64,000 nucleotides of DNA from positions 1 through 64,000 of the forward strand of contig NZ_BMHV01000012.1 in NCBI RefSeq assembly GCF_014641495.1, written 5' to 3'. The DNA comes from Terasakiella brassicae. Lineage in GTDB: Bacteria > Pseudomonadota > Alphaproteobacteria > Rhodospirillales > Terasakiellaceae. The stretch's first letter is position 1. Each line of letters starts with the position of its first letter. Positions 1-64,000 of this stretch are shown here, one piece after another. A program made the translations under genes and the position numbers. The notes under the pieces were generated by a model. That model saw only the letters and a list, made by a program, of their open reading frames with translations. It was not told where the DNA came from and did not search any database.

Positions 1-103
1 AGGAAAACCGGGAAAAGTGGCAGTCGTCGCCGTCATCAGAAAGATGATCGGTATTTTAAATGCAAGAATGAGACAACATTATGCAGCGGCGCTTGACAAT
101 TAA
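1..103 (+). mobile_element. 3' end of an IS110-family transposase gene
   Basis: From base 2 an open frame runs to a TAA at 101-103 and encodes 33 residues beginning GKPGKVAVVAVIRKMIGILN. This is the typical C-terminus of IS110/IS1111 transposases (GKPxKVAxxAxxRKxxxxLNA). The rest of the element lies left of the window. Very little non-coding sequence follows the stop before ZIP-transporter coding sequence resumes, which fits the IS110 subgroup, where the longer non-coding end (source of the bridge RNA) is upstream of the gene. The exact right end of the element cannot be placed from this window. Confidence 0.8.
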
Positions 104-583
104 CACCGCTGCTTTTTCTTTTATTTTCTCGATCGGCTTATTCAGACGCATGGGGGGAGATATTCACAATTAATCGCAATGGTGTCTGATTTCATGCCCG
201 AGGCAATGGCCTTGGGAGCCATGCTGAATGATCAGAATGATGCTGCCCTGTTGTTGACATTACTGATTGCCTTACAGAATTTACCCGAAGGCTTTAACGC
301 CTATCGTGAAATTTTATATAGAGGATCCCATAAATCGAAACGCATTTTGTTTTGGTTCTGTGCGCTTGTCGTTGTCGGACCAATTTCAGCCTTGGTAGGG
401 GCGGAGTTTTTAAGCGGAAAGGCCATTTTTATTGATGCGGTTATGATGTTCGCATCAGGGGGGATCCTTTATCTTGTGTTTCAAGATATCGCCCCGCAGG
501 CCCATTTGAAAAAAAGCTGGATGCCGCCTTTGGGGGCGGTTTGTGGATATGCCCTTGGATTGTTGGGCCATATGGTTTTGTGA
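104..583 (+). pseudogene. ZIP-family metal transporter, 5' part missing after IS insertion
   Basis: In the same frame as the transposase, directly after its stop, the sequence reads as ZIP protein (LDRLIQTHGGRYSQLIAMVS and onward). It has the two signature helix motifs in the variant forms DFMPEAMALG and QNLPEGFNAYRE and three or four later membrane helices. The first ATG is at 179, giving only 134 residues against roughly 250 or more for the family. The N-terminal helices are absent, so I call it a remnant disrupted by the IS110-family element. An internal-start product is possible but would lack half the transport core. Confidence 0.75.
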
Positions 584-584
584 G

Positions 585-610
585 AAAAAAGGCGACCCGG
601 AAAGGTCGCC
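585..610 (-). terminator. Rho-independent terminator for the peroxiredoxin gene
   Basis: GGCGACC (591-597) pairs with GGTCGCC (604-610) around a six-base loop. Read on the minus strand the hairpin is followed by a run of T (bases 590-585), a good intrinsic terminator for the peroxiredoxin gene. It lies directly after the ZIP remnant stop and may act weakly on the plus strand too. Confidence 0.8.
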
Positions 611-627
611 TGATTTGTGTGCCTGTC

Positions 628-1131
628 TTAGCCGAGTTGGCTGAGTAGTGTCTCTGCGCCGGAAACTTCAAACTTGCCGGGGCCTTCGATGTTCAACTGG
701 GTAACGATACCGTCTTCGACCAGAAGGGAAAAGCGTTGTAAACGCATGCCCATGTTGCGCTCGGTCAGGTCCAGTTCAAGGCCGAGGGCTTTGGCCCATT
801 TCGCGCTGCCATCGCCGAGGAAACGGATTTTACCAATAGCGTTTTGATCTTTCCCCCATGCTGCCATAACGAAACCGTCATTGGTTGCCACACACCAGAC
901 TTCATCGACACCTTTGGCTTTTAACGCCTCAAGGTTATTAAGATAACTGGGAACATGCTGGGCAGAACAGGTCGGTGTATAGGCACCGGGAACGGCAAAG
1001 ATGGCAATTTTTTTGCCCGCAGTTGCCGCCTGCACATCAACGTCATTGGGGCCAAGGGGACAGGCATCACCAAATTCGGTTGATTCCGCAAGTGTTCCTG
1101 CCGGGATAGGGGCGCCAACTTTAATGGTCAT
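628..1131 (-). CDS. Peroxiredoxin (Prx5/AhpE-like thiol peroxidase)
   Basis: This 167-residue cytoplasmic enzyme should reduce H2O2 and organic hydroperoxides with a thiol donor. The catalytic motif PGAYTPTCS carries the peroxidatic cysteine, about 45-50 residues into the protein, and the length matches the type-II (Prx5) family. The frame is open back to 1212, but the ATG at 1131 is preferred because GGAG lies about 11 bases before it and the conserved domain begins at its MTIKVG. A strong terminator follows. The preceding wall-hydrolase gene is on the same strand about 100 bases away, so co-transcription is possible. No regulatory site was recognised. Confidence 0.9.
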   Translation of the reverse strand: MTIKVGAPIPAGTLAESTEFGDACPLGPNDVDVQAATAGKKIAIFAVPGAYTPTCSAQHVPSYLNNLEALKAKGVDEVWCVATNDGFVMAAWGKDQNAIGKIRFLGDGSAKWAKALGLELDLTERNMGMRLQRFSLLVEDGIVTQLNIEGPGKFEVSGAETLLSQLG

Positions 1132-1228
1132 AGGGGGAGTCTCCTGCAAAATGAATGTCGAGGGTATCTGTGGGATATAGCCCTGAATGATATCTGTGCA
1201 ATAGGGCGACATTCATTTTGCCGAAACT

Positions 1229-1858
1229 TTAATTGAGCGAGGCGACCTGCTGGGCTTCTTCATTATAAAAGATGTGACGACCGAATTTGGCGCTGCGATT
1301 TAATTTATCCGCCCAAACAGGTTTTACATAATCGGCGTGATACCAAAGGGCATTATGAGTCGGGTCACTGTAGATACCGGCAAGATACAGGCGGGCCAAT
1401 TGCTGGGCACTGCGCCAGGCGATTTCTTCTTCAGGGGTATCGCGCTTGCCATCGCACCACCATGAAAACTGGCAACGATGCAGGCGATAACTGCGGCGTT
1501 GCTGGACGACATCGCAGATGGTATCGGGAAATTTCGAATGAGCCACCCGGTTCATTGTGACACCGGCAACAGCCAGTTGGCCTTCCAGTGGTTCGGAACG
1601 CGCTTCCCAATAGATGTTGAGGGCGAGACAACGCATCTCTTCTTTCTCTACCAACAGGCGGTGAGAGGTAATGCTGTTGTATTGACGGGCAAACTCGGCC
1701 GCAGAAGGTGGTGTATAGGCCATGCCTTCCACTTTCTTGAGGGTATGTTCCTGCAACGGTATAAAACCTGTTGCGCCAAAAAAGAGGGCCAGACTGACAA
1801 AACTTATGGTTATCAATCGCCTCAAAGATTTGGGCAAATACGAATTGTGCGTACGCAT
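1229..1858 (-). CDS. Cell wall hydrolase, SleB family
   Basis: This is a 209-residue protein with one N-terminal membrane or signal segment (about residues 14-34) and a C-terminal SleB/Hydrolase_2 domain (about residues 75-200). Family features include the ALNIYWEAR segment, VAGVTMNRV, QFSWWCDGK and the late THNALWYHADYVKP block. The family cleaves peptidoglycan; SleB itself works in spore germination, but proteobacterial homologues act in wall remodelling in the periplasm. The exact bond cut cannot be read from sequence. A sigma-70-like promoter sits about 150 bases upstream, leaving a long leader. Confidence 0.85.
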   Translation of the reverse strand: MRTHNSYLPKSLRRLITISFVSLALFFGATGFIPLQEHTLKKVEGMAYTPPSAAEFARQYNSITSHRLLVEKEEMRCLALNIYWEARSEPLEGQLAVAGVTMNRVAHSKFPDTICDVVQQRRSYRLHRCQFSWWCDGKRDTPEEEIAWRSAQQLARLYLAGIYSDPTHNALWYHADYVKPVWADKLNRSAKFGRHIFYNEEAQQVASLN

Positions 1859-2006
1859 GTTTCAATCCAATAAAGTTCAAAACGGGTCCGACAATTCGGC
1901 GGCTATATCTTGGATAACCGCTTCTCGTTAAGTCTTCGGGTTGTTCCCAGACAACCAGTGGGGGGTCGGACTTAAACATCACTTTGTCCCTGCAAAGTGC
2001 GCCCCC

Positions 2007-2035
2007 GATATATGAATAACTGCATATGAAGTCAA
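2007..2035 (-). promoter_or_regulatory. Predicted sigma-70 promoter for the SleB-family gene
   Basis: On the minus strand TTGACT (-35, 2035-2030) is 17 bases from TATATC (-10, 2012-2007). Transcription would begin near base 2000, giving a leader of about 140 bases before the ATG at 1858. The leader contains a small hairpin (ACTTTG/CAAAGT) near its start. Confidence 0.5.
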
Positions 2036-2137
2036 GTCGGTTGTGCGTTGCAAAAATAGCACAGTTTAATGCAATGTATTTAAATGACTTTTTTACTGTT
2101 GCTTGACTTGTCAATATGAAAGTTGCCATAAGGCGTT

Positions 2138-2794
2138 ATGACAAACGTGTTTGAATATGTGCCACCACAAGGTGAGATTCCAATACTATATGTGGATGAA
2201 CACATCGTGGTTTTAAATAAACCTAGTGGTTTGCTGTCTGTGCCGGGGCGCGATCCGGCCCATCGGGACAGTTTGCAAACCCGTGTGCAGGAACGTTTTG
2301 CGCAAGCCACAACGGTGCATCGTCTGGATATGGATACCTCCGGCATTGTGATTATGGCGCTGCACAAAGAGGCGCACCGTCATCTTTCCCGGCAGTTTGA
2401 AAACAAGTGTTGCACAAAAACATATGTCTGTTTAGTGGATGGTTTGGTGGAAGCAGATTGTGGCAGCGTGGATTTACCCTTGCGGTGTGATTGGCCGAAC
2501 CGACCTTTGCAGATGGTGGATCATGAATTGGGGAAAAAAGCCCTGACCCATTGGAAGGTGCTGGAACGTTTGGTGGACCGAACGCGTCTGGAACTACACC
2601 CGGTGACCGGGCGCTCTCATCAACTGCGCGTTCATTGCCTGTCTATGGGGCATCCGATTCTCGGGGATCGCTTTTATGCAGATGAACAGGCGGTAACCAA
2701 AGAAAAACGCCTGTGTTTGCATGCACAGGCGCTTAGAATATTTCATCCGGTTTTGCAAGATGAGCTGTTTTTTGAGTGTCCGTCAGAATTTTAG
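2138..2794 (+). CDS. rluA: RluA-family pseudouridine synthase
   Basis: A 218-residue single-domain pseudouridine synthase. The catalytic motif HRLDMDTSG (about residues 67-75) carries the active-site aspartate. The family blocks HPVTGRSHQLRVH and GHPILGDRFY follow. There is no S4 domain, as in RluA itself, which modifies 23S rRNA U746 and tRNA U32 in E. coli. Substrate here is by homology only. It is convergent with mlaC, with nine bases between the stops and no obvious terminator. Confidence 0.88.
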   Translation: MTNVFEYVPPQGEIPILYVDEHIVVLNKPSGLLSVPGRDPAHRDSLQTRVQERFAQATTVHRLDMDTSGIVIMALHKEAHRHLSRQFENKCCTKTYVCLVDGLVEADCGSVDLPLRCDWPNRPLQMVDHELGKKALTHWKVLERLVDRTRLELHPVTGRSHQLRVHCLSMGHPILGDRFYADEQAVTKEKRLCLHAQALRIFHPVLQDELFFECPSEF

Positions 2795-2803
2795 AACAGG
2801 GCT

Positions 2804-3460
2804 TTATTGAGTATCTCGTGCCACGGTGCTGACCAGTTGAGAGGTCTTGTTCCGCAGGGCATCAATCAAACCATTAACCTCACCGCCACTACGTTTGATC
2901 ACAGATGCAAATTCAGAACGTTGTGCCTGGCTCATACTGACACCTGCAATGAGGACATCAACGACCTTAAGGGCACCGTCTTTATTTTGCTTCACCCGCC
3001 AATCCACAAGAATCGGTTCAGATGTTTGCGGGCGCTGAATTTCAGAACGAACAATGGCATCTTTGTCATTGCGTGTGACGGACTGGACGACCTTCAATGT
3101 AATGTCCTCGCCGGCGTAATCTTTAAACCGGCTGGAATATGTCGCGATAATGAAGTCCTCAAACAGTTTGAGGTATTCTTCTTTCTCTTCCGGTTTGGCT
3201 TTGCGCCAGTAACGACCCAAAACCCATTTGCCAATGGCGCGGACGTCAAAGCCATCGTTCAGGATGATGCGAAATTCCTGTTGCAGGACAGCCTCATCCT
3301 GAGAGGTCCGAACAGAGGTTACTGCCTTGTCGGCCATCGTTTGGATGAAACCTTCGGCCTCTTTTCCAAAATCTTTGGCCATTGCGCAGGTCGCAGAAAA
3401 GACAATAAGGCCAGAGACGAACAGCGCAGAAAATGCACGGCGGGTCAGTAACATATCCAT
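2804..3460 (-). CDS. mlaC: MlaC-like periplasmic phospholipid-binding protein (Ttg2D family)
   Basis: A 218-residue protein with a cleavable signal peptide (about residues 1-28, ending ATCAMA) and the MlaC/Ttg2D fold. Typical blocks are GKWVLGRYWRKAKPEEKEEY, the F-RFKDYAGE segment and a central VDWRV. In E. coli MlaC shuttles phospholipids between the outer-membrane MlaA complex and the inner-membrane MlaFEDB transporter. It lies directly downstream of mlaA with six bases between them, and its ribosome-binding site (AAGGGAT) overlaps the end of mlaA, so the two are translated together. MlaFEDB genes are not in this window. Confidence 0.9.
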   Translation of the reverse strand: MDMLLTRRAFSALFVSGLIVFSATCAMAKDFGKEAEGFIQTMADKAVTSVRTSQDEAVLQQEFRIILNDGFDVRAIGKWVLGRYWRKAKPEEKEEYLKLFEDFIIATYSSRFKDYAGEDITLKVVQSVTRNDKDAIVRSEIQRPQTSEPILVDWRVKQNKDGALKVVDVLIAGVSMSQAQRSEFASVIKRSGGEVNGLIDALRNKTSQLVSTVARDTQ

Positions 3461-3466
3461 TATCCC

Positions 3467-4273
3467 TTAGCGAGCTTCGGTAATTTCTTCATCACCGGGT
3501 GCCGGTGCGTTGAAATCAAATGAAAGACTCGGTGCCGGAGTTGCCTTAGAGGCTTCATTATTCATAATTTCGGCATTGCGGCGTTGAATGTAGTAGCTGC
3601 GCATGGCGCTGTACGGATCCAATGAATTTCGTTTGATATCTTCGATCGCATCATAATAGTGCGCGCGCGTATCCACGGCATCAAGAACGGCACGTGTAAT
3701 CGTAATGCCATCGCGATCTGTATTCTGTGCCCACATATTCACCGGGTCGGTAAAGTAATCGACAACACGACCAACGACATCACGTGGGTTTGACGGACCA
3801 AAAACAGGCAAGACAATGTAAGGACCGCCCTCAAAGCCCCAAGTGCCAAGGGTCTGTCCAAAATCTTCGCTGTGTTTTTTGTAACCCATATCTGAGGCCG
3901 GATCACCAAAACCCAGAACGCCAACGGTTGTGTTAATGGCAAACCGGCTGACCGTTGTCCCCGCACGATCAGTTTCCCCTTGCAAAATGTCGTTTAACAG
4001 GATGACCGGAGTGCTGAGGTTGGCAAGCATGTTATGGATGCCTTCCTGAATAGGCGGCGGCAACATGGCACGATAAAGGGTCGCTGCAGGACGCAGGAAC
4101 CAGACATCAAGAAGTTCATTAAAGCTGTAGACAACGCGGTTGACCCCTTCGATCGGGTCATTTGCTTCATCCACAGGTTGAGGGTTGGCTGCGCAACCGG
4201 ACAACAGGACGACGACGGCGGCGATTCCACTGAATTTTTTTATTAGACTTTTCTGCGTCACTGGCTTGGTCAT
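3467..4273 (-). CDS. mlaA: MlaA/VacJ outer-membrane lipoprotein
   Basis: A 268-residue VacJ-family lipoprotein. The lipobox LSGC follows a hydrophobic segment, and the domain contains NDPIEGVNRVVYSFN, FAINTTVGVLGFGDPA and the family block FGQTLGTWGFEGGPYIVLPV. MlaA removes phospholipids from the outer leaflet of the outer membrane and hands them to MlaC, encoded next. A GTG at 4282 is in frame, but the ATG at 4273 gives a normal signal peptide. The C-terminal tail after about residue 230 is proline- and acid-rich and probably disordered. Confidence 0.92.
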   Translation of the reverse strand: MTKPVTQKSLIKKFSGIAAVVVLLSGCAANPQPVDEANDPIEGVNRVVYSFNELLDVWFLRPAATLYRAMLPPPIQEGIHNMLANLSTPVILLNDILQGETDRAGTTVSRFAINTTVGVLGFGDPASDMGYKKHSEDFGQTLGTWGFEGGPYIVLPVFGPSNPRDVVGRVVDYFTDPVNMWAQNTDRDGITITRAVLDAVDTRAHYYDAIEDIKRNSLDPYSAMRSYYIQRRNAEIMNNEASKATPAPSLSFDFNAPAPGDEEITEAR

Positions 4274-4525
4274 GTAAAACACCGGTTTTCTTTTACTATC
4301 CCCTAAACATTGAATATCAAGCAGTTACCTGAAAGGTGGTTCGCTTATGCAATGTTTAAACTAAACTTTTTTGGAAGAACGGCGTTTAAAACAAGCGCAT
4401 GTAATTCCAATCATTGAATTAACATAGGGTAACGCAAAATACCAGTACTGGAAATGGTTAAAAAACCATCAATTACCCGAAGGTGTCACATTTTTACAAC
4501 AAGGGGTAATTTTATACTTGCAACA
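4274..4525. other. Divergent intergenic region between mlaA and the sahR-like gene
   Basis: This stretch has no credible gene. It holds two small symmetric elements: CCAGTACTGG (4442-4451, perfect palindrome) and ATGGTT-AAAA-AACCAT (4454-4469). Their spacing could reflect a protein-binding site or chance in AT-rich sequence. Confidence 0.4.
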
Positions 4526-4546
4526 ATATAAAGATATCTTTATATC
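4518..4546 (+). promoter_or_regulatory. Predicted promoter of the sahR-metF-metH operon with embedded operator
   Basis: TTGCAA (4518-4523) and TATATC (4541-4546) are 17 bases apart, a plausible sigma-70 promoter that would start transcription near 4553, about 26 bases before the ATG. Between the hexamers lies ATATAAAGATATCTTTATAT (4526-4545), a perfect 20-bp palindrome. That is where a repressor would block RNA polymerase, and the first gene encodes an ArsR-type DNA-binding protein, so autoregulation is the simplest reading. Confidence 0.65.
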
Positions 4547-4578
4547 TTGAATAAGATTGATGTTTTGAAGGAACGTTT

Positions 4579-5505
4579 ATGGATCAGATTTTAAATGCAT
4601 TGAAAGCTTTGGGAGAGCCAACCCGAATGCGAGTCATGGCATTGTGTGCGCAAGGAGATCTGACGGTTTCTGAACTGGTTCATATTCTTGGGCAAAGTCA
4701 ACCAAGGGTTTCTCGTCATTTAAAATTGCTCTGCGAGGCTGGTTTGCTGCAACGTTTGCGGGAAGGCAGTTGGGTCTTTCATCGTTTGGCGGCGGAACCG
4801 GACCATATGCCCTTTGTCAAAAAACTGGTGGATTTGATCCCGCAGGATGATGAGATTTTGTTGCGCGACCGCGAACGTTTACAGGAAGTTAAACGGGAAC
4901 GCGCCGAAAAAGCATCGCAGTATTTTAGCCGCAACGCGATGAGATGGGCGGAAATTCGTGCCCTTCATGTCGATGATGGTGAAGTCGAGAAGGCTTTACT
5001 TAAGTTGGTAAAACCAAAAGGGAATGAAGATTTCCTCGATATCGGAACGGGAACGGGTCAGATTCTACAGGTGTTTGGCAATCATATCCACCAAGGTTGG
5101 GGAATCGACCTGTCATCGGATATGTTGTCGATTGCGCGCGCCAATCTGGAGGCCAACGGCAACCATAATTGCGCGGTTCGTCAAGGTGATATGTATCAAG
5201 TGCCCTTCAGTGCGGAGAGTTTTGATCTCATTACGATTCATCAGGTCTTGCACTATGCCGATGAACCGGTCCGCGCAGTGGCCGAGGCCGCACGTGTTTT
5301 AAGACAGGGTGGAAAATTGGCAATTGTGGATTTTGCCCCGCATGAAGAAGAGACCTTGCGTGTGGATCATCAACACCGCCGTCTGGGATTTTCCGAAAAA
5401 GAATTGGCTGATATTTGTCGGGAATGTGGTCTGGAAATCAAGGAAGTCCAGCATCTGCCCGGCGACCCGTTAACGGTGACCCTTTGGGTTGCCGTAAAAT
5501 TGTGA
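4579..5505 (+). CDS. sahR: ArsR-type regulator fused to a SAM-dependent methyltransferase domain (SahR-like)
   Basis: A 308-residue fusion. Residues 1-90 form an ArsR winged helix (LTVSELVHILGQSQPRVSRH is the recognition region). Residues 115-305 form a class I methyltransferase fold with motif I LDIGTGTGQ at 153-161. No metal-binding cysteine pair of the classic ArsR sensors is seen. In Proteobacteria SahR, an ArsR-family regulator of the methionine cycle, responds to S-adenosylhomocysteine. The methyltransferase domain here may be the SAH/SAM sensor rather than an enzyme. It is the first gene before metF and metH and has a palindromic operator in its promoter. Confidence 0.8.
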   Translation: MDQILNALKALGEPTRMRVMALCAQGDLTVSELVHILGQSQPRVSRHLKLLCEAGLLQRLREGSWVFHRLAAEPDHMPFVKKLVDLIPQDDEILLRDRERLQEVKRERAEKASQYFSRNAMRWAEIRALHVDDGEVEKALLKLVKPKGNEDFLDIGTGTGQILQVFGNHIHQGWGIDLSSDMLSIARANLEANGNHNCAVRQGDMYQVPFSAESFDLITIHQVLHYADEPVRAVAEAARVLRQGGKLAIVDFAPHEEETLRVDHQHRRLGFSEKELADICRECGLEIKEVQHLPGDPLTVTLWVAVKL

Positions 5506-5524
5506 CGACACCTGAGTTCAGGTA

Positions 5525-6457
5525 ATGGAGTATAATAAAGTGAGTATCACAGAAGAAAAACAAGCTGTCCTGCGTGGCCTGCCCGTTGCAGCACCACTGC
5601 CCAATGACGTCAGTGTATCGTTTGAATTTTTCCCGCCGAAAACGGAAAAGATGGAAGAAACCTTATGGGCCTCTTTAAAACGGCTGGAACCGCTGGAACC
5701 TAAATTCGTTTCCGTTACTTACGGTGCTGGTGGCACAACGCGTGAACGCACGCACAATACGGTGGTTTCCATTCAAAAAGACACCACGATGTCGGCGGCC
5801 GCTCATTTAACCTGTGTCGGATCATCAAAGGCGGAAATCGACGAAATCGCAGACTTGTATTGGGAAGAAGGCATTCGCCATATTGTCGCCTTGCGGGGTG
5901 ACCCGGCAGAAGGCGATGCGGCCTATCAACCCCACCCCGATGGCTATGCCTATGCCGTTGATCTGGTCGAAGGTTTGAAAAAACGTCACGATTTTGAAAT
6001 CAGTGTCGCCGGATACCCTGAAACGCACCCGGATGCCCCCAGTGCCCAGTTCGATATTGATTATCTGAAAAAGAAAGTCGATGCCGGTGCCAACCGTGTC
6101 ATCACACAATATTTTTTCGAAGCTGAAACCTTTTTGCGTTATCGTGACAAGGCGGCTGCTGCGGGGGTCAATGTGCCGATCGTGCCGGGAATTTTGCCGG
6201 TGACAAACTTTAAACAGGTTTTGAAATTTTCAGAAGCCTGTAACACGCGGGTTCCAGACTGGATGGCGGATCTGTTTACCGGACTGGATGAAGAACCGGA
6301 AACCCGCAAACTCGTGGCGGCAACGGTGGCGTCTGAATTATGCCGTGTGTTGCATGCCAACGGCGTGAAAGATTTTCATTTTTACACACTCAACCGCGCA
6401 GACCTGACTTATGCATTCTGCCATATTCTTGGTGTTCGCCCGAAAGGAAACAAATAA
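5525..6457 (+). CDS. metF: 5,10-methylenetetrahydrofolate reductase
   Basis: A flavoprotein that reduces 5,10-methylene-THF to 5-methyl-THF, the methyl donor for MetH. It has the (beta/alpha)8 family blocks [44 protein letters not shown] and the late FHFYTLNR. Two starts are possible: ATG at 5525 (310 residues) or GTG at 5540 (305 residues). The GTG has GGAG nine bases upstream, formed by the codons after the ATG, so the shorter protein may be the real one. The stop overlaps the metH N-terminal gene start as TAATG, indicating translational coupling. Confidence 0.95.
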
Positions 6458-7524
6458 TGACAACACGTGAAGACCGTCTGGCTTATCTGGAAGCCGAGTC
6501 GAAAAAACGCATTATCATTCTCGACGGTGCGATGGGAACGATGATCCAGCGTTACGGTTTGACAGAAGCCGATTATCGCGGGAAGCGTTTTGCCGACTGG
6601 AAACAGGATGTTAAGGGGAACAATGACCTGTTGTCCCTGACCAAGCCGGAAGTGATCAAAGAAATTCATACCCAATACCTTGAAGCCGGGGCCGATATTT
6701 TGGGAACGAATACATTTTCATCGACAACGATTGCGCAAGCCGATTATGCGATGGAAGATCTGGCTTATGAAATGAATGTGGAAAGTGCGAGAATTGCGCG
6801 CGAAGCCGCCGATGAAATGACATTGAAAACACCGGATCGTCCGCGTCTTGTCGCCGGGGCGATGGGGCCGACCAACCGGACGTGTTCCATCAGTCCGGAT
6901 GTGAACGATCCCGGATATCGCAATGTGACGTTTGATGCCTTGCGCGTGGCCTATAAATCTGCGGCGAAAGGTTTGCTGGAAGGTGGGGCAGACGTTTTGA
7001 TCGTGGAAACGATTTTTGATACCTTGAATGCCAAGGCGGCCCTGTTTGCCATTGAAGAATTATTTGATGAACAGGGCTGGAAAGTCCCCGTGATGATTTC
7101 CGGGACATTGACGGACGCATCCGGGCGGACCCTGTCCGGTCAAACGGCGGAAGCATTCTGGAATTCTGTGCGCCATGTCAACCCGTTCTCCGTTGGCTTG
7201 AACTGCGCATTGGGGGCTGATTTGATGCGCCCGCATATTGCGGAGCTGTCCCATATTGCCAATGTGCGTGTGTCAACCTATCCGAACGCAGGCTTGCCCA
7301 ATGAAATGGGCGGTTATGATGAAACACCCGAAGATATGGGCAAGGCGTTAAAAGAATGGGCAGAAAGCGGTTTAATTAATATTGTCGGCGGTTGCTGCGG
7401 GACGTCACCGGATCATATTAAAATCATTGCCGATGCAGTTGCCGGAATTGCACCGCGTAAATTGCCCGAACTGGAAATAAAAATGCGCTTGTCCGGTCTT
7501 GAACCGTTCAATATCGCGTCTTGA
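6457..7524 (+). CDS. metH: Methionine synthase, homocysteine-binding subunit (N-terminal part of split MetH)
   Basis: This 355-residue protein is only the first domain of cobalamin-dependent methionine synthase, the homocysteine S-methyltransferase domain. It begins with [14 protein letters not shown]. The zinc ligands are in [10 protein letters not shown] and the [11 protein letters not shown] motif near residues 308-318. The ATG at 6457 overlaps the metF stop; the frame is open farther upstream only within metF. The remaining domains are encoded as a separate protein 36 bases downstream. A split MetH of this sort is known in several alphaproteobacteria, so I read it as natural rather than a frameshift; the two parts are in the same frame class but separated by a proper stop and start. 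Confidence 0.93.
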
Positions 7525-7560
7525 TGTGCAACCGATAGATAGAAAACAGAGATTAAAGTG

Positions 7561-10197
7561 ATGACAACTCAACAAGCAACTTTTATCAATATCGGGGAAC
7601 GTACAAACGTTGCCGGTTCGGCCAAATTCAAGCGATTGATCATTGAAGAACAATATGACGAAGCGTTGAGCGTTGCCCTGCAACAGGTGGAAAACGGCGC
7701 AAACATCATTGATATCAACATGGATGATGCCATGCTGGATTCTGAAAAGGCAATGGTGCGTTTTTTAAACCTGATTGCCGCAGAACCGGACATTGCACGT
7801 GTACCTGTTATGATCGACAGTTCCAAATGGTCTGTGATCGAAGCGGGGCTGCAATGCGTGCAGGGCAAGGCGGTTGTAAACTCGATCAGTCTGAAAGAAG
7901 GTAAAAAGCAATTCGTCGCCCAAGCAACCAAGATCAAGCGATATGGCGCAGCCGTTGTGGTGATGGCCTTTGATGAAAAAGGTCAGGCCGACACCAAGGA
8001 ACGTAAGATCGAGATTTGCAAAAACTCTTACGATATTCTGGTCAATGAAGTTGGCTTCCCGCCGGAAGATATCATTTTTGATCCGAATATTTTTGCTGTG
8101 GCCACCGGGATTGAAGAACATAACAATTACGCGGTCGATTTTATCGAAGCCACGCGTGTTATTCGCCAAGAATGTCCGCATTGTCATATTTCTGGCGGCT
8201 TGTCTAACGTGTCGTTCTCGTTCCGGGGGAATAATCCGGTGCGCGAAGCCATGCATTCGGTCTTTTTATATTATGCGGTTCAGGCCGGTATGGATATGGG
8301 GATCGTCAATCCTGCCCAGTTGGAAGTTTATGACGAAATCCCGGCAGAACTGCGCGAACGCGTTGAAGATGTGATCTTGAACCGCCGTGAAGATGCCACC
8401 GACCGTTTGTTGGAAATCGCTGACAAATATAAGGAAAAAGGCGGATCAAAGGCGGCAACGATTGATTTGTCGTGGCGCGAAAAACCGGTGGCGGAACGTT
8501 TGTCTTTTGCACTGGTGAAAGGGATTGACCAGTTCATCGTGGAAGATACCGAAGAAGCGCGGCAAATGTTTGATAAACCGATTGAGGTCATCGAAGGACC
8601 GTTGATGGACGGGATGAACGTGGTCGGTGATTTGTTCGGCGCTGGTAAAATGTTCCTGCCCCAGGTTGTGAAATCAGCCCGTGTAATGAAAAAGGCCGTG
8701 GCTTATCTGATGCCCTTTATTGAAGAAGGGAAAGAAGCAGGTTCTGAAAGTGCAGGCAAGGTGTTGTTGGCCACTGTGAAAGGCGATGTGCACGATATCG
8801 GTAAAAATATCGTGGGTGTGGTTTTGCAGTGTAATAACTTTGAAGTGATTGATCTGGGCGTTATGGTCCCGACCGAGACGATCTTGCAGGCCGCCAATGA
8901 AAACAAGGTGGATATTATCGGTTTGTCCGGTCTGATTACGCCGTCACTGGAAGAAATGGTCAATGTTGCCAGTGAAATGAAGCGACTGAATATGAATATT
9001 CCGCTTCTGGTCGGGGGGGCAACCACATCCAAGGTTCATACAGCAGTAAAAATCGATCCGGCCTATGAACAGCCGACCGTGCATGTGCTGGATGCCTCGC
9101 GTGCTGTGTGGGTTTGTTCCAATCTGTTGTCTGACAGCAAACGCGAGGCATTTGTGGCAGAGATCAACGCAGATTATGAAAAAACCCGTGTCGCACGTGC
9201 CAAAAAACAGAACAAAGGCAACCGCATGAGTTTGGAAGAAGCCCGTGCGGCCAAACATCCGATTGACTGGTCTGCTTTTCAGGCGGTCAAACCGTCCTTC
9301 CTTGGAACCAAGACGTTTGATGATTATCCGCTGGATGATCTTGTCGAACGGATTGACTGGACACCGTTTTTCCGCACATGGGAATTGGCGGGGACGTACC
9401 CGAAAATTCTGCAAGACGAGGTCATCGGCGAAACCGCGCGTAACCTGTTTAAAGATGCGCAGGATATGTTGAAAAAGATTGTCGAGGAAAAATGGCTGAC
9501 AGCAAAAGCAGTCATTGGTTTCTGGCGGGCAAATTCAACAGCCGATGACAGTATTTGTCTGTTTAAAGATGACGAGCGCAAAGACGAATTGGCACGTTTC
9601 CATATGGTGCGTCAGCAAATCCCGAAAGCAGAAGGTCGTTTTGATCATTGCCTCGCCGATTATATCGCCCCGACTGGGGACGATTATATGGGTGGATTTG
9701 CCGTGACAACCGGTCATGGCATTGAAACAAAACTGGCAGAATTTGAAGCAGCACACGACGATTACAACAGTATCTTGTTGAAGGCCTTGGCAGATCGTCT
9801 GGCAGAAGCGTTTGCCGAGCGGATGCATGAACGTGTGCGCAAAGAATTCTGGGGATATGCGGCCGATGAAAATCTGGACAATGCCGCGTTGATTAAAGAA
9901 AGCTATCAAGGCATTCGTCCCGCGCCGGGGTATCCGGCCTGCCCGGAACATTCCGAAAAAGAAACCCTGTTTGATTTGTTGGATGCGACACAACAAGCCG
10001 GGATTGAACTGACACACGGATACGCCATGACACCGACCGCAGCGGTCAGTGGCTTCTATTTTGCCCACCCGGAAGCCAAATATTTCGGTGTCGGTCGTGT
10101 GGAAAAAGATCAGGCCGAAGATTATGCCCGTCGCAAAGGAATTTCCTTAAGCGAGGCTGAAAAACTCCTGTCCCCTGTTTTGGGGTATGATCGCTGA
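7561..10197 (+). CDS. metH: Methionine synthase, folate/cobalamin/AdoMet-activation subunit (C-terminal part of split MetH)
   Basis: An 878-residue protein with three MetH modules. A pterin-binding domain (about 1-280) starts with [18 protein letters not shown]12-binding unit (about 330-560) carries the cobalamin ligand motif [11 protein letters not shown] and the [11 protein letters not shown] and GGATTS blocks. The reactivation domain (about 570-870) contains [15 protein letters not shown] and [11 protein letters not shown]. It transfers methyl from 5-methyl-THF via cob(I)alamin to homocysteine held by the separate upstream subunit. GTG at 7558 directly precedes the chosen ATG. A terminator follows. 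Confidence 0.94.
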
Positions 10198-10228
10198 TTG
10201 ATCAATTGACGAAATATCGTTGTAAGAA

Positions 10229-10256
10229 AACCTCCGTTCGCGCGGAGGTTTTTTCT
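10229..10256 (+). terminator. Terminator of the sahR-metF-metH operon
   Basis: AACCTCCG (10229-10236) pairs with CGGAGGTT (10243-10250), followed by a T-rich tract. The preceding A run makes it weakly bidirectional for the convergent lipoprotein gene. Confidence 0.85.
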
Positions 10257-10299
10257 TTTTTAACGATAGAAGGATGACCAATATTTTATGACTTCGGTA

Positions 10300-11880
10300 T
10301 TACCCGCAACGATCAGCAGATAATCCGGGGAAGTCTTTGCCGGAAAAACGACAACGATTGGCGTCGGTGCGTTTGCCGATGGCGCGGCAGAAATCCAGTT
10401 GGCTGGGTTTCTTCAATTGAATGCCGTTGATTTTGTTTTGATCATCAAAGGCAAAATCAATTTGCCACAAGTTTGGATCGTTTTCCAATTGGGCGAGGGT
10501 GGCGCGGTGCTGTCCACGTTGTCCTTGTCCCTGACTGTAACAGCCATAGGCCCGAACAGGTAACATCATCAAATATTCAGCAGCGTTGTCTTTATCTAAA
10601 GCCGGGGCGATAACGTCTTGCGTGTTACTGACAAGTTGATCGGGTTCGGTTGAAAAAAGCAGGCGGGCTTCATCGCGAACCTGCACTTTGTCGGTCATCA
10701 TCTCGGCAATACGATCAAGTGCACTATCCTTTGTGTTTTTGACCAGGCTGGCCACATGGGACAGGGAACGGTTCATATGTGTGACGGTTTGGCTGCTTGG
10801 ACGTGCGATTTGTTTTTGTGGTAGGGTTCGCCCCATGTTTGTGAGTAATGTGTTGATGTCTTCCCCACTGCATTGCGTATTATAGTCAATGTCCGTTGCG
10901 AATAAGGCATGAGATTGCATCATCCCCCACAAGACAATTGCACTGTCTTTTAACGACAGGCCTAAGCGTTCCTGCAAGGCACCGGTAATGGCATCACAGC
11001 TGGGGCGCAAGGCCTCGCCGGGGACGCTCCAAAAACTATTTTCCAGATCACCCAAGGCTTGACGGGCCGTTTGCCCGGCGATGGCGTAGGTCATAAGTTC
11101 GTTATAGGAGGGGAATTGACTTTGATGCTGGCTCAGGAGGCTTTCTTTGCCTTCAACAGCAAGGATTGTTGTAAAGACCGGCTCGTTTGTCTCTGACATA
11201 AAGCTTAACGCGCTGGCATAATTTTCAAGATAGGAAATATCTGTTTTGCTCAGACCTTTCAGAGATGTTTCTTCAACGAGGGCAATGCGCTGGGCAAATG
11301 CATCGGGAAGTGCCGATAAAACATGGGCTTGTTCCTTGGAATAAACGGTGTGTTTTGAAAGATAGCTCACTATTTGCTTTTGAGCATCCTGTTCCAGATT
11401 TTCCAGCTTATCTTTGAGCAGTACGATTTCCAATGTCGCATCAAGCGGGGCGCGCTGTTCTACAAAATAAGGCGTGATCGGTCCTTGCGCGGCAAAGGTC
11501 TGTTGCCATGTTGTTTGACTTTTTTCAAAAATATACAGCGGCACATTGGGCATGGTCAGATTTGGACCGTTATGGAATGTCGCAAGGACGACGACAGTTT
11601 GTGTTTTGTCGGATGTAATCGGCTTTAAAAAACGATCCGGTTGTGCAGGGGGTGTTTCAGCTTGTGCAACAATACGCAGGTAATCACTTTGAATAGGAAG
11701 AGGGGAGGCTTCCACATTGGCACTTGCGATTCGTTCCTGTGCGGTCTTTTGCGCTTTTTCTATGTTAAAAACGACTTCGGGCGATGGCGGTGTTTTCTGT
11801 TTTGTCTCTTCTTTACATCCTGCCAAGGATAAAATGGCAACCCCGATCAAGCTTAGCATTGTGATGAGTTTTTTATCCAT
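10300..11880 (-). CDS. Uncharacterised lipoprotein, 526 residues
   Basis: I do not recognise a family. The ATG at 11880, with AAGGGG nine bases upstream, gives a lipoprotein signal peptide with lipobox LAGC (cysteine near residue 22). The frame is open to 11946, but the upstream part has no signal-like character. The mature protein is mostly helical and polar and has several cysteines in the C-terminal half, including one pair around AYGCYSQGQ and a late DFCRAIG-RC cluster, which could form disulfides in the periplasm. It is a single gene between the met operon and a divergent thioesterase gene. Confidence 0.7.
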   Translation of the reverse strand: MDKKLITMLSLIGVAILSLAGCKEETKQKTPPSPEVVFNIEKAQKTAQERIASANVEASPLPIQSDYLRIVAQAETPPAQPDRFLKPITSDKTQTVVVLATFHNGPNLTMPNVPLYIFEKSQTTWQQTFAAQGPITPYFVEQRAPLDATLEIVLLKDKLENLEQDAQKQIVSYLSKHTVYSKEQAHVLSALPDAFAQRIALVEETSLKGLSKTDISYLENYASALSFMSETNEPVFTTILAVEGKESLLSQHQSQFPSYNELMTYAIAGQTARQALGDLENSFWSVPGEALRPSCDAITGALQERLGLSLKDSAIVLWGMMQSHALFATDIDYNTQCSGEDINTLLTNMGRTLPQKQIARPSSQTVTHMNRSLSHVASLVKNTKDSALDRIAEMMTDKVQVRDEARLLFSTEPDQLVSNTQDVIAPALDKDNAAEYLMMLPVRAYGCYSQGQGQRGQHRATLAQLENDPNLWQIDFAFDDQNKINGIQLKKPSQLDFCRAIGKRTDANRCRFSGKDFPGLSADRCG

Positions 11881-11979
11881 TTTACGACCCCTTGCTCCCT
11901 GATATAAACTGCGATAGCCAATGCAATAAGGTAGACAGCCTAGCACGACTTTTCGCGACTGTTTAGAGGGGAGATGAAA

Positions 11980-12456
11980 ATGAGTGAGATTTTACAACGC
12001 CAAACACGCGTAAAGGCGGACTGGATCGATTACAACGGGCATATGAATGTGGCCTATTATGTACTGGTTTTCGATCATTCAACGGATGCGCTTCTTGAAA
12101 CATTCGGTTTGGGGGAAGCGTATCGCCAACGAGAAAACAAGTCATTTTTTGTTGTGGAGTCTCATGTCACTTATCAAAATGAAGTGAAAAAAGATGATTT
12201 GTTAGTGGTCAAATCAAAGCTGTTGGGGTATGACACGAAGCGCCTGCAAATTTTTCACGAAATGTTTCTGGGGGAGACGGGTGAAAAATGTGCCACCAAC
12301 GAAGTTATGGTGCTGCATGTGGATATGGGGACACGCAAAACAACCGAGATTGCGGAGCGTTTCAAGCCTCATCTACAGGCAGGTGTCGATGGGTCGCTTG
12401 CAAATGGGTTTCCTGATATGTGCGGACGGGCCATCAAAAAGCTGCTGAATAAATGA
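11980..12456 (+). CDS. Hotdog-fold acyl-CoA thioesterase
   Basis: A 158-residue 4-hydroxybenzoyl-CoA thioesterase-type protein with the active-site block WIDYNGHMNVAYYVLVFDHS (Asp and His near residues 15-20). Homologues hydrolyse small or betaine/carnitine-type CoA thioesters, but the substrate cannot be assigned here. ATG at 11974 touches the Shine-Dalgarno AGAGGGGAG, while ATG at 11980 is six bases from it, so the second is preferred. It is divergent from the lipoprotein gene, with about 100 bases between the two starts. Confidence 0.8.
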   Translation: MSEILQRQTRVKADWIDYNGHMNVAYYVLVFDHSTDALLETFGLGEAYRQRENKSFFVVESHVTYQNEVKKDDLLVVKSKLLGYDTKRLQIFHEMFLGETGEKCATNEVMVLHVDMGTRKTTEIAERFKPHLQAGVDGSLANGFPDMCGRAIKKLLNK

Positions 12457-12500
12457 TAAGTGGCCGGGGGAATTTTTCTTTCGACATAAAGGAAAGATGA

Positions 12501-12516
12501 CTATACTAAAGTATAG
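12501..12516 (+). promoter_or_regulatory. Inverted repeat before the GGDEF gene
   Basis: CTATAC-TAAA-GTATAG is a six-base perfect inverted repeat 30-45 bases before the TTG start. It includes a TATACT that could serve as a -10 box. Whether it is an operator or part of a promoter is unresolved. Confidence 0.3.
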
Positions 12517-12547
12517 GGTTCCCCTCGACCGTGACGGAGAATAGACG

Positions 12548-13594
12548 TTGGAATATACGGAGAATACAGACCAGGCGCTGGGCTTTGCAAAACAGGCTTT
12601 AGACAAGATGAACGAGATTGGCGTGCCTGCGAATCCGCACAATTTTACGATCTGGTTTCATTATTTCAGTGGCACCTATCCCGACCTGAAACGTACGCTT
12701 GATATTTTGTTGGGAAACCAGCAGGCGTTTACCGAAACGCGCAACTCTGAAATTTTCCAGAAGTTTTTTACTTTGGATCAGGAAAGCGCGACCCTGCATG
12801 ACGCGACAACACGTATGGAAAGCGAGTTGGCGCGTGTGATGTCCACGCTGGACGGTGCCGATGAAGACTTATCCGGCTTGCATGTGTCTTTGCGTGATTT
12901 CAGCGATCAGATTTCCAAAACAGATGATAAGTCGGAAATCTTGGCGCTGACCACCAGAATGAACGCGCATGTCGCGCAGGTTCTTGAGGGGCGTTCCGCT
13001 GTCGAAGATGAATTGAAAGTTTCTCTGCGTGAAATCAGTGAACTGAAGGACGATCTGGAACGTATGCGCCGCGAAGCCCTGACCGATGGTTTGACCGGTA
13101 TTGCAAACCGGAAATTATTTGATCTGGAACTGCGTAAATCATCGATGAATGCGATGGCCAATGGCGAAGAACTGGCATTGTTGATGCTGGATGTGGATCA
13201 TTTTGACCGGTTTAATGAACATTATGGGCATCAGGTCGGCGATCAGGTCTTAAAGCTGGTGGCTGTGACAATCAGTGAATGTATCAAGGGCCAAGATACC
13301 GCCGCGCGTTACGGTGGGGATGAGTTTAGCGTTATTTTGCCGCGAACCAATCTGGAAAATGCTCAACGTCTTGCGGAACATATTTGTAAACGTGTCAGCT
13401 CCAAAAATGTTGTGAACCGTTCGACGGGGGAGCGACTCGGGAAAATCACCATGTCGGTTGGGGTCGCATTGTTTGAATATGGTGAACCTGTAAGTCAACT
13501 TCTGGTTCGGGCTGACCGCACCTTGCAAGAAGCCATGAAGAATGGTTACAATCAGGTGTTGACGCAGGTTGATGTAACTAAACTATTGAATTAA
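12548..13594 (+). CDS. Diguanylate cyclase (GGDEF domain)
   Basis: A 348-residue soluble protein. The N-terminal half (1-150) is helical and unrecognised, residues 150-180 look like a coiled coil, and a GGDEF domain fills 180-340. Catalytic blocks are LTDGLTGIANRKLFD, LLMLDVDHFDRFNEHYGHQVGD and the intact RYGGDEF near residue 256. The inhibitory RxxD site five residues upstream reads KGQD, so product inhibition may be weak. Translation starts at TTG with GGAG eight bases upstream. It precedes a STAS gene and a periplasmic binding-protein gene on the same strand. Confidence 0.88.
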   Translation: MEYTENTDQALGFAKQALDKMNEIGVPANPHNFTIWFHYFSGTYPDLKRTLDILLGNQQAFTETRNSEIFQKFFTLDQESATLHDATTRMESELARVMSTLDGADEDLSGLHVSLRDFSDQISKTDDKSEILALTTRMNAHVAQVLEGRSAVEDELKVSLREISELKDDLERMRREALTDGLTGIANRKLFDLELRKSSMNAMANGEELALLMLDVDHFDRFNEHYGHQVGDQVLKLVAVTISECIKGQDTAARYGGDEFSVILPRTNLENAQRLAEHICKRVSSKNVVNRSTGERLGKITMSVGVALFEYGEPVSQLLVRADRTLQEAMKNGYNQVLTQVDVTKLLN

Positions 13595-13706
13595 ACCTTG
13601 AATTTATTCATTAATCTTATTTGACCCCTTGGTCATAAAAACTTTCTAAGATCCTGAAAGCGGATTACCCTTGATATCATAAAATTATAATCGGGTAGGT
13701 CGTGTA

Positions 13707-14018
13707 ATGATTCTAAGTTGTTTACGTCAAGGGACGAATGTCGCCCTTTGCATTCAGGGGAATTTCACTTTTTTTGAAAATCCGGATTTATCTCCTTTGG
13801 CGATTGAAATTGCGCGAGGCGGATTTGATCGTGTGATCATGGATCTGAAATCCTGTCATTTAATTGATTCAACCGGCTTGGGTCTGATTATGCAGGTCAA
13901 CGCGCTTTTGGAAGAAAACAATCTCCGTTTGGAGATTCAAAATGCAGAAGGGCAAGTCGCGCGCATGATCCATGTTGCCGGGTTTAGTGGCCTCCTGTCG
14001 GATCAATCTGCGGCGTGA
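13707..14018 (+). CDS. STAS-domain protein (anti-sigma-factor antagonist type)
   Basis: A 103-residue single STAS domain like SpoIIAA/RsbV. The conserved DSTGLGLIMQ (about 55-64) includes the serine that is phosphorylated by the cognate kinase in the family. No anti-sigma kinase, phosphatase or sigma factor gene is adjacent, so its partner is elsewhere. It sits between a diguanylate cyclase gene and a periplasmic-binding-protein gene and may belong to that signalling group. Confidence 0.8.
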   Translation: MILSCLRQGTNVALCIQGNFTFFENPDLSPLAIEIARGGFDRVIMDLKSCHLIDSTGLGLIMQVNALLEENNLRLEIQNAEGQVARMIHVAGFSGLLSDQSAA

Positions 14019-14114
14019 ATTTTCTGTTTTAGAAAGGTTCTGTATTGGAATATACTGCGTTTATTGGTAAAGAAACAATACATGTAGAGACCGTAACAGA
14101 AAAAGTAATTGGCT

Positions 14115-15260
14115 ATGCTGCTCTATCGTCGAATAATTTTAATAGGCATAGTCGTTTTGCCCATGCTCTGCGGGGCGCAGGCCGTTGCGCAAGGGGTATT
14201 CCGTGTTGCTTTTATAAATCCGGGGGCGATGGATGATCCTTTTTTCAGTTCATTGACATATATGATGCAGGATGCCGCCTCGGATTTAAATATTGATCTG
14301 GAAGTGATTGATGCGAGCGCCAGTCACCTTGAAGTCCGGCGCCGTGGGCATGAGGTATTGGAGCGCAGTAATCCCCCTGATTATTTGCTCTTGATAAATG
14401 ACCATGATGTGTTGGATAGCGTTATAAAACGCGCCGATATGCTGGGTGTGAAAACCTTTTTGTTTAATGAGGGGTTTAGTTCGGGCCGCTTGCAGGAAAT
14501 GGGAACGCCCCGTCACGAAATCAAGAATTGGCTTGGACAATTTTTGCCGGATGATCGAAAAGCAGGGTATTTGCTTGCCAGAGATTTAATTGAGCATGCC
14601 AAAGGTGAAACATCGCATGGCGCAACCGATACGATAGATATGATCGCCTTGAACGGAGCATACCGGGCGAATTCGTCGGAACTCCGTCTTTTGGGTTTGC
14701 AAGATGCACTTGCCGAATACGACAATGTTAAATTGAGGCAAATTGTCTATACGCATTGGGATGAAAAAAAAGCCTATGACGCAACGCGTGGCCTGCTGGA
14801 ACGCTATCCCGAAACATCTGTGATTTGGTCAGCAAGCGACCTTATGGCCTGTGGGGCGTTGCATGCTGTCAAGGAATATGGACTGAAACCTGAACAGGAT
14901 ATTTTGATTGGTGGGATTGACTGGTCCGACCTTGCGCTTGAGGCGATCCGCAAAGGTGATTTGCAGGCCAGCGTGGGGTGGCATGTCATGGATGGCGCGT
15001 GGTCGCTCATCCTGCTTTATGATTACCATAATGGGTATGATTTTACTGTATCCGGCCATTCTGATTATTTTGTTATGAACAAAGAGAATATCGAACGTTT
15101 TGATCGCTATTTGGGCTCAAAAGAAAAACGGGGAAATATTGATTTTAAGGCGTTCACCAAGACACATCGCCTTCAGGATCAACCTTATGATTTTTCATTG
15201 GAGGTGGTTTTGAGGCATTTATCAGAATTTCCGGTTTTATCCAAGGTTACCAGTCATTAA
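14115..15260 (+). CDS. Periplasmic binding protein, sugar-binding type I fold
   Basis: A 381-residue exported protein with a signal peptide (1-26, ending AQAVAQG) and a type I periplasmic-binding fold like ribose-binding protein or LuxP. Blocks include VAFINPGAMDDPFFSSL, LLINDHDVLD, ALNGAYRANSSELRLLGLQDAL and a central WSASDLMACGALHAVKEYG. No ABC permease or ATPase gene is near; the neighbours encode GGDEF and STAS proteins. It may therefore present a ligand to a sensor, as LuxP does, rather than feed a transporter. A TTG at 14109 is an alternative start. Confidence 0.75.
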   Translation: MLLYRRIILIGIVVLPMLCGAQAVAQGVFRVAFINPGAMDDPFFSSLTYMMQDAASDLNIDLEVIDASASHLEVRRRGHEVLERSNPPDYLLLINDHDVLDSVIKRADMLGVKTFLFNEGFSSGRLQEMGTPRHEIKNWLGQFLPDDRKAGYLLARDLIEHAKGETSHGATDTIDMIALNGAYRANSSELRLLGLQDALAEYDNVKLRQIVYTHWDEKKAYDATRGLLERYPETSVIWSASDLMACGALHAVKEYGLKPEQDILIGGIDWSDLALEAIRKGDLQASVGWHVMDGAWSLILLYDYHNGYDFTVSGHSDYFVMNKENIERFDRYLGSKEKRGNIDFKAFTKTHRLQDQPYDFSLEVVLRHLSEFPVLSKVTSH

Positions 15261-15318
15261 CTCTTCATGTGCATGATAGAGTTGAAATCAGCGTAACGTT
15301 GGAAAAGGTTTATCGTCG

Positions 15319-17094
15319 GTGGCACAAGGACGCAACAGGCCCAGTCCGTTTATTTTGCTTACACGCAAGGTGGTCAATAATGATCAGCTTGTGATGACGC
15401 TTTTGGCTGTCGTCGTCGGGGCTTGTGTCGGCGGGCTTGCGATTTTATTTGTCGAAAAAATTGATTTCTTCCAATCCATCTTTCTGGGTATCAGTGGGGC
15501 ATGGATTGCAGATCATATTGCCGCGCTGCCGCCTTGGCAGGTGATCCTGACCCCGACACTTGGCGGGCTGCTGGTCGGTTTTATTGTGCATCGATTTTTA
15601 AGTCATGGTCGAACCAAAGGTCCGGCAGATGTGATTGCGGCCTGCGAAGTCGGTGGGGCGCAAATGTCGTTGAAAGAAGGATTGTGGGCTGCCCTGAGCA
15701 GCGGCTTATCCATTTCATTTGGCGCATCTGTTGGACGGGAAGGGCCGGTGGTGCATTTGGGCGGATCGTTTGCGGCCTGGGTCGGAGAAAAGTTACAACT
15801 TTCACGCTCTAACGCGCGTATTTTGTTGGGTTGTGGTGTGGCAGCGGCTGTATCTGCCTCTTTTAATGCTCCGATTGCGGGGGCGTTATTTGCACAAGAA
15901 GTTATTTTAAGCCATTATGCCCTAAAAGCATTTGCCCCGGTGGTGATTGCCAGTATTTCCGGGACGGTGATTGCCCATCAGGTTGTCGGCAATGAAACGG
16001 CTTTTCAAATTCAGGCCCATGAATTTGGATCCTACCTTGAATTTCCTGCGTTTGCGGGTTTGGGGATTGTCAGCGGGTTGGTCGGGGTATTATTTGTCTG
16101 GTCCGTTCTAAAAACTCAAAAAAAGGTGCAAAAAATTCCACTGCCGATGTGGATGCATCCCGCAATTGGCGGGTTTTGCGTGGGGGTGATTGCGTTATGG
16201 TATCCCGAAGTCCTCGGTGTGGGATATGAGGCCACAGACAATGCCTTAAAAGGATATTATGGCTTTGCCTTATTGCTGGGCCTTTTCATTTTTAAATTTG
16301 TGGCAACGGTTTTGTCTTTGGGCTTTGGCTTTGCCGGTGGCGTGTTTAGCCCTTCGTTGGTGATCGGGGCGATGCTGGGGGGAACCTACGGCGTGATCGT
16401 CGGGCAAATGTTTCCTGATTTATGGTCGGGCGCGAGTGCCTATTCCCTGATTGGTATGGCCTCAATGGCGGCTGCGGTGTTGGGTGCACCGATTTCGACA
16501 ACATTGATCGTGTTTGAATTGACCGGCAATTATTCCCTTACGATTGCGGTGATGTGTGCTTGTGTTTTGGCGACCTTGGTCAATGATCAATTGCATCGTC
16601 AGTCGTTCTTTTTGGAACAGCTTAAGGAACGCGGTATTGATTTGGGCAATACCTTCAGTACGCAGATTTTGAAAGAGTTAAGGGTTTGCGACATTTTACG
16701 CCGCGAAGGTGAATATGTCGCTATGGACGCGAGCCTTAAGGAAGTCCGCAAACGGTTTTTACGGGCACCGGGTGGCGTCTTGTATGTGATTGCACATGAT
16801 CGAAGTCTCTATGGTGCGATTACGTGGGAGCATATGCCCGAAGATGTTTTTGACGCGAACTTGAATGATCTGGTTGTGGCGGCGGACATTGCCGATACAC
16901 GCCCCCCCGTTTTACAAACCGGTGATACGCTGGAAGTCGCCAAAGCGGTCTTGGAAGAAATTAATGTATCGCAAATTGCCGTGGTTTCCCCGCAATTGGG
17001 GCGTGCCTATATGGGCTGCATTGATGAACGCGAACTCATGGCGGCCTATAATGCAGCTTTGTTGAGAAAACGCAAGCAGGAGCAGGGCGGTTAG
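15319..17094 (+). CDS. ClC-family chloride channel/antiporter with CBS domains
   Basis: A 591-residue membrane protein. The ClC domain (about 20-430) has ten or more membrane helices and the pore motifs GREGPVVHLGG and GFAGGVFSPSLVIGAMLGG. The first filter motif, usually GSGIP, is replaced by GPADVIAACEVGG. A C-terminal cytosolic region (about 450-590) resembles paired CBS domains. Start is GTG at 15319. ClC proteins move chloride or exchange it for protons; which mode applies cannot be told without the gating glutamate context, though a glutamate is present in GREGP. Confidence 0.88.
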   Translation: MAQGRNRPSPFILLTRKVVNNDQLVMTLLAVVVGACVGGLAILFVEKIDFFQSIFLGISGAWIADHIAALPPWQVILTPTLGGLLVGFIVHRFLSHGRTKGPADVIAACEVGGAQMSLKEGLWAALSSGLSISFGASVGREGPVVHLGGSFAAWVGEKLQLSRSNARILLGCGVAAAVSASFNAPIAGALFAQEVILSHYALKAFAPVVIASISGTVIAHQVVGNETAFQIQAHEFGSYLEFPAFAGLGIVSGLVGVLFVWSVLKTQKKVQKIPLPMWMHPAIGGFCVGVIALWYPEVLGVGYEATDNALKGYYGFALLLGLFIFKFVATVLSLGFGFAGGVFSPSLVIGAMLGGTYGVIVGQMFPDLWSGASAYSLIGMASMAAAVLGAPISTTLIVFELTGNYSLTIAVMCACVLATLVNDQLHRQSFFLEQLKERGIDLGNTFSTQILKELRVCDILRREGEYVAMDASLKEVRKRFLRAPGGVLYVIAHDRSLYGAITWEHMPEDVFDANLNDLVVAADIADTRPPVLQTGDTLEVAKAVLEEINVSQIAVVSPQLGRAYMGCIDERELMAAYNAALLRKRKQEQGG

Positions 17095-17157
17095 CGGGAC
17101 TAAAATAAATTATTGTTCCCTCTTTGTTTCTTTTTCTGTCGGTGCTATAACGCATCT

Positions 17158-19461
17158 ATGAACGATCCATTTGATTTCAGCGATGACTATCTGGAACCCG
17201 CGCAACCGGCACCGGTGCAGGGCCCGCCGTCCTATGTCGAAACCTTAAATCCCGAACAACGCATGGCGGTTGAAGAAACCGATGGGCCTGTGCTTGTATT
17301 GGCTGGCGCCGGTACGGGGAAAACCCGCGTGCTGACGACCCGTCTGGCCTATATCATGGACCATGGTTTGGCCTACGCCGGTGAAATTATGGCGGTGACC
17401 TTCACCAACAAGGCGGCGGCGGAGATGAAAGAACGGGTGGCGGCCCTGTTGGGGCGCCCGGTCGAAGGCTGGTGGCTGGGCACGTTTCATGCCTTGGCCG
17501 CACGCATGGTGCGCGCCCATGCCGAAGTTGTCGGGCTGACATCGAATTTCACGATCATTGATACGGACGATCAAATCCGCTTGCTCAAGCAGATTATGGA
17601 AGCGGAGTTCATTGACGAAAAGAAAAACCCGGCGCGCAATTTGATGGGCGTTATTCAGCGTTGGAAAGACCGTGGTCTGACCCCTGAAAAAGTCTCCCCG
17701 GGGGAGGGGGCAGCCTATGCCGATGGGGCCGCCGTTCGCATTTATAAAATATATCAGGAACGCCTGCGTTTGAATAATGCGTGTGATTTTGGTGATTTGC
17801 TTTTGCATGTTTTGACAATTTTTGCCGAACAGCCGCAAATTCTGGAACAATATCAACGCCGTTTCCGTTACGTTTTGGTGGATGAATATCAGGATACCAA
17901 CGTGTCGCAATATCTTTGGTTGCGGTTGTTGGCCAAACAGCATCGCAATATCTGCTGTGTCGGCGATGATGATCAGTCGATCTATTCCTGGCGGGGGGCA
18001 GAGGTTGCCAATATCCTGAAATTTGAGAAAGATTTTCCCGGGGCCAAGGTTATTCGACTGGAACGCAATTATCGTTCGACCGCGCACATTCTGGGGGCGG
18101 CGTCCGGGCTGATTTCTTATAACGAGGATCGTTTGGGCAAGACCTTGCAACCTCAAAGCAAGGATGACGCCATCAAGGTGCGAGTGGAAAGCCTGTGGGA
18201 TGGCGAAAGCGAAGCCCGTTTCGTCGGCGATGAAATTGAAGCCTTGCAAGCCAAGGGTGAAAGCCTGAATGAAATGGCAATTTTGGTGCGTGCCGGTTTT
18301 CAGACCCGTGAATTTGAAGAACGCATGATCACGCTTGGTCTGCCTTATAAGGTTGTCGGTGGTTTGCGTTTTTATGAGCGTGAAGAAATTCGTGATGCCA
18401 TTGCGTATTTGCGGGTGGTCAATCAACCCAATGACAGTTTGGCCTTGGAACGCATTATCAATAAACCCTCGCGTGGTTTTGGACCAAAAACCAAAGGGCT
18501 GCAAACGCTGTTGGAATATGCCCGCAAAAGCCAGATATCGCTTTATAGCGCGGCCATGACATTGGTCGATACCGATGAATTATCGCCAAAGGCGCGGACT
18601 TCGTTGCGTGATTTGCTGGCCCAGTTTGAATTGTGGCGATCATTGAAAGACGGGCTGGATGTGGATGATCTGGTCGGGCAAATTCTGGACGAGTCCGGTT
18701 ATATGGACTGGCGTATTGCTGAAACCAAAAAACAAAAAGATATGAAGGCACAAGGCCGGGTCGATAACCTGAAAGAATTGGTGTCGGGCCTGAAGGAATT
18801 TGAAAGCCTGAATGAATTTCTGGAACATGTTTCCTTGGTGATGGAGGTTCAGGACAGGGCCGACGATGCCAAAGTGACCATTATGACCTTGCATGCCGCC
18901 AAGGGGTTGGAATTTGATAATGTGTTTTTGCCCGGTTGGGAAGAAGGCACCTTCCCCAATCAACGGGCACTTGATGAGTCCGGTAACAGCGCGCTGGAAG
19001 AAGAACGTCGTCTGGGTTATGTCGGGATTACACGGGCACGCAAACGCTCCATTATTTCTTATGCGCTGCGTCGTCGGGTGTTTGGGCAATATAACGATAT
19101 GCTTCCGTCCCGTTTTGTGTCGGAATTGCCTGAACCCCATATTGAAACAGGCGGGGAAACCGGAACCCCCAGTGGTGATTATGGCGGCGGCAATTATGGC
19201 TATTCCAAATTTGGCGACAATCCGCAACGTTTTACCTATCGTGGGAAATCGGAAAACCGCCCGCAAAAGCTGGTGACGATTGATGCCTTTGATGTCACCG
19301 TCTCAGAGGCACCCGATGGCGGATTTCGCAAAGGCGACCATGTGCGACATGGAAAATTCGGTTCAGGGGTTGTGCTGAATGTAGATGGGAATAAATTAGA
19401 TATTGCCTTCGCCAGTGGCGGGCGGAAAAAAGTGATTGATAGCTTTGTGGAGAAAATCTAA
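17158..19461 (+). CDS. uvrD: ATP-dependent DNA helicase UvrD/PcrA
   Basis: A 767-residue superfamily 1A 3'-5' helicase for nucleotide-excision and mismatch repair. Visible motifs: Q motif LNPEQRMAV, Walker A AGAGTGKT, Ia VTFTNKAAAEMKER, II LVDEYQDTN, III VGDDDQSIYSWRGA, IV RLERNYRST, V MTLHAAKGLEFDNVF and VI YVGITRARK. The C-terminal ~60 residues (FRKGDHVRHGKFGSG) form the Tudor-like RNA polymerase-binding domain. A TTG at 17113 is in frame, but the ATG at 17158 matches the family. The stop shares an A with the next ATG (TAATG). Confidence 0.95.
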   Translation: MNDPFDFSDDYLEPAQPAPVQGPPSYVETLNPEQRMAVEETDGPVLVLAGAGTGKTRVLTTRLAYIMDHGLAYAGEIMAVTFTNKAAAEMKERVAALLGRPVEGWWLGTFHALAARMVRAHAEVVGLTSNFTIIDTDDQIRLLKQIMEAEFIDEKKNPARNLMGVIQRWKDRGLTPEKVSPGEGAAYADGAAVRIYKIYQERLRLNNACDFGDLLLHVLTIFAEQPQILEQYQRRFRYVLVDEYQDTNVSQYLWLRLLAKQHRNICCVGDDDQSIYSWRGAEVANILKFEKDFPGAKVIRLERNYRSTAHILGAASGLISYNEDRLGKTLQPQSKDDAIKVRVESLWDGESEARFVGDEIEALQAKGESLNEMAILVRAGFQTREFEERMITLGLPYKVVGGLRFYEREEIRDAIAYLRVVNQPNDSLALERIINKPSRGFGPKTKGLQTLLEYARKSQISLYSAAMTLVDTDELSPKARTSLRDLLAQFELWRSLKDGLDVDDLVGQILDESGYMDWRIAETKKQKDMKAQGRVDNLKELVSGLKEFESLNEFLEHVSLVMEVQDRADDAKVTIMTLHAAKGLEFDNVFLPGWEEGTFPNQRALDESGNSALEEERRLGYVGITRARKRSIISYALRRRVFGQYNDMLPSRFVSELPEPHIETGGETGTPSGDYGGGNYGYSKFGDNPQRFTYRGKSENRPQKLVTIDAFDVTVSEAPDGGFRKGDHVRHGKFGSGVVLNVDGNKLDIAFASGGRKKVIDSFVEKI

Positions 19462-20474
19462 TGCGCCGTTATGGGCTATGTGTGTTGAGTGCACTGGTTT
19501 TTGGGGCATTTTCTCCTGATCACGCCCATGCGGATATGTTGGATGACTGGGACGGCTGGACGTTTAACATGACGTTGGAAAACGATATGTTTGGTTCAGA
19601 TACCGATCGTCATTACACCCACGGCACACGCTTTTCATTGGCACCACCGGAAGGTGAAGTTGCTGATTGGTTGCGCGATGCTGCCGGATATTTCCCTTTC
19701 TTTTCTGATGACGGAACATTGCGTGCCAGTTATGCCCTTGGGCAGAATATGTATTCGCCGGCTGATATTACGCTGACAGATCCTGCCGATATGGATCGAC
19801 CCTATGGCGGTTGGCTTTATGGCAGTTTTGGTCTTGTTTCCGATATGGAAGAACGGGTCGATACGTTTGAACTTACCCTGGGGATGGTCGGTCCGGCATC
19901 ACTGGCGGAACCCACACAAAAATTTGTCCACCGTGTTGTCGGAAGTCCGCAGCCGATGGGGTGGGATCATCAGTTAAAAAATGAACCCGGCCTTGTGGTT
20001 ACCTATGAACGCAAATGGCATCGTTTTATAAATGTGGAAACCGGGCTTTTTGATCTGGAACTGGATACCAGCCCTTATGCGGGTGTTTCCCTCGGCAATA
20101 TCTTTACCCATGCGGAAGCCGGAACCGTTTTTCGATTTGGGCAGGATCTGGAAAAAGACCGGGGTGGCCCGCCGCGTATTCGTCCCAGTTTACCGGGAAG
20201 TGATTATTATACCTCAACGGACGGGTTTGTCTGGTATTTGTTTGCCGGTGGTGGGGGGCGTGCCGTTGCGCGCAATATCTTTTTAGACGGCAATACATTG
20301 GCCGATTCCTATAGTGTAGATAAAAAACCGTTTGTTTTTGATGTTCAAGCCGGTCTTGCCATGCGTTATCACGATGTCCGGGTTGCTTTTACGCAGATTA
20401 TCCGCACAAAAGAATTTAAAAAACAGCAGTCACCGGATCGATACGGTGCAATAACGGTATCATATCAGTTTTAG
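19461..20474 (+). CDS. Outer-membrane lipid A deacylase LpxR family (DUF2219)
   Basis: A 337-residue exported protein with a signal peptide (1-24) followed by a beta-barrel pattern and ending in aromatic F as outer-membrane proteins do (VSYQF). The family blocks FNMTLENDMFGSDTDRHYTHG and GPASLAEPTQKFVH are present; the Asn/Asp and His of these blocks form the active site in LpxR, which removes the 3'-acyloxyacyl chain of lipid A. Translation is coupled to uvrD by a one-base overlap, though the functions appear unrelated. Confidence 0.85.
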   Translation: MRRYGLCVLSALVFGAFSPDHAHADMLDDWDGWTFNMTLENDMFGSDTDRHYTHGTRFSLAPPEGEVADWLRDAAGYFPFFSDDGTLRASYALGQNMYSPADITLTDPADMDRPYGGWLYGSFGLVSDMEERVDTFELTLGMVGPASLAEPTQKFVHRVVGSPQPMGWDHQLKNEPGLVVTYERKWHRFINVETGLFDLELDTSPYAGVSLGNIFTHAEAGTVFRFGQDLEKDRGGPPRIRPSLPGSDYYTSTDGFVWYLFAGGGGRAVARNIFLDGNTLADSYSVDKKPFVFDVQAGLAMRYHDVRVAFTQIIRTKEFKKQQSPDRYGAITVSYQF

Positions 20475-20563
20475 GCTGGCCTTTATCGAAACAAAGATGG
20501 CATTTGTGTCGTTATATGCTATGAGAGGCGGAGATATTCAGCCTTGATTAAGTGGAAATGCAT

Positions 20564-21439
20564 ATGACGAATACCTTGTGGCGTGTTGATCTGGACGTTA
20601 GCCCCGCGCTGGCCGATGCTTACGAATTCGCACTGGAAGCTTTTTGTGGGGCCGTCACCCAGTATCTGGATGATGATGAACTGGCCCAGCGTATTGAAGC
20701 CTATGCAGAAGAAGAACCGGATGAAACAGCCTTGAAAGCAGCTATTGCCGGTGTGGCGGAACGATCCGGGGTATCTGCACCAACCGTAACGATTACGGCT
20801 GTTGAAAATAAAGATTGGCTGGCGGAATATGCGCGCAATTATCCGCCGCTTCAAATCGGGCGTTACTTTATTTATGGCTCACATTTTGACGGCAAATTAC
20901 CTGCGGGCAAAATCGCCTTGAAAGTCGAGGCTGCGACTGCTTTTGGCACAGGGGAACATGCCTCCACGAACGGGTGTTTACAGGCCTTGGATCGATTGTC
21001 ACGGCGTTATAATTTTAAACGCCCGCTGGATATGGGCTGTGGTTCGGCCATTTTGGCAATGGCGATTGCAAAAACGTGGGGGGCATCGGTTGTCGCCAGC
21101 GATATTGATGCGCAATCGGTTGATGTCGCGCGTTATAATGCGGAAGTAAATGGGGTGGGCGGTTCTGTGCTTGCCGTATGTGCCAATGGATATCACTCCC
21201 CGTCTGTGACGCGTAATGGGCCTTATGATCTGATTATGGCCAATATCTTGGCGCGTCCTTTGTCAGCAATGGCAAAAGACCTTGCGAAAAATCTGAAACC
21301 CGGTGGTTTTGCGGTATTGGCAGGGTTTCTGGACCGTGATGCAAACTGGGTATTTGCGGCACACCGCTGTCATGGCCTGCGTCTGGTGGAACGCATTAAA
21401 GTCAACGGTTGGCAAACACTGGTTTTGCGCAAAAGATAA
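20564..21439 (+). CDS. prmA: Ribosomal protein L11 methyltransferase
   Basis: A 291-residue class I methyltransferase. Residues 1-110 are the L11-recognition domain, and 120-290 the catalytic domain with the PrmA block AFGTGEHASTNGCLQAL, motif I LDMGCGSAILAMA and the NILARPL motif. It trimethylates L11 lysines and the N-terminus. In-frame GTG (20552) and ATG (20558) starts exist upstream; ATG 20564 begins the conserved sequence. Confidence 0.92.
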   Translation: MTNTLWRVDLDVSPALADAYEFALEAFCGAVTQYLDDDELAQRIEAYAEEEPDETALKAAIAGVAERSGVSAPTVTITAVENKDWLAEYARNYPPLQIGRYFIYGSHFDGKLPAGKIALKVEAATAFGTGEHASTNGCLQALDRLSRRYNFKRPLDMGCGSAILAMAIAKTWGASVVASDIDAQSVDVARYNAEVNGVGGSVLAVCANGYHSPSVTRNGPYDLIMANILARPLSAMAKDLAKNLKPGGFAVLAGFLDRDANWVFAAHRCHGLRLVERIKVNGWQTLVLRKR

Positions 21440-21830
21440 TTAGGCGCCAAGAAGCTTTCGATTTCTGTTTTCAAACGACCGGCTCGCGCGGGGACCTTAT
21501 CTGCGGTGGCTGAAATATTCTTGATGTCAGAGAGAATCGTTGTCCATGATTGTACGGATTGGGTTTTGAATGCTCCATCATGGGGTAAAACCCGCGCCAT
21601 GCCCGCATGAATGCTATGCCAATTGTGTGCGCTCTCTCTGAGCTCAAGTGCAGAAAGGTTAATCAAGTGCGCACATGTTTTTGTGTGTAGCGTGGTGTAA
21701 AGGGAAAGCTGTTTACAGCGTCAGTTGTATTTTTTCGATGGAAACTTTTGATTTATATGCATAGGATAAGGAGAGGGAAAGCTTCGCTTAGAAAATGCGG
21801 AGATAACGAGAAAGAAATTCAAATACGAAA
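21440..21830. other. Intergenic region with a possible decayed coding remnant
   Basis: No solid gene. On the minus strand an open frame from a TTG at 21666 runs leftward and into the end of prmA. Its segment down to about 21440 has protein-like composition and ends ARAGRLKTEIESFLA, reminiscent of the extreme C-terminus of methyl-accepting chemotaxis proteins (LxxEVDxFLxxIR). It could be a remnant of a chemoreceptor gene or chance. The right part (21670-21830) is AT-rich and probably holds the promoter of the next gene. Confidence 0.25.
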
Positions 21831-23528
21831 ATGGCAGGACATACAAAATACGAGATACGTCTAAGCGATCAGGATCGCTGGTTTGTCGAGAAAGTCTTTC
21901 AAGACCAGAAAATGGCGGAAAGGCTCTATACAGACTATGCCGAAGACGATAATAGCGAATATGACGGCGTTCAACTGGTGCGCGTATGGACGCGTGCCGA
22001 TAAGATGGAAGTCGAAAAGGTCGTTAAGGAACAACGTCTGACCCGACGAAACATTCCGGTACGCTTGGCAAATATTGACGAAGCGGCCCCTTGCGCACAT
22101 CGTGATGATTATCTCGGATTGAATGCCCGTATTACCATGAGCCGGTTGTTGCGCAACTTGTTTGATCGTGAAGGAACGATTGCGTCTGAGCTTTTATATA
22201 ACCATGACAAGGCAAAACGATTTATGGCCGGTGATTTGGTGTCACCGGCAATTGACCGGGTGTCCACATTGCAGGCGCGTGACAGCGGATTGGATTCACG
22301 CAAGCGCCGCGATGACATCTTTGCTGAAATTCAAGCCATTATGGATGATGTGGAGAAAATCTGCAAAACCAAGGCTTATAAATCTTTTGAAAGCAAAGAG
22401 TTAAATAAAGTGGTCGAGACTGCAAACGCGATTGGAAAGCCAATGGCTTTGCCGGTGGTGATGTGTAAGGTTTTGGTGCAATACCGCAGTGTGGAAGCAA
22501 AACTTCAACAGGTGTTGGCTTGGCTGGAAAGCGATCAGGGCGAAGAACTGGAATATGAACTGGATGGCCTGATTGCGGAAATCATGTCGTCGGCAACCTT
22601 GATACAGGATATGCTTGGCCCGCAACGAAATCTCGCCTGCGCCTTGTCAACTTTGCTGGACTGGGTGGAAGGCAAATCTGTCAAGGGAACAGGGGCTTGT
22701 GCGGAAGCTGTGGAGGCCTTCTGTCGTTTGTTCAGTCAAGACAGATTGATGCAAACACGTGATATTCTGTTTGATTTTATCATCCGCCAGTTGGCGGGGA
22801 AACAGCCGTTATCGCGCAATGACACGGCGCTGGAAGAAAAAGAATTTTTACGTCTTTTTTCGCGCCTGACACTGCCTTGCGGCATGACGGGCGGGGCGGA
22901 TATGGCGGAAGCTTTATCCCGGCGATATGGTCGAAGCCTGAAGCAAGGCGGCGAAAGCGGTGAGCGCATGTCGATTAAATGGTTGGTCGAAATGCTCCCG
23001 GATGGGGCACGCTGCTTGCCTTATTTAATTGCGTTACGGGATGCACCGCTTGGAAACGCCCACCCGGATGTCGTCAAGCAAAGTATATCTCAATTATGCA
23101 ATACGGCGCGCACGATTGGCGATTTTTGTGCAGATGACCTTTCTGCCAAAGAAAAGCTGGTTTGCTTAAAAGACCTTCATGTGTTGGTGGAAGAATCGAC
23201 ATTGGACGAAAGCGAACAAAAGGCGGTTTTATCTACTTTGGACCGTCTGGTGGAAAAATACCTGATGGATACCAAACTCATTGATAAGCTGGATAACCCG
23301 CAAGCTGCTTTGCATGATCGTGCGATCCGTATGGTGCAGTTTTGTGGCTCTGGCGTGTTATGGGAACATGGGCATGCGATGGCGTTGGCGCGCAAACGCG
23401 TGGTTGACCACCTGAAGGGAAAGAGTTTTATTGAGAAATTTACGGAAGGCGAAAACGCCCCCGCCCAAAAAGAGATTATGATCCGTGATTTTTACCGGAT
23501 GATGGCAGAGGCCGGTTTTAAAAGTTAA
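21831..23528 (+). CDS. Uncharacterised soluble protein, 565 residues
   Basis: No family recognised. The protein has no signal peptide or membrane segment and is strongly helical and charged throughout. Residues 1-60 hold a compact segment with many acidic and aromatic residues (LSDQDRWFVEKVFQDQKMAE). The middle (150-450) reads like a helical-repeat scaffold. The C-terminus contains an HGHAMALARKRVVDHLKG stretch. Coding quality is good and base composition matches its neighbours. It is a single gene between prmA and the DHH gene. Confidence 0.75.
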   Translation: MAGHTKYEIRLSDQDRWFVEKVFQDQKMAERLYTDYAEDDNSEYDGVQLVRVWTRADKMEVEKVVKEQRLTRRNIPVRLANIDEAAPCAHRDDYLGLNARITMSRLLRNLFDREGTIASELLYNHDKAKRFMAGDLVSPAIDRVSTLQARDSGLDSRKRRDDIFAEIQAIMDDVEKICKTKAYKSFESKELNKVVETANAIGKPMALPVVMCKVLVQYRSVEAKLQQVLAWLESDQGEELEYELDGLIAEIMSSATLIQDMLGPQRNLACALSTLLDWVEGKSVKGTGACAEAVEAFCRLFSQDRLMQTRDILFDFIIRQLAGKQPLSRNDTALEEKEFLRLFSRLTLPCGMTGGADMAEALSRRYGRSLKQGGESGERMSIKWLVEMLPDGARCLPYLIALRDAPLGNAHPDVVKQSISQLCNTARTIGDFCADDLSAKEKLVCLKDLHVLVEESTLDESEQKAVLSTLDRLVEKYLMDTKLIDKLDNPQAALHDRAIRMVQFCGSGVLWEHGHAMALARKRVVDHLKGKSFIEKFTEGENAPAQKEIMIRDFYRMMAEAGFKS

Positions 23529-23653
23529 GCCGAATATAGGCGTAATTGTTGGGTTGCTCATTTATCAGGCGCTTTTTTAGTGTTATGCATTGCGCTCTCG
23601 CGTTCTCTCTGGCAAATTTGGCATTATAGGTTTTAGGGCCAAATTATTCTAAT

Positions 23654-23671
23654 ATTGTGTACAAACACAAT
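23654..23671 (+). promoter_or_regulatory. Inverted repeat before the DHH phosphoesterase gene
   Basis: ATTGTGT-ACAA-ACACAAT is a seven-base perfect inverted repeat about 75-90 bases before the ATG. It has the size of a dimeric regulator site, but no cognate regulator is known. Confidence 0.3.
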
Positions 23672-23742
23672 TTTAGAACTTAAACTATTGGCATCGTGGC
23701 GAGAACTTCGCATAAGAATGAATATGATTAGGAGCCGAAAAC

Positions 23743-24672
23743 ATGACTGATCAAAAGTATCGCCTCGTCACGCGAGCTGACTTTGACGGTGTAGTTTCAG
23801 GTACGTTGCTTCTCGAACTTGGAATGGTTGACGACATTGTATTTGCCGAACCGAAAGAGATTCAGGACGGGCAATTTACAGTTAGTGAAAATGACATTCT
23901 GACCAATCTTCCTTATGTGGAAAAAGCGCACTTAAGCCTTGATCACCATTTTAGTGAAGTGGAACGTGTCGGTGGGCATGATAATTTGGTCATTGATGCC
24001 AACGCACCGTCTGCGGCGCGCGTGGTCTATAACCACTTTGGCGGCGCACAGGCTTTTCCGAAAATCAGTACAGATATGCTGGCGGCTGTCGATAAAGCGG
24101 ATGCGGCACAGTATAATGAAGAAGACATTCTGGCACCGGGCCCGTGGGTCCTGCTGAACTTTATTCTGGATCCGCGTACCGGGCTTGACCGTGTAGGGAA
24201 ATTTGCCGTTTCGCATGAGCAGTTTATGAAAGATATGATGGTTTACTGCCGTCATCATCCGGTTGAAGAAATTTTAAAAATCCCTGACGTTGAAGAACGG
24301 TTGCATCTGTATTCCTTGCACGAAGAAAAATTTGAAAATCAGATCAAGAGGAACACTGTGGTTCACAATAACCTTGTGGTCTTTGATTTGCGCAAGGAAA
24401 CGGAAAGCTACGCGGGCAACCGTTTTACAATTTATGCCCTGTATCCCCAATGCAATATCTCCATTCAAGTCATCCCGGAAATTGAACCCGGCAAATGTTT
24501 GCTGGCCTGCGGGAAGTCCATTCTGGATCGCAGTTCAAAAACCAATGTGGGTAGCCTGATGCTTAAATATGGCGGCGGCGGTCATAAACAGGTGGGAACG
24601 TGCCGGGTTGAAAATGATCAGGTTGATCAGGTCTTGTCTGAATTGGTGGCACAAATTACCGCAGACGGCTGA
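23743..24672 (+). CDS. DHH-family phosphoesterase (exopolyphosphatase/nanoRNase-like)
   Basis: A 309-residue cytoplasmic protein with an N-terminal DHH domain (DFDGVVSG near residue 13 and SLDHHFS near 66 provide metal ligands) and a C-terminal DHHA1 domain containing YGGGGHKQVGTCR near residue 276. The family hydrolyses phosphodiesters or phosphoanhydrides: nanoRNA, pAp, cyclic dinucleotides or polyphosphate. The substrate cannot be chosen from sequence. It is followed by a strong bidirectional terminator. Confidence 0.8.
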   Translation: MTDQKYRLVTRADFDGVVSGTLLLELGMVDDIVFAEPKEIQDGQFTVSENDILTNLPYVEKAHLSLDHHFSEVERVGGHDNLVIDANAPSAARVVYNHFGGAQAFPKISTDMLAAVDKADAAQYNEEDILAPGPWVLLNFILDPRTGLDRVGKFAVSHEQFMKDMMVYCRHHPVEEILKIPDVEERLHLYSLHEEKFENQIKRNTVVHNNLVVFDLRKETESYAGNRFTIYALYPQCNISIQVIPEIEPGKCLLACGKSILDRSSKTNVGSLMLKYGGGGHKQVGTCRVENDQVDQVLSELVAQITADG

Positions 24673-24694
24673 TTACGGACATTTGATGAACAAT

Positions 24695-24734
24695 AAAAAA
24701 CACCCCGCAAGAAAATTTTGCGGGGTGTTTTTTT
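24695..24734. terminator. Bidirectional terminator
   Basis: CACCCCGCAA (24701-24710) pairs with TTGCGGGGTG (24718-24727), flanked by an A run on the left and a T run on the right. It serves the DHH gene on the plus strand and the hemerythrin operon on the minus strand. Confidence 0.92.
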
Positions 24735-24743
24735 GTCAAAAGA

Positions 24744-25220
24744 TTAAGAACCCTTTTTATAAAGCTCAATAAGCGGGGCTTCCTGTTCGGGTGTGAATAA
24801 GGAATTAATGGCGTTGATGAGGCCCATTTCTTCCTTTTGAATGTGGAAGGTTTCGTGACCGATAAAGTCGAAGCTGAGTTCCTGAAAGCTTTGCCAGCTT
24901 TGATCATCAAAACCGGTCTCGATGGCTTTTTGGGCCATTGCCGATAATTCTTGCGCAATCGGGCGGATCATTTGATGTTCCCCAGCCAGCATATTGGCCA
25001 TGAAATCAGCCCCGTTCATGCGCAATACGGGGAACAGGTGTTCTTCTTCAAACGCATAATGTTCCGTAATATCGCTTTGCGCCACATCAATTAAATCGGT
25101 CAGCAGACCTTTGATCTGTTCGATATCGTCCGGTTTGTTTTTGCCGCGCCAACCGTCGAGTTCATCCAGAACGGTCAGGGTGCGTTGGTGTTCTTCATGT
25201 AAGATTTGTGAGAGTCTCAT
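24744..25220 (-). CDS. Hemerythrin-domain (HHE) protein
   Basis: A 158-residue four-helix HHE protein with candidate diiron ligands in LHEEHQR (near 8-11), HYAFEEEHLF (54-62), GEHQMI and GHETFHIQKEE. Such proteins bind O2 or NO or repair iron-sulfur clusters after nitrosative stress (YtfE/RIC type). It is the last gene of a three-gene minus-strand operon after a DUF2249 gene and a polytopic membrane protein gene; its ATG overlaps the preceding stop by four bases. Confidence 0.82.
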   Translation of the reverse strand: MRLSQILHEEHQRTLTVLDELDGWRGKNKPDDIEQIKGLLTDLIDVAQSDITEHYAFEEEHLFPVLRMNGADFMANMLAGEHQMIRPIAQELSAMAQKAIETGFDDQSWQSFQELSFDFIGHETFHIQKEEMGLINAINSLFTPEQEAPLIELYKKGS

Positions 25221-26476
25221 TTTTTCATTTTCTCCAAACTCAGACGTTTGCGTTTTATGGCAATAATTAAAAAAGTTAAAAAAGAAAGCCCTGAAACAAG
25301 GCCGATTAAGCTACCAAATTGTAATAAAAGAGAATTATCCATTATGATGGCCAGCCCGGTGACCCCCACGGCAGCGATATGCAAGGGGCCGATGATGCGA
25401 GTTAGTTTTTCCGCTGCCAGCTTACTCGGCAATTCCGGCATGCCTGTCTGACGGGCGATCTGCATCGACAGCAGGAAGGGAACAATGCGTTGTAAAATAC
25501 CGATAATAAAGGATACCAACCAACCCAGCACAGCGACGAGAATGCTGAGTTCCGTTATGTTGGCTTTATTGTCGGTCCATTGCGCCCCGATCACCAAAAG
25601 CAGGCTGAGCGGCAACATGATCCAACCGAAGCGAATGACGGTCCATTCCGGCCCTAGACGGGTGCGAATGCGCCCCTTTAGGATCGTAAACATTTCATAG
25701 ATATGGATCAGCGCTGATATCAGGGCGACAATCGGTGCAATTTTAAAGAAGCCGCCCACCCACAAGAGTAAAGACGTTAAGGCGATCAGAAGTCCCCATA
25801 TGGCAAGTCGGTCATTGGTTTTGTCACTGACGCTGAGCATGGGGACCATGATCCGGCTGAAACCGAAAACAATGAGCCCCATAAAACCATAGAGGGCGAG
25901 CCCGGCATGAACCAATCGCGGATTTGGCATGTTAAATGAAATTAGCCCGGCCCAGTTCAAAATCATGGCCGCCCCAAGCGCAGCGGCCAGTAACAGACAC
26001 AGGGCACCGACTAGAACATGGTTGCGAACAAGCTTAAGGTTGGCCGATCTTATCAGGAGACGGACGAGCATGAGCGCATAAAGAAGGGCGCTGAGGCACA
26101 GGAGCGCTGCGCCCCAGGAGGCGATAAGAGGGCGGTAATGGGCAAATCCCCCCAATGTAATGCCGATCCCGCTGAGCAAAAGAACAAGAAGCAGGATGAC
26201 GCCGATCGGCCTGTTCATGGCTGCACCACTGGCCACAGGCAGCATTTGCATGGAGGCACCGAAGGCCGTGGTCAGGACAACCCCGATGGTGAAGGTGTGC
26301 AGGGCTGCCAAAACGGGGCCGAAGCCACCTTGGAAACTGGCGATGTTTTCGGCCTGAAGGAACAGAAGTATCCAACCAAGCGGCAAGCAGGCCAGTGATA
26401 CGAAGAAAAAGGAAAGGGGGATCCATTCCGGCAGCAGGCGTTGTTCCGCACCGAAGGGTACGCCAGCGCCTATCAT
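25217..26476 (-). CDS. Polytopic membrane protein, NnrS/CcoN-like
   Basis: A 419-residue protein with about twelve membrane helices. Histidines lie in helices at positions expected for haem ligation (LHTFTIGVVL, LVHAGLALYG, LIHIYEMF, PLHIAAVG). This resembles the NnrS family and distantly the haem-copper oxidase subunit I fold, but I cannot assign it firmly. Overlaps of four bases with both neighbours (DUF2249 upstream, hemerythrin downstream) show a tight operon. With those partners, a role in nitric-oxide or low-oxygen metabolism in the inner membrane is likely. Confidence 0.6.
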   Translation of the reverse strand: MIGAGVPFGAEQRLLPEWIPLSFFFVSLACLPLGWILLFLQAENIASFQGGFGPVLAALHTFTIGVVLTTAFGASMQMLPVASGAAMNRPIGVILLLVLLLSGIGITLGGFAHYRPLIASWGAALLCLSALLYALMLVRLLIRSANLKLVRNHVLVGALCLLLAAALGAAMILNWAGLISFNMPNPRLVHAGLALYGFMGLIVFGFSRIMVPMLSVSDKTNDRLAIWGLLIALTSLLLWVGGFFKIAPIVALISALIHIYEMFTILKGRIRTRLGPEWTVIRFGWIMLPLSLLLVIGAQWTDNKANITELSILVAVLGWLVSFIIGILQRIVPFLLSMQIARQTGMPELPSKLAAEKLTRIIGPLHIAAVGVTGLAIIMDNSLLLQFGSLIGLVSGLSFLTFLIIAIKRKRLSLEKMKK

Positions 26477-26805
26477 GGTTTGTGGCCTTCACGATATATT
26501 CTGAGACGAATGCCTTGATCGTTCTGTTCCACAACGTCCCAAGCCCATGCTTCTTCTTGTAAGTGAGAGAAAAGATGCATCGGCATTTTGGGATAGTATC
26601 CTTCGAAATATTGGTCTGAATTTAATTGATCCAGAATTTTTAATGTGGCGACCAAAGGCGTTGGTGCGGATTGATGTCGCAGATCAATCTGAACGCAATT
26701 TGATGTAATTTTGATCAGGTCTGATAGTTCCGGCAGGTTCCAGTCATTGGGGATTTTGCCGTCGCAAGGACCGTTTTCGTTGTATAGGCTCATCATCAAA
26801 AACAT
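26473..26805 (-). CDS. DUF2249-domain protein
   Basis: A 110-residue protein whose C-terminal two thirds is a DUF2249 domain (IDLRHQSAPTPL, LFSHLQEEAW, RIYREGH). DUF2249 often accompanies hemerythrins and nitrogen-oxide genes. A TTG at 26844 is in frame, but that start lies inside an FNR-type site; the ATGs at 26805, 26796 or 26793 are more likely, and AGG lies just before the first. The stop overlaps the next gene start (ATGA). Confidence 0.7.
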   Translation of the reverse strand: MFLMMSLYNENGPCDGKIPNDWNLPELSDLIKITSNCVQIDLRHQSAPTPLVATLKILDQLNSDQYFEGYYPKMPMHLFSHLQEEAWAWDVVEQNDQGIRLRIYREGHKP

Positions 26806-26830
26806 ATGCCTGACTTGATTTTTATTCTCA

Positions 26831-26844
26831 TTGATCCCGGTCAA
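26831..26844. promoter_or_regulatory. FNR/CRP-type binding site
   Basis: TTGATCCCGGTCAA matches the FNR/Dnr/NnrR consensus TTGAT-N4-ATCAA at nine of ten specified positions. It lies between the divergent DUF2249 operon and the PAS-GGDEF gene. For the GGDEF gene a site at -41.5 would place the start of transcription near 26879. For the DUF2249 operon a class II position would put transcription at about the start codon, so a repressing or different geometry is needed there. Confidence 0.55.
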
Positions 26845-27031
26845 TCATAAGACGTGTATGACGCATAGCGAGACAAAAGGGTTGAACTATTTTCTTTTAA
26901 TGTAATCAGGGGACGTGCTGTTTGATTGAATTTTGCGTGCTGATGACGTAGGATATGAAAATAAAAAAGAAATCAGGGTGCGATCAGTCGACAAGATCAC
27001 AAAAGCACTTTCTTTTGACAGGGGAAATAAA

Positions 27032-27991
27032 TTGAAACAGGACTCTAGCGAACATCAGTTCGCTATTCGTTTAATGGAACATTTGGTCGTTCCAACCTTT
27101 GTTCTGGATCCGTCAGGCAAAGTCATAATTTGGAACAAGGCGTGTGAACGTCTCACAAATGTGATGGCGCGTGAGGTGATCGGAACCCGGGATCATTGGC
27201 GGGCCTTTTATGAAGAACCCCGTGTCTGTCTTGCCGATCTGGTACGCGAGGGGCGCATGGACGCGATTGAAGAACATTATAGCGCGGCGTCCTTGAAGAA
27301 AGATGTCTATGACGGTGTGCGTGCCGAAAACTGGTGTGTCATGCCCTGTGCGGAAAAACGTTTATATCTGGCGATTAATTGCGGTCCCATATTTGATGAT
27401 GACGGGAACATGATCGCCATTGTGGAAACGTTACGCGATATGACGGAACAAAAACGTGCAGAGCAAGCGTTGCAAAGTCTGGCTCATAAAGATGGCTTGA
27501 CCGGATTGGCGAATCGTCGCTCTTTTGATATTTCACTGGAAGCGGATATTTTGCACGCGCGCCGGGAAAATGAACCCCTGTCACTTTTGCTGTGTGATGT
27601 GGATCATTTCAAAGGATATAACGATGGATACGGTCATCAACAAGGTGATGAGTGTCTAAAACGGATTGCTGAAACGATAGGGAAACAGGCCTATCGGGCA
27701 AATGATCTCGCCGCCCGGTATGGCGGGGAGGAATTTGCAATGATCATTCCGAATTCTGACAGCGAAGGGGCCAAACGGGTCGCAGAACGTATCCGGCAAT
27801 CGATTTATGATCTGAATTTGGAACATAAATATAATCCGGGCGGACAACGGGTGACAATCAGCGTTGGCGGGATTTCCTTGGTCCCTGATGAAAAATGTGA
27901 AGCCGCACAGATTATCGAACGCGCGGATCAGGCGCTTTATCGGGCAAAACAACAGGGCCGTAATCAAGTCTGTATCGATCCACACCCGTGA
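27032..27991 (+). CDS. PAS-domain diguanylate cyclase
   Basis: A 319-residue protein with a PAS domain (about 15-145, FVLDPSGKVIIWNKACERLT and a PAC segment DDDGNMIAIVETLRDMTEQ) and a GGDEF domain (about 160-315) with DGLTGLANRRSFD, LLCDVDHFKGYNDGYGHQQGD and active RYGGEEF. RAND five residues before it is a proper RxxD inhibitory site. TTG at 27032 has AGGGG seven bases upstream and is preferred; the frame is open to a TTG at 26933. The PAS domain may sense oxygen or redox state, in line with the FNR-type box upstream. Confidence 0.85.
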   Translation: MKQDSSEHQFAIRLMEHLVVPTFVLDPSGKVIIWNKACERLTNVMAREVIGTRDHWRAFYEEPRVCLADLVREGRMDAIEEHYSAASLKKDVYDGVRAENWCVMPCAEKRLYLAINCGPIFDDDGNMIAIVETLRDMTEQKRAEQALQSLAHKDGLTGLANRRSFDISLEADILHARRENEPLSLLLCDVDHFKGYNDGYGHQQGDECLKRIAETIGKQAYRANDLAARYGGEEFAMIIPNSDSEGAKRVAERIRQSIYDLNLEHKYNPGGQRVTISVGGISLVPDEKCEAAQIIERADQALYRAKQQGRNQVCIDPHP

Positions 27992-28822
27992 TTAGGTAAA
28001 GGCGATTTCCTGTTGGTCCAGTGATGTTTCGGAACATTCGGGTGGTGGTGTCACCAAATTAGCAAGACCGTTTGATGTGCGGTTCTGCGCCCATTGTGCG
28101 AGTGCTTTGCGGTCTTTAAAATCAGCGGCCAAGGCCGGGGCATGAAAAATAACATCGACTTCAACACCCCCCAGACAAAAGACATCCCGTAAATGCGGTG
28201 CCAATGTCATATCGCCATACCATGCGAAATAATCCCGCCCGGTATTGTTCAAAGGCTGGTGGTCGCGTGTCCGGCAAAAGGCGAGCGTGACGGGTTGGAC
28301 CAGACAGCTTTCGCGCAAGTCGTCTTCCATCACCATTTCGAACAAGGCGCTTTTATAAGGCAAAACTTTGTTGCCGGGCGAACTGGTACCTTCGGGGAAG
28401 ATCATCAAGCGCTCACCACTTAAAATCCGTTGTTTGAGTTTGACTTTTTGTTTACGTGCTTTGGAAGGCTTGCGTTCAATAAAAGCGGTTTGCGCAATTT
28501 GTGCCAGAAACCCGAACAAGGGCCAGTCGGCAACCTCGGCCTTGGCGACAAAGGTCACATCCAGACAGGAGGCTATAATCGGGATATCCAGGTAAGAAAC
28601 ATGGTTTCCAGCCAGCAATACTCTTTTATTTTGAGACGGTTTACCATAGCAGGTGACTTTCATACCGATAAGCGCACAGACCCCACGATGCCAAAGTTGC
28701 ACCATTGGGCGGCGCACATGCCGCCCAAGGCAGAAAATCAGCAGGTAAGGAGGGACCAGCAGGACCGTCCATCCCAAAAAGGCCATCGTGCGTATCATGC
28801 CGCGCAGAAAAGATTTTTTCAT
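27992..28822 (-). CDS. olsA: 1-acyl-glycerol-3-phosphate-type acyltransferase, probable OlsA
   Basis: A 276-residue PlsC-family membrane-associated acyltransferase with an N-terminal hydrophobic segment and the catalytic NHVSYLD (H-x4-D) and FPEGTSSPG motifs. Its ATG overlaps the olsB stop by four bases, which supports the role of OlsA: adding the second acyl chain to lyso-ornithine lipid. It could also make phosphatidic acid. It is convergent with the PAS-GGDEF gene with essentially no gap. Confidence 0.8.
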   Translation of the reverse strand: MKKSFLRGMIRTMAFLGWTVLLVPPYLLIFCLGRHVRRPMVQLWHRGVCALIGMKVTCYGKPSQNKRVLLAGNHVSYLDIPIIASCLDVTFVAKAEVADWPLFGFLAQIAQTAFIERKPSKARKQKVKLKQRILSGERLMIFPEGTSSPGNKVLPYKSALFEMVMEDDLRESCLVQPVTLAFCRTRDHQPLNNTGRDYFAWYGDMTLAPHLRDVFCLGGVEVDVIFHAPALAADFKDRKALAQWAQNRTSNGLANLVTPPPECSETSLDQQEIAFT

Positions 28823-29622
28823 GTGTTGGCCTGATTGGACATACTTGCCGCATCTTGCAGATAGTGACGTTGGTAACGACCCGTCACATTGTCCGTTTCA
28901 ACCAGCAGGCAAACATCGACCGTATTGAATTGATGATCAATCACACCGCCCTTGCCAATCACGCCGCCGACACGCAGGTAACCTTTAATGAGCGGGGGCA
29001 TTTCACGCAAAGCCTGGCGGCTGTCGATTTGTTTTTTCTTGAGCAGTTTTAAATCTACATAACGGCTATCCAATGCCTTGGGCGACCATTCATCCGGTGC
29101 ACTGTGATGGTGGTGCAGATATGATAACGCCGATGCCATTGCTTTTGTATCGGTGCCGGGGAAGCTTGCGCATCCGAACATCAGTGAAATTTTGTAATCG
29201 GTAATATATTCTGCAATGCCGCGCCATAAAAGCTGCATAACGGCTTTGCCGCGATAATCGGGATCGACACAAGAACGTCCCAACTCAACGATTTCACCTT
29301 GATAATTTTCAAGGCGGGAGAGATCGAATTCATCAGCCGAATAGAAACCTTCATGGCGTTGGGCAACGCTGCGGCGAAGCAGGCGATAGGTGCCGACAAC
29401 ACATTCTTCGCCAGCGGCTTCTTTGGTTTTATCAATAACCAGCAAATGATCACAATAATCGTCAAAACGATCAAAATCACGTTTCGCTGCGGCAACTTCA
29501 GGATCGGGAACAGCGCCCATACCGTCAAAAAAGACGCGGTAGCGCAGGCGTTGAGCGGCTTCCAAATCGTCGGCGTTGCGCGCAAGTCGGATATCAAGGT
29601 TCGTTTCTGTCTGGTTCGTCAT
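28819..29622 (-). CDS. olsB: L-ornithine N-alpha-acyltransferase (OlsB)
   Basis: A 267-residue GNAT-type protein of the OlsB/hemolysin-like family. Blocks: LRYRVFFDGMGA, FDRFDDYCDHLLV, VELGRSCVDPDYRGK and LMFGCASFPGTD. It transfers a 3-hydroxyacyl chain from ACP to the ornithine alpha-amino group, the first step of ornithine-lipid synthesis. GTG at 29634 is an alternative start; the ATG at 29622 has GAAG before it. Ornithine lipids often replace phospholipids under phosphate limitation, and a phosphatase gene lies upstream on the same strand. Confidence 0.87.
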   Translation of the reverse strand: MTNQTETNLDIRLARNADDLEAAQRLRYRVFFDGMGAVPDPEVAAAKRDFDRFDDYCDHLLVIDKTKEAAGEECVVGTYRLLRRSVAQRHEGFYSADEFDLSRLENYQGEIVELGRSCVDPDYRGKAVMQLLWRGIAEYITDYKISLMFGCASFPGTDTKAMASALSYLHHHHSAPDEWSPKALDSRYVDLKLLKKKQIDSRQALREMPPLIKGYLRVGGVIGKGGVIDHQFNTVDVCLLVETDNVTGRYQRHYLQDAASMSNQANT

Positions 29623-29745
29623 TGTTTTCTTCACTGCTCGTTGAACACTGCCCGTCAGGGTAGGTTAAAGATTGGTTCAGCAGTGTTTCACTGACGTGAA
29701 GCTTTCGTGACTTTCAGATTTAGGATTTATGACGTCCGCGCCGAT

Positions 29746-31710
29746 TTATTGCCAACGGGAATGATTTTCCATGCGATCAAATCCGACAAACTGTCCATCG
29801 GCCAGAAGTTGACGAAAACGACAAGGCCGTCCGTCTTTGTCCAGTTCGACCAGGCCGACCCCGGCGGCATCCAGCAAGCGGCGCCCGTCAGCATGTCCTT
29901 CGGGTTTGCGCGGAATAATGCGCATGCGTTTGCGCTTGGTAAACCAGTTTAAGGGGGAGCGGGGAGAATAAAGCCAACGATTGATGATATCCAGTACATC
30001 CAGTAGCTTTTTTGGAAACTCGTTCTTAAAGCCACTACTGGTGACTTGCCAGATATCCGGGCCTCCTTTTTGTCCGCGCAGTTCAACATCATAGACAAAG
30101 GAATAATGAACATCGCCGGATAAAATAATAAAGGTGTGTGGTGTTTTGGTATGCATGAAAACATTGAGAATGGAATTAGCCGTTCCCGGATGTGCCATCC
30201 AGTTTTCGGCATCCACCAGTAAAGGTTTCCCAAACCATGTGAAAATACGCTGGATGGTTTCAATCAATTTGACCCCATAGATTGGCGCGGGCGAAACCAG
30301 CAAAACACTGTCTTTGCCATAAAGTTGTTCTTGCAGATCCCCAACGGCTTCCCAATCCAGCAGGCCGGATGGTTTGACCATGGAACTTTCCGAACGCCAA
30401 CGCCGTGTGCGTGTATCAATGACAATCAGGGGCGGTTCTGTTTTCCATTGATATTCCCATCCTTCAAATTTTAAAAGGTGGTCAATGAAGTTGATATGGT
30501 CTTCATGTCCCGGGGCATCCAATGCGGTTTGCAGATCTTTTATAAAGCGTGTGTCAAATTTATCCGGGTTGTTTCCCCACCCCTGACAGATGAAATAAGC
30601 CGACAGGCTGTTGCCGATCATGCGTTTGGAAAAGGGGTGATTGTAAACCGCCTCTTCCCATTGGCGGTTCAGGTTCCAGTCATCGGTGACATCATGGTCA
30701 TCAAAGATCATGGCAACGGGCAAATGGGCCATGAGACGGCGCACCTGCGGCAAACCTTCAACAAAGCGGTCCAAAACTTGTTTTTCATCCGCAAACAGTT
30801 TTTGATTTTCAGCCGATAGGCCTGCGGGGCAATCCATCTGTGCAATGGACCAGAGAACAGGCGACCAGACCATCAGATACATCAGTAGATTTTCATGCAG
30901 GGTCATTAAATGGTTGTGCGCGGTATCGGTGGTGAAAACCGGTTTGCGTACACCACCGAACAGAATATCCAACAGATCACGGTTGGCTTCGACCTGTGGT
31001 AAAATAGCTGTTCGATCATAATAACTGCTTTTGTGTTGATAGAGTTCATCAGACGTTCCAATCGGGGGGACTTTCAGCCCCTCGAACATTTCAGCAGGCA
31101 GGTCCAGTTGATCAATGACGCTGTGAATGGCGCGCAGCATGGGACCGGCCACATCATCGGCATAGATTTGATCGCCTGACATGATCAAGGCTGACGGCCA
31201 TGTGGGCAGGTTTTCATCTTTATCGGCATTGTTTTCAAGGAGCTGGGCAAGCAGGCCATCGGCAGCAACCAAGCCATCGCCACTGTCATGGTGGGGTTTA
31301 CGGCATGATCCGTGCAAAATACTTCCAACCTTGGACGGTAACAAGAAGCCCAGCTTGTTATGGGGGGGATAGAGCAAGTCCGGGCTGAGTTTCGTGATAT
31401 CCTGCCAAATCTCTTGATCTTGTGATTTCAGGCAAAGGGTATAATCAATCCAACAATCGCGGGGCAAAGCCTCTTTAAACGACAGATCAATCAACAGGAT
31501 ATGTAACTTTTTACCGCATTTTAGCCTGTGAATTTTTATACCTTTGGATGGCGTGGAAAATTCGGCAAGGATGTTGTCTTGTTCAGAAAACTGTATTTTC
31601 ACGTCAGCTTCAACGCTGAGCGCAAGCCAAAGGGCCAACCGTTCAGGTTCTGCGCGGCGCAAAATTGGTCCGGCAAGAACAGGCGGTAAGGTCGTTGGGG
31701 CTGCGCTCAT
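29746..31710 (-). CDS. PhoD-like metallophosphatase
   Basis: A 654-residue protein of the PhoD/alkaline phosphatase D superfamily. Metal-binding blocks are HGSCRKPHHD, LIMSGDQIYADD, IFDDHDVTDDWN and the late ILSGDVHYSFVY. No signal peptide is evident, so it is probably cytoplasmic, unlike secreted PhoD. Substrate is unknown. It stands upstream of olsB with about 120 bases between, so co-transcription is possible. On the minus strand TTGACA at about 31768 with a 17-base spacer to TACCCT may be its promoter. Confidence 0.8.
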   Translation of the reverse strand: MSAAPTTLPPVLAGPILRRAEPERLALWLALSVEADVKIQFSEQDNILAEFSTPSKGIKIHRLKCGKKLHILLIDLSFKEALPRDCWIDYTLCLKSQDQEIWQDITKLSPDLLYPPHNKLGFLLPSKVGSILHGSCRKPHHDSGDGLVAADGLLAQLLENNADKDENLPTWPSALIMSGDQIYADDVAGPMLRAIHSVIDQLDLPAEMFEGLKVPPIGTSDELYQHKSSYYDRTAILPQVEANRDLLDILFGGVRKPVFTTDTAHNHLMTLHENLLMYLMVWSPVLWSIAQMDCPAGLSAENQKLFADEKQVLDRFVEGLPQVRRLMAHLPVAMIFDDHDVTDDWNLNRQWEEAVYNHPFSKRMIGNSLSAYFICQGWGNNPDKFDTRFIKDLQTALDAPGHEDHINFIDHLLKFEGWEYQWKTEPPLIVIDTRTRRWRSESSMVKPSGLLDWEAVGDLQEQLYGKDSVLLVSPAPIYGVKLIETIQRIFTWFGKPLLVDAENWMAHPGTANSILNVFMHTKTPHTFIILSGDVHYSFVYDVELRGQKGGPDIWQVTSSGFKNEFPKKLLDVLDIINRWLYSPRSPLNWFTKRKRMRIIPRKPEGHADGRRLLDAAGVGLVELDKDGRPCRFRQLLADGQFVGFDRMENHSRWQ

Positions 31711-31841
31711 TGAGAATATCCGAATAAGAAATTGATTTTGATGAGGGTAGGAAGGCTTTTATATCCTGTCAATGACGCATTGTTTGTCTAACGGATTGGA
31801 TTGATTTATCATCCGCGCAGGCAAACGAATTGGAAAAAGAA

Positions 31842-33560
31842 ATGCGCCCACGCTTTTTATTGTTGTTTATTGTCGGTTTGGCCGTCCTGTCTTATGGCAT
31901 GTATTATGTGTCTTTTTCCTATTTTAAATCAGAAGAAATCAGAAAGGCCAGTGGGCGGCTGTCCCTGTATAAAAGCTCGTTGCTGAGCGAGATTGAACGG
32001 TTTGTTTACTTCCCCTTTGTGTTGTCGCAAGACCCTTATGTAATCTCGGCCCTGTCCGGTGAGGGGGTCGACCGACTGAATGAAAGATTGGCGAAATTTG
32101 CCGATCAATCGGGGGTAGAGGCCATCTATTTAATGGATACGACCGGATTAACGGTATCGTCTTCAAACTATGCCAGCAAGACCAGCTATATCGGGCAAAA
32201 TTATGCCTTTCGCCCCTATTTCAAGGATGCGCTTGCTGGTAATCATGGTGAGTTTTACGGTATTGGGGCGACAACCAAATTACCCGGCTTGTTTATTTCT
32301 GAACCTGTACGCGATGTTCAGGGGCAGGTCATTGGCGTGATCGCACTCAAACTGAATTTTGGTCAGTTGGAAAATTTATGGATTGATTCCGATGAACAGG
32401 TTTTGCTGGGCAACAAAGACAGTGTGATCCTGTTATCGTCCAATCCGAACTGGCGCTATCGGGCCATGTTTGCGATATCGAAAGAACGCAGGCAGGAAAT
32501 TCAGGAAGAGCGCCAGTTTGCAAATGAGCCGTTAAACGAATTGAACTGGCGCATTTGGAATGAAAATCAGGTTATGGTCGAAGGCAATCATTTCCTTTTG
32601 GTGACGGAGGAAATGGATAGCCGAAATTGGACACTGTACTTTTTTGCCAGTCAGGACCCGGTGCAGGAAAAAACATGGATGACCCTGATTTCGGCCTTTG
32701 TCATTCTGACGATTGTGTTTGCGGTTATCCAGTTTCGCCGCACGGTGCGTATCGGCGAGGCCTTGCGCGAATCACAAGCTGATTCTGCGGCAATGCGGGA
32801 GGCTAACAGGCGTTTAGCTGTGGAAATCGAAGAACGCAAAGTCGCGGAAAAACGTTTGAAAACCACACAAAACGAATTGGCGCGCGCCAGTCGTCTGGCG
32901 GCATTGGGGCAATTGGCGGTGTCTGTTACACATGAATTGGGGCAACCCTTGGCAGCGATGCGTAATTATTTGACAGCGGCTGAGATGTCGCCCAATCCAC
33001 CGGCAATGGGGTTTATGCAAAAAATGACCGGCCTTGCGTTGCGGATGGAAAATATTACCAAGCAACTTAAATTTTTTGCCAAGCCGGGGTCTGAAACGTT
33101 TGAGGCCGTCGATATGCGTGATGTCCTGAAAGGGGCTGAAGAATTATTACAGGCGGATTTTGTCAGTAATGCGATCAATTATAAGCGAATTGTGCCCAAT
33201 ACGGCGGTGGTGGTGCATGCCAATCGTTTGCGTTTGGAACAGGTTTTGACCAATTTGATGCGCAATGCCTTGAATGCGATGGAAGCAGGCGAGGAACGGT
33301 TACTAACGGTTCAGCTTAGTATGGAAAACGCACAGGCCTGTGTGGAAGTCTTTGATACAGGCGCGGGGTTGGGCAAGGCCACGTTGGAAGAATTGCAGGA
33401 ACCCTTTGTGAGCACACGGGCATCAGGTGAAGGGTTGGGGCTGGGGCTTGCCATTTCCAGTGAAATTGTGAAAGAACATGGGGGCCGTATGGCCGCGCGC
33501 AATCGTCAAATCAAGGGGGCTGCGTTTCGAATTGAATTGCCCTTGTGGGCGGAGGATTAA
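31842..33560 (+). CDS. DctB-like sensor histidine kinase
   Basis: A 572-residue membrane kinase. Two membrane segments (about 4-24 and 280-300) enclose a periplasmic double-Cache domain of the DctB type (YLMDTTGLTVSSSNYASKTSYIGQ, YAFRPYFKDAL). Then come a coiled coil, the H-box VTHELGQPLAAMRNYL with the phosphorylated histidine, and the ATPase blocks NLMRNALNAME, DTGAGL and GEGLGLGLAI. DctB senses C4-dicarboxylates. The response-regulator gene starts five bases after the stop, and TRAP transporter genes follow. TTG at 31830 is an alternative start. Confidence 0.88.
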   Translation: MRPRFLLLFIVGLAVLSYGMYYVSFSYFKSEEIRKASGRLSLYKSSLLSEIERFVYFPFVLSQDPYVISALSGEGVDRLNERLAKFADQSGVEAIYLMDTTGLTVSSSNYASKTSYIGQNYAFRPYFKDALAGNHGEFYGIGATTKLPGLFISEPVRDVQGQVIGVIALKLNFGQLENLWIDSDEQVLLGNKDSVILLSSNPNWRYRAMFAISKERRQEIQEERQFANEPLNELNWRIWNENQVMVEGNHFLLVTEEMDSRNWTLYFFASQDPVQEKTWMTLISAFVILTIVFAVIQFRRTVRIGEALRESQADSAAMREANRRLAVEIEERKVAEKRLKTTQNELARASRLAALGQLAVSVTHELGQPLAAMRNYLTAAEMSPNPPAMGFMQKMTGLALRMENITKQLKFFAKPGSETFEAVDMRDVLKGAEELLQADFVSNAINYKRIVPNTAVVVHANRLRLEQVLTNLMRNALNAMEAGEERLLTVQLSMENAQACVEVFDTGAGLGKATLEELQEPFVSTRASGEGLGLGLAISSEIVKEHGGRMAARNRQIKGAAFRIELPLWAED

Positions 33561-33565
33561 AAACA

Positions 33566-34912
33566 ATGGTCGATGCAAACCCAACTTATTCCCTTGTTAT
33601 TGTCGATGATGACCGTGAAATGCGTGATTCTTTAACCCATTTGTTTGAATCAGTGGGCTGGCAATGTGAAAACTATGCCCGCGCAGAATTGTTTTGTGAA
33701 AAAGTCAGAGATATCAGCCCGGATGTGATTCTCAGTGATGTGCGTATGCCCGGTATGGATGGGCTTGCCTTGCTGGATTATATGCAAACCAAGGAAGATA
33801 CTGCCCCCGTGGTGTTGATTTCCGCACATGGTGATATCCCGATGGCGGTAGATGCCATGCAAAAAGGGGCTTACAGTTTTCTGGAAAAACCGTTTGATCC
33901 ACGCCGTTTGTTGACGGTGGCCCGTCATGCAGCCGAACAACATCGCATGGGGCAGGATACGGAACGTTTAAAAGCCCGGCTTGCGATGTTATCAGGATTG
34001 GATCGGATTTTAATCGGGCAAACCGACGAAATTAAGATCCTGCGCGAAGATGTTCTGGATTATGCTGATCTGGATGCACCTGCCATGATTTTAGGCGAAA
34101 CCGGCACCGGAAAAGAAGTGGTTGCCCGTGCTTTGCATGATCTGAGTGTGCGCGCGAAAGGGCCGTTTACCGTCCTGAACTGTGCCACGATTTTGGCAGA
34201 AAAATTTGAAAGCAGTATGTTTGGCGAAATCGGGCAAGTGAAAGGCATGCTGGCGGCAAGTGACGGGGGCACCTTGTTTCTGGATGAAGTCGCCGCCTGC
34301 CCCCTTGCCATTCAAGCCAAATTGTTGCGTGTGATTGAAACGCGTGAGTTTACCCCGATCGGTGGGGACAAGCCGGTGCCGGTTGATATTCGGATTGTGT
34401 CGGCCTCCAACGAGGATATGGAGGCAGCGGTCGCGCAAGGACGTTTTCGATCTGATTTACTATATCGTCTGAATACGTTGATGTTGAATTTACCGACCTT
34501 GCGCGAACGGCGTTCAGATATCGTGATGTTGTTTTCCCATTTTTTAAACGAATACAGCACGGTTTATGAAATCAGCACACCGGAATTAAGCGCCGATGAT
34601 GTTTCGGCCTTGATGACGCATGAATGGCCGGGGAATGTGCGTGAATTACGCCATGTTGCCGAACGTCGTATTTTGGCGGCGCGGCGTGGGCGCGGTAATG
34701 TGGGCGAAGCGATCCATTCCAACCATGATGTCGAAGAAGTCCCCGATACCCTGCGTGAAGCGGTTGCCGCCTTTGAACGTGAACTGGTTGCCAAAGCCAT
34801 TCGTACCCATAAAGGCAAGATGGATGCGGTTGCGGAAAGTTTAGGGATTGGACGGCGCACGTTAAATGAAAAAATCGTCAAGCTGGGGTTGGATAAGAAC
34901 GCCTTGTTGTAA
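33566..34912 (+). CDS. DctD/NtrC-type response regulator lacking the GAFTGA loop
   Basis: A 448-residue three-domain regulator. The receiver domain (about 8-125) has phosphoacceptor D58 in ILSDVRMPGMDG. The AAA+ domain (about 150-390) has Walker A GETGTGKE, Walker B GGTLFLDEV and arginine-finger sequence. A C-terminal Fis-type helix-turn-helix covers about 405-445. Between MFGE and ASDGGTLF, where sigma-54 activators carry GAFTGA, only about ten residues are present and the loop is absent. That loop contacts sigma-54, so this protein may act with sigma-70, as described for Rhodobacter NtrC. GGAGG ten bases before fixes the ATG. Confidence 0.85.
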   Translation: MVDANPTYSLVIVDDDREMRDSLTHLFESVGWQCENYARAELFCEKVRDISPDVILSDVRMPGMDGLALLDYMQTKEDTAPVVLISAHGDIPMAVDAMQKGAYSFLEKPFDPRRLLTVARHAAEQHRMGQDTERLKARLAMLSGLDRILIGQTDEIKILREDVLDYADLDAPAMILGETGTGKEVVARALHDLSVRAKGPFTVLNCATILAEKFESSMFGEIGQVKGMLAASDGGTLFLDEVAACPLAIQAKLLRVIETREFTPIGGDKPVPVDIRIVSASNEDMEAAVAQGRFRSDLLYRLNTLMLNLPTLRERRSDIVMLFSHFLNEYSTVYEISTPELSADDVSALMTHEWPGNVRELRHVAERRILAARRGRGNVGEAIHSNHDVEEVPDTLREAVAAFERELVAKAIRTHKGKMDAVAESLGIGRRTLNEKIVKLGLDKNALL

Positions 34913-35047
34913 CCCGTTTGGTCCTTTGCGGATTTCCGCGCACAGGAAGTTTACGAGCCTGCGGTTTTCTTCATGCGTATTTTTTACCGGATTTATTATC
35001 TTATTTCCCGAGACATCTGGAGGATGTTCATTTTGGGAGATTATTTT

Positions 35048-36049
35048 ATGAAGAAAATTCTTGGCAAATTGTGCCTGACTGCTGTTGCTCTTTCTTTTGC
35101 CGGTGAGGCAATGGCGACAGAATGGAATGTGTCCTTGTGGGGCAAGCGTCGTGCGTTTACCGAACATGTTGAAAAAATCGCTGAATTGGTCGACAAGAAA
35201 ACCAACGGTGAATTCAAACTCAACATTTCTTACGGCGGCCTGTCTAAGAACAAGGAAAACCTTGACGGGATTTCTATTGGCGCGTTTGAAATGGCACAAT
35301 TCTGTGCGGGCTATCACCGTGATAAAAACCCGTCTTTGACGGTTGCAGAACTGCCGTTTTTAGGTGTGTCTACCTTGGATCAGGAACGTCGACTGTCCGA
35401 AGAACTTTATAAACATCCGGCTGTTGTAAAAGATCTGGCGCGTTGGAATGCAACCTTGTTGATGCCCTCACCAATGCCGCAATATAACATTGCAGGTCTG
35501 GGCGACACGCCGAAATCACTGGATGATTTTAAAGGTCTTGCGGTTCGTGCAACCGGCGGGATTGGTCAGGCCATGAAGGCCGTTGGCGCGGTTCCAACAT
35601 CCATGTCGGCTTCTGAAGTGCGTCAAGCTCTTGATGGTGGTGTTATCAAAGCCGTTGCCTTTGCCCAACATGCCCATATGGCGTTTGGTGTTGTGGAAAA
35701 AGCAACATGGTGGACGACAAACCTGAACCCCGGCACAATTAACTGCCCGGTTGTTGTCAACACAGATGCGTTGAATGGCCTGAAACCGGCTTATCGTGAT
35801 GCGTTGCTTGGTTCTGTTGATGAAGCACTCGATTACTATGTCGACAACTACAACAACAAAACTATGAAACGTTGGGATCCGTTGTTGAAAGAACGCGGTA
35901 TCGAGAAAGTCACTTTCTCTGACCAGGCGATTGCAGATTTGAAAAAGGCCGTTGCCACCCCTGCTGCGGATCAGTGGGTTAAAGACAACGCTGCCAAAGG
36001 GCTCCCCGCTCAAGAACTGTATGACTTCTTTACCGGCATGATCAAATAA
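35048..36049 (+). CDS. dctP: TRAP transporter substrate-binding protein, DctP family
   Basis: A 333-residue periplasmic protein with a signal peptide (1-23, ending GEAMAT) and the DctP fold: blocks GAFEMAQFC, FKGLAVRATGGIGQAMKAVGAVPTSM, the ligand-binding arginine within KGLAVRA and a later VVVNTDALNGL. The ligand is probably an organic acid, given the neighbouring DctB-like sensor. ATG 35048 follows GGGAG; the frame is open to 34973 but the upstream part is not signal-like. A hairpin follows before the permease gene. Confidence 0.88.
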   Translation: MKKILGKLCLTAVALSFAGEAMATEWNVSLWGKRRAFTEHVEKIAELVDKKTNGEFKLNISYGGLSKNKENLDGISIGAFEMAQFCAGYHRDKNPSLTVAELPFLGVSTLDQERRLSEELYKHPAVVKDLARWNATLLMPSPMPQYNIAGLGDTPKSLDDFKGLAVRATGGIGQAMKAVGAVPTSMSASEVRQALDGGVIKAVAFAQHAHMAFGVVEKATWWTTNLNPGTINCPVVVNTDALNGLKPAYRDALLGSVDEALDYYVDNYNNKTMKRWDPLLKERGIEKVTFSDQAIADLKKAVATPAADQWVKDNAAKGLPAQELYDFFTGMIK

Positions 36050-36079
36050 GTAAGTCAAACAGCTTGAGATCAAGCGAGA

Positions 36080-36112
36080 GGGGGCGTCTTCGACCCGGGC
36101 GTCCCCTTTTTT
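36080..36112 (+). terminator. Intercistronic hairpin/attenuator between dctP and dctQ
   Basis: GGGGGCG (36080-36086) pairs with CGTCCCC (36100-36106, one G-U pair), followed by six T. Placed between the binding-protein gene and the permease genes, it should let most transcripts end or be stabilised after dctP, giving more binding protein than permease. Confidence 0.7.
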
Positions 36113-36137
36113 CGCAACTTTTTTTAAGGAGGAGATC

Positions 36138-36770
36138 ATGGCTGGGAACGCAAACGTACTCACAGATGATAGCCTGTTGAGCCTTTTAGACCAAAAGCTG
36201 AATGAAATTGGGAAGTTTCTGGCCCTGATCAGCGGTCTGGCAGTTTTTTCATTAATGATTTTGGCGGTGTTATCCGTCAGTGGGCGTAATTTTTTCAATC
36301 ATCCTTTACCGGGATATATTGACTGGATCGAACAGGCGATGCCCCTGATTGCCTTTATGGGGATTTCCTATACACAACGAAATGGCGGCCATATTCGTAT
36401 GGACATGGTTGTCGGCAAGTTGAAAGGCCGCACCCTTTATGCGGCAGAATTACTGACGACCCTCGCCATTCTTACTTTGATGTTGCTCATTGTTTGGGGC
36501 AGTTGGGAACATTTCCAACGCAGTTTCGATTTTAACGCACCGATGTGGAGCCGCGATAGCTCTATGGATATTGGTATACCGTTATGGCCGGCAAAATTAT
36601 TGGCGCCGGTGGCTTTTTCGGTTTTATGTCTGCAACTGATTGTTCAGGCGTGGGGTTTTACCAGTGCCTTGATCAGCGGGACAGATCAACCCGTTGCCGT
36701 GCCTTTGATTGAAGATGTGGCGGCGCAGGCAAATCACGAAGCCAGTCACTTAACCGGTCACGATGACTAA
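36138..36770 (+). CDS. dctQ: TRAP transporter small permease, DctQ family
   Basis: A 210-residue inner-membrane protein with four membrane helices and the family pattern (SVSGRNFFNHPLPGYIDWIEQ, GISYTQRNGGHIRMDMV). The N-terminal 30 residues and the C-terminal 35 residues are cytosolic. DctQ supports DctM in proton- or sodium-driven uptake. AAGGAGGAG before the ATG gives strong initiation. dctM follows after 11 bases. Confidence 0.88.
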   Translation: MAGNANVLTDDSLLSLLDQKLNEIGKFLALISGLAVFSLMILAVLSVSGRNFFNHPLPGYIDWIEQAMPLIAFMGISYTQRNGGHIRMDMVVGKLKGRTLYAAELLTTLAILTLMLLIVWGSWEHFQRSFDFNAPMWSRDSSMDIGIPLWPAKLLAPVAFSVLCLQLIVQAWGFTSALISGTDQPVAVPLIEDVAAQANHEASHLTGHDD

Positions 36771-36781
36771 AGGAAAAGATC

Positions 36782-38185
36782 ATGGAACCTATTGAAATTG
36801 GCTTGATCGTTTCTGGCGGTCTGCTGGTGTTTGTTGTGTTGGGGATGCGGGTGGCGTTTGCTGCCGGTCTTGCGGGCCTTGTCGGCCTCATCTGGATTTT
36901 CTGGGCGAAAAAAGGATACGATCCTGAAGCCTTTATGTGGGCCTTGGGGATTGCGGCCAAAATCGCCGGGCAGGTGCCCCATTCCAAGGTGGCAAATCAG
37001 GCGTTGTCCCTTATTCCAACGTTTATCCTTATCGGTTATCTGGCCTATTATGCCGGATTGACCAAGGCCTTGTTTGAGGCTGCAAAACGCTGGATTGCGT
37101 GGGTGCCGGGCGGTTTGGCCGTTGCGACCGTTTTTGCAACAGCAGGTTTTGCGGCTGTGTCTGGTGCATCGATTGCGACCTCGGCGGTGTTTGCCCGAAT
37201 AGCCATCCCTGAAATGTTAAAGATCGGCTATGACAAAAAATTCGCCGCTGGTGTGGTGGCGGCAGGGGGCACACTTGCCTCTTTGATCCCGCCTTCGGCC
37301 ATTTTGGTTATTTATGCGATTATTGTGGAACAGGATGTGGGTAAACTGTTGCTCGCAGGCTTTATTCCCGGGGCATTTTCTGCCTTGATCTACGCTGGAT
37401 TGATCATCGGTATGGCCTTAACGATTAAAGGGTTTGGCCCGCCGGTATCGGGCTATACGTGGAAAGAACGCTTTGCGTCCTTGCCTCCGTCGCTACCGAT
37501 TGTTTTTGTTGTCTTCATTATTGTTGTCTTTATCTATAACCCGTTTGGCGGCGATGCATGGGGCACACCGACAGAAGGCGGTGCGCTGGGTGCGTTCGTT
37601 GTGTTCTGCATGGCTGTATTTAAGGGCATGCGCTGGGCGGAATTGAAAGATGCCTTGCTGGAAAGTGCCAAACTGTCTGTGATGATCTTTACGATTATCT
37701 GGGGCGTTCTGATTTATGTACGCTTCCTCGGGTTTGCGGACTTGCCGGGTGCGTTTTCCGATTGGGTGACCTCGCTTGATTATTCGCCCATGCTGATCCT
37801 GATTATGATCCTGTTGGCTTATGCCGTACTGGGGATGTTCATGGATGCCATTGGCATGTTGCTGTTGACCTTGCCTGTGGTTTACCCGGCGGTTATGGCA
37901 TTGAATGGTGGCGAAGCTGTAAGTGCAGCAGAAAGTACATTCGGGATGTCCGGTCCCATGTGTGCGGTCTGGTTCGGTATTCTGGTTGTGAAAATGGCTG
38001 AATTTTGCCTGATTACACCACCGATCGGCTTGAACTGCTTTGTGGTTGCCGGTGTGCGTGATGATCTCAGCGTTCAGGATGTTTTCCGTGGTGTGGCACC
38101 GTTCTTCGTGGCCGATGCGATTACCATCGGGCTGTTAATCGCGTTCCCGGCGATTGTGATCTGGCTCCCCAGCTTGGCTGGGTAA
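36782..38185 (+). CDS. dctM: TRAP transporter large permease, DctM family
   Basis: A 467-residue transporter with about twelve or thirteen membrane helices. DctM blocks include AGGTLASLIPPSAILVIYAIIVEQDVGKLLLAGFIPG (abridged pattern AGGTLASLIPPS), GMFMDAIGMLLLTLPVVYP and the late KMAEFCLITPPIGLNCFVVAG. It forms the substrate path of the TRAP system with DctQ and DctP. It is the last gene of the operon and is followed by a strong terminator. Confidence 0.9.
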   Translation: MEPIEIGLIVSGGLLVFVVLGMRVAFAAGLAGLVGLIWIFWAKKGYDPEAFMWALGIAAKIAGQVPHSKVANQALSLIPTFILIGYLAYYAGLTKALFEAAKRWIAWVPGGLAVATVFATAGFAAVSGASIATSAVFARIAIPEMLKIGYDKKFAAGVVAAGGTLASLIPPSAILVIYAIIVEQDVGKLLLAGFIPGAFSALIYAGLIIGMALTIKGFGPPVSGYTWKERFASLPPSLPIVFVVFIIVVFIYNPFGGDAWGTPTEGGALGAFVVFCMAVFKGMRWAELKDALLESAKLSVMIFTIIWGVLIYVRFLGFADLPGAFSDWVTSLDYSPMLILIMILLAYAVLGMFMDAIGMLLLTLPVVYPAVMALNGGEAVSAAESTFGMSGPMCAVWFGILVVKMAEFCLITPPIGLNCFVVAGVRDDLSVQDVFRGVAPFFVADAITIGLLIAFPAIVIWLPSLAG

Positions 38186-38200
38186 GGGACGTTACGTTAT

Positions 38201-38235
38201 AAAAAAGCCACCTCGAAGTTTGAGGTGGCTTTTTT
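38201..38235. terminator. Bidirectional terminator between dctM and the chemoreceptor gene
   Basis: AGCCACCTC (38206-38214) pairs with GAGGTGGCT (38222-38230), with an A run on the left and a T run on the right, so it works for dctM (plus) and the chemoreceptor gene (minus). Confidence 0.92.
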
Positions 38236-38264
38236 GATGCGATGATTAAGTTGGGTTCTGCACG

Positions 38265-40118
38265 TTATCCTTTGCGGATTTGATCAAGGAAGTTATCGAC
38301 CTGTTCGCGCAGGACCGTTGATTGTGACGACAGGGCTTCAGCAGCATCAAGGACGTCTTTGGCGGCTTGACCGTTGCGTTCCGCACTTTGTGACACCTCT
38401 GCCATATCGTTAGAGGCATCTTGTGTACTGTGGGCAGCCTGTTCCACGTTAGAGGCAATCTCCTGCGTTGCAGCACCTTGTTGTTCAACTGCGGCCGCAA
38501 TGGCGGAGGATACCTCGTTCATATGGTCGATCATTTTCGAGACTTCATCAATGGCGTCCACGGCATTTTGTGTGGTCCCTTGAATAGTCGTGATCTGTTG
38601 GGAAATTTCGTCTGTGGCTCTCGCCGTTTGATTGGCAAGGTTTTTCACTTCGGAGGCCACAACCGCAAATCCTTTGCCGGCCTCACCTGCACGGGCCGCT
38701 TCAATGGTGGCATTCAGGGCCAGCAGGTTGGTTTGTTCGGCAATGTCTGTGATTAAACTGATGACTTCGCCGATCTTGTTGGCAGCATCAGCCAAATCAC
38801 GCATGGTGACATTGGTGGTTTCCGCCTGTGTGGCAGCTTGTGCCGCCATTGTTGAGGATTCAGAAACCTGACGGGCAATTTCGTTGATGGAATTGCTGAG
38901 TTCCTCTGCGGCGGAAGAAACTGTATGAACGTTGGTTGTGGCGTTATTGGCCGCATTGGTGGCGCTTGTCGCCCGTTGCTGGTTGGTTGCGGCAATTTCG
39001 CTCATATCCCTTGCGGTTGCTTGCAATTGGGTAGAGGAAGAGGCAACGGAGTTTACAACTTCACCAACCTTGTTTTCAAATTCGCTGGCAAGGGCATCTC
39101 GTTGTTCTCTTTGCTCTGTCGCAAGGCGTTCGCGTTCTTGGGCGCGTTCTTCACTCATGCGTTGGGTATCAATCAGGTTTTGTTTGAAAACGCCCAAGGC
39201 ACTTGCCATATCGCCGATTTCGTCCTTCTGATTTTCAGGAATATCGACATCCAGTTCGCCTTTACTCAAACGGGCCATAGCCTGAACCATATTGACGAGA
39301 GGGGAGGAAATTTTCTTGGTTGCAAAGATAATCGTTAGCAGGATCAGCACGGCTGAGACAACGGCCAGAATAACGTAATTCAGTTTTTCAGTTGTGTTTA
39401 ATTCATCAATTGCATTTTGTTTCGCGTCAATGCGGTCTTTATTGGCTTGAATTTTAGTATCCAGTAAAAGCTCCGTCAGAATAGCAGCACTGTGGTCGAG
39501 TGTGTTTTGAATAACGAGTTGGCGGGAAACTTCTTCGTAAATGAAATTACTTGCAGCTTGATCGGCGCGCTGGTTTCCTAAAAAAACAAGGCTGCGCTCG
39601 TTGGACTCTGCAAAAAGTTTGAAAAGGCGCGGCAGATTATCTGCGGTACGTAACAGATAATTTAAGCGTTTTTGTGCCAATTCACGTTTGGCGGGGGTCT
39701 CGTGTGCGTCGATGGAGGGCTGGATCGCTTTTTCCAATGCGGAGACATCTTGTTGAAGTTGCACAAAGACATTTTCCATCGATGTGCGCATTTCGCGTGT
39801 TTTGAAAACGGCAACTTTGTCGCGTTGTAAAATGCTGCGTTGATGAAAGTTTGTCAGGGCGGCAAAAGAATTTCGCACCTTCGTCAAGCTGCGTTGTACG
39901 CTGATGCTGCCTTCCATCAGGTTATCGGCATTTTCTGCCTTTTGGTTGAGGCTGTCCAAGGTATTTTCAAATAGATTACCTGTTTTAAAGCTGACGCCCA
40001 GGTTGAGGGCAGCCATAAAAAGAACCGGTAAAATACCGAGCAGGATAATTTTTGTTCCCAGTCCCCGTTTGGTTTGTGAGGAGGTTTCCTGTTCAATTGA
40101 ATCGATTGTTGTTGTCAT
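38265..40118 (-). CDS. Methyl-accepting chemotaxis protein
   Basis: A 617-residue chemoreceptor. A membrane helix (about 22-42), a helical periplasmic sensor (about 43-240), a second helix (about 243-263), a HAMP domain (about 265-318) and the cytoplasmic signalling hairpin are present. The hairpin tip has the canonical [20 protein letters not shown] with the CheW/CheA contact glutamate. The C-terminus ends [15 protein letters not shown] with no pentapeptide tether. The preceding gene, 10 bases upstream, encodes a secreted repeat protein that may be a periplasmic ligand partner. Confidence 0.92.
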
Positions 40119-40128
40119 AATATCCTCC

Positions 40129-41058
40129 TTACCACACCATTGCCTGTATCTGGCGATTGACTAAGCCAAGTTTGTCAAACACGGTTGTCGGTGTCTGACC
40201 GGCGGCGGGTTTCGGCATCATCAGCGGGGTGGTCGCCCCCACGGCAACTTTCATGGAAGAAAGTTCGGCAAGGCAGAAAAGAAGTAATTGCTGCACATCG
40301 CTGGGGGTTATATTGCGGGTTTTGCGTTTCGGCAGCACAATCTCGTTGGGAATTTTATATTCGGGCTTTTGGGTTAACCCTTTTAAGCCCTTTAGGGCAT
40401 AATAAGCCAGACTATAGGCATCCGCCGATTGCTTGCCAATGGAAGCAGAGGGTGGTTCCACATCGGCTTTTTTATTTGAGGCCGCCGCAACCAGTTTAAT
40501 TTCTTCGGAAACGGACAGAACGTTATTGAAAACCTCGTTGGGAATTGTATCGGGTATGCCCAACTGAACAATCATGGTCTGTGCGCGTAACAGGTTGAGA
40601 TAGACATCCGTTGGCGTTTTCCCTTCAACGGCTTTTGCTTGCTTTTTGAAGGGAGGTAAATTGAAAGCTTTATCGAATTCGGTTAGCTCGTTGAGGATGG
40701 TTTGAACCTCAATCAGGACATCACCGGGCGTAACCTCTTTGACTTTCGGGGGGGTGATTTCTGACGGTTCCAATCCGTTTACGCGTTTGAGAAGCTGGAT
40801 CTTGGAACGCACGTTCAGGGCTTGTTGCAGCACATGACGGGGTTGACGCTCAGGCAGGTTTGTATCGACATTCATTAAATTTGGGATGCTCAGGTTTGCG
40901 TCATGCAGACGTTCAAGCTGTGCAAGAACATCTTCTGTGACCTGATAGACTTGAGTGGGGGTAACTGTCTCGGCATGGCTTGTATGAGTGGCTAAACCGC
41001 TCACCCATAGGCTGAATGTAAATATGGCAAGACGATACACGTGGTAACGTATAGGCAT
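40129..41058 (-). CDS. Secreted repeat protein of unknown function
   Basis: A 309-residue exported protein with a signal peptide (1-29, ending SHAE). I recognise no family, but the mature part is built of a repeated unit with the core TPxDVYxxLxxxxxxL. Copies begin near residues 33, 72, 110, 148, 210, 251 and 289, most of them about 38 residues apart, with a possible extra copy near 172. Each unit seems to be helix, loop, then an IPN- or LPP-type turn. The gene lies 10 bases upstream of a chemoreceptor gene on the same strand, so the protein may bind ligand for it in the periplasm. Confidence 0.7.
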
Positions 41059-41313
41059 CTGAAGACTCCGCTGTTAACGCCCCATTTTATGAGGCTTTCT
41101 TTCTTTGTTTTGGAATTAGGTGCCTCTGTTGGACACTCTTTTATCCCTGCTGATGGGGTTAACCCATTCAAATACTTGTCGTTAACAGTACGCTATTTTT
41201 TTGTGTGCTTCAAATTGTCTATACGGATAAATACTAATTTATAATATTGTTCGAATGTAAATGGGGGGTGAAACTCAGCGTGAAGTATGTTGCGAACATT
41301 TGAAACGCAGGGT

Positions 41314-42204
41314 TTAGGCTTGTTTTGCTTCGATAATTTCGCGGCGAATTTTGCGGGTTCGGCTAAATAGTTCTTCCAGTTTGTCGCCTTCCCCCCAGCG
41401 AATCGCACGTTGCAAAAAGGTCAAATCTTCGCTAAATCGCTGTAGAATCTCCAGAACGGCTTCTTTGTTGTTTAAGAAAACATCGCGCCACATCACGGGG
41501 TCAGATGCTGCAATCCGGGTGAAATCCCGAAAACCCGAAGCTGAAAATTTAATGACTTCCTGCTTTAAATGTTCCCCCAAATCGTCGGCTGTTCCCACGA
41601 TGGTATAGGCAATCAGGTGAGGCAGGTGCGAGGTAATGGCCAGCACCATATCGTGATGCTGGGCATCCATAATTTCGATTTGAGAGCCAGCGCGTTCCCA
41701 CAGGGTGCGGACTTTGGCAATGGCGGTTTCATCTGTTCCGGCTGGTGGGGTCAGGATCAACCATCGACCATCAAAAAGTTCGGCAAAGCCGGCTTCCGGG
41801 CCTGAATGTTCCGTCCCGGCGATCGGGTGTGCGGGGACAAAATGGACACCATCGGGCAGATGCTGGGAGACATCGTGAATGATGGATTGTTTGACCGAGC
41901 CAACATCGGTGACGATTGCCCCTTCTTTCAGGCCAGGGGCAAAGGCCGCCGCCGCGTCCCCACAGACACCGGGGGGGGTGCAAATCACAACAAGATCGGC
42001 ATCCTTGACCGCCGCAATAAAGTCGCCGCTTGCGTCATCGGCAAAACCCAGTTCAACAGCCTTGTCACGATGGGCCTGATTGATGTCGCATACGGTGATG
42101 TGAGCGGCACTTCCCGTCTTTTTAACGCTGCGCGCCAGAGAAGACCCGATAAGGCCGATACCGATAAAAGTGACACGATCAAAAAGGATGCCGTCTTTGG
42201 ACAT
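41314..42204 (-). CDS. tyrA: Prephenate/arogenate dehydrogenase (cyclohexadienyl dehydrogenase)
   Basis: A 296-residue dehydrogenase for tyrosine synthesis. It has the NAD(P)-binding GIGLIGSSLARSV near residue 17, VICTPPGVCGD, DVGSVKQS, the catalytic-site HPIAGTEHSGPEAG (near 140) and SHLPHLIAYTIVG. It oxidatively decarboxylates prephenate or arogenate. No ACT domain is present, so feedback by tyrosine may be weak. It is third in an operon after the chorismate mutase and aminotransferase genes; two bases separate it from hisC. Confidence 0.92.
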   Translation of the reverse strand: MSKDGILFDRVTFIGIGLIGSSLARSVKKTGSAAHITVCDINQAHRDKAVELGFADDASGDFIAAVKDADLVVICTPPGVCGDAAAAFAPGLKEGAIVTDVGSVKQSIIHDVSQHLPDGVHFVPAHPIAGTEHSGPEAGFAELFDGRWLILTPPAGTDETAIAKVRTLWERAGSQIEIMDAQHHDMVLAITSHLPHLIAYTIVGTADDLGEHLKQEVIKFSASGFRDFTRIAASDPVMWRDVFLNNKEAVLEILQRFSEDLTFLQRAIRWGEGDKLEELFSRTRKIRREIIEAKQA

Positions 42205-42206
42205 TT

Positions 42207-43298
42207 TTATTTACTCATAAACTCGGTTAATGCGCCCATGAACGCTTTCATTTCGTCTTCTGTACCGATGGAGACACGCAAGCAATCCCCCAGACCATAA
42301 GCTGCCATCGCGCGAACGATGATCCCCTTGGAACGCAGGAATTCATCGGCAGCGCGTGAAGAATGCCCATCCTGATGGGGGAAACGCACAAGGGCGAAGT
42401 TGGCGTAACTGGTTGTGCAGGTCAGGCCCAGTTTACGGCATTCGTTTTCGGTCCAGCGCAGCCATTGTGTGTTGTGTTTGCGGGTTTTGGCGACAAACAA
42501 GTCATCATCCAGTGCGGCTTCACCGGCGGCCAAGGCCACAGCCGTCACATTGAACGGGTTACGCGCACGATTAAGAACATCGGCGATTTCTTCTGATCCA
42601 TAGGCCCAACCGAGACGAATGCCGCCCAAGCCATACATTTTCGAGAACGTACGCGTCATAACGGTATTTTGTGTTTTTTCGACCAGTTCAATCCCGGCTT
42701 CGTAATCGTCTTCGGTCATAAATTCGGCATAGGCCGCATCAATGACAAGCAAGATATCATCGCGCAAACCATTGCGCAGGCGGGTCATTTCCGTTTTGGG
42801 AATATAAGTGCCTGTCGGGTTATTCGGGTTGGCGACAAAAACGATTTTTGTTTTCTCCGTTACCGCAGCCAGCATGGCATCTACATCGGTGGTCAAATCC
42901 GTTTCCATTGCGGTAACAGGCGTTGCCCCGGCTGCTTTGGCGGCAATGGGGTACATCAGGAAACCGTGATCGGAATAAAGCACTTCATCACCGGGACCGG
43001 CATAGGCGCGACACAGCAGGCCGAGTAATTCATCCGAGCCTGCACCGCAGACGATGCGGTCTGCATCAATATGATATTTGGCCGCAAGCTTTTGGCGCAG
43101 TGCCTTACAGCCGCCATCGGGGTAGCGATGCTGGGTATCGGCGGCGGCTTTCATGGCGATAATGGCGCTGGGGGCCGGGCCGAACGGACCTTCGTTGGAG
43201 GCCAGCTTGATAATGCGGTCGACACCTTCGATTGCAGATTCACCGCCTTTGTACGGCGTAATGTCCATGATACCCGGACGTGGCGTTAAGATACCCAT
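42207..43298 (-). CDS. hisC: Histidinol-phosphate / aromatic aminotransferase
   Basis: A 363-residue fold-type I PLP enzyme of the HisC family. Blocks: LASNEGPFGP, GAGSDELLGLLCRAY, ANPNNPTGTYI, DAAYAEF and the PLP-lysine segment TRTFSKMYGLGGIRLGW. Located between chorismate mutase and tyrA genes, it probably transaminates phenylpyruvate, 4-hydroxyphenylpyruvate or prephenate as well as, or instead of, imidazole-acetol phosphate. Confidence 0.9.
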   Translation of the reverse strand: MGILTPRPGIMDITPYKGGESAIEGVDRIIKLASNEGPFGPAPSAIIAMKAAADTQHRYPDGGCKALRQKLAAKYHIDADRIVCGAGSDELLGLLCRAYAGPGDEVLYSDHGFLMYPIAAKAAGATPVTAMETDLTTDVDAMLAAVTEKTKIVFVANPNNPTGTYIPKTEMTRLRNGLRDDILLVIDAAYAEFMTEDDYEAGIELVEKTQNTVMTRTFSKMYGLGGIRLGWAYGSEEIADVLNRARNPFNVTAVALAAGEAALDDDLFVAKTRKHNTQWLRWTENECRKLGLTCTTSYANFALVRFPHQDGHSSRAADEFLRSKGIIVRAMAAYGLGDCLRVSIGTEDEMKAFMGALTEFMSK

Positions 43299-43326
43299 TT
43301 TTGACTTCCCAATTTAGAAATTATGC

Positions 43327-44187
43327 TTAGGCGAGTTCGTCTGCGCTAAAGGGCACGGCGTAACCGCCCAGCTTTAATATTCCTTTAACAGACACACCGT
43401 TTTTGTCGAGGAACTTTTTAACCTCGCTCATGTCTTCATGCAGCACACAGTCTGCTTCGATCAGGAAAAGCCACTGATCGTGCATGGCCTCGTCATGCCA
43501 GTGCCCCTGAATGGAAACATTGAACTCACTGTCCTGAAAATGTGCAGCAACCGTGCGGGTGCTGATTTCCTGATCAAATTCAAGCACGGTGTAATATCGT
43601 TCGTTATCCGTATGGTCATCGGACGGCAAACCGATGATCAAGGCTTCTTCGTAGGTGCCTCGGACTTTTTCGGTTTGTGCGACCGGAAGGCGGGACAAAA
43701 TCTGTGGTGTATTCTCCGCGTGCGAATAAAGATGTCGCCACCACGGATCCGAATCGGAAATGGTCGGAACCGGTAAAACCCCGATTGCCGCATCGCCGTT
43801 TTGGACCGCAGCGATGACGCCGCGAACAGAGGCATGAGACGTCATCGGTGTTTGCGAACCATATTGATCGCGTGCCAAATCCCAGTAAACGGCCCCCGGT
43901 TGCGGCATATAAACAGCCATCGCAAGATGGCCTTGCAGTTTAAGATAGGCCGACATGACCTCGCGCCAGATGCGGACCAGCGCCCCTTTTGGAAAAGGTC
44001 CGCTGTGGCGTGCGATTAGGCGGCGCAGGATTTCGGCTTCGCGGCCCGGGCGCAGTTTGATACCTTCGGCACCTTTGGCGGCACGAACTTCTTCCACAAC
44101 AAGGGCACGTTCCATCAACAGGTCGTGGACGGCATCGTCAATGCGGTCAATTTCTTTTCTAAGTTCTGCGAGTCTGTTTTCGGACAT
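43327..44187 (-). CDS. Chorismate mutase fused to a degenerate prephenate dehydratase-like domain
   Basis: A 286-residue protein. Residues 1-85 form an AroQ-type chorismate mutase (LRKEIDRIDDAVHDLLMERA, KLRPGREAEILRRL), converting chorismate to prephenate. Residues 95-285 align loosely with prephenate dehydratase (VYMPQPGAVY, a DAAIGVLPVPTI block, then an ACT-like end), but the TRF-type catalytic motif is replaced by ERYYTVLEF. Dehydratase activity is doubtful; the domain may be regulatory. It is the first gene of the tyrosine operon and is divergent from metX. Confidence 0.82.
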   Translation of the reverse strand: MSENRLAELRKEIDRIDDAVHDLLMERALVVEEVRAAKGAEGIKLRPGREAEILRRLIARHSGPFPKGALVRIWREVMSAYLKLQGHLAMAVYMPQPGAVYWDLARDQYGSQTPMTSHASVRGVIAAVQNGDAAIGVLPVPTISDSDPWWRHLYSHAENTPQILSRLPVAQTEKVRGTYEEALIIGLPSDDHTDNERYYTVLEFDQEISTRTVAAHFQDSEFNVSIQGHWHDEAMHDQWLFLIEADCVLHEDMSEVKKFLDKNGVSVKGILKLGGYAVPFSADELA

Positions 44188-44245
44188 AGTGCCTCATCCA
44201 TATTGTCGTCTAAATTTGTTGTTAGGAATAATCCGAAAGGATGCG

Positions 44246-44291
44246 AAAGGCAAAGAAAACATTGACAGTTTGCCTTTCAAAAGCCTAGCTA
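44246..44291 (+). promoter_or_regulatory. metX promoter overlapped by a nine-base inverted repeat
   Basis: TTGACA (44262-44267), an 18-base spacer and TAGCTA (44286-44291) form a sigma-70 promoter about 40 bases before the metX ATG. AAAGGCAAA (44246-44254) and TTTGCCTTT (44269-44277) form a perfect inverted repeat that brackets the -35 box, a reasonable operator. It differs from the palindrome at the sahR-metF-metH promoter. Confidence 0.55.
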
Positions 44292-44330
44292 TCCCATCTA
44301 TAAAGCACATTTATTTGAAAAAATTGAACC

Positions 44331-45506
44331 ATGAGCATCGCAGACACCGCAAACAACAATCCGTATGAGGATGATTTCCCCACCCAAAAAGCCATTTTGG
44401 GTATGGATATGCCTATGCGTCTGGATTGTGGGGCGGAGCTGTCGAATTTCTCGATTGCTTATGAAACCTATGGTACCTTAAATGCGGATAAATCCAACGC
44501 CATTTTGGTTACGCATGCCCTGACCGGGGATCAATTTGTTGCCGGGGTCAACCCGGTGACGGGCAAAGCCGGTTGGTGGTCCATTATGGTTGGACCGGGA
44601 AAACCGATTGATACAGATCGTTATTTCGTTATTTGCACGAACGTGTTGGGCGGGTGCATGGGGACGAGCGGTCCCGCTGCGGTGAATCCTGAGACAAACG
44701 AGCCGTGGGGCGTTGATTTCCCGGTGATTACGATTGGCGATATGGTGCGTGCACAGGCCTTGTTGCTGGATGAGATGGGAATTGAAACCCTGTTTAGTGT
44801 CGTCGGTGGATCAATGGGCGGGATGCAGGCGCTTGAATGGGCGGCGGCTTATCCGGAACGGGTTTTTTCCTGTGTGCCAATTGCAACGGCGGCAACGCAC
44901 AGCGCCCAGAATATTGCCTTTTACGAAGTCGGGCGACAGGCCATTATGGCGGACCCGGACTGGTGTGACGGGCATTATCTGAAAGCAGGTAAAAAACCAC
45001 GCAGTGGTGTTTCGGTTGCACGCATGGCGGCCCATATCACTTATATGTCCGAAGCGGCCTTGACGCAAAAATTCGGTCGACGTTTGCAGGACCGGGAAAA
45101 AGTAACCTTCGGGTTTGAAGCCGATTTCCAAATTGAAAGCTATTTGCGCCATCAAGGCAACAGTTTTGTCGAACGTTTCGATGCAAATTCATATTTGTAT
45201 GTGACACGGGCGATGGATTATTTTGATTTGGCGACAACACATGGCAGCGGACGTTTAGCCGATGTTTTCAAGGGAACGGAAATTCGTTTTTGTGTGGTGT
45301 CCTTTTCATCCGATTGGCATTATCTGCCGGAAGAAAGCCGGGTGATCGTGCGCGGATTAACGGGGGCCGGGGCCAATGTGTCCTATGTGGATGTGGTCAG
45401 CGATAAAGGCCATGATGCCTTTTTGCTGGAAGAACCGGCATTTGAACGGGTCATGCGCGGATTTTTGGAAGATGCGGCACGCAAAAGGGGATTGATCGAT
45501 GAATAA
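44331..45506 (+). CDS. metX: Homoserine O-acetyltransferase
   Basis: A 391-residue alpha/beta-hydrolase. Blocks: [10 protein letters not shown], the nucleophile elbow [15 protein letters not shown] (serine), a [19 protein letters not shown] segment and the catalytic Asp/His region ending [10 protein letters not shown]. It acetylates (or succinylates) homoserine at the entry to methionine synthesis. It overlaps metW by eight bases, the usual metXW arrangement; partner MetW is required for activity in several bacteria. Confidence 0.94.
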
Positions 45507-46116
45507 TGCAAAAGCAATTCGTGTCGATCTGCAAATTATTGCCGATATGATTGAACCGGGTGCGCGCGTTCTGGATGTCGGGTGCAGTGACGGTCAGTTG
45601 TTGGAATATCTGGTCAAAGAAAAAAATGTGCGCGGACGTGGATTGGAAATCAGCCCCAACGGTGTGAATGCGTGCGTTGCCAAAGGATTATCCGTTGTGC
45701 AAGGCGATGCCGAGGAAGACCTTGGATATTATCCGGATAATGGTTTTGATTTTGTTATTCTCAGCCAGACGTTACAAGCAACCCATCACCCGGATCAAAT
45801 TGTCAAAGATTTGCTGCGTTTGGGCAAACGCGCGATTGTGTCCTTCCCCAATTTTGGACATTGGCGGGTGCGCAGTTATCTGTTCTTTAAGGGGCGTATG
45901 CCGGTGAATGAGAGCATGCCCTATCAATGGTATAACTCACCAAACACCCATTTCTGCACGATCAAGGATTTCATTGTCATGTGTGATGAAATGGGGGTCA
46001 CGATCGAACGTTCCATCGCGCTGGATGCCGATGGGCAGGCGCACCGCATTCGGACCAATTTATTTTTTGCCAACCTGTTGGGTGAACAGGCTGTTTTCCT
46101 GCTGCGTAAAGATTAA
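45499..46116 (+). CDS. metW: Methionine biosynthesis protein MetW
   Basis: A 205-residue methyltransferase-fold protein of the MetW family with [14 protein letters not shown] (motif I), [27 protein letters not shown] and [10 protein letters not shown]. It supports MetX function. Its 3' end overlaps the convergent methyltransferase gene by four bases. Confidence 0.92.
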
Positions 46117-46877
46117 GGTTTTTCCGTATTGCGCTGGTGGTTTTGCCGGGTGTGCCAGCTTTCGCGGCTGGGCAAGGCGATCATGGTTTTGCGTTTGGAT
46201 TTGACGATGCGTTGCGGGTTGGCGGCATAAATCTGTTTTGTGGCTTCAACCAGATAAACCCCCGCCAAACCGGGAAAAAAACGATAACCGATTTTTTCCC
46301 ACGCCAAGGCAGACCCCATAATCATACGCGATTTTGAAGGCGGTACAAACAGGGCCGGTTCTGAATGTAAGGGCGTAAACATGGTATCGCGCAACAGGCC
46401 GTTGATTTGGCGGGGGGAATAGGGGCGTCCCATGCCGAACGGGGTGCGTTCCATACGTGCCCATATCCCTGTTCGATTGGGGACCACGATCAAGACTTTG
46501 CCGCATCCGTTCAGCACGCGCCAAACCTCACGCAACAAACTGCGTAACTGTTCGGAACATTCAACGGCATGAACGATTAAAACGCGATCAACACTCAGAT
46601 CCGGCAGGGGAAGATCCGCCTCATCGACCAAAGTTGTCAACGATCTGTTTTCATTGGGCCAGTGCAAAACCCCTTGGCTGGACGGCATAAAAGCGAGGGT
46701 GCGTCCGGCGTCACTTTTAAAAAGCCCTAGATAGGGGGTCGTGTAGCCCAGCCCCAAAATGGTTGATCCCTTGCAGTCCGGCCACATTTCACGGATACGC
46801 CGCCGGATCATCCGGCGTGCCACACCGCCAAGGGCGGAGGAATAAAAATCCCTTAAATCAACGGCATCCATCCACAT
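46113..46877 (-). CDS. Class I SAM-dependent methyltransferase
   Basis: A 254-residue protein with a Methyltransf_11-type fold: an atypical motif I (ILGLGYTTPYL, lacking the usual GxGxG), a DLSVDRVLIVHAVECSEQL block and LREVWRVLNGCGKVLIVVPN. The substrate is unknown. The C-terminus is basic. The ATG at 46877 has AGGA eight bases upstream; the frame is open to a TTG at 46946. It is convergent with metW and divergent from gloB. Confidence 0.7.
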   Translation of the reverse strand: MWMDAVDLRDFYSSALGGVARRMIRRRIREMWPDCKGSTILGLGYTTPYLGLFKSDAGRTLAFMPSSQGVLHWPNENRSLTTLVDEADLPLPDLSVDRVLIVHAVECSEQLRSLLREVWRVLNGCGKVLIVVPNRTGIWARMERTPFGMGRPYSPRQINGLLRDTMFTPLHSEPALFVPPSKSRMIMGSALAWEKIGYRFFPGLAGVYLVEATKQIYAANPQRIVKSKRKTMIALPSRESWHTRQNHQRNTEKP

Positions 46878-47050
46878 AAAGCAAATCCTGATCGTGTAAG
46901 GTTCATAAGTGACAACAAAGACGTTCAGTGCAGACTCTAAAGACAAAAACGCTTACTGTCACCTTTGGCGATAGGTTTTGGACGTGATTGTTGTATCGTC
47001 ACAAAGACATGATATAGTTTTACCGACAGCAAAAATACAAGGGAAGAAGG

Positions 47051-47821
47051 ATGGCTTCATTGCAAATTGAACAAGTTCCCGTCTTATCCGACAATTACGT
47101 TTATTTGATTTATGATCCTGCGACACAAGCTTGCGCCTGTGTCGACCCGGCAGAATCCGCCCCTGTGAAGCGCCGCCTTGATGAACTGGGGTGGCGTTTG
47201 ACCCATATTTTGAACACCCATCATCACCATGATCACATTGGCGGCAATCTGACGTTAAAACAGGCCTATGAATGCCAAATCGTCGGGGCGGACAATGACC
47301 GTGCCCGTATCGACGGGATTGATGTCGGTGTGAAAGACGGTGATATTTTTGAATTCGGCAGTACCCGCGCGCGTGTCTTTGAAGTACCGGGCCATACCCG
47401 GGGGCATATTGCGTTTTGGTTTGAAGACGATGATGCCCTTTTTTGTGGGGATACCTTGTTTGCCCTGGGCTGTGGGCGTTTGTTTGAAGGGACCCCCGCC
47501 CAGATGTGGCACAGCTTATCCAAATTGAAGCAGTTACCCGATAAAACGCATGTTTATTGCGCACATGAATATACTCAGGCCAATGCACGTTTTGCCCTGA
47601 CAATCGATCCGAACAATGCGGCATTGATCAGTCGCGCCCGTGAAATTGACGATCTGCGTGCGCAGGGAAAACCGACAGTTCCTGCATTGCTGGGTATGGA
47701 AAAGGCAACAAACCCTTTTTTACGCCCGGATGAAACAAATGTGCAAAAGACCTTGAATATGGTGGGGAAAGACAGTGTCGAGGTTTTTGCAGAAATTCGT
47801 CATCGCAAAGATAATTTTTAA
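47051..47821 (+). CDS. gloB: Hydroxyacylglutathione hydrolase (glyoxalase II)
   Basis: A 256-residue metallo-beta-lactamase-fold enzyme. The full metal motif THHHHDH lies near residue 56, with GHTRGH, CGDTLFALGCGRLFEG and AHEYT following, and a C-terminal glyoxalase II helical domain (NPFLR). It hydrolyses S-lactoylglutathione in methylglyoxal detoxification. A glutathione transferase gene follows 33 bases later. Confidence 0.94.
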   Translation: MASLQIEQVPVLSDNYVYLIYDPATQACACVDPAESAPVKRRLDELGWRLTHILNTHHHHDHIGGNLTLKQAYECQIVGADNDRARIDGIDVGVKDGDIFEFGSTRARVFEVPGHTRGHIAFWFEDDDALFCGDTLFALGCGRLFEGTPAQMWHSLSKLKQLPDKTHVYCAHEYTQANARFALTIDPNNAALISRAREIDDLRAQGKPTVPALLGMEKATNPFLRPDETNVQKTLNMVGKDSVEVFAEIRHRKDNF

Positions 47822-47854
47822 GTCGTATCCGTTGAACACTGAAAGGATCATCCT

Positions 47855-48460
47855 ATGAAAATGCGTTATTCCGCCACATCGCCTTACGTTCGAAAGGCTT
47901 TGGTCTGTGCGAAGGAACTGGATTTGATGGACCGTATTGAACTGGAACCGACACTGGTGTGGGACCCGGCAACGGATATGGGCAATGTCAATCCGCTTGG
48001 CAAAATTCCCGCCCTTATTCTGGATGATGGCTACGTTCTTTATGACTCTCCGGTTGTTTGCGAATATCTGGATGCGTTGGTGCCGGGTGTTGTGTTGTTT
48101 CCTGCACCGGGCAAGGCGCGCTGGAAGGCGCTGCATTTTCAGGCTTTGGGGGATGGTATTCTGGATGCCGGTGTGTTGCGCCTGTTGGAAAGCCGCCGCG
48201 CGGACGGTGAAAAATCACAAGGCTGGATGGATCGTCAGGCGGCCTCTATTCAACGTGGGCTGGATGCACTGGAACAGGAAATCGACGAGCTGTCAGGCGG
48301 GCCATTGACCATCGGTCAAATTACGGTGGCCTGTTGTTTGGGCTGGATTGATTTTCGTTTCCCCGATGACAAAATTCTGTCCACCCGTCCAAAGCTGGCA
48401 GCATGGTACGAGGCATTTTCCGCCCGCCCGTCTATGGTTGAAACGGCGCCCAAAGAATGA
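47855..48460 (+). CDS. Glutathione S-transferase family protein
   Basis: A 201-residue two-domain protein: a thioredoxin-like N-domain (SATSPYVRKALVCAKEL, with the glutathione gamma-Glu contact in LYDSPVVCEYLD) and a helical C-domain (about 85-195). It resembles the YibF/GstB type. The stop overlaps the next ATG (ATGA). Confidence 0.85.
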   Translation: MKMRYSATSPYVRKALVCAKELDLMDRIELEPTLVWDPATDMGNVNPLGKIPALILDDGYVLYDSPVVCEYLDALVPGVVLFPAPGKARWKALHFQALGDGILDAGVLRLLESRRADGEKSQGWMDRQAASIQRGLDALEQEIDELSGGPLTIGQITVACCLGWIDFRFPDDKILSTRPKLAAWYEAFSARPSMVETAPKE

Positions 48461-48882
48461 ACGAGGCAGAACGCATTATTGCTAAGCTTGGCCTGCAACC
48501 CCACCCGGAAGGTGGCTATTATGTCGAAACGTTCCGGGATGATGAGGGCGGCGAGCGTGGATCATGCACCGCGATTTATTATCTGTTGAAAGCCGGGGAA
48601 AAATCGCATTGGCATCGTGTCGATGCCGTGGAAATCTGGCATTGGTATGCAGGGGCCCCCTTGAACCTTTTTATCAGTTCGGATGAAAAAAAGGTCGACA
48701 CGGTTGTGTTGGGTCCCGATATCTTAAAAGGGGAACGTCCCCAAGGTGTTGTGCCAAAAGATGCGTGGCAGGCGGCCCAAAGTATGGGAGAGTGGACCTT
48801 GGTTGGCTGTACGGTTTCACCCGCCTTTCAGTTTGAAGGCTTTGAAATGGCCCCTGCAAAATGGAAACCGGGAGGCGGATAG
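48457..48882 (+). CDS. Cupin-fold protein, DUF985
   Basis: A 141-residue single cupin of the DUF985 family with LGLQPHPEGGYYVETFRD, SCTAIYYLLKAGEKSHWHRVDAVEIWHWYAG and VGCTVSPAFQFEGFEMAP. The two histidine-containing cupin motifs are intact, so a metal site is likely. Function is not known; homologues are broad in bacteria. Translation is coupled to the GST gene upstream. Confidence 0.85.
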   Translation: MNEAERIIAKLGLQPHPEGGYYVETFRDDEGGERGSCTAIYYLLKAGEKSHWHRVDAVEIWHWYAGAPLNLFISSDEKKVDTVVLGPDILKGERPQGVVPKDAWQAAQSMGEWTLVGCTVSPAFQFEGFEMAPAKWKPGGG

Positions 48883-49125
48883 ATGCAAAGACCGGGCATT
48901 ACGAGAGAGCGATTGGTCGGGCTATGTATGCTCGGTGCGTTGTTGTTTAGCCCGGCGTTGATTTCCCTGTTTGATCGGGGGGGCAATACGACCTTCTTTG
49001 GCGTGCCTGTTTTGCTGGTCTATCTGTTTGGTGTCTGGGGCGGGTTGATCCTTGTGGCGGCTATTTTGATCATTCGACGATATTATGAAATGTCGAACCC
49101 CATTGATTTGGGTGAGGAGGATTGA
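48883..49125 (+). CDS. Small two-helix membrane protein upstream of the symporter-kinase
   Basis: An 80-residue protein with membrane helices at about 11-30 and 42-65 and a short acidic tail (DLGEED). It starts directly after the cupin stop and ends two bases before the GTG of the symporter-histidine kinase, whose Shine-Dalgarno lies inside this gene. Sodium/solute symporters often have such a small subunit, and from memory Pseudomonas cbrA has a coupled small gene, cbrX. A comparable role is inferred. Confidence 0.7.
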   Translation: MQRPGITRERLVGLCMLGALLFSPALISLFDRGGNTTFFGVPVLLVYLFGVWGGLILVAAILIIRRYYEMSNPIDLGEED

Positions 49126-49126
49126 G

Positions 49127-51847
49127 GTGTCCAATACGGCTATTTTCCTCGCTTCCGCATTTTATCTGGCCTTGTTGTTTGCCATTGCCTATTGGGGCGA
49201 CCGACGCGCAGAACAGGGTCGGAGCCTTTTAAAAAATCCATCCATCTATGCCTTGTCCTTAGCCGTTTATTGTACAAGTTGGACCTTTTACGGATCTGTG
49301 GGGCGTGCCGCCTCGACAGGGGTTGGGTTTTTACCGATTTATATCGGGCCGACTTTGACCTTTTTGCTCGGTTGGTTTGTGATCGGGAAAATCGTGCGGA
49401 TCAGCCGGAAACATCGCATTACCTCAATCGCCGATTTTGTCTCTTCACGTTATGGCAAAAGCCATGTTCTCGGCGGGCTTGTCACTATTATCGCGGTGAT
49501 CGGGATTATGCCTTATATCTCTATCCAGCTAAAGGCGGTCTGGACCAGTTATAATGTGTTGGTGGGTACACAACATTTATCGACGCCGGAAAATCTGTGG
49601 GACGACAAGGCGTTTTATGTCGCGCTGATGATGGCGGCGTTTACCATTCTGTTTGGGACACGCCATATTGATGCGACCGAACAGCATGAAGGTATGGTCA
49701 CCGCCATTGCCTTTGAATCGATGATCAAGCTGTTGGCCTTTTTGGCGGTTGGTTTTTTTGTCAGCTATTCCATGTTCGACGGTGTGTCCGATATTTATGC
49801 TCGTGCGGCGGCTCATCAGGATTTATCGTCGCTTTTGACCATGAGTGCGGTGGAAGGAAACTGGTTTTCCCTGACCTTGTTGGCAATGGTCGTGGTAATT
49901 TTCCTGCCCCGTCAGTTTCAGGTGATCGTCGTGGAAAATACGGATGAACGCCATTTATCGCACGCTGTATGGCTTTTTCCGCTGTATTTGTTGTTGATTA
50001 ACCTGTTTGTTTTACCGATTGCGCTGGGCGGCTTGCTGTATTTCGATCAAGGCGGTGTGGATGCGGATACCTTTGTCCTTGCGCTGCCCTTGGCAGAAGG
50101 ACATCCGTGGTTGGCCTTATTTGTGTTTATCGGGGGATTGTCAGCCGCCACGGGCATGGTCATTGTGGGGGCAATTGCGCTTTCAACGATGATTTGTAAC
50201 GATCTGGTGATGCCGATCCTGTTGCGCTATTTCAAGGCAAATCTGGAAGCGCGCCGCGATATGAGCGTCTTGCTTTTGTTCATCCGGCGCATGGCGATCT
50301 TGCTGATTTTACTGCTCGGCTATCTTTATTATCGCATCATTGGGGAATCTTATGCACTGGTAACGATCGGGTTGGTATCCTTTGCCGCAGCGGCCCAGTT
50401 CGCCCCGGTGATTTTAGGCGGTATTTACTGGAAAGGCGGGACGCAACGCGGGGCTATTGGCGGGTTGCTCGCTGGTTTTTTGGTTTGGGGCTATACGTTG
50501 GTCCTGCCCTCGTTCGCCCTGTCCGATTGGTTGCCGATTGCCTTTGTCAATCAGGGGCCGTTCGGGATTGAGTTGCTGAAACCTTATAATCTGTTCGGGA
50601 TGGGAGGGATGGATCATATCTCCCACGCGCTATTCTGGTCAATGATCGCCAATGTCGGGTTTTATATTCTGATTTCCCTGTTTGACCATCCCAGTGCGAT
50701 TGAACGCATTCAGGCGACCTTGTTTGTGGAGGTCGATCAGCAAACAGCGGTTAATCAAAATGTTGGCTTTTGGGGGGCACAAGTCTCGATCGATGAATTG
50801 CGTGATTTATGTGCGCGCTATATTGGTCCCCATGCGACCGAACGTGCCTTTTATGAACATGCGCAACGGCGCGAGATTGATGTGGGAACATGGGATCAGG
50901 CCGCGCCTTATACGGTGCGCTTTTGCGAACGCCTGCTTGCCGGCGCCATCGGGTCGGCATCGGCGCGTGTGCTGGTGGCTTCTGTTGTGAAAGGCAAAGG
51001 AGCCAGTCTGGACGAAATGCTGGAGGTTTTGGACGAAGCATCTCATGTGATTGAATATTCCCACCAACTGGAACAAAAATCCGATGCACTGGAACAAGCC
51101 CGCAATGAATTGCAACAGGCCAATGAACGCTTGATGCAGTTGGACCGGTTGAAAGATGAGTTTCTATCCCATGTCGCCCATGAATTACGTACGCCCTTGA
51201 CCTCCATTCGGGGTTTTACGGAAATCTTGCATGATAACCCCGATCTGGATATGGAACAGCGCCAGAAGTTCTTGCAGGTCATGGTCGAAGAAAGTCAACG
51301 TCTGACCCGGTTAATCAATCAGGTTCTGGATTTGGCACGGATCGAGTCCGGACGTGAAACCTGGGACATTACTGAAGTGGAAATGCGCGATGTGATTAAG
51401 CATGGCGTGGAAACCTTGATGCAGGAATGCGAGAAAGAAAAAGTTGAGCTGAATGTGGATGTGCCGAAATATCTTTCACTGGTATTGGGGGATAAGGATA
51501 AGCTGACGCAGGTGGTGATTAATCTGATTTCTAATGCGCAGAAAATCTATAAGGGCAAAGGCGGACGGATTGATATTCAACTGGTTGATATGGGCAATCA
51601 TGTCCGCGTTGCTATAAAAGATCAAGGCCCCGGCCTGCATGAAGATGAATTGAAGCTGGTTTTTGAGAAATTCTATCAGGCCAAACAAATTGGAACGGGG
51701 AACCCCACAGGCTCGGGTTTGGGATTGGCGATTTGCCAACGGATTGTTTCGCATCTGGGCGGACGTATCTGGGTGGAAAGCGAGTACGGTCATGGCGCGA
51801 CTTTCTTTTTCACCGTTCCGTTTTCTGATCGGGCGTTGAAGACTTGA
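49127..51847 (+). CDS. Sodium/solute symporter-histidine kinase hybrid (CbrA-like)
   Basis: A 906-residue protein. Residues 1-500 are a PutP-type SSS transporter domain with about thirteen helices (WTFYGSVGRAASTGVGFLPIY, GMVTAIAFESMIKL). A linker and coiled coil follow (500-670), then HisKA with the H-box FLSHVAHELRTPLTSIRGF near residue 682 and an HATPase domain (NLISNAQKIYKGKGG, DQGPGLHEDE, GSGLGLAICQRI). No PAS domain was seen, in contrast to CbrA. GTG 49127 is set by GAGGAGG six bases upstream; the ORF is open to an ATG at 49085 inside the small gene. No response regulator gene is adjacent. Confidence 0.88.
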   Translation: MSNTAIFLASAFYLALLFAIAYWGDRRAEQGRSLLKNPSIYALSLAVYCTSWTFYGSVGRAASTGVGFLPIYIGPTLTFLLGWFVIGKIVRISRKHRITSIADFVSSRYGKSHVLGGLVTIIAVIGIMPYISIQLKAVWTSYNVLVGTQHLSTPENLWDDKAFYVALMMAAFTILFGTRHIDATEQHEGMVTAIAFESMIKLLAFLAVGFFVSYSMFDGVSDIYARAAAHQDLSSLLTMSAVEGNWFSLTLLAMVVVIFLPRQFQVIVVENTDERHLSHAVWLFPLYLLLINLFVLPIALGGLLYFDQGGVDADTFVLALPLAEGHPWLALFVFIGGLSAATGMVIVGAIALSTMICNDLVMPILLRYFKANLEARRDMSVLLLFIRRMAILLILLLGYLYYRIIGESYALVTIGLVSFAAAAQFAPVILGGIYWKGGTQRGAIGGLLAGFLVWGYTLVLPSFALSDWLPIAFVNQGPFGIELLKPYNLFGMGGMDHISHALFWSMIANVGFYILISLFDHPSAIERIQATLFVEVDQQTAVNQNVGFWGAQVSIDELRDLCARYIGPHATERAFYEHAQRREIDVGTWDQAAPYTVRFCERLLAGAIGSASARVLVASVVKGKGASLDEMLEVLDEASHVIEYSHQLEQKSDALEQARNELQQANERLMQLDRLKDEFLSHVAHELRTPLTSIRGFTEILHDNPDLDMEQRQKFLQVMVEESQRLTRLINQVLDLARIESGRETWDITEVEMRDVIKHGVETLMQECEKEKVELNVDVPKYLSLVLGDKDKLTQVVINLISNAQKIYKGKGGRIDIQLVDMGNHVRVAIKDQGPGLHEDELKLVFEKFYQAKQIGTGNPTGSGLGLAICQRIVSHLGGRIWVESEYGHGATFFFTVPFSDRALKT

Positions 51848-52051
51848 GTGTCTGTCGCATTTATGATATCTACGAAAATGTCATGGTGGTTTTGTCACCG
51901 AAATCTATTCAAGGTCTTTATGTTAGAGATTGTATCCAAGTAACACCGCTTCTTTGAAAAGAAGCCTGAAACGCAACCAATGGACGGCGGCGTGTGATGT
52001 CGTGTGCCAATTGAGTTGTTGGTGTTTTGATCCGACTAAAGACTAAAAAAC

Positions 52052-52309
52052 ATGAATATTTCAAAAGACGAACAGCGGGCGTTGCATGCGCTCGCGCAAG
52101 GTGGTGCGATTCATTTCAAGCGCGCCACGAACGGGCATGTCTATGATGTCCTGTGTTTTAACCGGGATGGTTATGCACTCAGCGGGTTTACGCTGGAAAC
52201 GTTTAGGAAGTTGAAGGTAAAACGGCTGATCCGTTCCAGGAAAGGACTGCCTTATTACATTACACATGAAGGACGTTTGAGAGTGAATGCGCAATTAGAC
52301 AATCGCTAA
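52052..52309 (+). CDS. YjhX-family protein (UPF0386)
   Basis: An 85-residue protein matching the YjhX family along its length: MNISKDEQRALHALAQGG at the start and YYITHEGRLRVNAQLDNR at the end. It looks like a compact winged-helix. In E. coli YjhX is described as a toxin paired with the acetyltransferase YjhQ; no yjhQ homologue is next to this gene. It is convergent with the reductase gene and ends at a bidirectional terminator. Confidence 0.88.
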   Translation: MNISKDEQRALHALAQGGAIHFKRATNGHVYDVLCFNRDGYALSGFTLETFRKLKVKRLIRSRKGLPYYITHEGRLRVNAQLDNR

Positions 52310-52310
52310 C

Positions 52311-52348
52311 AAAAAAGTGCGGGGTTATATATGATCCCGCACTTTTGA
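52311..52348. terminator. Bidirectional terminator between the yjhX-like and reductase genes
   Basis: AAAAGTGCGGG (52313-52323) pairs with CCCGCACTTTT (52336-52346) over a 12-base loop. Both strands have a short T tract. Confidence 0.85.
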
Positions 52349-52353
52349 TCCTG

Positions 52354-53628
52354 TTAGGCGAATGTGATTTGTTTCTCACGCACACGCCCCGGTCGGGCGG
52401 CTTGTTCTTCCTGTGCTTCGATCTGTTTCCAGTTATCAAAATCAACCGGGTGGACGTTGCGTTCCTTTAGCAGAGCGTCCAATCCGGCTGGGCCGTTCTT
52501 TTCACTTTCGCCGTTAAAGGCATCAATGGCGAACTTTGCCATTTCCATTGACTCTTTACGGTTGGTCGGGATGGTGCCTTGAGGGCCGTGCTTACACCAA
52601 CCGGCAACGTAAACCCCATCTTCAACCAGCCCATCGTTGTTTTGAACGATGGTTCCGTTCATGGGCAGGCCGGGGATCGGGGCGGTTTCATAACCGATTG
52701 CAGAAATAACTGTGGAAACGGCAATGTCAAAAGTTTCCCCTGTGCTTTGAAGACGTCCATCGATCAAAGCGGTGCGTTCCAGACGCAATCCTTCCACACA
52801 ATCGGTGCCGAGGATTTCAATCGGTTTTGCCCAAAATTGTAAGTGCAGTGTTTTTGCCTTATCGCCACGGTCTTGTTCACTGAGACCGCGTAAAATCTCC
52901 ATATTTTTTTCTTTGTTTTTTTGCGATTTGGGATCTTCTTCCATAGGGACTTCGGTTAAGTCATCATTCAGAATAACGGGATGGCAATGGGCGAGGTGGC
53001 CCAGTTCATTGGCTTCAGATGGGGTGAAGGCCGCTTGGGCCGCGCCCCGGCGTCCAATCATATAAAAATTATCAAGTTTGGCGGCACGGATGGTGTCTTC
53101 GGCATGTAGGCACAAGTCAGAACCTTGCATTTCTTCGGCCGATTTTGCCAGAACACGTACAATATCAATGGCAACATTTCCATTGCCGATAATGGCAACC
53201 CCGTTGGGGCCGAGTTTCGGGGCGAGACTTACAAAATCAGGATGACCATTATACCAGCCGACAAAGGCGCTGGAGCCATAAACACCGGCCAAGTCTTCCC
53301 CCGCGATCCCCATTTTACGATCAACAGAGGCACCGATAGCCAGAAAAACAATGTCGTACAGGTCTTTCAGTTCATCGTATGTGATATCGCGACCGACTTC
53401 GACATTGCCGATAAAGCGCACATTGTCGTTTTGCATGGTGCGCTCAAACTGACGGGTGACATTTTTGGTTCCCTGATGGTCGGGGGCGACACCGGCACGG
53501 ACCAGACCAAACGGTGTATGCAATCGTTCGATCATGTCGATTTGGCAACCGGGGAGTTTCTTTGAAAAGGTATCGGCGGCATAAAAGCCACTGGGACCGG
53601 AACCGATGATGGCGATTTTTGCTGTCAT
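52354..53628 (-). CDS. Adrenodoxin-type ferredoxin/flavodoxin-NADP+ reductase
   Basis: A 424-residue FAD protein related to FprA/adrenodoxin reductase. FAD-binding IIGSGPSGFYAADTF at the N-terminus, the family blocks TPFGLVRAGVAPDH and VRFIGNVEVGRD, NADPH-binding IGNGNVAIDIVRVL, and the C-terminal CKHGPQGTIPTNRKESM. It should pass electrons from NADPH to a ferredoxin. Its start overlaps the end of the PaaX-type regulator gene by four bases, so it is transcribed with that regulator and may supply electrons to the divergent PaaA-like oxygenase. Confidence 0.88.
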   Translation of the reverse strand: MTAKIAIIGSGPSGFYAADTFSKKLPGCQIDMIERLHTPFGLVRAGVAPDHQGTKNVTRQFERTMQNDNVRFIGNVEVGRDITYDELKDLYDIVFLAIGASVDRKMGIAGEDLAGVYGSSAFVGWYNGHPDFVSLAPKLGPNGVAIIGNGNVAIDIVRVLAKSAEEMQGSDLCLHAEDTIRAAKLDNFYMIGRRGAAQAAFTPSEANELGHLAHCHPVILNDDLTEVPMEEDPKSQKNKEKNMEILRGLSEQDRGDKAKTLHLQFWAKPIEILGTDCVEGLRLERTALIDGRLQSTGETFDIAVSTVISAIGYETAPIPGLPMNGTIVQNNDGLVEDGVYVAGWCKHGPQGTIPTNRKESMEMAKFAIDAFNGESEKNGPAGLDALLKERNVHPVDFDNWKQIEAQEEQAARPGRVREKQITFA

Positions 53629-54596
53629 AGGGTCAAACTTTCTGGCAGGGGCGGGGAAGACAGGCCGTTTTCCAATCCGCCAAATCTGTTGAAGAAATAA
53701 GGGCTGGCATCCGGTAAGGGGCCTTCGGCCGTTTCCAGCAGGGATTCAAGGTGTTTTTCTGCACTGGGGGCGCAGAGGCGATAAAGGTTTGCACACAAGG
53801 TGGCTGCGGTGGAACCGGGCCATTCGGCGTTCAGTAAATCATCGGGCAGCATGGGGTCGCGCAGCATGATCCGGCGATATTCGTGGATCAAAAGGGTGCG
53901 CACGAGAAAACTGCTTTCCGGGTCGATCGTTCCTTCCGCACTCAGGGCGTGATAGAGCGGGCGAAAAGCGTCCAGGAAATGATTGTAATCCTGCGCCAAC
54001 TGATCGAGATCCCAACTGCTGTGGACCATATTACGATGGGGGGCCGTGCCGCCGTGACGGTCTGCGCGTGCGGCCATTGTCACCACATTTTCCTCAACGC
54101 CCATATCCTGAATGATTTGGCGAACGGCCCGAATATCTGCGGCAGGGTGGGCAAAGACATTGGGGGCCACGTTGCCAAAACCCAACCATAAAAATTCACG
54201 GCGCAATTGATCGCGTTGTTCCTGTGTCAGGTTGGATTTGTTTGCAATGACCATCAGCCATTCGCCATTCCATGTACGGTGTGGGGAGGCATAAATACGG
54301 CGATGGGCGGTTTCAAAACGACGACGCCCGATTTCAGTCAGCTTGTAATAGCTACGTCGTCCGATTTGTGTGGCGCTGAGCCAATCATCCTTGGACAGTC
54401 GAAAAACGGCAGTGCGCACCATGCGTTCGCTTAAGCCCAAGGGTTCCACAAGGTTGATCAAACTGCCAAGCCAGACTGCCCCGCCATGTGGGAGGATGGC
54501 ATCGCCGTATACGGTGACCAATAAAGATTTGGCACGCAGCGTTGTTTTATCGCGCAAGTCCAGTATGGCATCGTGTATTTTTTTATTCTTTGTCAT
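53625..54596 (-). CDS. PaaX-family transcriptional regulator
   Basis: A 323-residue PaaX-type protein: an N-terminal winged helix (about 30-90, LVEPLGLSERMVRTAVFRL) and the PaaX central and C-terminal domains (WNGEWLMVI, NVAPNVFAHPA, LVRTLLIHEYRRIMLRDPMLPDDLL). PaaX represses phenylacetate catabolic genes and is released by the aryl-CoA. Here it is divergent from the PaaA-like gene, with a long inverted repeat between them. The exact inducer may be another aryl-CoA. Confidence 0.88.
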   Translation of the reverse strand: MTKNKKIHDAILDLRDKTTLRAKSLLVTVYGDAILPHGGAVWLGSLINLVEPLGLSERMVRTAVFRLSKDDWLSATQIGRRSYYKLTEIGRRRFETAHRRIYASPHRTWNGEWLMVIANKSNLTQEQRDQLRREFLWLGFGNVAPNVFAHPAADIRAVRQIIQDMGVEENVVTMAARADRHGGTAPHRNMVHSSWDLDQLAQDYNHFLDAFRPLYHALSAEGTIDPESSFLVRTLLIHEYRRIMLRDPMLPDDLLNAEWPGSTAATLCANLYRLCAPSAEKHLESLLETAEGPLPDASPYFFNRFGGLENGLSSPPLPESLTL

Positions 54597-54695
54597 GGCA
54601 ATTCGATTATTCCGTCTTGAAAAGAGAGTGTGTCCGCATCAACTCATAGCATATCGGGGCTGTTATTTCAGCGTTATCTCTGAGGGGATATAATA

Positions 54696-54733
54696 GTTAC
54701 ACTTTTTATGTATGTCATCATAAAAAGTGTAAC
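54696..54733. promoter_or_regulatory. 15-base perfect inverted repeat, candidate PaaX-type operator
   Basis: GTTACACTTTTTATG (54696-54710) and CATAAAAAGTGTAAC (54719-54733) are exact reverse complements separated by eight bases. The arms lie about 100 bases from the regulator start. No T run follows, so an operator is more likely than a terminator. A related TACACTATT occurs at 54863-54871. Confidence 0.55.
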
Positions 54734-54868
54734 ATAAAGTAATTTGTATCATTGGAAACAAATTATCAAAAAAAATATAATATATAAAATGCTAGAGAAA
54801 TAAAGGGTTAAGACTTGTTATTTGGAGAGGCTTTAAAAAGGAATTGACAGGAATTAATATGATACACT

Positions 54869-54884
54869 ATTCTTTTAAAAGAAT
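54869..54884. promoter_or_regulatory. 16-base palindrome near the PaaA-like gene
   Basis: ATTCTTTTAAAAGAAT is a perfect palindrome flanked by GATACAC on the left and GTGTCATA on the right, so symmetry extends imperfectly to about 40 bases. It lies 75-90 bases before the ATG, near the probable promoter. Confidence 0.4.
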
Positions 54885-54959
54885 CATTAAATGTGTCATA
54901 AGATGATTTTTAGGCGGATAGGCGCCAATCTGAATTGAGATAAACAGTGGAGGAAACTG

Positions 54960-55784
54960 ATGGCTAACTGGAAAACGTACGATAAAGGCGATGAATTGCC
55001 GGAAGAGTACAAGAAGCTCTTATTAAATTTGATGAGCTTCCAGGCAGACTCTGAATATGCCGGGGCGCAGCGTGTTGCGGAAAATATGCGTTTTGCACCG
55101 CGCCCGGAAGAGGCTTACCGCCTGTCCAAGAAAGTGATGGAAGAAATGGGCCACGGCTATTACGTCTGGAACCTGATGTCCGACTTGGGTGTGGATGTAA
55201 ATGCACGTTTACGCGAACTGGTAACGAATCCGAATAACCCGGATCCTAAAAAAGTGACGGTCATTAACGGCTTTCGTAAAGAAAACTGGTCAAAACTGTT
55301 TGAATGCTGGGAAGATGTAGCCCTGTTCTCTACCGTGGTAACGCCGGCGGCTGTGGCCTTCCTTGGTCAGTATCGTGAATGTTCTTACCTGCCGTGGGCA
55401 CGTGTGAATGTGCGTATCCATAAAGAAGAATATGGTCATCTTGCATTCGGTGTTTGGGCATCCAAGCGTTGTATCGAATTTGGCGGTGAAGAAACACGCG
55501 AATTTATGCAAAAGCGCGTTGAGAAATTTATGAAAGTCGGTCTCGGCTTTTATGGTCGCCCGTCAACAGGTGACAAGCAATCTGCCATGTTCGATAAATA
55601 TTACGAATACGGCATCAAAGTGAAAAAACCGGAAGAGTTACAGGAAGAATATCTGGAACTGCTCGAATCACGCCTGAAAGAAGTGGGGCTGGAAGTGCCG
55701 CAAGGTGTGGAAGCGGATTACGACATGCGTGTCGGATACGAAGCGGCCGATCTGGATGATCAAGTGTCCAAGGCTGCTGTCTAG
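54960..55784 (+). CDS. PaaA-like diiron oxygenase subunit (phenylacetic acid catabolic family)
   Basis: A 274-residue ferritin-like protein of the PaaA/PaaC family. All six carboxylate/histidine ligands of a diiron site are visible: E32 (SEYAGA), E62 and H65 (EEMGHGYY), E118 (CWEDVA), E157 and H160 (KEEYGHLAFG). PaaA is the catalytic subunit of the phenylacetyl-CoA 1,2-epoxidase PaaABCDE; this one is shorter than PaaA (about 310) and no paaB, C, D or E is near. It probably oxygenates an aryl-CoA using the divergent NADPH reductase and perhaps a ferredoxin encoded elsewhere. GGAGG six bases before fixes the start. Confidence 0.8.
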   Translation: MANWKTYDKGDELPEEYKKLLLNLMSFQADSEYAGAQRVAENMRFAPRPEEAYRLSKKVMEEMGHGYYVWNLMSDLGVDVNARLRELVTNPNNPDPKKVTVINGFRKENWSKLFECWEDVALFSTVVTPAAVAFLGQYRECSYLPWARVNVRIHKEEYGHLAFGVWASKRCIEFGGEETREFMQKRVEKFMKVGLGFYGRPSTGDKQSAMFDKYYEYGIKVKKPEELQEEYLELLESRLKEVGLEVPQGVEADYDMRVGYEAADLDDQVSKAAV

Positions 55785-55822
55785 ATTATAACGTAAAATA
55801 CAAAAGACAAGGAGGGTTCGCT

Positions 55823-56224
55823 ATGATTCCAGAGTTGCCCAATACACTTTTTTCCAACGGACGTAGTGTGTTGTCCAAATTTGGTTATGTCCATTTTGAA
55901 GATGGTCAGGGTCGTGATGACTGGGCAGAGATGTGGGAACATTTAAGGGGGGATTTCCCGTTACCGCTGGATGCTGTCCCCAGTTTTAATGATCTGGAGG
56001 CAACGGTTCAAGAGGCTGCGCGCCAATATATGAAAGTGCGCTTGTTGGCGGATCATTATCTGGATGACTGCGAACGCCTTCATGTTCGTATTTTTAACGG
56101 TAGTATCGAAACCGATTTGGTTGAAGATTACGCCGTGGCACGTGATCGTTATGAACATAGTGTCGAAGAGTTTGGGGAGACACGCGAGGCTGTTCAGAAA
56201 CTGTTGAGCAAACGCGCGGCCTAA
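55823..56224 (+). CDS. Small unknown protein coupled to the PaaA-like gene
   Basis: A 133-residue soluble, acidic, mainly helical protein with no recognised domain. It begins 38 bases after the PaaA-like stop with its own AAGGAGGG. Position suggests a partner or regulator of the oxygenase, perhaps structurally replacing PaaB, PaaC or PaaD, but sequence gives no proof. Confidence 0.7.
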   Translation: MIPELPNTLFSNGRSVLSKFGYVHFEDGQGRDDWAEMWEHLRGDFPLPLDAVPSFNDLEATVQEAARQYMKVRLLADHYLDDCERLHVRIFNGSIETDLVEDYAVARDRYEHSVEEFGETREAVQKLLSKRAA

Positions 56225-56348
56225 CCTGCTGAAAAGTCGATGCCTTTCTTGATGGGGAAGGGAAGTCCAAAAAGGAAGGTGTCGTCTTTGGTTGTCAGTC
56301 AAAGAAGTGGAATATTTTTTTGCTTGACGATTGGTTTTTATTAAAATA

Positions 56349-56362
56349 GTTTCAATTGAAAC
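56349..56362. promoter_or_regulatory. 14-base palindrome, candidate operator
   Basis: GTTTCAATTGAAAC is a perfect palindrome about 170-185 bases before the binding-protein gene. The TTCAATTGAA core resembles sites of several MarR-type regulators of aromatic genes, but no regulator can be named. Confidence 0.4.
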
Positions 56363-56434
56363 AAATAAGAAAGAGGAATATCCGGGCTTTCCGGGTAAAA
56401 AATCTCACGGGATCAGACTTTTGCATGCAATGTT

Positions 56435-56448
56435 TTGATATAGATCAT
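56435..56448. promoter_or_regulatory. FNR-like site
   Basis: TTGATATAGATCAT matches TTGAT-N4-ATCAA except at the last base. Possible oxygen-responsive control of the transporter genes; chance is not excluded. Confidence 0.3.
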
Positions 56449-56532
56449 GTGGTTTGCAAACATTCTGCTTAAGCTGATCGAACTAAATTAAAAAACAAAC
56501 GATATATTGTCTATTTGGGAGGCAAACAAATT

Positions 56533-57702
56533 ATGACTTCACGTCACAACCAAGTTAAGAAGACAGTCGCTGCACTGGGGATGGTCGCCGGTGCAATGGC
56601 ATTTGGTGCCACAACGTCTGATGCTGCGGATCCGATCAAGATCGGGACTTTCCTATCCGTAACAGGCCCGGCCTCATTTTTGGGTGATCCGGAACTGAAA
56701 ACACTGGAACTTTATATTGAAGAACTGAATGCCAATGGCGGTGTTTTGGGTCGCCAGGTTGAACTGATTCAATATGATGTCGGTGTTGATTCCAAAAAAG
56801 CGATTACAGCTGTAAAACGTCTGGTCAGTCAGGATGAAGTGGACGTTATTGTCGGTGGTTCAACATCCGGTGCCACGATGGCGGTGATTCCGATCGTTGA
56901 AAAATCACAAGTCCCGTTTATTTCGTTGGCAGGTGCCGTTGCGATTGTTGAGCCGGTTAAGAAATGGACGTTCAAGACACCTCATACCGATAAAATGGCC
57001 TGTGGTAAAATTTTTGAAGATTTACAAGCGCGTGGCCTGAACGATATCGCCATGATTTCCGGTACGGGCGGTTTTGGTAAATCCATGAAAGGCCAGTGCG
57101 AAAAATTGGCGCCGGCCTATAAAATCAATATCAAGGCCTCTGAATCTTACGGGCCGAAAGATACCGACATGACCGCACAGTTGACAAAGATTAAAGGCAT
57201 TGACGGTGTACAAGCGGTTGTCAACGCTGGCTTTGGTCAAGGCCCGGCGATCGTGACGAAAAACTATCGTCAGCTTGGTATGACGGCACCGCTTTACCAG
57301 TCTCATGGTGTGGCATCCAAGAAATATATCGATTTGGCGGGGGAAGCGGCTGAAGGTGTGCGTCTTCCGGCAGCGGCTTTGTTGGTTGCTGACATGTTGC
57401 CGGATTCAGATCCGCAAAAAGCTGTGGTTCAGACTTATACCAAAGCTTATAGCGAAGCGTATGGTGGGTCGGTTTCCACGTTTGGCGGTCATGCCTATGA
57501 CGGCCTGCAAATAGCGGTTGCCGCGATTACGCGCGCGGGCAGCACTGACAAAGCAGCTGTTCGTGACGAGATCGAAAAAACCAGTGGCTACATCGGTACC
57601 GGTGGCGTTGTGAATATGACGCCAGAAGACCACCTTGGTCTGGACTTGTCTGCGTTCAAGATGCTGGAAATCAAGAACGGTAACTGGTCTATCGTGAAAT
57701 AA
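56533..57702 (+). CDS. Branched-chain amino acid-type ABC transporter substrate-binding protein
   Basis: A 389-residue periplasmic protein with a signal peptide (1-30, ending TTSDA) and a LivJ/K-type fold: IKIGTFLSVTGPASFLGDPE, VIVGGSTSGATMAVIPIVEK, a SGTGGFGKSM block and YDGLQIAVAAI. In the context of PaaX, PaaA-like and PaaK genes the ligand is probably an aromatic acid, as for the related R. palustris hba transporters. GGGAGG ten bases upstream supports the ATG at 56533. Confidence 0.87.
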   Translation: MTSRHNQVKKTVAALGMVAGAMAFGATTSDAADPIKIGTFLSVTGPASFLGDPELKTLELYIEELNANGGVLGRQVELIQYDVGVDSKKAITAVKRLVSQDEVDVIVGGSTSGATMAVIPIVEKSQVPFISLAGAVAIVEPVKKWTFKTPHTDKMACGKIFEDLQARGLNDIAMISGTGGFGKSMKGQCEKLAPAYKINIKASESYGPKDTDMTAQLTKIKGIDGVQAVVNAGFGQGPAIVTKNYRQLGMTAPLYQSHGVASKKYIDLAGEAAEGVRLPAAALLVADMLPDSDPQKAVVQTYTKAYSEAYGGSVSTFGGHAYDGLQIAVAAITRAGSTDKAAVRDEIEKTSGYIGTGGVVNMTPEDHLGLDLSAFKMLEIKNGNWSIVK

Positions 57703-57711
57703 CGTCGAATT

Positions 57712-57741
57712 TTGGGGGAGGGCGATCCCTTCCCCAATTTT
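57712..57741 (+). terminator. Intercistronic hairpin after the binding-protein gene
   Basis: TTGGGGGAGGG (57712-57722) pairs with CCCTTCCCCAA (57727-57737, one G-U pair) across a four-base loop and is followed by TTTT. It should cause partial termination or protect the binding-protein mRNA, as at the dctP-dctQ boundary. Confidence 0.7.
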
Positions 57742-57814
57742 CTAAAACGTCCTGTTTCTGTGGTTTTATCCAAGAAGCAACAGGTAAATTATATCCGCAA
57801 GAAAGACGTAAAAA

Positions 57815-58690
57815 ATGTTCGCAGAATTCCTGCAATTCCTTTTTTCCGGTATTACGTTGGGGGCGACCTATGCGCTGGTCGGGCTTGGGTTCTCCATCAT
57901 CTACAACGCATCGCACGTGATCAACTTTGCGCAAGGCGAATTTGTCATGCTGGGCGGAATGGGAACCGTTTTCTTTCTCGGCCTCGGTTTGCCGATGCCG
58001 ATTGCCATTCTGGCGGCGATTGCATTGACCACCCTGTTCGGTTTTGGTCTGGAAAAATTAGCAATTGCCCCGGCGCGTGGTGCGTCCGTTGTCACCCTGA
58101 TTATCATTACCATCGGTGCCTCAATCGTCATGCGTGGGCTGGCTCAGGTTTTTTGGGGCAAGGAATTCCATGCCGTTCCTGCATTCAGCGGGGATGAGCC
58201 GATCAATATTGCAGGGGCCACGATTTTACCGCAAAGCCTGTGGGTGTTGGGGGTGACGGTTTTACTTGTGTTTGCTTTGCGCTATTTCTTCGATAAAACC
58301 ATGATGGGGAAAGCGATTATTGCAACATCGTTAAACCGTGATGCCGCCCTTTTGATGGGAATTAATGTCAAGTTGGTGCTGTTTATCAGTTTCGGTTTGT
58401 CGGCTGCCTTGGGCGCGATTGCCGGTATCTTGGTCGCCCCGATTACACTGACGAACTTTGAAGCCGGTATCATGCTGGGCCTGAAAGGGTTCTGCGCCGC
58501 CATACTTGGTGGATTGGGCAATGGCATGGGTGCGGTTGCCGGTGGCATGATCGTCGGCATTGCCGAAGCAATGGGGGCGGGCTACTGGGTCTCTGAATAT
58601 AAAGATGCGGTTGCTTTTATCCTTATTCTTCTCGTCCTGTTCTTTAAACCGAGCGGCCTGTTCGGTAAAACCGGAACGGAGCGCGTGTAA
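57815..58690 (+). CDS. livH: ABC transporter permease, LivH type
   Basis: A 291-residue inner-membrane permease with about eight helices. LivH blocks: GITLGATYALVGLGFSIIYNASHVINFAQGEFVMLGG and GLGNGMGAVAGGMIVGIAEA (shortened here as the patterns NFAQGEF and GGLGNGMGA). It pairs with the LivM-type protein. Its stop overlaps the next ATG (TAATG). Confidence 0.9.
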   Translation: MFAEFLQFLFSGITLGATYALVGLGFSIIYNASHVINFAQGEFVMLGGMGTVFFLGLGLPMPIAILAAIALTTLFGFGLEKLAIAPARGASVVTLIIITIGASIVMRGLAQVFWGKEFHAVPAFSGDEPINIAGATILPQSLWVLGVTVLLVFALRYFFDKTMMGKAIIATSLNRDAALLMGINVKLVLFISFGLSAALGAIAGILVAPITLTNFEAGIMLGLKGFCAAILGGLGNGMGAVAGGMIVGIAEAMGAGYWVSEYKDAVAFILILLVLFFKPSGLFGKTGTERV

Positions 58691-59625
58691 TGATGATGAA
58701 TTTGAAATCAGCCAAAACAGGCGGAATTCTGGTGCTTTGTGCCGTTATTGCAATCCTGCCTGCGTTTTTGAGCAATGCCTTCCAATATGAAATCGCCATT
58801 CTTATCGGTTTTAACGCGATTGTCTGTATCGGTTTGAACCTTTTAATCGGTTATGGCGGGCAAATCAGTCTGGGACACGGTGCATTTGTCGGTCTCGGGG
58901 CTTACGGCAGCGCGATTTTGACGATGAACCAAGGCTGGGACCCGCTTCTTTCAATGGTCATTGCCGCGATTTTCACCGGGATACTCGCCTTTGTTATTGC
59001 GCGTCCGATCCTGAAATTAAAGGGGCACTATCTGGCGATGGCGACTTTGGGGATGGGGATCATCATTTCCATTGTGATCAATACCGAAGACCAGTTGACC
59101 GGCGGCCCGGATGGCATGTATGTGGACGGCTTGTCCTTTATGGCAACGCAAATTTATTGGTATTGGTTGGTGGGCGCCCTTCTGGTGTTCAGTGTGTGGG
59201 CCTCTCTTAACCTGATCCATTCGCCTATCGGTCGTGCCCTGCGTGCGGTTCATGGCTCAGAAGTGGCGGCCGAGGTGGTCGGGGTAGATACCACGCAGTA
59301 TAAAGTCCTGATTTTCGTGGTCTCTGCTGTATTTGCCAGCATTGTGGGCAGCTTTGGTGTCTATTATTCGAATTTTGTTACACCGGATATTGCAGGGTTC
59401 TTCCATTCCATCGAACTGGTGGTGATGGTGGTGTTTGGCGGTATGGCCTCTACCTTTGGGGCGGTCATTGGGGCGGCTATTCTGACGACCCTGCCGCAAT
59501 TTTTGACCTTCTTACATGATTATGAGCATCTGGTTTTTGGCTTGATCTTAATGCTGACCATGATTTTCCTGCCCAAAGGTCTGGTACCGAGTATTGCAGG
59601 CCTGTTGAAGAAGGGAGATAAGTGA
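58690..59625 (+). CDS. livM: ABC transporter permease, LivM type
   Basis: A 311-residue inner-membrane permease with eight or nine helices and the LivM block LLIGYGGQISLGHGAFVGLGA followed by the C-terminal FGGMASTFGAVIGAAILT. Three ATGs in a row begin the gene. The stop overlaps the LivG-type ATG (TGATG). Confidence 0.9.
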   Translation: MMMNLKSAKTGGILVLCAVIAILPAFLSNAFQYEIAILIGFNAIVCIGLNLLIGYGGQISLGHGAFVGLGAYGSAILTMNQGWDPLLSMVIAAIFTGILAFVIARPILKLKGHYLAMATLGMGIIISIVINTEDQLTGGPDGMYVDGLSFMATQIYWYWLVGALLVFSVWASLNLIHSPIGRALRAVHGSEVAAEVVGVDTTQYKVLIFVVSAVFASIVGSFGVYYSNFVTPDIAGFFHSIELVVMVVFGGMASTFGAVIGAAILTTLPQFLTFLHDYEHLVFGLILMLTMIFLPKGLVPSIAGLLKKGDK

Positions 59626-60380
59626 TGACCCTTTTGAAAGTCAACAACCTGAGCATTGAATTTGGTGGTGTGCGCGCGATTGATGACCTGTCTTTCACGA
59701 TTAATTCGGGGACCATTCATTCGATCATCGGACCAAACGGGGCGGGTAAAACAACTTTGTTCAACCTGATCACCGGTGTTTATACGCCGACCAGCGGTAC
59801 GATCCTTTATGATGATGAAGGGGTGACGGGGTTTAAATCTTATGAACTGGCAGCGCGCGGCATGTCGCGCACGTTCCAGAACTTGCAGATTTTCTTCAAT
59901 ATGACGGCAATTGAAAACGTCATGGTCGGTGCCCATTTGCATTTGAACCGGGGGTTCCTTGCCTCCTTCTTCGGGCTTCCGTCTATTAAAGCCGGTGATC
60001 GTCATTGCCGGGAAACCTGTCTGGAACTGCTGGATTTTGTCGGCCTGAAAAAATATGCCGATATTGATACGGAAAGCATGCCTTATGGGGCGCTCAAACG
60101 TTTGGAAATTGCGCGTGCCTTGGCATCCAAGCCCAAAATCCTGTTGCTGGATGAACCAGCGGCGGGCCTGAACCCGGCGGAAAGCCGCGAGATTGATAAA
60201 GTCATCAAAAAAGTGGCGGAACGCGGCATTACAGTTGTTCTGGTGGAACATGACATGAAAATGGTGATGGAAATTTCAGACCATATCCTTGTCCTTGATT
60301 ACGGGCGCAAACTGACGGAAGGCACCGCACTTGAAGTGCGTAACAATCCAGACGTTATTGCGGCATATTTGGGGGGCTAA
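59625..60380 (+). CDS. livG: ABC transporter ATPase, LivG type
   Basis: A 251-residue ATPase. Walker A GPNGAGKTTLFN, Q-loop SRTFQNL, a LivG-type insertion MVGAHLHLNRG, Walker B ILLLDEPAAGLNP, and the H-loop VVLVEHDMKMVM are visible. The signature motif reads YGALKRLEIAR instead of the usual LSGGQ/YGxQRxLEIAR; the middle glycine-glutamine pair is altered. GGGAG before the ATG at 59625; GTG at 59622 is in frame. Confidence 0.9.
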   Translation: MTLLKVNNLSIEFGGVRAIDDLSFTINSGTIHSIIGPNGAGKTTLFNLITGVYTPTSGTILYDDEGVTGFKSYELAARGMSRTFQNLQIFFNMTAIENVMVGAHLHLNRGFLASFFGLPSIKAGDRHCRETCLELLDFVGLKKYADIDTESMPYGALKRLEIARALASKPKILLLDEPAAGLNPAESREIDKVIKKVAERGITVVLVEHDMKMVMEISDHILVLDYGRKLTEGTALEVRNNPDVIAAYLGG

Positions 60381-60384
60381 GGCG

Positions 60385-61089
60385 ATGTTGAAAATTCAAA
60401 ATCTCACCAGTCATTACGGACGTATTCAAGCCTTGCATGGGGTCGATCTGGAAGTCAACGAAGGCGAACTGGTTGCTTTGGTCGGCGGCAATGGTGCGGG
60501 AAAAACCACCTTGTTGCGTACCATTTCCGGCTTGCAGGATGCCAGTGGTGGTTCGGTTAGCTTTGAAGGAAATGATATTACCGACATGGTGGCCAACAAA
60601 CGCGTTGGACTGGATATTGCACAGGTGCCGGAAGGCCGTCAGGTCTTTACCGCCTTGTCGGTGGAAGACAATATTCGTCTGGGGGCCTTTATTCAAAAAG
60701 ACAAAGCCCGGATTGCCACCGATCTTGAAAAAATGTATGCGCGTTTTCCCATTTTGAAGGAAAAACGTAACCAAGCCGCCGGAACGCTTTCCGGTGGACA
60801 GCAACAAATGTTGGCGATGGCGCGTGCCCTGATGTCACGCCCCCGTTTATTGTTGCTGGATGAACCCAGCATGGGCCTGTCGCCGGTGTTGGTTATGGAA
60901 ATTTTCGCAATTATTGAAGAGCTCAAGGAACAGGGTGTGACCATCTTTCTGGTGGAACAGAACGCCACGGCTGCGCTGCGTGTTGCAGATCGTGGGTATG
61001 TGATGGAAACCGGAAAAATCACACTGACGGGTAGTGGGGAAAACCTGCTGAATGACGAAACTGTCAAGGCAGCCTACCTAGGTATTTAA
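60385..61089 (+). CDS. livF: ABC transporter ATPase, LivF type
   Basis: A 234-residue ATPase with Walker A GGNGAGKTTLLR, the LivF block IAQVPEGRQVF, signature LSGGQQQMLAMARAL, Walker B LLLLDEPSMGLSP and H-loop FLVEQNA. It is the second nucleotide-binding subunit and starts five bases after livG. The ORF is open upstream only within livG. Confidence 0.92.
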   Translation: MLKIQNLTSHYGRIQALHGVDLEVNEGELVALVGGNGAGKTTLLRTISGLQDASGGSVSFEGNDITDMVANKRVGLDIAQVPEGRQVFTALSVEDNIRLGAFIQKDKARIATDLEKMYARFPILKEKRNQAAGTLSGGQQQMLAMARALMSRPRLLLLDEPSMGLSPVLVMEIFAIIEELKEQGVTIFLVEQNATAALRVADRGYVMETGKITLTGSGENLLNDETVKAAYLGI

Positions 61090-61112
61090 TTGGAATAATG
61101 GAACTTTAAGCA

Positions 61113-62069
61113 ATGACAAAGAATTTTGCATCCGCAGCCGATTTAGACGAAAAGCAGGTTTCTTTCGAGAAACTGGGCGAAGGCCTGTACGCTTATACGG
61201 CGGAAGGCGACCCCAATACCGGCATTATTATCGGTGATGACGGTGTGATGGTTATCGATACGCAGGCCACCCCGACGATGGCACAAGATGTCATTCGTCG
61301 CATTCGCGAAGTGACGGATTTACCGATCAAATATGTGCTGATGTCACATTATCATGCCGTGCGTGTGATGGGGGCCTCTGCTTATAAGCCTGAACAAATC
61401 ATTGCCTCTAAACCCACCTATGATTTGATTGTGGAACGGGGCGAACATGATTTCAAATCTGAAGTCGGTCGTTTCCCGCGTTTGTTTAACGATGTGGAAT
61501 CTGTGCCGGGTCTGACATGGCCGTCGATGGTGTTTGAAGGCAAGATGACCATCTTCATGGGCAAACGCCGTGTGGAAATTATCCATGCCGGACGCGGTCA
61601 TACCGCAGGCGATACGATTGCATGGTTGCCGGACGATGGGGTGTTATTCTCCGGTGATCTGGTTGAATTTGGGGCAACACCTTACACAGGGGATGCCCAT
61701 CTGGAAGACTGGCCACAAACCTTGAATGTTTTGCGTGAGTTGAAACCGCAAAAACTGGTACCGGGGCGTGGGGCTGCATTGATGACGCCTGAATTATGTG
61801 AACAGGCAATTGCTGAAACACAGGATTTTCTGGAATCCATGTATGGTGCAGTTAAAAAGGGCCGTGCAGAAGGCAAGGAACTGGGCCAGATTTACAAAGA
61901 TGCATATGCCGCGCTTAAGCCGAAGTTTGGCGACTGGGTGATTTTCGATCACTGCCTGCCTTTTGATGTGACGCGTGCCTTTGACGAAGCCGGTGGGCTG
62001 GATCATCCCCGCATTTGGACCGCAGAACGTGATGTCGAGATGTGGAAAGCACTCGAAGAAGTCGAATAA
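61113..62069 (+). CDS. Metallo-beta-lactamase-fold protein with a degraded metal motif
   Basis: A 318-residue cytoplasmic protein of the MBL fold. The usual HxHxDH motif reads H79-Y-H81-A-V83-R84, so the Asp and His of the second metal site are lost. H163 (GRGHTAGD) and D182 (FSGDLVE) of the first site remain. It could bind one metal, with altered chemistry. A distinct C-terminal region (about 220-318) has FDHCLPFDVTRAFDEA. Being 23 bases after livF, it should act in the same aromatic pathway, perhaps on a CoA thioester or ring-cleavage product; this is inference. Confidence 0.75.
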   Translation: MTKNFASAADLDEKQVSFEKLGEGLYAYTAEGDPNTGIIIGDDGVMVIDTQATPTMAQDVIRRIREVTDLPIKYVLMSHYHAVRVMGASAYKPEQIIASKPTYDLIVERGEHDFKSEVGRFPRLFNDVESVPGLTWPSMVFEGKMTIFMGKRRVEIIHAGRGHTAGDTIAWLPDDGVLFSGDLVEFGATPYTGDAHLEDWPQTLNVLRELKPQKLVPGRGAALMTPELCEQAIAETQDFLESMYGAVKKGRAEGKELGQIYKDAYAALKPKFGDWVIFDHCLPFDVTRAFDEAGGLDHPRIWTAERDVEMWKALEEVE

Positions 62070-62107
62070 AACGCATAACTGAAACGATTTTTGAATGGGG
62101 GTCTGAC

Positions 62108-62701
62108 ATGACCAAAGCCATTACTATTATGAAAAGAGAACACCTAAGCTTGAATACGGTCTTGCATGTTCTCAATCAACTTGTGCTGGATCTGGAATCG
62201 GGACGTTTGCGTTCTGACGATGTTGATTATGAATTGATCGAAAAGATCATGCATTATATCGAGGAATTTCTCGATACCATGCATCATCCCAAAGAAGATA
62301 ATTACCTTTTTCCGGCCTTGTTGAAAAAAACGTCCGAAGCCAATGATGTTATTCTGGAGCTTCAGGAACAGCATGAAAAAGGGGTGGAACACCGCAAACG
62401 TTTGGAAGTTCATATTCAGGCGATGAAAGATAAACACCCCGGTCAGACCGAAAAGGTTATTGATGCCTTGAAAGACTATCTGGCAGCACACCGTGCACAT
62501 ATGAAGCTGGAAGACACAGTCGTAATTCCGCTTGCCGAACGCGTTCTGACGGAAGAAGATTGGGCACCGATTGACGCGGCCTTTAATGAAAACAAGGATC
62601 CTGTGTTTGGCGACATTCCGCAAAACAAGTTCCGCAAACTATTGTCCGATATTACTTTTCTTGCGCCTTCACCGATTGGATTAGGCGGAGGAAGAAAATA
62701 G
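62108..62701 (+). CDS. Hemerythrin-domain protein (aromatic operon)
   Basis: A 197-residue HHE protein with candidate ligands in KREHLS (near 12), HHPKEDNYLF (about 58-67), QEQHEKGVEHRK and AAHRAHMKLED. It is the last gene of the transporter/MBL run and ends at a strong terminator. It is not closely similar to the hemerythrin at 24744. It may store or deliver O2 to the PaaA-like diiron oxygenase or sense oxygen. The ATG at 62108 starts the conserved part; the frame is open to 62042 inside the MBL gene. Confidence 0.82.
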   Translation: MTKAITIMKREHLSLNTVLHVLNQLVLDLESGRLRSDDVDYELIEKIMHYIEEFLDTMHHPKEDNYLFPALLKKTSEANDVILELQEQHEKGVEHRKRLEVHIQAMKDKHPGQTEKVIDALKDYLAAHRAHMKLEDTVVIPLAERVLTEEDWAPIDAAFNENKDPVFGDIPQNKFRKLLSDITFLAPSPIGLGGGRK

Positions 62702-62739
62702 TTCTCCTAGGCTGTCGAGAGTGTAATGCCTTCCAAGGC

Positions 62740-62790
62740 GGCCTGACTTTACAGGCCGGGTTCTTTAAAACGAGAACCCGGTCTTTTTTT
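62740..62790 (+). terminator. Terminator of the aromatic transport operon
   Basis: CCGGGTTCT (62756-62764) pairs with AGAACCCGG (62773-62781), followed by a run of T (62784-62790). A smaller hairpin GGCCTG/CAGGCC (62740-62757) precedes it. The convergent gene ends inside the T run. Confidence 0.88.
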
Positions 62791-63478
62791 ATTGGGTATA
62801 AGTTTGCTGTTTTAATTGGTCATATGCCCCGTTGGCTTTCAGGCGCCGGAGTGCCTCAGCCAGTTTATGTGCTTCTTCCTGTCTGCTTTTATGAAAGAAA
62901 AGATAAGACGGTGTGCTGTGTAGTGGGGGATAAAGGAAGCGGAACGGATGGTCTGTGCGGTTTTTAAGTAAGCTATGCGCAATTGTTTCAGACAGTAAAA
63001 TGATATGAACCCGATCAATTTCCAGCAAATTAAACAACTGCATATGATCGTTTACTGTGGTTGTCTTGGTGCTTGCGGGTACATTGGCGTCAAAAATTTT
63101 CCATCCTGCAGGGTACGCCACTTTATAGGGGGCTAGGTCGGCCCAACTTTTTACAATAATGTCGTCGCGTTTGGTAATAGCGATGAAGTCAATATGGAGA
63201 ACAGGTTCGTCCATTTTGATGATATTTGGATAACGTTCTTCCAATATGCGCAAACGTAGGCCATTAGCGTCAATACGTCCCTCATTCAGTTCGACCAAAG
63301 CACGGCGAGAGGGAATAGTAATAATTTTAGCCTCTAGTTTTACATCGTTCAGTAATTCAGGCAACAGTGCTTCCAGAAAGACATTGTTTTGTTCAACCGA
63401 TATGGTCAACGGATTGGCGTGAGATGTTGACGAGACGTGGTTGAGCAAAAATAAAGCGAAGATGAAGAGGCGAGACAT
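62789..63478 (-). CDS. Periplasmic solute-binding protein, family 3-like
   Basis: A 229-residue exported protein with a signal peptide (1-20, ending STSHA) and the type II binding fold of SBP_bac_3 proteins (LTISVEQNN, LLPELLND, RRALVELNEGRIDA, VAYPAGWKIFD). It is smaller than a typical amino-acid binding protein and no permease gene is near, so it might be an orphan or sensory binding protein. Confidence 0.72.
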   Translation of the reverse strand: MSRLFIFALFLLNHVSSTSHANPLTISVEQNNVFLEALLPELLNDVKLEAKIITIPSRRALVELNEGRIDANGLRLRILEERYPNIIKMDEPVLHIDFIAITKRDDIIVKSWADLAPYKVAYPAGWKIFDANVPASTKTTTVNDHMQLFNLLEIDRVHIILLSETIAHSLLKNRTDHPFRFLYPPLHSTPSYLFFHKSRQEEAHKLAEALRRLKANGAYDQLKQQTYTQ

Positions 63479-63552
63479 ACTTTGTAAGCCACCTGAGGGC
63501 TGAGTGATTCTGTTGTGATTATCCTACATACATGATCGGGCGAGGGCCAGAC

Positions 63553-63580
63553 AAAAAAAGAGGCTTCCAAGAAGCCTCTT
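63553..63580 (-). terminator. Terminator of the phenylacetate-CoA ligase gene
   Basis: AGAGGCTTC (63559-63567) pairs with GAAGCCTCT (63571-63579). On the minus strand it is followed by a run of seven T (63559-63553). Confidence 0.88.
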
Positions 63581-63607
63581 ACAAAATTGAATTTTCGTCA
63601 GATAACA

Positions 63608-64000
63608 TCAATCCTTGGGCCGGATATCCGTTACCCGTTGCGCTTTGCCTTGTGAGCGTGGAATGGCACCGGGTTCCAGAACTTCGATTTTGGTTGAAAT
63701 ACCGATGTAGGATTTGATGTGATGGGACAGGTTCTTTTTAATGTCATCGTCGTTGTCCTGACCACTTTTATTGCGTTCGACCTGAACTTTCAGTTTATCC
63801 AGATGTCCGTCACGCGATAACACGAGATGATAGTGCGGGCTGAGGCGCGGATCACGTAGCACTTGTTCTTCGATCTGACTGGGGAAGACGTTGACGCCGC
63901 GAATAATCATCATATCATCCGAACGTCCGGTGATTTTGTCAAAACGCCGCATGGTGCGTGCAGTCCCCGGCAGCAAACGGGTTAAATCCTTGGTACGGTA
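63608..64000 (-). CDS. paaK: Phenylacetate-CoA ligase, C-terminal part (gene continues past the window)
   Basis: 130 residues of the C-terminal domain of a PaaK-family adenylate-forming ligase, open to the window edge. Clear family blocks are YRTKDLTRLLPG, the hinge and C-domain MRRFDKITGRSDDMMIIRG, GVNVFPSQIEEQVL and the end sequence with the catalytic lysine in RSQGKAQRV. PaaK activates phenylacetate to its CoA thioester, the substrate type for PaaA-family oxygenases. It is the activating step expected for the nearby cluster. Confidence 0.92.
   Translation of the reverse strand, partial: YRTKDLTRLLPGTARTMRRFDKITGRSDDMMIIRGVNVFPSQIEEQVLRDPRLSPHYHLVLSRDGHLDKLKVQVERNKSGQDNDDDIKKNLSHHIKSYIGISTKIEVLEPGAIPRSQGKAQRVTDIRPKD

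Follow-up and report, generated by a model that had tools for sequence, protein, structure and literature searches.

In Terasakiella brassicae, a phenylacetate cluster (PaaK, J, I, H, G, F, N, Y and X) includes a PaaA-like protein, here called alpha, which together with a second PF05138 protein (beta) and a 133-aa protein (gamma) probably constitutes an alternative, putative phenylacetyl-CoA 1,2-epoxidase in place of PaaABC(D)E. The argument from sequence is partly one of gap-filling: a paa cluster is present in a genome with no PaaB, no PaaE over the cut-off, and only two PF05138 proteins. It is also suggested by the linkage of gamma, beta, a flavodoxin and an FprA homolog with alpha, and by a shared promoter palindrome together with PaaA as the best PDB match of alpha. 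Against it stand the missing Asp ligand of alpha, the failure to find beta in 5 of 35 genomes, the presence of canonical paaABCDE beside the set in three, the inconstancy of the reductase, the lack of a clear gene for an oxepin-CoA hydrolase, and deep tree branches without resolution.

Table 1. Features of the phenylacetate locus; positions are those of the contig, and the window (the whole 64-kb stretch of DNA analysed) ends at 64000.
Feature	Position	Strand	Basis or remark
FprA-type NADPH-ferredoxin/flavodoxin reductase (adrenodoxin-reductase family)	52354..53628	-	phmmer
PaaX repressor	53625..54596	-	TIGR02277 319.1 bits, cut-off 264.55
Perfect 14-bp inverted repeat, TTACACTTTTTATG + its complement	54697..54732		paaX/alpha intergenic
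Candidate operator TGATAC-N27-GTGTCA	54860..54898		100 bp 5' of alpha
Alpha, PaaA-like oxygenase subunit	54960..55784	+	PF05138 86.6 bits
Gamma, 133-aa protein, predicted helical hairpin	55823..56224	+	no Pfam/NCBIfam family over cut-off
LivK-type substrate-binding protein	56533..57702	+	PF13458 E 2.4e-55
LivH-type permease	57815..58690	+	name from sequence; homologs in some relatives
LivM-type permease	58690..59625	+	name from sequence; homologs in some relatives
LivG-type ATPase	59625..60380	+	name from sequence; homologs in some relatives
LivF-type ATPase	60385..61089	+	name from sequence; homologs in some relatives
MBL-fold protein, degenerate HYHAVR motif	61113..62069	+	PF00753 E 9.3e-15
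Hemerythrin HHE-domain protein	62108..62701	+	PF01814 E 1.1e-13
PaaK phenylacetate-CoA ligase, 3' part	63608..64000	-	gene extends to contig 64912
Beta, second PF05138 protein	69831-70598		5.8 kb beyond window end

The reductase gene and paaX overlap by 4 bp, and beyond the window the cluster continues with PaaJ-I-H-G-F, followed by a flavodoxin, PaaN and PaaY. PaaK, PaaG, PaaI and PaaX score above equivalog cut-offs (for the whole PaaK gene, 679 bits with TIGR02155 against a cut-off of 646.3), and PaaF and PaaH fall below theirs, PaaH by 0.8 bits. A first-pass annotation of the window had recognized a PaaX regulator, an FprA-type reductase, a PaaA-like protein, a Liv-type transporter, a hemerythrin and a PaaK ligase, and profile or sequence matches uphold each of these names (Table 1). 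Its description of the MBL-fold protein as odd was apt as well: HxHxDH is the usual MBL motif, and HYHAVR replaces it in 12 of 12 MBL rows examined, nine of which are distinct loci. The best NCBIfam match of this protein, TIGR04558, reaches 112.6 bits, under the cut-off of 300, and its gene lies close to alpha in some genomes only.

No PaaB, PaaC, PaaD or PaaE gene was seen in the 64-kb window, as first reported. A separate paaABCDE elsewhere had been left as a possibility; a genome search for PaaB (PF06243) returned 0 matches, with matches in 3 of 14 control genomes, and the PaaE search gave a weaker negative, its best match reaching 138.6 bits against a cut-off of 420.8 with none of the control genomes passing. 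That best match lies on another contig, where a multihaem c-type-like ORF belongs to the same locus. PaaD was not seen in the window's own cluster, and E. coli PaaD had no listed match in relatives' loci outside those with canonical paaABC. The locus has the appearance of an aryl-CoA oxygenase system that lacks PaaB, PaaC and PaaE and adjoins a reductase of general type, and to that extent the first proposal appears borne out.

Since 35 named loci show the same arrangement, chance does not explain it. PaaB hits were obtained in three of these relatives' genomes, and in the other 32 neither PaaB nor a PF05138 match of canonical strength was found. PaaB was likewise not found in Terasakiella pusilla DSM 6293 or Roseospira. 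Canonical paaABCDE is present along with the alpha set in 3 of 35 genomes and may therefore not be its equivalent. Among 385 genomes of the class, gamma occurs in six, exactly those with full-length alpha. One of the six is the window's own genome, and four of the others (G125, G160, G222 and G406), judged by position, recur among the 35 as L050, L051, L046 and L048; on the same grounds, three of five same-genus genomes are those of L027-L029. A draw of 329 genomes from the phylum contained the set's alpha in the window's own genome only, and a plasmid search yielded nine records, all below 60% identity. Since metagenome assemblies make up many of the 35 genomes, a gene missing from one of them may simply lie in a gap.

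Alpha resembles PaaA most closely in fold but stands apart from it in sequence. Its AlphaFold model (pLDDT 90.6) has PaaA as best PDB fold match (3pw8_C, E 9.4e-11), BoxB ranking below both PaaA and PaaC, whereas with the PaaA equivalog TIGR02156 (280 bits) it scores 83.5 bits and does not reach that level. A tree was built from 14 of the 35 aligned alpha sequences, 14 of the 31 aligned beta sequences together with an additional beta (L194), and, selected by hand, 12 canonical PaaA, 12 canonical PaaC, 4 BoxB and 24 other PF05138 rows, two of which, on long branches, were omitted from two comparisons. Alpha forms a clade of its own outside PaaA, PaaC and BoxB (SH-aLRT 100 and 99), and the phylogeny that the first-pass annotation had proposed as a check thus sets it apart from canonical PaaA and PaaC.

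The first shell of PaaABCE comprises six ligands, three Glu, two His and one Asp (PMC5489048). A full set had been claimed for alpha (E32, E62, H65, E118, E157 and H160), and this has to be corrected to five of six. E32, E62, H65, E157 and H160 are invariant in 35 of 35 sequences; the 35 alpha sequences are 65-98% identical to the window protein, and their alignment (A4) combines the window's alpha with 34 named ones, L035 of the 35 being omitted. From W117 to E157 the register is gap-free, as repeated here by hhalign, and pairs the iron ligand Asp126 of E. coli PaaA not with E118, which is Glu in just 21 of 35 sequences, but with T128, which is Thr in all 35. D119 was considered as the missing acid ligand and rejected: it is invariant, yet E. 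coli PaaA has an Asp there besides the ligand Asp126, and in a regular helix a residue nine positions from the ligand would be expected to point the other way. The predicted model does contain a break in the helix, at residue 127. Because the Asp ligand is absent, the metal site of alpha may differ from that of PaaA or be inactive.

It is highly improbable that alpha is a relic with a regulatory or structural role and that some other enzyme attacks the ring. T128 does stand in place of the Fe2-binding Asp of BoxB, but the invariance of the other five ligands at such a range of identities speaks against a relic, and beta, the one other PF05138 protein encoded in this genome, is further degraded (K73, G142). 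A rather doubtful but conceivable version of the epoxidase reading, drawn by analogy, is a second epoxidase, assembled separately, with a ferritin-fold site that would work without the Asp, loaded or activated by the flavodoxin and possibly holding Mn/Fe or an otherwise unusual metal centre, and with a new helical effector replacing PaaB. NrdI serves class Ib ribonucleotide reductase in a parallel manner, in loading or activating the metal centre.

An oxygenase working with one catalytic subunit had been suggested at first, but alpha has two companions, another PaaA-family protein and a small partner. Beta was ruled out as a PaaC homolog, since hhalign matches it to E. coli PaaA at 98.7% and to PaaC at 0.3%; TIGR02158 was not among its NCBIfam matches at 1e-8, and it forms its own clade in the tree, apart from the structural subunit PaaC. 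Beta is found in 30 of the 35 genomes, adjoins the flavodoxin gene in 29 of these 30, and has PaaG near it in 28. Homologs of beta also follow canonical paaABCDE in three genomes, which ties beta to the epoxidation step, though not exclusively to alpha, on the evidence of gene neighbourhood. Three of the five genomes in which beta was not found are isolates. Searches did not find it in two Azospirillum genomes, where alpha, gamma and a flavodoxin are kept, or in Phenylobacterium sp. J367, where alpha lies on a 4.8-Mb contig, and a version without beta may exist in these three.

Such genomes, the occurrence of beta homologs beside canonical paaABCDE, and the precedent of BoxB, described as a one-protein CoA epoxidase (PMC4498308), would fit an oxygenase consisting of alpha alone, served by FprA and a general carrier, with beta an unrelated paralog. 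We nevertheless consider this quite unlikely, given the wide presence of beta and its ties to the flavodoxin and paa genes, its occurrence in all six class genomes with full-length alpha, and an operator-like palindrome common to both promoter regions.

Gamma had been listed as a small unknown protein. It indeed matches no family over the cut-off, and it proves to be a core part of the set, encoded close to alpha at every one of the 35 named loci. It was rejected as a remote PaaB (hhalign 1.9%) and is predicted to be an all-helical hairpin, in contrast to the beta-barrel of the PaaB dimer (PMC9493321), so it does not resemble that bridging subunit. PDB searches gave gamma no convincing match (best E 0.21 by sequence and 0.43 by fold).

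The reductase beside paaX matches M. tuberculosis FprA (1lqt, E 3.1e-75) and adrenodoxin reductase (E 1.4e-73), and an FprA homolog occurs in 28 of 35 named loci. Elsewhere the reductase varies, being PaaE-like in two Azospirillum and another pyridine-nucleotide reductase in L046 and L048; none was found at L052. Ferredoxin and P450 are the known partners of FprA and adrenodoxin reductase chains. Here a reductase of the same family, expected likewise to pass NADPH electrons to a small carrier, neighbours a PaaA-like oxygenase and co-occurs with a flavodoxin instead. Downstream, the cluster has no clear gene for the oxepin-CoA hydrolase step. Its PaaN is hydratase-less, and alternative oxepin-CoA hydrolases for such PaaN proteins have been described (PMC9007349). 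A search for one with NF046063 gave at best 200.7 of 300 bits, for PaaG itself, with no control genome passing, and this candidate was dismissed.

One operator-like palindrome is common to the alpha and flavodoxin promoter regions. TGATAC-N27-GTGTCA is the sole match to TGAYAC-N25..29-GTRTCA in the window (Markov expectation 0.03, for a pattern drawn from these promoters), and in 1.03 Mb of partly overlapping loci 20 of 22 matches lie before alpha or the flavodoxin (21 of 23 with one counted twice). The pattern was present in 12 of 36 flavodoxin promoters. Of the 35 named loci, 27 encode PaaX. Before beta there is no second copy of the 14-bp inverted repeat TTACACTTTTTATG that lies between paaX and alpha.

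In the proposed epoxidase, we infer that alpha would bind the CoA thioester and activate O2 at a diiron-type site, beta would be its structural partner, a degenerate PaaA-family protein acting as PaaC does for PaaA, and gamma would be a coupling or bridging part replacing PaaB. Electrons would flow from NADPH through FprA (FAD) and flavodoxin (FMN) to alpha, instead of through a single PaaE, and the epoxide would enter the route of PaaG, a PaaN-type dehydrogenase and PaaF/H/J. PaaX would repress both arms via the shared operator. That the set acts on another aryl-CoA, such as a hydroxylated or substituted phenylacetyl-CoA, is unlikely. The three genomes holding it beside canonical paaABCDE would suit such a role, as would near-site residues unlike those of PaaA (Q28, a Gln shared with BoxB and replacing the His of E. 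coli PaaA, and V39 in place of Glu49) and a Phenylobacterium cluster with a Rieske-type oxygenase and other ligases, named from sequence. Phenylacetyl-CoA is favoured by the equivalog-level PaaK, PaaG, PaaI and PaaX of the cluster, and in the 32 genomes without PaaB or a canonical-strength PF05138 match nothing else of that kind would account for the paa genes.

Compared with known systems, the set is closest to PaaABCE of E. coli (PDB 3pvr, 3pw8), with which it shares its pathway neighbours (PaaK, G, F, H, I, J, X and Y), five of the six ligands and, probably, a heteromer with a degenerate ferritin-fold partner. It differs in the separate clade of alpha with its two substitutions (Asp126 to Thr, Glu49 to Val), in a partner related to PaaA and not to PaaC, in a predicted helical gamma where PaaABCE has PaaB, in FprA and flavodoxin where it has PaaE, and in having no PaaD gene seen in the cluster. 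The benzoyl-CoA epoxidase BoxAB is likewise a CoA-ester diiron epoxidase with a separate reductase, and in BoxB, as in alpha, a Gln precedes the first Glu ligand by four residues. BoxB is, however, about 480 aa long, falls in another clade and retains the Asp ligand (Asp211) where alpha has Thr, and BoxA, a 4Fe-4S reductase (PMC4498308), contrasts with FprA and flavodoxin. Single PF05138 proteins beside gentisate-type genes, which account for some of the tree's other rows, are also candidate PaaA-family oxygenases outside paaABCDE, one of them (L175) with a PaaE-like reductase; the other rows lie apart from alpha and keep the Asp ligand in 20 of 22.

No description of such a set was found in searches of the open-access literature. 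A 2026 survey treats PaaA and PaaC as robust pathway markers and counts them through one shared architecture, PaaA_PaaC (PMC13186573); a count of that kind likely would not separate the alpha set from the canonical one. In the same survey a 'PaaA-PaaC only' configuration is reported, chiefly from Bacilli and Halobacteria and from no Betaproteobacteria, and in six Azospirillum species no PaaX or PaaR was found near PaaK (PMC13186573). If real, the alternative set would show that a CoA-dependent aromatic epoxidase can be built in a second way, on a changed metal site and with electrons supplied through another chain, and would offer a natural test of which parts the chemistry needs among PaaB, PaaE, the Asp ligand and the lysine bridge. 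It would also account for possible phenylacetate use without paaABCDE in Terasakiella, Roseospira and some Rhodocyclaceae.

The window makes up bases 1-64000 of contig C12 (132,870 bases), so both share one numbering; the genome has 3.64 Mb and is 99.7% complete. The FprA-type reductase gene and paaX form one operon with a 4-bp overlap, divergent from the gene for alpha, the PaaA-like oxygenase subunit. Downstream of alpha lie genes for gamma (a 133-aa protein), a Liv transporter, an MBL-fold protein, and a hemerythrin, and then the end of paaK. Past the window the contig continues with paaK, J, I, H, G, F, and the gene for beta, a second PF05138 (PaaA-family) protein; divergently from beta run a flavodoxin gene, one for a PaaN-type dehydrogenase, and paaY. 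Curated cut-offs are passed by PaaK, PaaJ, PaaI, PaaG, PaaN, and PaaX, and are missed by PaaH (by 0.8 bits), PaaY (14), and PaaF (28). Two PF05138 proteins are encoded in the genome. The first-pass annotation reported PaaB and PaaE as missing from the window; genome-wide there was no match to PaaB and no PaaE above a cut-off that no control genome passed either. Of two weak PaaE matches, the better one is at a locus that also has a multihaem c-type-like ORF. It is thus chiefly the epoxidase for which the pathway lacks the textbook protein. The oxepin-CoA hydrolase likewise has no assigned gene, since the PaaN protein lacks a hydratase domain.

Features of the cluster and its surroundings on contig C12
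Feature	Coordinates	Strand	Evidence
Sensor histidine kinase, 920 aa	49085-51847
YjhX-family protein	52052-52309		PF09857, E 2e-34
alpha	54960-55784	+
gamma	55823-56224	+
MBL-fold protein	61113-62069
Family-3 solute-binding protein, weak	62789-63478		below Pfam's cut-off
PaaK	runs to 64912	-	679 bits, cut-off 646.3
PaaJ-type thiolase	64980-66185	-	TIGR02430 735.4, cut-off 597
PaaI	66182-66727 (as listed; the ORF may really start further in)	-	TIGR02286 147.6, cut-off 118.9
PaaH	66624-68162	-	TIGR02279 668.6, cut-off 669.4
PaaG	68165-68956	-	TIGR02280 417.6, cut-off 345.15
PaaF-like	68962-69765	-	NF007239 343.3, cut-off 371
beta, 255 aa	69831-70598	-	PF05138 78.6 bits
Second palindrome	70667-70705
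Flavodoxin	70842-71291	+	PF00258 E 3.2e-26
PaaN	71347-73005	+	TIGR02288 834.6, cut-off 578.75; Pfam: Aldedh only
PaaY-like	73092-73703	+	TIGR02287 305.7, cut-off 319.6

Several other window genes lie near the cluster. The YjhX-family protein, annotated as a putative toxin family, adjoins the reductase gene; the solute-binding protein lies between the hemerythrin and paaK genes; and the histidine kinase appears, from its sequence, to be fused to a transporter-like membrane domain. The metal motif of the MBL-fold protein reads HYHAVR in all 12 rows examined (9 distinct loci), the mark of an apparently degenerate metallohydrolase found near some of these clusters.

Two peptide patterns, run non-exhaustively against 84,980 species genomes, yielded 35 named loci carrying alpha, many of them metagenome-assembled, in Terasakiella and close kin, Novispirillum, Roseospira, Azospirillum, Rhodocyclaceae (Sulfuritalea, Propionivibrio), Oceanospirillum multiglobuliferum, Phenylobacterium, and others. 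Among named relatives, Terasakiella pusilla has the protein closest to alpha (97%), and alpha and beta occur together in all five same-genus genomes examined. Gamma is present at all 35 loci; at 34 it follows alpha on the same strand, and in Phenylobacterium it lies about 1 kb away on the opposite one. PaaX was found at 27 of the loci and an FprA homolog at 28. Among the seven loci without FprA, L035 ends at a contig end, L046 and L048 have a different pyridine-nucleotide reductase near by, L050 has an ORF resembling that of L048, and no other reductase was identified at L052. Two Azospirillum loci (L055, 6197-8666, and L056) have a PaaE-like 2Fe-2S reductase in its place, adjoining an AurF-like diiron protein that scores below Pfam's cut-off; beta was not found in either genome. 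The first-pass annotation had envisaged a simplified aryl-CoA oxygenase with one catalytic subunit, a reading undercut by beta, which is encoded past the window and present in 30 of the 35 genomes. Beta adjoins flavodoxin in 29 of these 30, the thirtieth being cut by a contig end, and PaaG is near it in 28. PaaB occurs in three of the 35 genomes (two Novispirillum and Oceanospirillum), where canonical paaABCDE is on another contig. In Phenylobacterium sp. J367, where beta was not found, a compact cluster (L135, 5851-17675) holds flavodoxin, FprA, alpha (65%), PaaX, gamma, and PaaF-/PaaG-like genes, along with AMP ligases and a Rieske-type oxygenase; some of the genes were named by their sequence.

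Two genome draws not chosen by the set show it to be rare, patchy, and tightly linked. In the class draw (385 genomes, including the window's own), 85 had PF05138 proteins at E 1e-10 and seven had alpha matches at E 1e-20, one a fragment with stops; four of the six with full-length alpha are also among the 35 named, so the counts are not independent. Gamma, for which the ten top-ranking first-look candidates of each genome were scored, was found in exactly those six. Beta at E 1e-30 was found in ten: the same six, three with canonical-linked homologs, and one weak match. In a phylum draw of 329 genomes, the set was found only in the window's own. The canonical-linked beta homologs, each the sixth gene after paaABCDE (L199, 7346-8050; L200, 6642-7358; L201, 6501-7202), are 46-50% identical to beta of the window's genome.

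In BoxB, the benzoyl-CoA epoxidase, Fe1 is bound by Glu120 and His153, Fe2 by Asp211, Glu240, and His243, and Glu150 is bridging (PMC5489048). The alpha equivalents E32, E62, H65, E157, and H160 are present in all 35 alpha sequences aligned, and so is Thr128 at the position of PaaA Asp126 and BoxB Asp211. The alignment is ungapped from W117 to E157, and hhalign also pairs Thr128 with Asp126, with a short gap further on. The first-pass gene set, with its PaaA-like protein, reductase, PaaX, and transporter, largely stands, but one ligand of its full diiron site is wrong. Of the lysine bridge of PaaA, in which Lys68 joins Glu49, Glu72, and Asp126 (PMC4498308), alpha retains half, namely K58 and E62; Val39 and Thr128 replace Glu49 and Asp126. 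In beta, E43, E171, and H174 are kept in 31 of 31 proteins and H76 in 30, and Lys73 replaces the bridging Glu and Gly142 the Asp in all 31. Alpha is thus the better candidate for the working site, though not a full canonical one. The Lys and Gly substitutions of beta are kept in L199, L200, and L201, and two further ligands are lost in L199.

The predicted model of alpha (pLDDT 90.6) best matches PaaA chains in the PDB (3pw8_C, E 9.4e-11, TM 0.74). Next come a PaaA-like protein of Sulfolobus and PaaC, and after these the aldehyde-deformylating oxygenase of cyanobacteria and BoxB. Gamma is predicted to be a helical hairpin (pLDDT 81.6), and a PDB fold search with it gave nothing better than E 0.43. 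In an 81-row tree with 14 alpha, 15 beta, 12 canonical PaaA, 12 canonical PaaC, and 4 BoxB rows, each group occupied one side of a branch (SH-aLRT 99 for beta and 100 for PaaA, PaaC, and BoxB); alpha, with its own branch at 100, lies outside canonical PaaA and PaaC. Adding the three canonical-linked beta rows and removing two long ones gave 99 for alpha and 98 for beta with the linked rows. Branches between groups were weak, and long branches were flagged, including alpha and canonical PaaA in the 81-row tree. By hhalign, beta is nearer E. coli PaaA than PaaC (98.7% vs. 0.3%). Among the remaining PF05138 proteins, those at L175 (2235-6045) and L177 (4314-8180) occur with a PaaE-like reductase (Pfam was run for L175) and short-chain dehydrogenase-like ORFs, and a gentisate-1,2-dioxygenase-like ORF is present at L175 and L126. 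Proteins of this type may be true one-subunit aryl-CoA oxygenases.

The 64-kb window has a single copy of the palindrome TGAYAC-N25..29-GTRTCA, which lies 100 bp before alpha; the number expected under a Markov model of the window is 0.03. The neighbouring 20-kb piece also has one copy, between beta and flavodoxin. Of 23 matches in relatives' loci (1.03 Mb), 10 precede alpha (L052 and L120 overlap, so one of these is counted twice), 11 precede flavodoxin, and 2 lie elsewhere. Because the pattern was derived from these promoters, the count in the window is no independent test, unlike the pattern's rarity elsewhere. The strict pattern is absent before alpha in 26 of 35 cases and before flavodoxin in 24 of 36. 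The E. coli PaaX site has the core TGATTC, and because the palindrome resembles it, PaaX is the likely binder.

In the scheme that we consider likely, electrons would pass from NADPH through FprA and flavodoxin to alpha; beta would serve as alpha's structural partner, gamma would have a coupling or bridging role, and the product, 1,2-epoxyphenylacetyl-CoA, would be handed to PaaG. The scheme is weakest with regard to the missing Asp, the beta-less genomes, the occurrence of beta beside canonical paaABCDE, and the reductase swap in some relatives. This swap is consistent with flavodoxin being served by a general electron donor. Overall, the first-pass observation was largely right and its interpretation half right. 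No description of the set was found in the papers searched.
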